A stretch of 23,333 nucleotides of DNA from a virus, in the IMG/VR virus record IMGVR_UViG_3300048587_000514, positions 1 to 23,333 of that record, one strand, 5' to 3'. The position numbers and the translations under genes were made by a program. The notes beneath the pieces were generated by a model that was not told the DNA's origin, did no database searches, and saw nothing but the letters and a program-made list of their open reading frames with translations. Below are positions 1 through 23,333 of this stretch, piece after piece; positions within the stretch are counted from its first letter, which is position 1; each line of letters starts with the position of its first letter.

Positions 1-355
1 CTAACCCTTTGAAATCACAAGTAAACAAAGTTATCAGTGCAAAAGCAGAATAGAGCAAGTAAACAATATTCACCCCTAAAATGGACAATAAGCGACAACC
101 TCAAGCATTCCAACCCCTTACACAATACCAAAAGGACAAGAATTGTCACCCTAAAGAACAACACCGAATAAACACTGATAATACACGGATAAGTACGCTA
201 ATATATAAAGATCTATGGTATAGAACTAGGTATAAGTAATCCTAGCTATAAGCACGCATAGTGTACTCATAAGCATCGTTAAAGCTTACCGCGTGCCTTA
301 TACCGCATCCTTGTACACTAGGGCACCCAAGTCTCCCTGTAAGCAATACACTACA

Positions 356-382
356 AACCATAATGGTTAGCATCTTAACCAT
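356..382. repeat. Three-part inverted repeat (alternative hairpins)
   Basis: AACCAT (356-361), one base, then ATGGTTA (363-369), a six-base spacer, then TAACCAT (376-382). The central arm can pair with either flank; the 7-bp right-hand pairing is the better one. Function unknown; it lies in gene-free DNA. Confidence 0.4.
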
Positions 383-880
383 ACTCCGCATACCGTGATC
401 ACAATGCATACTATTATCCGTCAACTGCAATTGGGTTTGGGTCACTGATGATTAATATGCAAATTGTAGTGTGCATTAGATTGCATATGCAACTGTTGCA
501 TGCTTGTATACAGTAGGCACGTTTCTTGCATGAGGTATACAGTACACTGTGCAACTGTATGCACACTGTAAACAGGAGGGGGGTACTGGGACCATTGCAA
601 ACGTGGACGGGTGTATATGGCAATAGGCTAAGAGAGCGCCTGTGTACAATTTTATTATAAAACTATACAGAATGCTCGTATACGCTCACAATAAGCCTAT
701 AGCAGCAGCCTAGCCTACCAGTCAACATCATCACCTTAATCATCAGTATAAGTCGCCTATAAGCCAATATACGCGCTCTAGTATGCAACATTCAAGTCTA
801 CCCGTTGGTCCTTTTACACATGCGACAGTATACATGCTTGCAAATTTTATAAAAATAAGATAGGATAACAGTGTGCGAGT

Positions 881-948
881 AAATAGAATAGATTTTTTTG
901 ATATAAAATTTAAATAAAACAAACACTTAACTAAAAAATAGAATAGAT
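881..948 (+). repeat. Direct repeat AAATAGAATAGAT, two copies
   Basis: The 13-mer AAATAGAATAGAT occurs at 881-893 and again at 936-948, 55 bases apart, just before the first gene. The DNA between is extremely A/T-rich and includes TTGATATAAAA. Two copies in promoter position suggest a protein-binding site or an iteron-like element, but two copies are too few to decide. Confidence 0.4.
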
Positions 949-957
949 ATTTGAATT

Positions 958-1284
958 ATGAAACATAACCACTGGAAACCTACAAGCTTGAAATTGTTCA
1001 ATAAAGTGCTTGCTTGCAAGAATTCGGAAACGAATGAACTTGCTTCTGCATCAAAATATGGGGAAATTTACGAGTTTTCTGGTTCGCTAGTGGGTTGTAT
1101 TGTTCGCAGCCCAATCGCAGCTAAAAGGGTAGCAAAACTTGCAAATAATGCTAATTTTGAACCAATAAAAGCAGGCGAAGAGGCCCTCTTTAAGCTACCG
1201 TTAGAAAAGCTCGATCAACTAGTTAAAAGTTTAAAAATTAAGAAAAACCGTTCATCGATGGCAAAGGTGTTAAACAACGTATGA
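958..1284 (+). CDS. Hypothetical protein, first gene of early-type cluster
   Basis: A 108-aa basic protein I do not recognise. It opens with a polar segment (MKHNHWKP) and has an Ala/Lys-rich middle (about residues 54-65) and a Lys-rich C-terminus. There is no clear Shine-Dalgarno before the ATG; upstream is A/T-rich DNA holding the second copy of a 13-bp repeat. Its stop overlaps the start of the next gene (ATGA at 1281-1284), so the two are probably translationally coupled. The position after a gene-free region and before a run of tiny genes is typical of early phage genes that act on the host, but no function can be assigned. Confidence 0.7.
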   Translation: MKHNHWKPTSLKLFNKVLACKNSETNELASASKYGEIYEFSGSLVGCIVRSPIAAKRVAKLANNANFEPIKAGEEALFKLPLEKLDQLVKSLKIKKNRSSMAKVLNNV

Positions 1285-1493
1285 AAGTAACAATCGAATT
1301 TAATCTTCCAACTGAAAGTCAAGAGTATCAACACGCTTTAAACGGTTCTAAGTATCTTGCCGTTTTACAGGAAGTAGATAACCTCTTGCGTGGATATATG
1401 AAATACGAAGATAAAACCACCATAGATATCAAAGAGGTGCGAGATATGATCTATGATGTCGCTTCTGATAAAAACGTGGTAATCTGGGAATAA
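1281..1493 (+). CDS. Small conserved-type phage protein (unknown function)
   Basis: A 70-aa acidic protein starting MKVTIEFNLP. The pattern of an N-terminal beta strand, then ALNGSKYLAVLQEVDNLLRG, then a second helix with KEVRDMIYD resembles a small hypothetical protein found in many unrelated tailed phages. That is recollection of the family, not a search result. The family has no established function. The start overlaps the upstream stop by four bases and one base separates its stop from the next ATG, which implies a single polycistronic message. Confidence 0.75.
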   Translation: MKVTIEFNLPTESQEYQHALNGSKYLAVLQEVDNLLRGYMKYEDKTTIDIKEVRDMIYDVASDKNVVIWE

Positions 1494-1494
1494 C

Positions 1495-1695
1495 ATGACA
1501 CAAAAACGATATAAACTGGTTTATACGCTTTATAGCTACAATTATGAGGAACTCCCCCATGAAATCTCAGTTGTCACTGAAAACCCCTGGGAATACCTTG
1601 AGCGCATTAAAGCCGACCTTATGATGAATAGACCAGATCTTCAAATAGGTACTTATAGTATTTCTAAGATAACCCATTTGGAAGTAGTTAAATAA
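1495..1695 (+). CDS. Small hypothetical protein, paralogue A1
   Basis: A 66-aa protein. It shares a clear pattern with the protein at 2279-2461: an N-terminal Tyr-rich strand (YKLVYTLYS against KYIVTYRIYS), VT then P.EY, an IK..L..N helix, and an ending Y.I.K..HL.VVK with the last three residues identical. The two are therefore paralogues. The gene starts one base after the previous stop. It is followed by a 92-base spacer containing RBS-like hairpins. Function unknown. Confidence 0.75.
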   Translation: MTQKRYKLVYTLYSYNYEELPHEISVVTENPWEYLERIKADLMMNRPDLQIGTYSISKITHLEVVK

Positions 1696-1697
1696 AA

Positions 1698-1784
1698 ATA
1701 TACTCCAAAAGGTATAAACTTGAATTATACCTCAAAAGGTATAAATTTATGAAATATAATAAAAATAATCCCTAAAGGGTATAC
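1698..1784 (+). promoter_or_regulatory. Tandem RBS-containing hairpin repeats (possible translational control)
   Basis: Three similar units lie in tandem. Unit 1 is TATAC (1699-1703) with GTATA (1712-1716). Unit 2 is TTATACC (1725-1731), loop TCAAAA, GGTATAA (1738-1744), a perfect 7-bp stem. Unit 3 is CCC (1770-1772), TAAA, GGG (1777-1779) followed by TATAC. Units 1 and 2 are direct repeats sharing CAAAAGGTATAAA, and each has the SD-like AAAGG or AAAGGG inside or beside the stem. Two tiny reading frames follow units 1 and 2: TTG at 1720 (10 codons) ending in ATGA, then ATG at 1749 (8 codons). The arrangement could sequester ribosome-binding sites or bind a regulator; this is inference. Confidence 0.4.
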
Positions 1785-1787
1785 AAT

Positions 1788-2000
1788 ATGAATTTTACTA
1801 AAAATGACCATAGATTTCAACAACAAACGACAATCTCAATAACTGAACATAGATTCACTACAAGAGATTATATACCCAATTTAGTTCATTTACTCGGAGA
1901 TGAAAACGCTATGTTTGATATGTTTCCTTCAAACAGGATAAATAAAGACTTTAGAGAAAAATTTAATTCATTTGGAGTAATGATAAACTATCATGAATAA
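1788..2000 (+). CDS. Small hypothetical protein, module partner B1
   Basis: A 70-aa protein of unknown function. The N-terminus MNFTKNDHRFQQ resembles a segment of the protein at 2458-2721 (NQKDHRFNDS), and both genes directly follow a member of the A-type paralogue family. Together these suggest that a two-gene module was duplicated. The start is preceded by AAAGGG inside a small hairpin. The gene end overlaps the start of a tiny ORF at 1993. Confidence 0.65.
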   Translation: MNFTKNDHRFQQQTTISITEHRFTTRDYIPNLVHLLGDENAMFDMFPSNRINKDFREKFNSFGVMINYHE

Positions 2001-2109
2001 CCTTAATACACTAGCTTTCTGGATTGCGTTATATTTACAAAAAGTAAACAAAAAAATTTTTAATAAAAACGGCTTAAAGGTATATAAGAATCAATTAAAA
2101 GGGAAGTAA
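1993..2109 (+). CDS. Very small basic protein with hydrophobic helix
   Basis: A 38-codon frame beginning ATG at 1993, overlapping the end of the preceding gene and ending TAA two bases before the next ATG. The N-terminal third is hydrophobic (TLAFWIALYLQ, about residues 6-16) and the rest is rich in Lys and Asn, so it could be a short membrane-associated or amphipathic peptide. No strong Shine-Dalgarno is seen; GGAGT at about 1975 is rather far upstream. It fills what would otherwise be a 110-base gap in a very compact cluster. Moderate-to-low confidence that it is expressed. Confidence 0.4.
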   Translation: MNNLNTLAFWIALYLQKVNKKIFNKNGLKVYKNQLKGK

Positions 2110-2111
2110 CT

Positions 2112-2282
2112 ATGTATAAAATTATTGTAATGAAAAATAAAAATACACTGACAATTAGATCCTCTAGAGATGATCAATTTAACTCGTACCAAGAGGAAGA
2201 TATTGTTGTAAATAATGAATCTGATATTAATCAAGTTATTGATTCTATTAGGATTATCTTAATTAAAGATTTAAACCTATGA
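2112..2282 (+). CDS. Small hypothetical protein (possible third A-type paralogue)
   Basis: A 56-aa frame with a good upstream ribosome-binding site (AAAAGGGAAG before ATG at 2112) and a four-base ATGA overlap with the next gene at 2279, so it is probably real. It begins MYKIIVMKNK and ends in an Ile/Leu-rich helix with IKDLNL. The order of an N-terminal Tyr/Ile strand, a central DIVV segment and a C-terminal helix is faintly like the A-type paralogues on either side (1495, 2279). The similarity is too weak to be sure. Function unknown. Confidence 0.6.
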   Translation: MYKIIVMKNKNTLTIRSSRDDQFNSYQEEDIVVNNESDINQVIDSIRIILIKDLNL

Positions 2283-2461
2283 ATAAATATATTGTAACAT
2301 ATCGAATTTATTCTAAAAATGGTAAATCTGTTAAAGAAAATAAAACAGTTACCAATTTTCCATCAGAATACATGGATGCAATAAAGCGAAATTTAGCTTA
2401 TAATCAATCTCTAGGGGTATATACTATTAAAAAACTAGATCATCTGACGGTGGTAAAATGA
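2279..2461 (+). CDS. Small hypothetical protein, paralogue A2
   Basis: A 60-aa protein related to that at 1495-1695: shared Y..VY.IYS-like N-terminus, VT..P.EY...IK..L..N core and HL.VVK terminus. It overlaps the preceding gene by ATGA. Its own end overlaps the start of the next gene (ATGA at 2458-2461), so translation is probably coupled through the set. Function unknown; the duplication implies the protein is useful in more than one copy or form. Confidence 0.75.
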   Translation: MNKYIVTYRIYSKNGKSVKENKTVTNFPSEYMDAIKRNLAYNQSLGVYTIKKLDHLTVVK

Positions 2462-2721
2462 ATTTCTTTAAACGATTACATGAACAAAATCAATTTGAAT
2501 CTATTAATCAAAAAGATCACCGATTTAATGACAGCCACAGTGGAATTTGTATTGTAAATGATGAAGATTATTTAGAAATAGTATATTATACGCCCAGTAT
2601 TAATAAACGGTCTAAGGCGTCTATTACTAATTTAATAAAATATTCTTGTAGCCTGGCCGGTTCTATAAACAGATTCGATCATTATGGAGATTATACTTTT
2701 TATAATGATTACGAAGATTAA
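2458..2721 (+). CDS. Small hypothetical protein, module partner B2
   Basis: An 87-aa protein of unknown function, last of the left-hand cluster. It carries QKDHRF near residues 19-24, like NDHRF near the start of the protein at 1788-2000, and sits in the same place after an A-type paralogue. The C-terminus is rich in Tyr and Asp (HYGDYTFYNDYED). It is followed by a possible promoter and two strong hairpins, so it probably ends the early transcription unit. Confidence 0.7.
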   Translation: MNFFKRLHEQNQFESINQKDHRFNDSHSGICIVNDEDYLEIVYYTPSINKRSKASITNLIKYSCSLAGSINRFDHYGDYTFYNDYED

Positions 2722-2728
2722 TATCTAC

Positions 2729-2762
2729 TTGACAAAAAAACAATAAACTGTTACTTTATATA
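2729..2762 (+). promoter_or_regulatory. Possible host-type (sigma-70) promoter
   Basis: A perfect TTGACA at 2729-2734 is followed by A-rich DNA and TACTTTATATAA at 2752-2763. The best -10-like words are either weak at standard spacing (TACTTT, 17 bases) or strong but too far (TATATA, 22 bases). It would drive the genes from 2880 on. Weak support. Confidence 0.3.
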
Positions 2763-2763
2763 A

Positions 2764-2797
2764 AAGCTGCAAATTTGCTGGTCCTTTTTTGTAGCTT
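2764..2797 (+). other. RNA hairpin, 10-bp stem
   Basis: AAGCTGCAAA (2764-2773) pairs with TTTGTAGCTT (2788-2797) with one G-U pair and a 14-nt loop ending in a T run. It lies in the intergenic space directly upstream of a second, stronger hairpin. Function unknown; it may belong to a processed or attenuated leader. Confidence 0.45.
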
Positions 2798-2808
2798 CCA
2801 ATACACAG

Positions 2809-2848
2809 CAGGAGGCGTTAGTTTTTCAAAGAACTAACCCTCCTGTTT
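2809..2848 (+). terminator. Strong hairpin, terminator or RNase III-type site
   Basis: CAGGAGG-C-GTTAGTT (2809-2823) pairs with AACTAACCCTCCTG (2832-2845): 14 base pairs with a single bulged C at 2816 and an 8-nt loop. The tail after the stem is only TTTAAATT, weak for intrinsic termination. One arm contains AGGAGG, a perfect anti-16S sequence buried in the stem. Terminator, attenuator or mRNA-processing signal are all possible. Confidence 0.5.
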
Positions 2849-2879
2849 AAATTGAATTATAAAAAGGAAAAATAATAAA

Positions 2880-3401
2880 ATGAATTTAGAAAAAGAAAAT
2901 ATTGAAGAACTTGTACAAAAAATTAACGAATATGTTGGTACTCATGCTAAACAGTATGAAAGCAGACTTAATACAAATCATATTAAATATAACAATAGAG
3001 ATGAAAACGGTGCTTTATTAGTACCTAAGCTTACTAAATTTAATATTACAGAACAACCAAAAGGCGCTATGGCTTTTAAATTAGAACCTGCCTCTAAAAT
3101 TGAATACACTCCCGTTTATACTGAAAATTATATTCTAAGAGTAGAATTTACCCTGGATGAATTAAAAGAATTATATTCTAGCCGACTTTTGATGGATTAT
3201 GTATTAAAAACCATGGTTGATAATTTAAACCACGTTTTGTTAGAAAAACATGGTATTTCTACTGAAGATACCACCATTGGTGGATTCCGAGGTGTATTTA
3301 TGGATGCATCTAGACCGAATCAAAGTCATTATGTAATTAGTAACATTAATGGAACTTTTGAAATTCGATTAATTAGTAGTTGTGCAAAATTTAATTATTA
3401 A
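2880..3401 (+). CDS. Hypothetical protein, 173 aa
   Basis: Unknown soluble protein with mixed helix and strand. The N-terminus is a charged helix (about residues 1-27), the middle has many aromatic residues (EYTPVYTENYILRVEF around 94-110), and a helix at about 112-140 precedes a Gly/Thr segment. AAAAAGGAAA 10-20 bases upstream serves as RBS. It is the first gene after the double hairpin and the first of a run of SD-led genes reaching to ClpP. I do not recognise a family. Confidence 0.75.
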   Translation: MNLEKENIEELVQKINEYVGTHAKQYESRLNTNHIKYNNRDENGALLVPKLTKFNITEQPKGAMAFKLEPASKIEYTPVYTENYILRVEFTLDELKELYSSRLLMDYVLKTMVDNLNHVLLEKHGISTEDTTIGGFRGVFMDASRPNQSHYVISNINGTFEIRLISSCAKFNY

Positions 3402-3425
3402 AATCATAAAAGAAAAGGAAATTAT

Positions 3426-3710
3426 ATGTTAGGATTAAAAAAAGGCGATGTTGTAACACTTTGGGTTAATCAGGTTATGTATCCTGGTGTAGTAACTTCT
3501 GTTGACGGTCAATGGTTGGAAATGGACAGTGTTCAGTATAAAGGTTTAAAATATAAAGTTAAACCTGAATCAGTAACTGCGGTTAGTATCGATTCAAACA
3601 CTGACACTCTTGAAAAGTTAGAAGCTCAGAAAAAAGCTTTTGATGAAAAACAAGCTAAAGCTGCAGCCGAAATGCGAGCCGAAGCTGAAGCCATGGCTGG
3701 TAATAAATAA
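3426..3710 (+). CDS. Small protein with SH3/Sm-like N-terminus and helical tail
   Basis: A 94-aa protein in two parts. Residues 1-55 look like a small beta-barrel (LKKGDVVTLWVNQVMYPGVV, then alternating strands to VTAVSI), reminiscent of SH3 or Sm/KOW folds. Residues 60-94 form a charged Ala/Lys/Glu helix (KKAFDEKQAKAAAEMRAEAE). An RNA- or protein-binding adaptor is conceivable but unsupported beyond fold resemblance. The RBS AGAAAAGGAAA lies upstream. Confidence 0.7.
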   Translation: MLGLKKGDVVTLWVNQVMYPGVVTSVDGQWLEMDSVQYKGLKYKVKPESVTAVSIDSNTDTLEKLEAQKKAFDEKQAKAAAEMRAEAEAMAGNK

Positions 3711-3722
3711 AGGATTAATTAT

Positions 3723-4085
3723 ATGTCAATTAATAAAGTAAAACAAGAATTGTTAAATTATAATCTAGAAGAATTAAAAGATGCAATCTTAACGATTAGT
3801 ACCTCTTCGCTGAATAAACAACTAGAAGAAGTTGGCCCACAGTTTGAAGAGGTAAAAAATACACTTTTTTCTTTAACAGATAAATTAATTGCATTAGATA
3901 AAAACTGGAGTCAGTTATCTAAAAAAATTAAAAATGAACTTACTGAAGACGAACAAATACCACATGTTTTTGATTCTATTCGTAATCACAATGATAATTT
4001 TACAGATCTATTATCAATGGTTCATAGACTTAATAACACCTGGAAAAACAGAGAAGAATATCTTAAAAAAGTTTTAAAGGATTAA
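3723..4085 (+). CDS. Hypothetical helical protein, 120 aa
   Basis: An almost entirely helical, acidic protein with heptad-like spacing of Leu/Ile (for example [15 protein letters not shown] at about 11-25 and [18 protein letters not shown] at about 48-65). AAAGGATTAATT precedes the ATG. It ends two bases before the ClpP start, so it is co-transcribed with it; whether it works with ClpP as an adaptor or substrate is unknown. No recognised family. Confidence 0.7.
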
Positions 4086-4087
4086 TT

Positions 4088-4669
4088 ATGACACCAATCG
4101 TCATTGAGCAAGGAGCAAGAGGAGAACGAGCTTATGATATCTACTCAAGACTTCTTAAAGATCGTATCATTCTTCTTACTGGCCCTATTGATGACGATAT
4201 TGCTAGCAGCATCGTTGGTCAGTTATTATTTCTTAATAGTCAAGATCATGAACCTATTCAGCTCTACATTAATTCCCCAGGAGGATCTGTTACTTCTGGA
4301 TTAGCAATTTATGATACTATTCAGCATATAAAAGCCCCGGTTCATACTTTATGCGTAGGCCAAGCTGCCTCAATGGGAGCAATTTTGCTTGCCTCTGGTG
4401 AACAAGGCAAAAGGGCAATTCTTCCAAACGCAAGAGTAATGGTCCACCAACCTAGCGGGTTTGCTGAGGGTAAAGAAACCGACATTAGAATACAAGCTCA
4501 ACAAATCGAGAAGGTTAGAAATAAACTTGCTAAAATTCTTTTAAAACACACTCGCTCTGATGTTGACATTAAACATATTCATGATATGATGGAATGGGAT
4601 TTCTGGATGGAACCAGAAGAAGCTAAAAAGCATAAATTTGTAGATAAAATCTTGAAAGAGAAAATATAA
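4088..4669 (+). CDS. clpP: ATP-dependent Clp protease proteolytic subunit, phage-encoded ClpP (peptidase S14)
   Basis: A 193-aa protein, the usual length of mature bacterial ClpP. It follows the family closely: [16 protein letters not shown] near residues 12-27, [20 protein letters not shown] (60-68), GLAIYDT, the nucleophile in GQAASMGA (Ser95), VMVHQP (His120) and [12 protein letters not shown] (Asp171), giving a complete Ser-His-Asp triad. No Clp ATPase is encoded in the window, so it would need a host partner or act alone. Some phages use S14 proteases for head maturation, but those are usually next to portal or capsid genes and more diverged. This one looks like a true cellular-type ClpP in a pre-packaging cluster, more like an acquired auxiliary gene. 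Confidence 0.95.
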
Positions 4670-4827
4670 TGTTAGAAGCAGTAGCAAGAGATGTTCTTAG
4701 ACAATACTTTAAAGTATTAAAAAAAGATCCTAATATATCTAAGCCCGAAGTTGTAGTGCAAGCTGAGGAAATTTTAGGAGAAGAACTTGTTAATGAAATC
4801 AAAGAGGTAATAAATAATGAACAGTGA
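4669..4827 (+). CDS. Small hypothetical protein, 52 aa
   Basis: The frame starts at an ATG that overlaps the ClpP stop by one base (TAATG) and ends 11 bases inside the next gene, so it fills the gap between 4669 and 4817 exactly. It is a helical, charged protein beginning [12 protein letters not shown] and ending in a Glu-rich helix (EEILGEELVNEIKEV). Codon use matches its neighbours. Translational coupling from clpP is likely. Function unknown. Confidence 0.65.
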   Translation: MLEAVARDVLRQYFKVLKKDPNISKPEVVVQAEEILGEELVNEIKEVINNEQ

Positions 4828-5017
4828 ATTTATTGTAATGACTCGACCCGATGGAACTGAACTTCATATGAACAGAGGACAAGTTGTATATGTAACAACA
4901 GATCCTGCAGATGAGACCGGAAATAAAACAGAAGTAGTGACTACCCAGGGTGCTTTTATTATTAAAAAACCTTTAAAGGATGTTCTTCAACTTCTTTCAA
5001 CCGGAGGAAAGCTATGA
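4817..5017 (+). CDS. Small hypothetical protein, 66 aa
   Basis: Beta-rich small protein: strands FIVMTRPDG, GQVVYVTTD, TEVVTTQGAFIIKK, then a short helix DVLQLLST. The form recalls small single-domain beta proteins but I recognise no family. AAAGAGGT lies about ten bases before the ATG. Its end overlaps the next start by four bases (ATGA at 5014). Confidence 0.7.
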   Translation: MNSEFIVMTRPDGTELHMNRGQVVYVTTDPADETGNKTEVVTTQGAFIIKKPLKDVLQLLSTGGKL

Positions 5018-5241
5018 TTGAATCATTTGTAGCAGGCTTTTTTGGTGTATTAACTGGTGTTGGTGTAGTCTCTTATTTGTTTTTTGAACTGTATAAAAAA
5101 GAACAAAAGATGGCTAAAGAACTATCAGAGAAATTTCTTTCTGCTCTTCAACAGGATATGGACCCCACTCCGCCTAAAAAGAAAACACCTGTAGATTTTT
5201 TATCTTTAATTAAAACCGATAAAGAACCGCCCATTAATTAA
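5014..5241 (+). CDS. Small single-pass membrane protein, 75 aa
   Basis: One N-terminal transmembrane helix (about residues 4-26, VAGFFGVLTGVGVVSYLFFEL) is followed by a charged cytoplasmic-type helix (KKEQKMAKELSEKFLSALQQ) and a Pro/Lys-rich tail. The layout is that of a membrane-anchored small phage protein such as a spanin-like, holin-accessory or membrane-tethered factor; nothing decides between these. Overlaps the preceding gene by ATGA. A good SD (CGGAGGAAAGCT) is upstream. Confidence 0.7.
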   Translation: MIESFVAGFFGVLTGVGVVSYLFFELYKKEQKMAKELSEKFLSALQQDMDPTPPKKKTPVDFLSLIKTDKEPPIN

Positions 5242-5242
5242 T

Positions 5243-5398
5243 ATGTACATTTTTTATACACTGGCAGTTATTTGTTTATTTTTAGTTAGTTTAATTACTT
5301 TTAACTTTTTATTAAACCTTGCTTATAGATTTTTTCAAATGTTTATTATAAGCAGAGACTCTAGAAAGTTAAATGAAACATTGTTTAAAAAATATTAG
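5243..5398 (+). CDS. Small hydrophobic membrane protein, 51 aa
   Basis: A 51-codon frame starting one base after the previous stop. The first 30 residues are almost wholly hydrophobic (FYTLAVICLFLVSLITFNFL), a long transmembrane segment, followed by a basic polar tail (SRDSRKLNETLFKKY). With the membrane protein just upstream it could form a small lysis or membrane pair, but the evidence is only the hydrophobicity. No clear separate RBS; coupling to the upstream gene is likely. Confidence 0.55.
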   Translation: MYIFYTLAVICLFLVSLITFNFLLNLAYRFFQMFIISRDSRKLNETLFKKY

Positions 5399-5420
5399 TT
5401 GCCCTTGACCCAATAAATAA

Positions 5421-5452
5421 CCCTACCGTAATTGTAAATAGTTGCGGTAGGG
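5421..5452 (+). terminator. Hairpin ahead of the first late-type promoter
   Basis: CCCTACCGTAA (5421-5431) pairs with TTGCGGTAGGG (5442-5452), 11 bp with one G-U pair and a 10-nt loop. The following TGATTTAA is a weak U tract. Its place between the last early-side gene and the promoter motif at 5458 fits a terminator that separates units. Confidence 0.55.
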
Positions 5453-5457
5453 TGATT

Positions 5458-5475
5458 TAATAAGTAGTATTGTAA
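5458..5475 (+). promoter_or_regulatory. T7-like phage promoter motif, copy 1
   Basis: TAATAAGTAGTATTGTAA. First of six near-identical copies in the window, all + strand and upstream of SD-led genes. Aligned to the T7 class consensus (TAATACGACTCACTATAG) it keeps the TAATA start, a G at -11, and A at -6 and TA at -2/-1. Predicted start at about 5475. It would drive the genes from 5617 through terminase with a leader of about 140 nt. Confidence 0.7.
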
Positions 5476-5582
5476 ACTGGTATACTTAGAACACGCATTC
5501 TCAACAAGTTAGTATGAATCGATGATCGTTCTAGTTTCCTTTTTACATAGCTTTACCAATAAGATAAGCAACTAATATAATA

Positions 5583-5599
5583 TTGTTTATTGTAAACAA
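5583..5599 (+). other. Inverted repeat next to RBS
   Basis: TTGTTTA (5583-5589), loop TTG, TAAACAA (5593-5599), a perfect 7-bp stem ending a few bases before the AGGAGAA ribosome-binding site of the gene at 5617. It could shape translation initiation. Confidence 0.4.
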
Positions 5600-5616
5600 C
5601 TTATATAGGAGAACAT

Positions 5617-5895
5617 ATGAAAAACGAAAATAGTCCCGTAATCTTTACTCAAGAAGAACAAGTAGAATTGCGAAATCTTAATTCTAATCTTGAGCTTTTT
5701 AATTTACTAAAATCACTTCTTACCCAAGGTCAATTTCCAGGCAGTGCCGCTGTGGCCTTGATCCGTTGTCAACAATTTGCTGAAAATATTATTCAACAAA
5801 CTTCTAAACAATTGCAAGAAGTAGAACAAAAAGCATCTTCTCGTTCTGAAAAACCCGCTTCTGATAAAAAATCTAAGGAAACTAAAAATGGGTAG
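5617..5895 (+). CDS. Hypothetical protein, first gene of promoter-1 unit
   Basis: A 92-aa protein with a strong SD (AGGAGAACAT before ATG). The N-terminal two thirds are helical (EEQVELRNLNSNLELFNLLKSLL), with a GQFPGSAAVALIRC turn, then a Gln-rich helix. The C-terminal 25 residues are Ser/Lys-rich and probably disordered. Overlaps the next gene by eight bases. In many tailed phages a protein of this kind lies a few genes ahead of terminase, but I cannot assign a function. Confidence 0.75.
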   Translation: MKNENSPVIFTQEEQVELRNLNSNLELFNLLKSLLTQGQFPGSAAVALIRCQQFAENIIQQTSKQLQEVEQKASSRSEKPASDKKSKETKNG

Positions 5896-6148
5896 AAATA
5901 CTAAAGAAGAAGCTGAAAAGCTTAAAAAAATGGAACAAGCTATTCTTAAAAAACAACAAGAACAAGCTTCTCCAGTAAGAGTTGCATATGCAATTGAAAA
6001 AGAACCCGGCACCGGCTGGGTTTTTGTTGAATATGAAATTAAGAACGATAAAGTTGTAAATAAAAAAATGAAAGAATGCATGGATAAAGATCATGCTATA
6101 GAAGTTTACAAAATTTCGTTTGTCACAAAATTTATTGAAGGTCGATAA
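5888..6148 (+). CDS. Hypothetical protein, 86 aa
   Basis: The N-terminal basic/acidic helix (residues 1-25, KEEAEKLKKMEQAILKKQQE) is followed by a small beta domain (RVAYAIEKEPGTGWVFVEYE) and a charged C-terminal half. No family recognised. It begins inside the preceding gene and its stop overlaps the next start (TAATG at 6146-6150), so the three genes from 5617 form one translational unit. Confidence 0.7.
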   Translation: MGRNTKEEAEKLKKMEQAILKKQQEQASPVRVAYAIEKEPGTGWVFVEYEIKNDKVVNKKMKECMDKDHAIEVYKISFVTKFIEGR

Positions 6149-6510
6149 TGTTAGCTAAATTAAAACATTTTTTAAACCAAAAGATTGATAATTTGTTAAA
6201 TTTACTATTAAAAACCGGTAGATTTTTTCGTTTAGTAGATGAAAATTTTAATCAAATATCTTTAGTTAATATTGCTCTTTTAGTTATTATTGTAAAAGTA
6301 GCACTTGCTGTTGACCCATCGGTTGCGGATTTAGGCGCACTATTAATTGGTCTTTTAGCTCATTATGGAAAGAGACGCATTAATGTTAAAATGAAAGCTC
6401 TTGATGCCCAACAGAATAAAGAGATTGAAGAAACTAAAGGTAAACTAAAAGACCTTGCTGACAGAGTGGGATCTATTGCTGCAGCAATGGGATTTAAGAA
6501 TCTTAAGTAA
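6148..6510 (+). CDS. Two-transmembrane protein, possible holin
   Basis: A 120-aa protein with an amphipathic basic N-terminus (1-30), a hydrophobic segment at about 38-56 (LVNIALLVIIVKVALAV), a second at about 60-73 (ADLGALLIGLLAHYG) ended by KRR, and a C-terminal charged coiled-coil-like helix (about 80-113). Size, two closely spaced TM helices and position just before terminase are all compatible with a holin, but an inner-membrane scaffold or other membrane protein is equally possible. No endolysin is adjacent; the nearest peptidase-like gene is at 15513. Confidence 0.6.
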   Translation: MLAKLKHFLNQKIDNLLNLLLKTGRFFRLVDENFNQISLVNIALLVIIVKVALAVDPSVADLGALLIGLLAHYGKRRINVKMKALDAQQNKEIEETKGKLKDLADRVGSIAAAMGFKNLK

Positions 6511-6776
6511 TGAATTATAAAAACGTCAAACATCAACTATATCAAATTATAGTTACTGAGATAGCAAAATACTATCAAAAGTCTATTTCACCTGCCGGTC
6601 TGTCATTAGAAGACCTCAAGGCACTTGAACTTTTATCTAAAATATCTAATTTTGAAGAAAATATTAAAGTGCCAAATACTGAAACTAAACCTAAATCTGA
6701 TAAAGAAATTAAAGATCTTTTAAAGATCGTACAGAGTAGTCCTTATGACCCAGGAACTGGAGGAAGCGAAAGCTAA
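6510..6776 (+). CDS. Hypothetical protein, possible small terminase-like subunit
   Basis: An 88-aa protein whose C-terminus overlaps the terminase large subunit gene by 32 bases. The N-terminus is helical (KHQLYQIIVTEIAKYYQ), then LSLEDLKALELLSKI, a linker with Pro/Thr, and a short C-terminal helix. Small terminase subunits are usually encoded directly before TerL, and the position is the main argument. It is short for a full TerS and I see no clear helix-turn-helix. Call is by context only. Confidence 0.45.
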   Translation: MNYKNVKHQLYQIIVTEIAKYYQKSISPAGLSLEDLKALELLSKISNFEENIKVPNTETKPKSDKEIKDLLKIVQSSPYDPGTGGSES

Positions 6777-8181
6777 ACTTTGGAAAGCCGGAGTACTTTC
6801 GTGGAAATTACATAAAACTCAAGTAGAAATCTATGATGCTATAAACAATAGTTCATCTTCTATTTTTGTTATTCTTTGTTCGCGGCAGTTGGGAAAATCA
6901 TATATGTTGTGTGCATATGCTATCGAATATGCATTAAAAAACCCCGGCGCTAAAATAGCATATATTGCCCCCCAAGCAAAAATGGTTAAAAAAATTATTG
7001 TTCCTCGTATTCGTCAAATTCTTATTGATTGTCCAAGAGACCTTAAACCTACTTATAAAGTAAACGAACAAGTTTATATTTTTGACAATGGAAGTGAAAT
7101 ACACATAGCAGGAACTGATGCTGGTAGAGCAGAAAACCTCAGGGGGCAAGTATTTCATCTTGTATTATGCGACGAAGCGGGCTTTATTGACGATTTAAGC
7201 TACCTAGTTTCTTCAATTCTTGTTCCTATGATTTCAACGACCAGAGGAAGAATTATTCTTTCTTCTACTCCTCCAGTTTCACCAGATCACGCCTTTGTAA
7301 AATATGTTAGACAGGCAGAAGTTAATGGTAATTATATTAAAAAAACAATATATGATAACCCCCTAATTGACTCTAGACAGTTAAAAGATCTAATCGAGGC
7401 CTCTGGAGGAGAAAATAGTGACGCTTGGAGAAGAGAGTACCTCGCGGAATTTATAACTAGCGCAAAAGATGCTGTTGTTCCAGAGGCAACTGAAGAATTA
7501 ATGAAAGAATTGGTTCAAGAATGGCCTAGACCAGCATTTTATGATAGTTACACTTCTGCTGACTTAGGGTATGTTGATAATACCGGTATTGTTTTTGCAT
7601 ACTGGGATTTTTTAAATGCCAAGCTTATTATAGAAGATGAGGCTATGTTTAGCAAACCGACTAGTAGCAAAATAGCTGAAATTGTTAAAGAAAAAGAGAA
7701 ATCCTGCTGGGAATTTAATGGAACAGTAAAACAACCTTATAAAAGAGTTGTAGACGGTAATGATATTACTATAGCTGATTTAAATGCTCCTCCAAACAGT
7801 TTAAAATTTGTAAAAACTAGAAATGACGACCCTTTGGCTGCTGTTAATGAGCTTAGGGTTATGCTTTATAATAAACAAATTATCATTAATCCTCGTTGTA
7901 AGAACCTAATAGCAGAACTTAAATACGCCGTATGGGATAACAGTGGCAGAAAATTTGCTCGCTCAGATGAAGATAGTAGGGGACACTTTGACGTCCTTAT
8001 GGCTCTTATTTATTTAATTCGTAATTTAAACAAACAGAAAAATCCATACCCACCGGGGCTAGGATTAAATATTGATACAATGTACGTTCATCCAAGCAAT
8101 TATACAAATAAAAGTTCTAATGCTGAAATAATGAAAAAAGCCCTTTTAGGCGACTTTAACAAGCGTTTTGGTAAAGAATAG
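6745..8181 (+). CDS. terL: Terminase large subunit (packaging ATPase and nuclease)
   Basis: A 478-aa packaging motor protein that pumps DNA into the prohead and cuts it. ATPase motifs: Walker A CSRQLGKS (residues 45-52), Walker B LVLCDEA with Asp143-Glu144, and coupling motif ILSSTPP (171-177). The C-terminal RNase H-like nuclease has the expected acidic residues at ADLG (Asp273), VVDGND (Asp337) and GHFD (Asp416). Length is normal for the family. It starts inside the preceding gene with only a poor SD, suggesting coupled translation. A T7-like promoter motif follows its stop at once. No intein or intron here, unlike the next gene. Confidence 0.95.
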   Translation: MTQELEEAKAKLWKAGVLSWKLHKTQVEIYDAINNSSSSIFVILCSRQLGKSYMLCAYAIEYALKNPGAKIAYIAPQAKMVKKIIVPRIRQILIDCPRDLKPTYKVNEQVYIFDNGSEIHIAGTDAGRAENLRGQVFHLVLCDEAGFIDDLSYLVSSILVPMISTTRGRIILSSTPPVSPDHAFVKYVRQAEVNGNYIKKTIYDNPLIDSRQLKDLIEASGGENSDAWRREYLAEFITSAKDAVVPEATEELMKELVQEWPRPAFYDSYTSADLGYVDNTGIVFAYWDFLNAKLIIEDEAMFSKPTSSKIAEIVKEKEKSCWEFNGTVKQPYKRVVDGNDITIADLNAPPNSLKFVKTRNDDPLAAVNELRVMLYNKQIIINPRCKNLIAELKYAVWDNSGRKFARSDEDSRGHFDVLMALIYLIRNLNKQKNPYPPGLGLNIDTMYVHPSNYTNKSSNAEIMKKALLGDFNKRFGKE

Positions 8182-8184
8182 CGT

Positions 8185-8202
8185 TAATAAGTAGTATAGT
8201 AA
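8185..8202 (+). promoter_or_regulatory. T7-like phage promoter motif, copy 2
   Basis: TAATAAGTAGTATAGTAA, four bases after the terminase stop. The predicted start at about 8202 would leave a leader of only about 12 nt (AGGTTAGGTGTT) before the portal ATG at 8214, containing the SD-like AAGG/TTAGG. Confidence 0.7.
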
Positions 8203-8213
8203 GGTTAGGTGTT

Positions 8214-11200
8214 ATGTCAGATAATAGAGAAGAATATTGGGCACAGCTTGAAAAAACAGAAGTCTGTTCCGAACTCAGAAAAAAAATTGAAGACTGGTAT
8301 AGTCATATCTCGACAACCGGTATTTTTCGCCGAATGCGAAAATGCTATCTGGCATATTATGGATTTAGTAGTGCAGGCCAAGGTCATACTTCTTCAGAAG
8401 TAACATATGGCGGAGCCCAGGGTGAACTTTCTTTAATTAAAGTAAATCAATTACGAAATATTGTGCAACATATGCTAGTTATGACAACTAGCACTCGCCC
8501 CTCAATGGACGCTCGTGCCACCAATACTGATTATAAATCTCTTTCACAAACTGTACTTGCTAATAGTATTCTTGATTACTACATGCGAGAAAGAAAACTA
8601 GAAAGATACTTGAGAGATTCTGTAGAAACTTCTCTAATATTTGGTGAGGCCTTTATTCGACTAAGCTGGGATACCAGCCTTGGTGACGAATATATGGTTG
8701 ATAATGAAGGTAAAACAGTTTTTACTGGAGATATTAAATTCTCAGTTCATAATCCAATGGACGTAATTCGTGATGTATTTCAACCAGATGCAAATGAACA
8801 CGACTGGATGATTGTTAGAAGTTTTAAAAATCGATATGAACTAATGTCAAAATATCCAGAATTAAAAGACGAACTAATGACAATTAGTACAAAAGATCGT
8901 CTTGATTTTGAATATATGTTTATTAACTTTAATTATACAACATCTTCAGATTTGATTCCCGTATATGAATGGTATCATAGACGAACAGAATCAATGCCTA
9001 ATGGTCGATATATTACATTTATTGATAATGATGTTGTGTTTTACGACGGCGATTTACCATATAGAGATATTCCTTTATACAGAATTACTCCTTCAAATCA
9101 AATTCAAACCCCCTTTGGATATACAGCAGCTTTTGATTTATTAGCTCTTCAAGATATTACAGATGCATTACATAGTACAATTGTAACAAACCAAAGTACC
9201 TTTGGTGTACAAAATATTGCAGCACCCCAAGGACATAACTTAACTGTTAGTCAACTTGGTGGCGGCTTAAACTTTATTGAATATGACCCTGCTGCAGGAA
9301 AACCAGAACCACTTAATTTAACCTTTACGCCACCTGAAATTTTTAACTACCTTGGTACAATTGAAAAAACCATGGAAACTATTTCTGGTGTAAACTCAGT
9401 CGCCCGTGGAAATCCAGAAGCAAATCTTCGCTCTGGTAACTCTCTCGCACTTGTTCAATCGATGGCCATTCAGTTTAACAATGGTCTTCAGCAGTCATAT
9501 GCTCAGTTAATTGAAGACGTAGGTACGGCTATTATTAAAACATTGAAAGATTTTGCTTCTGTAGAAAGAACCGCAATTCTTACAGGTAAAAATAATAAAT
9601 CAAATCTTAAATCATTCAAAGGTGATGATCTTAAAGATATTGATAGAGTTATTGTAGATTTAGGTAACCCTCTTTCTAAATGTCTTAAAAAAGGAACTAA
9701 AGTATTAATGTATGACGGTTCACTTAAAAAAGTAGAAGACATAAAAATTGGTGAACAAGTAATGGGACCAGATAGCAAACTAAGGACAGTTTCTAATGTA
9801 AACATTGGACAAGAAGAAATGTTTGATATTTATCATAAGAAAACAAATCCTAAGCTTTTATATGGCTGCAATAAAAGTCATATTCTTTCTCTTAAATATT
9901 GTTCAAAAGATGGTAGATATGGTTTAAAACAATATGACATTGTTGACGTTTCTGTCGGTGAGTTTTTAACTTGGCCAGCTGGAAAACAACAAAAATTCAT
10001 GGGATTTAGAACCGGAGTAGAATTTCAAGATAAAGACACACCAGTTCCTCCTTATCAACTTGGTCTTTGGCTTGGTGACGGACATAAAAATACCCCAGCT
10101 ATTACCACAATGGATGAAGAAATTAAACAAGAATGGTATGAATACGCAAAAGCAGTTGGGCATGATATCAGAGTACAAGATCAACCAAATAATCAATCAA
10201 AAGTGTATTTTATTACCAGTTCTAAACAAAACGGATCAAATGATCGAAATTGTGCATTAAATGCATTTAAATCTATCGGAGTTATTAATAATAAACATAT
10301 TCCTGATCTTTATAAAATCAATTCAACAAATAAACGATTAGAACTTTTAGCTGGTATTTTAGATACGGACGGAACTCTTATATCAGGAAAAACCTTTGTA
10401 ATTACACAAAAAAATAATGAATTAGCTAAAGATATTATATATTTAGCCAGATCGCTTGGATTTAAAGTTACTAGTAGAAAACGAATATCGTTTTCTCAAA
10501 ACAAAACTAGAGGTATATATAATTCAATCACAATCTCTGGGGATACCTGGAGAATACCCACTAGATTGCCACGAAAAAAAGCTAATAAATCAAAGCATAA
10601 ATACAACCATTTAAACTATGGAATTAGTATAAAATCAACAGGACCTGGAACATATTATGGATTTACTCTTAAAGAAGAACCTCATTTTGTTCTTGGTGAT
10701 TTTACGGTAACTCATAATACCACCGCTGGTAAACTCGAAATGGCTAACAATCTCATGCAGATGGGTCTTATTAAATCACCCGATCAATACATGACAGTCA
10801 TGAAAACTGGAAATCTTGATGTAATGCTAGAAGGACCACTTCGAGAACTTACATATATTAAACAAGAAAATGAGTGGCTTGCTGATGGAAAAGAAGCGCC
10901 AGTTTTGATTACAGATAACCATTTGCAACACATCATGGAACATAAATCGGTATTATCAACAATTGAAGCTCGAATGAATCCCGAAGTGATGCGAGCTTGT
11001 AGAATTCATATTGAAGAGCATGTAAATGCTATGAAAAATGCAGACCCAGATGTCCTTTCAATGCTTGGTATTCAACCCCTACAGCCAGGAAGAACCCAAA
11101 TGGATAATCTTGATCCAAACCAAGCGGTATTAAGGCGTGAACAAGAAATGCAAGCTCAAATTGCACAACAGTCCATGATGGGTGGAATGCCTCAATTGCC

Positions 11201-11357
11201 AGCTGGAACCGGACAAGAAACTACATCTACAAATCAGCAAGTTTTACAACAAGGGTTACCAGGTGAGCAGCCGGGCCAAGAAATGCCCCAACAACCAGGA
11301 AGTCCTACAAATCCACTAAGTGGAGGAAAATGGAACCCACAAACTGGTGGAATGTAA
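8214..11357 (+). CDS. Portal protein interrupted by an in-frame intein
   Basis: A 1047-aa precursor. The exteins (residues 1-489 and 836-1047, 701 aa when joined) make a large podovirus-type portal, the dodecameric ring through which DNA enters the head. Evidence: place between terminase and scaffold/capsid, size like P22 or N4 portals, sequence such as IPLYRITPSNQIQTPFGY near residues 290-310 and VNSVARGNPEANLRSGNS near 395-415, and a C-terminal Gln/Pro/Gly/Met-rich tail (about 970-1047). Residues 490-835 are a LAGLIDADG intein. Splicing would join GNPLSK to TTAGKLEMANN. The ATG at 8214 follows a T7-like promoter closely. Portal identity rests on context and overall pattern; confidence is high. 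Confidence 0.88.
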   Translation: MSDNREEYWAQLEKTEVCSELRKKIEDWYSHISTTGIFRRMRKCYLAYYGFSSAGQGHTSSEVTYGGAQGELSLIKVNQLRNIVQHMLVMTTSTRPSMDARATNTDYKSLSQTVLANSILDYYMRERKLERYLRDSVETSLIFGEAFIRLSWDTSLGDEYMVDNEGKTVFTGDIKFSVHNPMDVIRDVFQPDANEHDWMIVRSFKNRYELMSKYPELKDELMTISTKDRLDFEYMFINFNYTTSSDLIPVYEWYHRRTESMPNGRYITFIDNDVVFYDGDLPYRDIPLYRITPSNQIQTPFGYTAAFDLLALQDITDALHSTIVTNQSTFGVQNIAAPQGHNLTVSQLGGGLNFIEYDPAAGKPEPLNLTFTPPEIFNYLGTIEKTMETISGVNSVARGNPEANLRSGNSLALVQSMAIQFNNGLQQSYAQLIEDVGTAIIKTLKDFASVERTAILTGKNNKSNLKSFKGDDLKDIDRVIVDLGNPLSKCLKKGTKVLMYDGSLKKVEDIKIGEQVMGPDSKLRTVSNVNIGQEEMFDIYHKKTNPKLLYGCNKSHILSLKYCSKDGRYGLKQYDIVDVSVGEFLTWPAGKQQKFMGFRTGVEFQDKDTPVPPYQLGLWLGDGHKNTPAITTMDEEIKQEWYEYAKAVGHDIRVQDQPNNQSKVYFITSSKQNGSNDRNCALNAFKSIGVINNKHIPDLYKINSTNKRLELLAGILDTDGTLISGKTFVITQKNNELAKDIIYLARSLGFKVTSRKRISFSQNKTRGIYNSITISGDTWRIPTRLPRKKANKSKHKYNHLNYGISIKSTGPGTYYGFTLKEEPHFVLGDFTVTHNTTAGKLEMANNLMQMGLIKSPDQYMTVMKTGNLDVMLEGPLRELTYIKQENEWLADGKEAPVLITDNHLQHIMEHKSVLSTIEARMNPEVMRACRIHIEEHVNAMKNADPDVLSMLGIQPLQPGRTQMDNLDPNQAVLRREQEMQAQIAQQSMMGGMPQLPAGTGQETTSTNQQVLQQGLPGEQPGQEMPQQPGSPTNPLSGGKWNPQTGGM
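9681..10718 (+). mobile_element. Intein with LAGLIDADG homing endonuclease (in portal)
   Basis: A 346-aa in-frame insert, residues 490-835 of the portal precursor. It begins with Cys490 and a classic block A (CLKKGTKVLMYDGSLKKVED). A block-B-like segment with CNKSH follows at about residue 545. Two LAGLIDADG motifs are intact: LGLWLGDG (616-623, Asp622) and LAGILDTDG (712-720, Asp719). Block F/G is YGFTLKEEPHFVLGDFTVTHN, ending in His-Asn835, and the first C-extein residue is Thr836. The splicing residues (Cys1, block-B His, terminal His-Asn, +1 Thr) are all present, so self-splicing and homing are both likely functional. Confidence 0.93.
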
Positions 11358-11403
11358 TTATAGTTAAAAAATGTTTACTAATTAGTTAAGGTTACAAATA
11401 CAA

Positions 11404-11691
11404 ATGGCTGGAAATATTAACGATAACTACGACTTTCAGCAAATCATAAAAAAGGTTTATGAACAACCAAATGTACCTGATGCTGAAAATCCAAATCTAT
11501 TAAGAGTCCGAAACGTCGGGGGAAATCTTGTCCCTGATATTTATGATGAAATTTTTCTTACATATGTAAGTGGTGGACCGGCCGATGGTGAAATTGCCAC
11601 TGCAACTTATTACTTAGATTCAAATCTTATAGCAACATTAAATCTAGAATATTACCCCGATGGTTTATTAAAAAGGGTGACAAGGACTTAA
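11404..11691 (+). CDS. Small hypothetical virion-region protein, 95 aa
   Basis: Begins MAGNINDNYDFQQIIKKVYEQP, then a beta-rich part with a repeated pattern of short strands (EIATATYYLDSNLIATLNLEYY). In many podovirus-like phages small proteins like this lie between portal and fibre genes and are structural or neck/fibre accessory proteins. The next gene starts one base after its stop. No family confidently recognised. Confidence 0.65.
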   Translation: MAGNINDNYDFQQIIKKVYEQPNVPDAENPNLLRVRNVGGNLVPDIYDEIFLTYVSGGPADGEIATATYYLDSNLIATLNLEYYPDGLLKRVTRT

Positions 11692-11692
11692 T

Positions 11693-12130
11693 ATGCCAGT
11701 TGCTAAGTATAAAATAACATTTAATCCTTTTACTGGTAATTTTGATTACGTTAGAAGAGATGACGCTGGTGGTAATGTAGTATTAGAAAATGTTCCTTGT
11801 GAACCTGATGCTCTTGTGAGTCATGCAGTCAGAATGAGCGCAGGAATAGCAATTAGAGCAATTGCAAATAATTCTACAAATGGAAATGTTATAGGAATTA
11901 TTGAAAATAAAGTATCATCAACTCTTGCAAATGTTAGAATCCTTGGATTATCTAGTTCAATTTTTACTGGTTTAAGTGAAAATGAAGATTATTATTTAAG
12001 TTCTACTATAGCAGGAGAATTAACAACAACTCCACCAACAGCACCTGGAAGTGTTGTTATAAGAGTTGGTCAGGCATTTAGTGGAACAGAACTTATTGTA
12101 TTGAAAGGCGTAAGATTTAGAAGGTCATAA
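11693..12130 (+). CDS. Putative head-fibre/decoration-type structural protein
   Basis: A 145-aa protein. The short N-terminus (KYKITFNPFTGNFDYV) is typical of phage structural proteins that open with a NPFTG-like strand. The C-terminal ~110 residues form a beta-rich domain with the pattern ..GLSENEDYYLSSTIAGELT..PP..PGSVVIRVGQAFSGTEL..., ending FRRS. The same domain pattern ends the protein at 12778-13608 (GDRYYLSAATAGAV, VQVGYARSASELFID, RRS), so the two are paralogous in that part. A capsid or tail surface role is likely but not proven. Confidence 0.65.
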   Translation: MPVAKYKITFNPFTGNFDYVRRDDAGGNVVLENVPCEPDALVSHAVRMSAGIAIRAIANNSTNGNVIGIIENKVSSTLANVRILGLSSSIFTGLSENEDYYLSSTIAGELTTTPPTAPGSVVIRVGQAFSGTELIVLKGVRFRRS

Positions 12131-12131
12131 T

Positions 12132-12341
12132 ATGAAAGCAACTACAGACATTTGGTTTACTTCATTCTTAATGTTTAAAGACGTTAAAATGTCAAAGTAT
12201 GAGAAAATTGGAATAAAAAAAGGTAAATACTACTTTGATTTAACAGACGAACAGTGGAATGCTTATAAATTAGAATTTAACAATAGTGATATTGTTAAAT
12301 TTAAAGGTTTAACTGAACAAGTAAAAGATTTAGTACACTAA
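12132..12341 (+). CDS. Small hypothetical protein, 69 aa
   Basis: Starts one base after the previous stop. Mixed charged protein with WFTSFLMFKDVKMSKYEKIG then KYYFDLTDEQWNAYKLEFNNSD, ending in a helix. It resembles the short proteins often seen in phage structural clusters that have a DUF-like FDLTDEQW pattern, but I cannot name the family. Part of the promoter-2 unit. Confidence 0.65.
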   Translation: MKATTDIWFTSFLMFKDVKMSKYEKIGIKKGKYYFDLTDEQWNAYKLEFNNSDIVKFKGLTEQVKDLVH

Positions 12342-12353
12342 GGAGAATCCACC

Positions 12354-12677
12354 ATGGGAGAAGACTTAAAACAAATAGGCAAGTTTAAACCAGAAGAATA
12401 CTGGGAGTGGAGAACTAGCGTTAGCGAATGGAAAAAAGCGGAAGAAGAGTTAAAAATACGTCAATTACAGTACATCCTCATGGAAAAAGAAATTGAAATT
12501 AGTCGTTTAAAGATGCAACTATATAAAATTAATACGGAAGATTATAAAGCCACTGTAACTAGATTAAAAACCGAATATGATGATTTTAAACAAAAAATGG
12601 AGAAAAAACATAAAATTTCTCTTAATGACTGCATTATCGGTGACGATTTAACTATCTCTAGAATTGTAAAGGAATAA
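12354..12677 (+). CDS. Coiled-coil protein, 107 aa
   Basis: A strong SD (AAGGAGAATCCACC) precedes the ATG. The sequence is almost all charged helix with heptad repeats (about residues 20-85, including EEELKIRQLQYILMEKEIE and VTRLKTEYDDFKQKMEKKH), ending in a short non-helical segment (SLNDCIIGDDLTISRIV). Likely a dimeric or trimeric coiled coil. The place in the head gene block suggests an assembly or chaperone role. No family recognised. It is the last gene before promoter motif copy 3. Confidence 0.7.
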   Translation: MGEDLKQIGKFKPEEYWEWRTSVSEWKKAEEELKIRQLQYILMEKEIEISRLKMQLYKINTEDYKATVTRLKTEYDDFKQKMEKKHKISLNDCIIGDDLTISRIVKE

Positions 12678-12680
12678 CTT

Positions 12681-12698
12681 TAATAAGTAGTATGGTAA
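12681..12698 (+). promoter_or_regulatory. T7-like phage promoter motif, copy 3
   Basis: TAATAAGTAGTATGGTAA, predicted start at about 12698. The transcript would open with a hairpin, GTAAC (12700-12704) with GTTAC (12713-12717), like the 5' hairpins that stabilise phage late mRNAs. Leader of about 80 nt before the gene at 12778. Confidence 0.7.
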
Positions 12699-12777
12699 GG
12701 TAACTCCTGCAGGTTACGGTTATCTATGTTATCTGTTGTTATTCTAAGTAAGCTTATTTATTGGAGAAATTTAAAAT

Positions 12778-13608
12778 ATGGCACAAATTAAACTATTAAA
12801 AATCGATGCAGATGGTGTTCCAGTTGAAATGAACACCGCAGCAGACGATATCACCTTAAATTCATTCACAGTTCAAGGTGGTGGTCCTGTTCTTTCCGGT
12901 ACTGGACTCGATATGAACAATCTTGACGTTTCTGACATTCAAGATCTTGTTTTTAACGATCCTACAACTGGAACTATTAACCAAACAGCCGGCAATCTTT
13001 TGATTGATGACATCATGGCAAAAGACCGAGCAAATGTAATGGCAACCACTGGGGATGTAACGTTTCCTGTAATTACAGACGTTGCTGGAGAAGTTGATGC
13101 ATTTCGTCTTCCTGCTCTTGCTGGTGCACCAACCGCTTCGCCCACATCCGGTGGAGAAGGACACATGGTTTGGGATAGCTCAAACAATCGTCTTTATATC
13201 TGGGATGGCGCAGCATGGGACGATCAATCTACAGTTACTTCTGCTGCAAATCTTGATAATCTTTTTACTGCAGAAGTTAGTATTTCTGCACGAGATGTTG
13301 TCTACATTTCATCCGCTGACAATGTAAGCCCTGCAGTAGCATCCGCAGGTGGGGCACCTTCGCGAGCGATTGGTTTTGCAACGGCAGCAGCAACTGCAAC
13401 TAATCCAGTTGAAGTTCGTTCAGCTGGACAGCTTGCAGGTTTTGCAGGTTTAACAGCAGGTGATAGATACTATTTATCAGCAGCAACTGCCGGTGCGGTT
13501 GTGAATTCTGTTCCTACGGGAGCTGGAAATACAATTGTTCAAGTAGGGTATGCACGAAGCGCATCTGAATTGTTTATTGATATTCAACAATTAGGCCGTC
13601 GTTCTTAA
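12778..13608 (+). CDS. Putative abundant virion surface (fibre/decoration) protein
   Basis: A 276-aa beta-rich protein low in Cys and rich in Ala, Thr, Gly and Asp, as in many phage fibres. It opens MAQIKLLKIDADGVPVEMN. Residues about 125-150 carry the LYIWDGAAW motif found in phage fibre/stalk proteins and also in the partial protein at 22759. The C-terminal ~110 residues (from FTAEVSISARD) are paralogous to the end of the protein at 11693. It has its own T7-like promoter, a TTGGAGAA RBS and an intrinsic terminator directly after the stop, consistent with high single-gene expression such as a decoration or head-fibre protein. Exact location on the virion is unknown. Confidence 0.7.
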   Translation: MAQIKLLKIDADGVPVEMNTAADDITLNSFTVQGGGPVLSGTGLDMNNLDVSDIQDLVFNDPTTGTINQTAGNLLIDDIMAKDRANVMATTGDVTFPVITDVAGEVDAFRLPALAGAPTASPTSGGEGHMVWDSSNNRLYIWDGAAWDDQSTVTSAANLDNLFTAEVSISARDVVYISSADNVSPAVASAGGAPSRAIGFATAAATATNPVEVRSAGQLAGFAGLTAGDRYYLSAATAGAVVNSVPTGAGNTIVQVGYARSASELFIDIQQLGRRS

Positions 13609-13615
13609 TAAATAT

Positions 13616-13640
13616 GGCGGGATTATTCCCGCCTATTTTC
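13616..13640 (+). terminator. Intrinsic terminator after the 12778 gene
   Basis: GGCGGGA (13616-13622), loop TTAT, TCCCGCC (13627-13633), a perfect 7-bp GC-rich stem, then TATTTTC. It starts eight bases after the stop codon. Read-through would supply the genes from 13654, which lack their own promoter motif. Confidence 0.85.
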
Positions 13641-13653
13641 AAAAGTTATAGTT

Positions 13654-14736
13654 ATGGCAGTAGATAAAGTAAAACCTCTAGGATTAGAAGAGATTGATGA
13701 TGGAAATCAAACTGTTCCTATTCCTACCGAAATGAATCCAACAGAGGATTATGCTGCTGTAAAAGGTGTAGCTTTTGAAAATAGTGATAACACTTTAATT
13801 GATTCTGAGTCCGGTAATATAAAAATTACTACAAATGGTATAGAACGTTCTAGATATTTATTAAGTGGAGAATTAGGATTAAACACTACAACTCCAAATA
13901 CGATCTTGGATGTAAATGGAGATTTTGCAACCAGGCAATCTGTTAGTGCTGCAAGTGGCACTATTAACAATTTGTCAACAGATAATATTTCTTTTTTACA
14001 TTTTACAAATAACTCTGGGCCTATAATTTCAGGTTTTGCAAATGGTTCAGATGGAAAACATTTAATAATTTTATACACAGGCACTGGTTATTTATCTTTA
14101 TTAAATCAAAGTTTATCATCTTCTGTTAATAATCGATTATCTTTAAATAATAATTTAAATCTATTTCAAAATCAATCAATTCATTTGATATACAATACAA
14201 CTCTAAATCGTTGGGTTTTTGCACAAAAACAACAAAGAACCTTTCCTGTACAATTTCAATTTGTTGGACAAATGAATTTTAATCAATATTTATATTCTTG
14301 GCAACACGATGGTAGCGGTTCTAGAAGATCTAGTGAACCTTCTAATGGATGGCAATTTTCAAACAGTTCGCCTATTTTATGTCCTTTTAACGGTACAATT
14401 AGAAAAGTAATGTTTAGAAATAGAGGAATTGCCCAATCGACTGGAACTCCTGCTGCAAATATGACATTAAGATATGAACTATGGAATGTGGGCGTTGCCG
14501 GCGGTCAAGGTACAAAACTAGGAGATGTTAACATAACATTTGCAACTGCAAGTTTGACAATTGGTAATTTTGGAAATAGCGCTGTAAATACAAATTTTAC
14601 AGGAACTATTGAAAATTTAGGAATTCAAGTTACAGCTGGACAATTACTAGCTTTAAAATTTATAACACAAACTGGAAACTCAAATGTAGTTTCTGTACAC
14701 AACGCTTTAATTTCTTTAGAAATAGAAGGATATTAA
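13654..14736 (+). CDS. Putative phage fibre protein, 360 aa
   Basis: Asn/Ser/Thr-rich, beta-rich protein. Residues about 72-92 (GELGLNTTTPNTILDVNGDF) match the recurring GIGT.SP...LDVNG pattern of phage tail-fibre and intramolecular-chaperone-associated stalks. The C-terminal ~150 residues (from about WQFSNSSPILCPFNGTIRK) form a jelly-roll-like domain of strands ending NALISLEIEGY, which could be a receptor-binding head. No promoter motif lies upstream; it depends on read-through of the terminator at 13616 or a weak internal promoter. The next gene starts one base after its stop. Confidence 0.65.
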   Translation: MAVDKVKPLGLEEIDDGNQTVPIPTEMNPTEDYAAVKGVAFENSDNTLIDSESGNIKITTNGIERSRYLLSGELGLNTTTPNTILDVNGDFATRQSVSAASGTINNLSTDNISFLHFTNNSGPIISGFANGSDGKHLIILYTGTGYLSLLNQSLSSSVNNRLSLNNNLNLFQNQSIHLIYNTTLNRWVFAQKQQRTFPVQFQFVGQMNFNQYLYSWQHDGSGSRRSSEPSNGWQFSNSSPILCPFNGTIRKVMFRNRGIAQSTGTPAANMTLRYELWNVGVAGGQGTKLGDVNITFATASLTIGNFGNSAVNTNFTGTIENLGIQVTAGQLLALKFITQTGNSNVVSVHNALISLEIEGY

Positions 14737-14737
14737 T

Positions 14738-15511
14738 ATGCTTCAAATAAAAAATATTACTGAAGAAGATATAATTGTAAATTATATTAAAATTGATGCC
14801 GGTCAAACTTATGATGTTCCATTTAACGATGAACTCAGCTGGGCAAATAATAATGAAGTTATTCAATATATTTCTAATAACAGTTTAAAAATTATAAAAA
14901 ATGGTACAGAATATAACACAATTGTTGAACAACTTTCAGCTTTACAAGGAACCCTAGTAAAATTAGATGAAAGTCGAGATAGTGACGGAGTTCCACTTCA
15001 ACGTCTTAAAATTGCAGCAAATGGTGCTAAATTTAAAACTCACCATATTTATTTTAAGACTTCAGATTTAGATAGCTTAAAAGAACGTAAAGAAGATGGA
15101 ACTTCTTATGATTATTCCACTCTTAAATTATTTGATATAAACGGAATAGAAATTACAGATTCGGCAAATGAAGGTGATGCGGTTAAAACTGTCGTAGAGT
15201 TTGAGCCACCTTTTACGTATGAAATCATTGGGGGCGGAATATATCAAGCCTCTGTTCCTGCTTCTTCATTAATAGTACATGCAATTTTTGCACCAACAAT
15301 TCCAGAAGCATATGGCGGACAAATTCACTTTATAAATGAAGGTCATTTAGAAATGATGGGGACTGGAAAAGTTGTTGATATTGATGGATATGTACCTAAA
15401 AAAATTAATTATGATAGCGTAAATCATTCAGGTCGATTTAATTTTGTATTTCACCACGCTGCAGGTTTACAACATGAGCTTTTGATGTTTATTAAGATAT
15501 TTGTGCCATAA
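14738..15511 (+). CDS. Putative structural/fibre-associated protein, 257 aa
   Basis: The N-terminal ~60 residues form a small beta domain (MLQIKNITEEDIIVNYIKI, DAGQTYDVP) that resembles attachment domains seen at the start of phage structural proteins. The larger C-terminal part has strands and a region HIYFKTSDLDSLKERKEDGT, ending FHHAAGLQHELLMFIKIFV. Placement between a fibre gene and scaffold suggests a virion or assembly protein. I recognise no named family. The downstream gene begins two bases after its stop. Confidence 0.6.
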   Translation: MLQIKNITEEDIIVNYIKIDAGQTYDVPFNDELSWANNNEVIQYISNNSLKIIKNGTEYNTIVEQLSALQGTLVKLDESRDSDGVPLQRLKIAANGAKFKTHHIYFKTSDLDSLKERKEDGTSYDYSTLKLFDINGIEITDSANEGDAVKTVVEFEPPFTYEIIGGGIYQASVPASSLIVHAIFAPTIPEAYGGQIHFINEGHLEMMGTGKVVDIDGYVPKKINYDSVNHSGRFNFVFHHAAGLQHELLMFIKIFVP

Positions 15512-15512
15512 T

Positions 15513-15986
15513 ATGAAAATTGTATTTACACAATCTGATCGTTGGGGTGCAAAGCTAATTCGATGGTTTACAAAGTCTGAATGGAGCCATTGTTTAATAG
15601 CACTAGACGACGATTTAGAGGGTGAAAATCTTGTATTTGAGTCTACACTATCAGGAGGGGTAAAATTAAGCCTCTGGAGCCGTAGAAATGATAAAAAAAG
15701 GGCTATTTATAACATTAAAGGGCAGCCTTCAATCAAACCTTTATATCCCTATCTAGGTAAAAATTACGGTTATTTACAAATCCTAGGATACCCCATTGCA
15801 AAGCTTTTTAAATTAAAATACAACCCCTTTAAAAAAGACTACGTTTGTTCGGAAATAGTTTTAAGATTCTTATTAGAAAATAATTACAAAGAGTTTAATT
15901 GTCTAGATCTTAACACAGCAACCCCAGAAGATATTTATAAAATTTTAAGTAAAAGTCCAAATTTTACATTGTTAAATGTTAATTAA
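15513..15986 (+). CDS. Papain-fold (NlpC/P60-like, YiiX-type) cysteine peptidase or amidase
   Basis: 157 aa from the ATG at 15513; an upstream in-frame TTG at 15501 lies inside the previous gene and is not needed. The pattern of permuted papain-like hydrolases is visible: LIRWFTKSEWSHCLIAL with His26, an acidic residue in VFESTLSGGV (Glu43), and the nucleophile in KDYVCSEIV (Cys112). Such phage proteins cleave cell-wall peptides or act as amidases, at infection as part of the virion or at lysis. The location among structural genes favours a virion-associated or lysis enzyme. No signal peptide. Its end touches promoter motif copy 4. Confidence 0.65.
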   Translation: MKIVFTQSDRWGAKLIRWFTKSEWSHCLIALDDDLEGENLVFESTLSGGVKLSLWSRRNDKKRAIYNIKGQPSIKPLYPYLGKNYGYLQILGYPIAKLFKLKYNPFKKDYVCSEIVLRFLLENNYKEFNCLDLNTATPEDIYKILSKSPNFTLLNVN

Positions 15987-16001
15987 TAAGTAGTATTGTA
16001 A
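15984..16001 (+). promoter_or_regulatory. T7-like phage promoter motif, copy 4
   Basis: TAATAAGTAGTATTGTAA, overlapping the last codon of the preceding gene. The predicted start (about 16001) coincides with the first base of a hairpin AGAGCC (16001-16006) with GGCTCT (16018-16023). It drives the scaffold gene. Confidence 0.7.
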
Positions 16002-16023
16002 GAGCCTAACCAAGGGCGGCTCT
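16001..16023 (+). other. 5' hairpin at predicted transcript start
   Basis: AGAGCC (16001-16006), an 11-nt loop, then GGCTCT (16018-16023). It begins at the inferred +1 of promoter copy 4, as do stabilising 5' hairpins of T7-group late mRNAs. Confidence 0.5.
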
Positions 16024-16065
16024 AAACCATAAACTACCCAGAAATGGGCGTACTAAGGAGAACAT

Positions 16066-17082
16066 ATGTCAGAAAGTCAATCTGCTGGAGCGGACGCTTC
16101 GGTATCAACACAACCCACCGCTTCTGAAAGCGTTGTAAACGAAAATAACTTACCAGGTGAGCACACCATTGAACAAGGCGTAGATGAAGCCGTTGAAATG
16201 GCAGAAACTGCTGCAACCGAACAAAAAGAACAAGAAGCTGCTGCTAAAAAATCTGCAGAAGAAATTGTAGAAGATGCTCTTGAAGACTTTGCAGAACTCT
16301 GGAAAACTAAAAAGGGTAAAGAAATTCTAAAGGTAAATGGTAAAAAACGAGAAATTCAAGACTACAATGACATGGTGCGCTTGGCACAGTTAGGTCTTGC
16401 TGCAAATGAAAAATTTCAACAAGCTAGTGATAAAATTCGTCAAGCTGAAGCAATTGTTGAACTTCTTCAAACCAATCCCGAAAAGGCACTTCAGCGCCTA
16501 GGATTTGATGTTCGTCAAATGGCCGAAGAATATCTTCGCGCTGAACTTCAAAAGGAAGTTCTTACTGATGAACAACGCAAAATCATGGAAATGGAACAAA
16601 AATTAGCAGAATACGAAGAACAAAAGAAAAAGAAAGAAGACGAAGAAAAAGCAAATCGTATTTCTGAACTTCAGCGTCACTATGAAGCTGAACTTTCTGA
16701 TAAAATTATTAAAGCAATTGAAACGTATAAACTTCCTCGTAATGAGCGTACAATTAGCCGTATTGCAGAAAAACTTTATGTTGCTCTTGAAAACGGTTAT
16801 GAAATTGACCCATTGGATGTCGCTCCTCTTGTTAAACAGGAAGTTGAAGAAGAACTGCGCGGAATGTATGGAACTCTTGATGTAGATTCTATGCTCCAGC
16901 TCCTGGGTGAAGATAACCTTAAGAAAATTCGTGAACATGAATTGAGAAAAGTAAAAGACAAGGCACCTAAGAATCCTGTTAAAACAACTCCTGTTGCAAC
17001 CCCTAGACAGGAATCGGAAACAGGATCTAAAAAGATCAAAGCTGCTGATTTCTTTAAGAACCTTGAAGAAAAATATAAGTAA
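16066..17082 (+). CDS. Capsid scaffolding protein
   Basis: A 338-aa highly charged protein. Residues 1-60 are acidic and Ser/Thr-rich (probably disordered); the middle is long coiled coil (about 60-95 and 150-225, for example KLAEYEEQKKKKEDEEK); a second helical region is at about 255-300; the C-terminus is basic with a short helix (KKIKAADFFKNLEEKYK), the part that normally binds the coat protein. Size, composition and location directly upstream of the major capsid gene are characteristic of scaffolding proteins, which template the prohead and leave before DNA entry. Strong SD (AAGGAGAACAT), own promoter motif and own terminator. Confidence 0.88.
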   Translation: MSESQSAGADASVSTQPTASESVVNENNLPGEHTIEQGVDEAVEMAETAATEQKEQEAAAKKSAEEIVEDALEDFAELWKTKKGKEILKVNGKKREIQDYNDMVRLAQLGLAANEKFQQASDKIRQAEAIVELLQTNPEKALQRLGFDVRQMAEEYLRAELQKEVLTDEQRKIMEMEQKLAEYEEQKKKKEDEEKANRISELQRHYEAELSDKIIKAIETYKLPRNERTISRIAEKLYVALENGYEIDPLDVAPLVKQEVEEELRGMYGTLDVDSMLQLLGEDNLKKIREHELRKVKDKAPKNPVKTTPVATPRQESETGSKKIKAADFFKNLEEKYK

Positions 17083-17124
17083 ATCAATAAGTTAGTAATT
17101 CTTATTATTAATTAACTTTACATT

Positions 17125-17154
17125 AGACCACCTTCGGGTGGTCTTTTGTTTTTT
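17125..17154 (+). terminator. Intrinsic terminator after scaffold gene
   Basis: AGACCACC (17125-17132), UUCG-type loop, GGTGGTCT (17137-17144), followed by a T-rich tract to 17154. A textbook rho-independent terminator ending the scaffold unit just before the capsid promoter. Confidence 0.93.
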
Positions 17155-17177
17155 ATATACAACTCGTTGTAATTGTT

Positions 17178-17195
17178 TAATAAGTAGTAATGTAA
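17178..17195 (+). promoter_or_regulatory. T7-like phage promoter motif, copy 5 (capsid gene)
   Basis: TAATAAGTAGTAATGTAA; the only copy with A instead of T at the 13th base. It lies between the scaffold terminator and the capsid gene, giving a leader of about 186 nt that contains small stems (CCCAA with TTGGG near 17207-17227; CCCT TAAT AGGG near 17312). Confidence 0.7.
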
Positions 17196-17381
17196 GCCTA
17201 GTAAAACCCAACTTTCTATTACATTGGGACGCATCTGCTATCCCTTAAATAATAAGCTTGTTGGTATTTGAATGCACTTACGCCTATATTTCAATTCCTA
17301 CCCTTAATAGGGCGGTAGATGAAAAAAGTAACGTTAATATATCAAATAACAACAAATATTTAATTAAGGAGATATTGTAAA

Positions 17382-17432
17382 ATGTCTGGATCAAACACAG
17401 TATCGACACTTAATGGTAACTTTAAATTCCTT
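17382..17432 (+). CDS. Major capsid protein, exon 1 of 3
   Basis: ATG at 17382 with a strong SD (AAGGAGAT at 17366-17373). It encodes 17 residues, MSGSNTVSTLNGNFKFL. Unspliced, the frame stops at 17445 after 21 codons. The 5' splice site is placed after T17432 because CCTT (17429-17432) pairs with GAGG (17441-17444) to form P1 with the required U-G at the splice site, and because joining to GAAGTA at 18355 restores a continuous frame. Confidence 0.8.
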
Positions 17433-18354
17433 GAAGTTGTGAGGTAAAGTTGTTAACCCCTCCTAGACAAACAATAGTTTGCTAGAAAAGTACGTGAATT
17501 GCTGGAACTCCTGAAAAGGACAATCAGCAGCCAAGCCGTAGAGATACGGAAGGTTCAGAGACTACATATAGTAATTATCCTTAGCCGTATGGCGTTGGAG
17601 ATAAATAAAATGCTCAATAAAGATAAACGAAGCATGGTACTATCTTTAGTATTAGGAGATGGTTGTCTGCATTATATTAAAAATAATGGCAGAATCTTCG
17701 GTGGTTTAACAATAGATCATGGAATTAAACAGGCTGACTATCAAAGCTGGAAAGCAAGTTTACTTTCAACTATTTTTAATAAAAACATCAAAGTAAGAAC
17801 CGGACACAAAGGTAAATCAGTTCAACTAAGTCTATGTACAAAAAGATTTAGAGCCTGGAGAAAATTTTGTTATCCTAATAATAAAAAAGATATAGCTAAA
17901 ATTCTTCCGTTTATTAATAATCCCGCATTTGCATTAGCAATTTGGCTTGCAGACGATGGTTATGCAGAAGTCGGTAAAAATATTAAATCTCCTAATAGTA
18001 TATCTAGTAGATTAAGAATTTTTACTTGTGATCAAAGTATACCTACTCAAGAAGTCATCATTAAATGGTTTAAAACGCAATTTAATGTCAATGCAAAGAT
18101 TAAATATGCTCATAGTAAACAACAAAATAAGTCTTATCCTTATATAAAGTTTACACAAGAAGATAGCTTAAAACTATGGGGAATTATTAGAGATTTTATA
18201 TTGCAATTTAAAAGTATGCAGTATAAATTTAGACATATAGAGCAAGTTTATCAATTACGAATATTACAGCGCGTACCAGATCGTAGGTTTAAATCTACTA
18301 AATCTGATGATATAGTCCAACCTCCTAGTAATAGTGAGATAAAGTAAAGCGAAG
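17433..18354 (+). mobile_element. Group I intron 1 (IA-type) carrying a LAGLIDADG endonuclease gene
   Basis: A 922-nt intron with all core elements. P2 hairpin 17463-17485; P element GAATTGCTGGAACTCC from about 17497; Q CAATCAGCAGCC (17521-17532); P6 stem CCGTA-GAGA-TACGG (17536-17549); R GTTCAGAGACTACA (17553-17566); S GATATAGTCC (18309-18318). GACTA in R pairs with TAGTC in S (P7). The endonuclease ORF sits between R and S, in the P8 region. The 3' end is taken as G18354; G18351 would also keep frame and add one Lys. P10 could not be drawn convincingly. Confidence 0.88.
17610..18347 (+). CDS. LAGLIDADG homing endonuclease (intron 1 encoded)
   Basis: 245 aa from ATG 17610, preceded by GGAG (17597-17600) at suitable spacing. 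An upstream in-frame ATG at 17499 would make 282 aa but would translate the ribozyme core (P, Q, R), so it is rejected. Two dodecapeptide motifs: LSLVLGDGC (residues 11-19, Asp17) and ALAIWLADDG (108-117, Asp116). It cuts intronless alleles of the capsid gene to spread the intron. The last residues (about TKSDDIVQPPS) are encoded by the S element and P7 3' strand, so the coding sequence overlaps the ribozyme core. Basic and Lys/Asn-rich, unlike the capsid exons. Confidence 0.9.
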   Translation: MLNKDKRSMVLSLVLGDGCLHYIKNNGRIFGGLTIDHGIKQADYQSWKASLLSTIFNKNIKVRTGHKGKSVQLSLCTKRFRAWRKFCYPNNKKDIAKILPFINNPAFALAIWLADDGYAEVGKNIKSPNSISSRLRIFTCDQSIPTQEVIIKWFKTQFNVNAKIKYAHSKQQNKSYPYIKFTQEDSLKLWGIIRDFILQFKSMQYKFRHIEQVYQLRILQRVPDRRFKSTKSDDIVQPPSNSEIK

Positions 18355-18465
18355 GAAGTATATTCCAACGAAATCAAGAACTTGATTCCGGATGGCGTTA
18401 AATTTCTTAAACTAGTTAACTATGTAGAGTCGAGCAAAGAACTTGGAAATTTTTATCACCAGCCT
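18355..18465 (+). CDS. Major capsid protein, exon 2 of 3
   Basis: A 111-nt exon wedged between two introns, phase 0 at both ends. It encodes 37 residues from EVYSNEIKNLIPDG to KELGNFYHQP. The identification rests on an open frame between two ribozymes, capsid-like sequence and matching codon use. The very next codon after its end is TAA (18466-18468), so an unspliced message stops exactly at the exon boundary. Confidence 0.82.
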
Positions 18466-18713
18466 TAAGAACAGGGCCTCTAATTAGAAATAATTAGATA
18501 AACAGTTCCTGAATTGCTGGAAACTCCCAAATAGGGACAATCAGCAGCGAAGCCTCATAAGAGGAACGTTCAACGACTAGACCGAAAGGTCGTACTGCCA
18601 AGCGGCGGGAAGCGGGAACCATCCTTAATCGGATGAAGATATAGTCTAATCTTACAGGTAACTGTAAGCAGCGAAAGCGGATAAAGAGTAGCGATCTTTA
18701 TTGAATACAAATG
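18466..18713 (+). ncRNA. Group I intron 2 (IA-type), ORF-less
   Basis: A compact 248-nt ribozyme. P1: GCCT (18462-18465) with GGGC (18474-18477), U-G at the splice site, 8-nt loop. P2: TCTAATTA-GAAA-TAATTAGA (18479-18498). P/P5: GAATTGCTGG...CTCCC with GGGA (18511-18537). P6: CCTC-ATAA-GAGG. R: GTTCAACGACTAGA (18568-18581). S: GATATAGTC (18638-18646); P7 pairs GACTA with TAGTC. P9: CTTACAG-GTAA-CTGTAAG (18651-18668). The 3' end at G18713 is supported by P10: GAAC (18469-18472) pairs with GTTC at the start of exon 3. The P, Q, R and S elements closely resemble those of intron 1. Confidence 0.9.
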
Positions 18714-19838
18714 GTTCAACTTTCACACGAACACGGCGTAACTTATTCTGCCGCTAACCCCTCTTTGGGTGCATTTGCACTTCAAGATGCAGTAGCTGCC
18801 GTATTCAAGGACGCTCAAGTTGAAGGTTCTCAAATGCTTATTCGTGCTTCGATGAGCTATGAGGCAGCGGCTCGTGCTTCTAACGATAAAAAAGCTTTCG
18901 TAAAAGCCACTTCACTCATGGTGAAGAACATGGTAAACTCGATGGCTAAACGGCTTGAAGTTTCTAACCTCTATGGACGTAGAAACCTTGCTAAAATTGA
19001 TTCGCAAACTGGTGCTGGTACTTCCCGTACATATACCATCTTGGCAGCCGATTGGGCTTCTGGTATCTGGGCAGGTTCCGAAGGTATGCGTCTCGATGTA
19101 ATCGACACTGCAACACACACTGGCCCTACGGTTCTTTTGAACTCCACAGCCGCTGTTATCGTTGCTGCTGTTGACTTGACAGCTCGTCAAATTTCTGTTA
19201 CTGGAAACGGTGCAGATTTGACTGCAATCGACGCTGCTATCGCCACTGGAGCCTATATGATTCCTCGTGGTGCTCTTAACAACGACATCTTTGGTTTGGA
19301 TCGTATTGTATCGAACACCGGTTCGCTCTACAATATCGATGCCGCTTCCTATGCCCTCTGGCGTGGAAACGTTATTGATAACCTGGGTGTTGCTCTTTCT
19401 TTCAGCAAGATTCTTAACGCTCTTTCACGAGCCGTTGAGCGTGGTCTTGATGAAGATGTAGTTTGCATGATTTCTCCGAAAACATGGGCAAACATTTCTT
19501 CTGACCAAGCGGCTCTTCGTCGTTACGATGATAGCTACAAAGGAAGCAAACTTGAAAACGGATCAGTTGAGTACTCATTCTTTGGACAAAACGGTCGAAT
19601 TGACATTGTTTCTTCGATCTATGTTAAAGAAGGAGAAGCCTTCTTGTTCCCACCTAAGCTTTTGAAGCGTATCGGCGCTATGGACATTTCGTTCAAAATG
19701 CCTGGACGTCCTCAAGAGGAGTTCTTCCTGGAACTCACAAACAACGCTGGTTATGAACTTCGCGCATACACGGATCAGACCCTGTTTTGCGAAGCTCCTG
19801 CGAAGCTTGTCAAAATCTTTAACATTGTGAATAGCTAA
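18714..19838 (+). CDS. Major capsid protein, exon 3 of 3 (main body)
   Basis: Exon 3 encodes 374 residues; with exons 1 and 2 the spliced coat protein is 428 aa. The ATG at 18711 is not the start: its G is the last base of intron 2, and the join reads GNFYHQP-VQLSHEHGVTYSAANPS, a natural continuation. Capsid identity follows from position after scaffold, dedicated promoter and terminator, size, and sequence such as YTILAADWASGIWAGSEGMR (about residues 158-177 of the spliced protein) and a C-terminal RIDIVSSIYVKEGEAFLFPP region typical of coat proteins. This exon is visibly more G/C-rich and uses codons of highly expressed genes (many CGT, TTC, AAC), unlike the A/T-rich neighbours. Confidence 0.88.
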   Translation, partial: VQLSHEHGVTYSAANPSLGAFALQDAVAAVFKDAQVEGSQMLIRASMSYEAAARASNDKKAFVKATSLMVKNMVNSMAKRLEVSNLYGRRNLAKIDSQTGAGTSRTYTILAADWASGIWAGSEGMRLDVIDTATHTGPTVLLNSTAAVIVAAVDLTARQISVTGNGADLTAIDAAIATGAYMIPRGALNNDIFGLDRIVSNTGSLYNIDAASYALWRGNVIDNLGVALSFSKILNALSRAVERGLDEDVVCMISPKTWANISSDQAALRRYDDSYKGSKLENGSVEYSFFGQNGRIDIVSSIYVKEGEAFLFPPKLLKRIGAMDISFKMPGRPQEEFFLELTNNAGYELRAYTDQTLFCEAPAKLVKIFNIVNS

Positions 19839-19873
19839 AGCTATTAAAAAGACTAGTTAAATCAAGTCTTTAT

Positions 19874-19902
19874 GAGGCTCCCTAACCGGAGCCTCTTTTT
19901 TT
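19874..19902 (+). terminator. Intrinsic terminator after capsid gene
   Basis: GAGGCTCC (19874-19881), 6-nt loop, GGAGCCTC (19888-19895), then seven T (19896-19902). Strong rho-independent terminator 35 bases after the capsid stop. Confidence 0.95.
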
Positions 19903-19944
19903 ATGTAAATAATAAAGATTGATTAGTATAAACTCTAAAACTTC

Positions 19945-19972
19945 TTGATTTAATGTAAAATAGTGATATACT
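19945..19972 (+). promoter_or_regulatory. Candidate host sigma-70 promoter for GIY-YIG cassette
   Basis: TTGATT (19945-19950), 16-base spacer, TATACT (19967-19972). The predicted start, six or seven bases later, falls on or just before the ATG at 19979, so the message would be leaderless. It lies after the capsid terminator, where the T7-like motif is absent. Confidence 0.5.
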
Positions 19973-19978
19973 AGTACA

Positions 19979-20833
19979 ATGTCTTACGGTATTATTTATA
20001 AAATTACAAATCTGTTAAATAATAAAATATACATCGGTCAAACTACTACTAGTATAAATAAACGATGGAATCTACATAAAACCGCATCTAAACTCCAGGG
20101 TTTAAATTCTAAGACTAAATCTATTTTACATAAAGCAATTCTAAAATATGGTCCATCCAATTTTTCAATAGAAGTTATATATAATTGTTCAAATAAAGAA
20201 GAATTAGATAAACAAGAAGATCTGTTAATTACTGAATATAATTCATTAGCTCCACATGGATATAACATGAAAAGGGGTGGCGGAAATGGAACATGGACAC
20301 AAAGTTCTAAAATTAGACAGTCTAACAGGTTAAAATTATTGTACAAAAATAATCCTACTTTAAAAAATAAACTTTCTAAAACCTGGCATACCTTCTGGGA
20401 TAACCTATCGGAAGAAGAACACGAATTTTACGTTTCTAGATGGTCTAAAAAAAGCAAACAATACTGGACTGAAGATAATAAAGCTAAAAAGTCTAAAATT
20501 GAGAAAAAAAGATGGAAAAATCTCGATATTGAACAAAAAAAGAAAAGAATAAAGGGATTTCGAGAATATTGGACAGGCGATAAACTAAAAGAACATGGTG
20601 AATATATTAAAAGTCTATCCCTTTGGAAAAAAAGCGGCTGTTTAAAAAAAGCTATGGATATATCAAGCAAAAAGGTTAAAGTTATTGAAATAAAAACAGG
20701 AAAATGTGTTATATATGAAAGTCAATCTGCCGTTGTTCGTCATCTTAAAATAGCTCAAAATACTATTGTTGATATAATGAAAAATAGAAGATCTAATGAA
20801 TATAAAGGTTATAAGTTTGAAAAAGTCAATTAA
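19979..20833 (+). CDS. GIY-YIG homing endonuclease (free-standing)
   Basis: 284 aa. The N-terminal GIY-YIG nuclease has GIIYK (residues 4-8), YIGQT (18-22), Arg29 in KRW and the catalytic Glu80 in LDKQEDLLI. It is followed by a NGTW-type (NUMOD-like) segment at about 100-105, a long Lys-rich linker, and a C-terminal DNA-binding repeat (VKVIEIKTGKCVIYESQSA then helix-turn-helix and YKGYKFEKV), like T4 Seg and I-TevI-type enzymes. There is no Shine-Dalgarno before the ATG. It lies between the capsid terminator and the next late promoter, not inside an intron, so it may home into the flanking region. Its end overlaps the next gene. Confidence 0.93.
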   Translation: MSYGIIYKITNLLNNKIYIGQTTTSINKRWNLHKTASKLQGLNSKTKSILHKAILKYGPSNFSIEVIYNCSNKEELDKQEDLLITEYNSLAPHGYNMKRGGGNGTWTQSSKIRQSNRLKLLYKNNPTLKNKLSKTWHTFWDNLSEEEHEFYVSRWSKKSKQYWTEDNKAKKSKIEKKRWKNLDIEQKKKRIKGFREYWTGDKLKEHGEYIKSLSLWKKSGCLKKAMDISSKKVKVIEIKTGKCVIYESQSAVVRHLKIAQNTIVDIMKNRRSNEYKGYKFEKVN

Positions 20834-21440
20834 AGATCTTTATAGAATAGAGCCCATTTCGTATACAAAGGCTCAAGAATTAGTTAAAAAGAATCATTAT
20901 TTACATGCAAAGGCTCCTTATAAAATAGCCTTCGGTTTAATTTCTAATGATACAAATGAGATAGAAGGAGTTATAATTTATGGTCGAGGTCCATCTGGAA
21001 GCGTATTTAATAGCATATGTGGCAAAGAAGAGGCTAAAAATGTAATTGAGCTTACTCGTTTATGGGTAAAAGACGGTCTTCCAAAAAACTGCGAAAGCTA
21101 CCTCATTGGTAATACATTACATAAAACCGGTTATGATATTATAGTGTCCTTTGCAGACAGTTCTCAAAATCACATAGGAACGGTATATCAAGCTACTAAT
21201 TGGATATATCTAGGTCTAACGAAGGCCGTTTTAGAATATAAACTAAAGGGAGTTGTGACACATCAATATAAATGGTTTAAGGGATATAGTATAAAAGAGT
21301 TAAAAGAATTCTATGGAGATGACCTATACTTAGCTCCTAGATCTAGAAAGCATAGATATGTTTATTTTACCTCAAGAAGGCGTTATTTACTTAAAAAGTT
21401 GAAATTTCCTATTTTAACGTATCCTAAGAAAAAAGCCTAA
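20796..21440 (+). CDS. Mom-like DNA modification protein (GNAT-type fold)
   Basis: 214 aa from ATG 20796, or 207 from a TTG at 20817 that has AAAGG eight bases upstream; either overlaps the GIY-YIG gene. The pattern matches the family of phage Mu Mom, which modifies adenine (N6-methylcarbamoyl) to block host restriction: IEPISYTKAQELV...HYL (19-36), FG...N..EGV.IYG (46-63), ELTRLW (85-90) with PKNCES (96-101), and SFADSSQNHIGTVYQATNW (118-136). The C-terminal ~60 residues are basic. Family assignment is from recalled motifs. Being in a cassette with its own promoter, it looks like a moron that protects phage DNA; activity is not shown. Confidence 0.72.
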   Translation: MNIKVISLKKSIKDLYRIEPISYTKAQELVKKNHYLHAKAPYKIAFGLISNDTNEIEGVIIYGRGPSGSVFNSICGKEEAKNVIELTRLWVKDGLPKNCESYLIGNTLHKTGYDIIVSFADSSQNHIGTVYQATNWIYLGLTKAVLEYKLKGVVTHQYKWFKGYSIKELKEFYGDDLYLAPRSRKHRYVYFTSRRRYLLKKLKFPILTYPKKKA

Positions 21441-21446
21441 AAACTT

Positions 21447-21464
21447 TAATAAGTAGTATTGTAA
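21447..21464 (+). promoter_or_regulatory. T7-like phage promoter motif, copy 6
   Basis: TAATAAGTAGTATTGTAA, identical to copies 1 and 4, seven bases after the Mom-like stop. Leader of about 94 nt includes the hairpin AAGAC/GTCTT (21508-21526) and the perfect palindrome ATTGTTAACAAT (21530-21541). Drives the fibre genes from 21558. Confidence 0.7.
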
Positions 21465-21557
21465 ACACTGTTACATATGGACACGTCGGAATTGGTCGGA
21501 CTGCTGGAAGACTAAGTTAGTGTCTTGCTATTGTTAACAATTGCGAGGGAGATTAAT

Positions 21558-22427
21558 TTGCCAATTCCATTAAGCCTAAATGGCGTAACATATCAATACC
21601 CCAGGCTCGGTGATGAAAACTGGGGTCAAGATGCAACAAACTGGGCTGTAGGTATAACACAGCTAGTAAATAGCATCGACACTTTAATTAACAATACAAT
21701 CGCTTCTGGAATCTATGAACTTGCAAATGGTAGTGCTGCAACCCCATCTCTACGATTTCAATCTAGCTTAACCACTGGTATATATAGATCAGCAGCAGAC
21801 ACTCTTGGTTTCACTTCAGCTGGAGTTCAATCCGGTCAAATTTCATCTACAGGTCAACTTCAATGGATTTCTGGAACGGCAGCTGCACCTTCTTTTACAT
21901 TTATAAATGACCCAGATACTGGTATTTATAATGGTACACCAAATCAGCTCAGTTTTACTACAAATGGAGCAGCAGCTGGTAATATAGATTCAACTGGTCT
22001 ATGGACTTTAAATGCTCTATCAGTAACTGGTACAGCAACTCTACCAACTGCGAATGTAACTACTTTAAATGTTACTACTGCAAACGTTGATCAAATTAAC
22101 GCCAATGGGTATATTTTAGACGAGCAAACTACAGTTACGCTCTTAAATTTCTCAACTGGTAATGTTTTTACTTTTCCTGTAGCATCTAACAAAAACTTTA
22201 TTGTGGATTATTCTCTTGTTAGAGCAACTGGAAAAGAAACTGGGCAACTTATTATATCATCAGACGGAACGACAGTACAGGTGGCAGGTAATGCCTCGAC
22301 AGTGGTTGATTGCGGCGTCAGTTTTGAAGGTGATGTAAACTCTGGTAACGTCAGACTTCGGTATTCTACAACGAATACTGGAACTGACGTTACCATGAGA
22401 TATGTTGTAAAACGGTGGAATGACTAA
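21558..22427 (+). CDS. Putative tail-fibre protein, 289 aa
   Basis: The start is TTG at 21558, six bases after the strong SD AGGGAG (21546-21551); upstream in-frame codons overlap the SD and are not used. The N-terminus MPIPLSLNGVTYQYPRLGDE then NWGQDATNWAVGI is a typical phage fibre attachment segment. Two ~40-residue stalk repeats follow (59-100 and 107-149), both with APSF/TPSL...TGIY...LSF/LGF..G...G.I.STG. The C-terminal ~90 residues form a beta domain (NFIVDYSLVRATGKETGQLII...SGNVRLRYSTTNTG) shared with the partial protein at 22759. The stop overlaps the next start (TAATG). Confidence 0.78.
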   Translation: MPIPLSLNGVTYQYPRLGDENWGQDATNWAVGITQLVNSIDTLINNTIASGIYELANGSAATPSLRFQSSLTTGIYRSAADTLGFTSAGVQSGQISSTGQLQWISGTAAAPSFTFINDPDTGIYNGTPNQLSFTTNGAAAGNIDSTGLWTLNALSVTGTATLPTANVTTLNVTTANVDQINANGYILDEQTTVTLLNFSTGNVFTFPVASNKNFIVDYSLVRATGKETGQLIISSDGTTVQVAGNASTVVDCGVSFEGDVNSGNVRLRYSTTNTGTDVTMRYVVKRWND

Positions 22428-22759
22428 TGGGTGAAAATATCTTCAATTATAATATCGTAACCAATGGAGACATGTCGTCTAACATTGAATCTGATATTGT
22501 AGATTTATCAAGAGCTGACGGATTTTCTATTGTAGCAGTCATTACAGGCTCCCCCGTTGGTACATTTTCTGTTAAAATGGGCAACACCGATGCTGATTTA
22601 ACTGTAGATCCAGATAGCGTTGTTGCTGTATCTGGCGTAGATAAAATTGCATATTCACGAGATATTAACACTTTCGATAAAGTCCAGTGTTTTTATACTG
22701 CAACCTCTGGAAGTGGCACACTAACAGTGCGCATTAACGCAAAGGGTGATCCAAGGTAA
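22427..22759 (+). CDS. Small virion-associated protein, 110 aa
   Basis: A beta-sandwich-like protein: strands FSIVAVITGSPVGTFSVKMG, DLTVDPDSVVAVSGVDKIAY, KVQCFYTATSGSGTLTVRIN. Small proteins of this kind often sit between fibre genes and bind the fibre or baseplate surface. It starts within the stop of the preceding fibre gene and its stop overlaps the next start (TAATG at 22757-22761), so all three are translationally coupled. Function not assigned. Confidence 0.65.
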   Translation: MGENIFNYNIVTNGDMSSNIESDIVDLSRADGFSIVAVITGSPVGTFSVKMGNTDADLTVDPDSVVAVSGVDKIAYSRDINTFDKVQCFYTATSGSGTLTVRINAKGDPR

Positions 22760-23333
22760 TGGCTGATGTTTTTATTAAACTTGGACAAGGTGGAGCTGTC
22801 AACTATAAATCAAGTGTTGACTCTCTTGCCTCTTTACCCGCAGTAGGTAATGTCCAAGGTGACGTTAGAGTTGTAAAGGATACATCCAGCCTGTACATAT
22901 GGGATGGATCCTCTTGGCAACTAGCAACCGGTGGTAGTGGCAGCCCCGGAGGAACAACTGGAACTATTCAATTCAATAACTCTGGTAATTTTTCTGGAGA
23001 AGCTGAATTAAAATGGGACAGCAGTGGAAAGTTTTTAAATTTAAATGGACTTGCTATAACAGCTTTAAGCAGTAGCACCAGTCTTGTTAATAATACACTA
23101 TCTCCAACAACGGCATTTAGTTATAGTGCTACTGATTATAATTATGCAATTGTTGAATATAGTTTAACAAGAAGTACATCTAAACAAGTTGGAAGAATGT
23201 TAGTTGTTAATGACTCAGTAAATGTGTCTTTAAATAATGATTTTAGTAATCTTAATGATACTGGAGTTGTATTTAGCGCAACAGTATCTGCAGGAAACGT
23301 ACTAATTCAATATACGACAACTGATACCGGATT
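22759..23333 (+). CDS. Putative fibre protein, 3' end outside window (partial)
   Basis: 191 codons visible, open to the window edge. N-terminus MADVFIKLGQGGAVNYKSSV, then the LYIWDGSSW motif (about residues 45-53) also present in the 12778 protein, a Gly/Ser linker (TGGSGSPGGTTG), and GTIQFNNSGNFSGEAEL.W.SSGK.L, a common fibre stalk unit. The visible C-terminal part (NYAIVEYSLTRSTSKQVGRM to SAGNVLIQYTTTDTG) is paralogous to the C-terminal domain of the fibre at 21558. It therefore combines modules of two other fibre genes here. Confidence 0.72.
   Translation, partial: MADVFIKLGQGGAVNYKSSVDSLASLPAVGNVQGDVRVVKDTSSLYIWDGSSWQLATGGSGSPGGTTGTIQFNNSGNFSGEAELKWDSSGKFLNLNGLAITALSSSTSLVNNTLSPTTAFSYSATDYNYAIVEYSLTRSTSKQVGRMLVVNDSVNVSLNNDFSNLNDTGVVFSATVSAGNVLIQYTTTDTG

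Follow-up and report, generated by a model that had tools for sequence, protein, structure and literature searches.

In the Cluster J mycobacteriophage LittleE, the major capsid gene contains a probable group I intron whose splicing was shown by RT-PCR, and the same paper cites, as a single case, an intron in the capsid subunit gene of the lactococcal phage Tuc2009 (PMC3706429). In Bastillevirinae, for example in the ribonucleotide reductase gene of phiNIT1, self-splicing group I introns are found, two of which are separated by a small exon (PMC11878797). The staphylococcal phage Twort has three group I introns in one gene (Landthaler and Shub 1999, cited in PMC6669764). In phage PhiPA3, the RNA polymerase gene contains an intron HNH nuclease, gp210, that acts on a conserved gene in a co-infecting relative and prevents this relative from producing virions (PMC11620839). 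The locus described here lies in IMG/VR virus record IMGVR_UViG_3300048587_000514, of which positions 1-23,333 (23,333 bases) are referred to as the window. On the sequence evidence, it is highly probable that this locus is an HK97-fold capsid gene, encoding 426 residues, that is split by a pair of group I introns with junctions at 17423/18352 and 18465/18714 and belongs to a family-wide intron hotspot. As in the window, the capsid intron of LittleE carries a LAGLIDADG-like ORF; unlike the window, LittleE has one intron and its ORF is on the opposite strand (PMC3706429).

The interrupted capsid gene

The features of the locus are collected in Table 1. The product of 17382-19838 is assigned as an HK97-fold major capsid protein from its sequence and from a model of the intronless homologue L049, in agreement with the gene identity given in an earlier note on this DNA. 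The PHROG major head protein matched by exon 3 is also matched by 31 of 32 intronless homologues, and the AlphaFold2 model of the L049 homologue (pLDDT 85) matches HK97-fold phage capsids in a fold search (best E 8.5e-10, probability 1.00). By sequence, the capsid profile gave no meaningful match in the PDB, and a capsid scan of GTDB genomes yielded 204 pattern matches and no relative. The only named phage with a capsid relative (24-29% identical) is that of Silvanigrella aquatica (L002, CP017838.1), which is a hint, rather than evidence, as to hosts.

Table 1. Predicted features of the capsid locus, numbered by position in the window
Feature	Position	Strand	Evidence
Major capsid gene, interrupted by two group I introns	17382-19838	+	
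Probable ribosome-binding site of the capsid gene, within AAGGAGA	17367-17372	+	Sequence
Capsid exon 1, 14 codons, MSGSNTVSTLNGNF	17382-17423	+	Gap-free versus intronless L004/L049; P1/P10 at 17423/18352
Intron 1, group I, 928 nt, LAGLIDADG ORF inside, ends at omega-G 18351	17424-18351	+	Rfam, same-site homologues, covariation
Intron 1 P1 exon strand AACUUU, pairs with 17433-17438 GAAGUU	17418-17423	+	Guide scan; covaries in five homologous introns
Intron 1 P10 guide UUCCUU, complementary to the start of exon 2, 18352-18357 AAGGAA	17427-17432	+	Guide scan, shuffles
Intron 1 P3 5' strand GUACGUG, pairs with 18270-18276 CGCGUAC	17490-17496	+	Two-sided changes in 4 of 7 pairs
Intron 1 P4-P5: P4 17499-17504/17525-17530, P5 17509-17512/17517-17520	17499-17530	+	Rfam, homologue alignment
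Intron 1 P6 hairpin CCGUA/UACGG	17536-17549	+	Rfam, homologue alignment
Intron 1 P7 5' strand GACUA, pairs with 18313-18317 UAGUC	17560-17564	+	Pairs in all five homologues, invariant
LAGLIDADG homing endonuclease ORF, 245 aa	17610-18347	+	Pfam LAGLIDADG_2 (PF03161) 5.7e-17
Intron 1 P8, CAGAU 18277-18281/AUCUG 18302-18306	18277-18306	+	Two-sided changes in 5 of 5 pairs
Capsid exon 2, 38 codons	18352-18465	+	Intronless-homologue match and guide scan
Intron 2, group I, 248 nt, no ORF, ends at omega-G 18713	18466-18713	+	RF00028, 109.6 bits
Capsid exon 3, 374 codons and stop	18714-19838	+	phrog_14242 major head protein 2e-13; HK97-fold homologue

As that note had reported, plain ORF calling returns only a 375-aa capsid ORF from ATG 18711. 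The LAGLIDADG ORF is called upstream of it. Joined as predicted, the exons of 14, 38, and 374 codons encode a protein of 426 aa, and 52 N-terminal residues are missed by the ORF call. These values replace the exons of 17, 37, and 374 codons, the 428-aa protein, and the 54-residue loss given before, which needed correcting because the intron 1 boundary was wrong. The N-terminus of L004, a close intronless relative (71% identical), reads MSGANTTSTLNGLFKEVYADKIENLIPDGVKLLKLVPYIEAAKEIGNLYHQPVQLSHEHG. The joined window exons read MSGSNTVSTLNGNF/KEVYSNEIKNLIPDGVKFLKLVNYVESSKELGNFYHQP/VQLSHEHG (slashes mark exon junctions) and show no gap relative to L004 if intron 1 spans 17424-18351. Because mechanical gene calling does find the ORF at ATG 18711, the capsid could in principle be made from this start, with the upstream pieces being leftovers of a decayed gene or insertions unrelated to it. 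This reading is extremely improbable: the upstream exons match an N-terminus that is contiguous in about 55 intronless relatives, exons 1 and 2 have a dN of 0.20 with saturated dS relative to L004, and two helices and one strand are predicted in the corresponding part of the L049 model. In addition, AAGGAGA precedes 17382, whereas no clear Shine-Dalgarno sequence precedes 18711.

Several other genes of the window are also of note. A ClpP-type protease ORF (4088-4669; Pfam CLP_protease 3.5e-70) lies upstream of the terminase gene. The portal gene (ORF 8214-11357) contains an in-frame intein of about 346 aa (9681-10718, between NPLSK and TTAGK) with a LAGLIDADG-type domain (Hom_end_hint, Hom_end); the portal of L029 is intein-free at the corresponding point. 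Just downstream of the capsid gene is a free-standing GIY-YIG endonuclease ORF (19979-20833), a homologue of which is found at the same place in L013 (6246-7076). A Mom-like DNA modification protein is encoded at 20796-21440 (Pfam Mom, 1.1e-39).

Predicted splice junctions and ribozyme cores

Based on guide pairing and on the alignment with homologues, the correct junction of intron 1 is assigned as 17423/18352 (AACTTT/AAATTC...AAAGCG/AAGGAA). At this junction, the guide UUCCUU-GAAGUU forms 12 consecutive pairs with AACUUU/AAGGAA, six in P1 and six in P10. The splice-site pair in P1 is U17423.G17433 and omega-G is 18351, as a group I intron requires. The guide score is 28 (17 for the next-best in-frame junction in the scanned range), which was reached by 2 of 20,000 shuffles, and the joined sequence aligns gap-free with intronless relatives. 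The earlier note had instead placed the junction at 17432/18355. This candidate is in frame and a 4-bp P1 (CCUU/GAGG) can be drawn for it, but it adds two residues that are absent from intronless relatives (NGNFKFL/EVY versus NGLFKEVY) and falls outside the four top-scoring junctions of the guide scan. Moreover, homologous introns with a covarying P1 are located at nt 41/42 in L013, L027, L029, and L030. A gene with both introns, this junction, and a 428-aa product is thereby left with next to no credence, and 17423/18352 is retained. The comparison with intronless homologues that had been suggested as a check consequently supported the spliced N-terminus but not the proposed intron 1 junction. 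The P1 helices with a U-G pair that had been seen for both introns were recovered in the guide scan.

Intron 1 is assigned as a group I intron with a covarying P3-P8 core from its alignment with the homologues at the same site, which are those of L013, L027/L028, L030 (nt 42), and L029 (nt 41). In a focused search, it matches Rfam RF00028 in two pieces, as would be expected of a core that an ORF splits: 45.7 bits for 17414-17690 and 22.1 bits for 18159-18338, both short of the gathering score of 50. A single whole-intron match to Rfam was not obtained. P3 joins segments about 780 nt apart, which flank most of the ORF. Across P1, P3, P4, P5, P6, P7, and P8 of the family alignment, 93% of cells are paired, compared with 31-51% in slid controls, and 14 pairs change on both sides, compared with 1-7 for slid partners. 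The core structures were proposed from sequences that were also counted (for intron 1, the window sequence), which favors them over the slid controls on cells paired; two-sided changes are the stronger measure. The covariation count is lowered by the retained L029 row, which is misaligned around P3-P4, and P7 contributes no covariation because it never varies.

The intron 1 ORF contains the motifs LSLVLGDG and AIWLADDG, and its homologues in related phages are 57-61% identical (59% with L013 aligned). The frame overlaps the 3' core strands P3', P8, and P7' and stops 4 nt short of the intron end, so this stretch doubles as ribozyme and coding sequence. One hairpin is found between P7 and the ORF. 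The likely ribosome-binding site of the ORF is inside a small predicted hairpin (17571-17609). A hairpin before the ORF is predicted in all five homologous introns, with weak single-sequence z-scores, and sequestration of the Shine-Dalgarno sequence is only a lead suggested by these predictions.

Intron 2 matches RF00028 across 18456-18668 (E 5e-28), above the gathering score. P1 is formed by 18462-18465/18474-18477 (GCCU/GGGC), P10 by 18469-18472/18714-18717 (GUUC/GAAC), and P7, by reading, by 18575-18579/18642-18646. The guide score at 18465/18714 is 19, which was reached by 52 of 20,000 shuffles, and the L075 intron at the same site is 74% identical; these results confirm the junction that had been proposed for this intron, and the P10 that had been described was also found. 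Two hairpins are located between P7 and P3', where introns of subgroup IA have the extra helices P7.1 and P7.2; this is consistent with the previous, provisional assignment to that subgroup. For 65% of its length, intron 2 can also be matched to phiNIT1 DNA, at 77.5% identity. The search with group I covariance models that had been recommended therefore bore out both cores, with 109.6 bits for intron 2 and two sub-gathering pieces for intron 1, while the 111-nt exon that they were said to flank is corrected to 38 codons.

Introns at the start of related capsid genes

Profile searches reached 170 relatives, all metagenome contigs and some of them near-duplicates. The best 80 loci were kept, and the first profile covers most of exon 3. 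Upstream in-frame reading of these 80 of 170 loci gave 55 contiguous N-termini and 25, including that of the window, that are broken within this region. Clustering of the capsids at 95% identity gave 72 clusters, of which 19 bear introns, one to three each. The mapped sites, in the CDS numbering of L004, are 41, 42, 129, 138, 145, 150, 156, 158, ~164, 168, 180, 181, and 211. In L189 (2051-4445), protein matches alone place three more breaks near the capsid gene start, and one exon there measures about 30 nt. Three introns each are present in L013/L014, L101, L102, L122, and L189. Introns can be separated by exons of as little as 13 nt (L005), 18 nt (L104), or 20 nt (L013), and by one of about 16 nt in L058, for which the guide was not fixed. 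Nucleases of the LAGLIDADG, GIY-YIG, and HNH types are encoded in capsid introns of the family. A terminase query recovered one relative only.

Because the first profile could favor loci that are uninterrupted in exon 3, a second scan was run with the last 130 aa of the capsid, which ranks loci independently of the N-terminal part. Of 79 assessable loci, 23 have an interruption, which always falls in roughly the first 85 codons, and no break was found in the next ~200 codons. These sequences identify the first ~85 capsid codons as a hotspot of intron invasion at a dozen or more sites, involving several group I lineages. It might be argued that the window introns are real and that the hotspot is nonetheless produced by assembly or search, as the loci are metagenome contigs and most of exon 3 was included in the query used to rank the top 80. 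However, contigs from separate samples have homologous introns at the very same sites, and the C-terminal query gives the same picture, which makes an artefact very unlikely and favors repeated invasion.

Among the other intron-bearing loci scanned, only the intron of L075 reached Rfam gathering. For the rest, the group I call is based on the U/omega-G residues, guide pairing, and mutual homology, with covariation for two families; in the short intron family at sites 150-168, 95% of cells are paired and 17 pairs change on both sides. For 31 introns of the family, the mean guide score is 23.2 with their own exons and 6.6 with swapped exons, a comparison with some circularity, as junctions lying close together were in some cases chosen with the help of the guide. 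Poor scores were obtained for L075_156 and L047_42. The first intron of L047 has a P1 mismatch and was missed by the strict guide scorer; its junction was taken from homology to intron 1 of the window. No junction could be fixed for the L067 intron in the guide analysis.

Turnover of these introns is recent, since the capsid genes of L101 and L105, 96% identical in DNA, carry different introns with no common site (129, 156, and 180 versus 42 and 150). The site-180 ribozymes of L093 and L101 are 99.5% identical, compared with 80-86% for the wider flanks; a GIY-YIG ORF is contained in the L093 intron but not in that of L101. Introns that share a site are usually homologous. Related ribozymes also occur at differing nearby sites (150 and 168, up to 84% identical; 138 and 145, 81%) and have different guides. 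This pattern fits local retargeting, but it may also reflect independent arrival of related introns. Gene identity, introns, boundaries, homologues, hotspot, and recent turnover were all read from sequence.

Proposed working and relation to known systems

Splicing in the cell, endonuclease activity, hitchhiking, and mutual protection of neighboring introns are what we infer from these features. In the transcript, the internal guide of each intron would pair with both exon ends through P1 and P10, a guanosine-dependent cut would follow U17423 or U18465, and the exons would be joined at omega-G. Capsid-frame stops occur after seven intron codons in intron 1 and immediately (TAA) in intron 2, and would halt ribosomes before they reach deep into the ribozymes. 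The LAGLIDADG endonuclease of intron 1 would attack capsid alleles of co-infecting phages that lack the intron, with cleavage near codon 14, and repair would then copy the intron. Intron 2, which has no ORF and lies at a distance of 114 nt, could be carried along by co-conversion. A more tentative proposal, which we regard as possible but rather unlikely, is that the capsid gene start is a battleground of mobile intron lineages whose nucleases recognize overlapping stretches of the same ~130 bp. A resident intron would split, and so protect, the targets of its neighbors, and two or three introns would amount to stacked immunity against the capsid-gene cutters of co-infecting phages.

Naming and comparison of uncultivated phages make standard use of the major capsid gene as a marker. 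In roughly one-quarter of the capsid clusters analyzed here, this gene would be truncated by gene callers or its N-terminus would be missed. The family also provides a natural series for the study of intron homing, site shifting, ORF loss, and competition among mobile introns, with capsid genes up to 96% identical that have different introns, related introns a few nucleotides apart, and exons of 13-30 nt.

The window resembles phiNIT1 in having a small exon between group I introns, but the Bastillevirinae introns are in ribonucleotide reductase, polymerase, and terminase genes, with the capsid unmentioned (PMC11878797). Relative to PhiPA3 gp210, the target of the LAGLIDADG nuclease would be the capsid gene, and competition here is putative. 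Tuc2009, as cited in PMC3706429, is a phage unrelated to that of the window and has a single capsid intron rather than a tandem pair. Twort shares multiple group I introns with the window, and its three-intron gene is not known as a capsid gene. In the accessible portions of the sources, tandem introns or a multi-site hotspot are not described for LittleE (PMC3706429), nor is a multi-site hotspot across relatives described for Twort. Text searches of the literature, with subscription papers mostly outside their coverage, found no capsid-gene intron hotspot of this kind. The earlier view that tandem capsid introns are unusual thus holds against the accessible literature but not inside this phage family, where they recur. 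Single capsid introns and a phage gene with three introns were already known; a capsid hotspot with multiple sites and multiple intron lineages is new.
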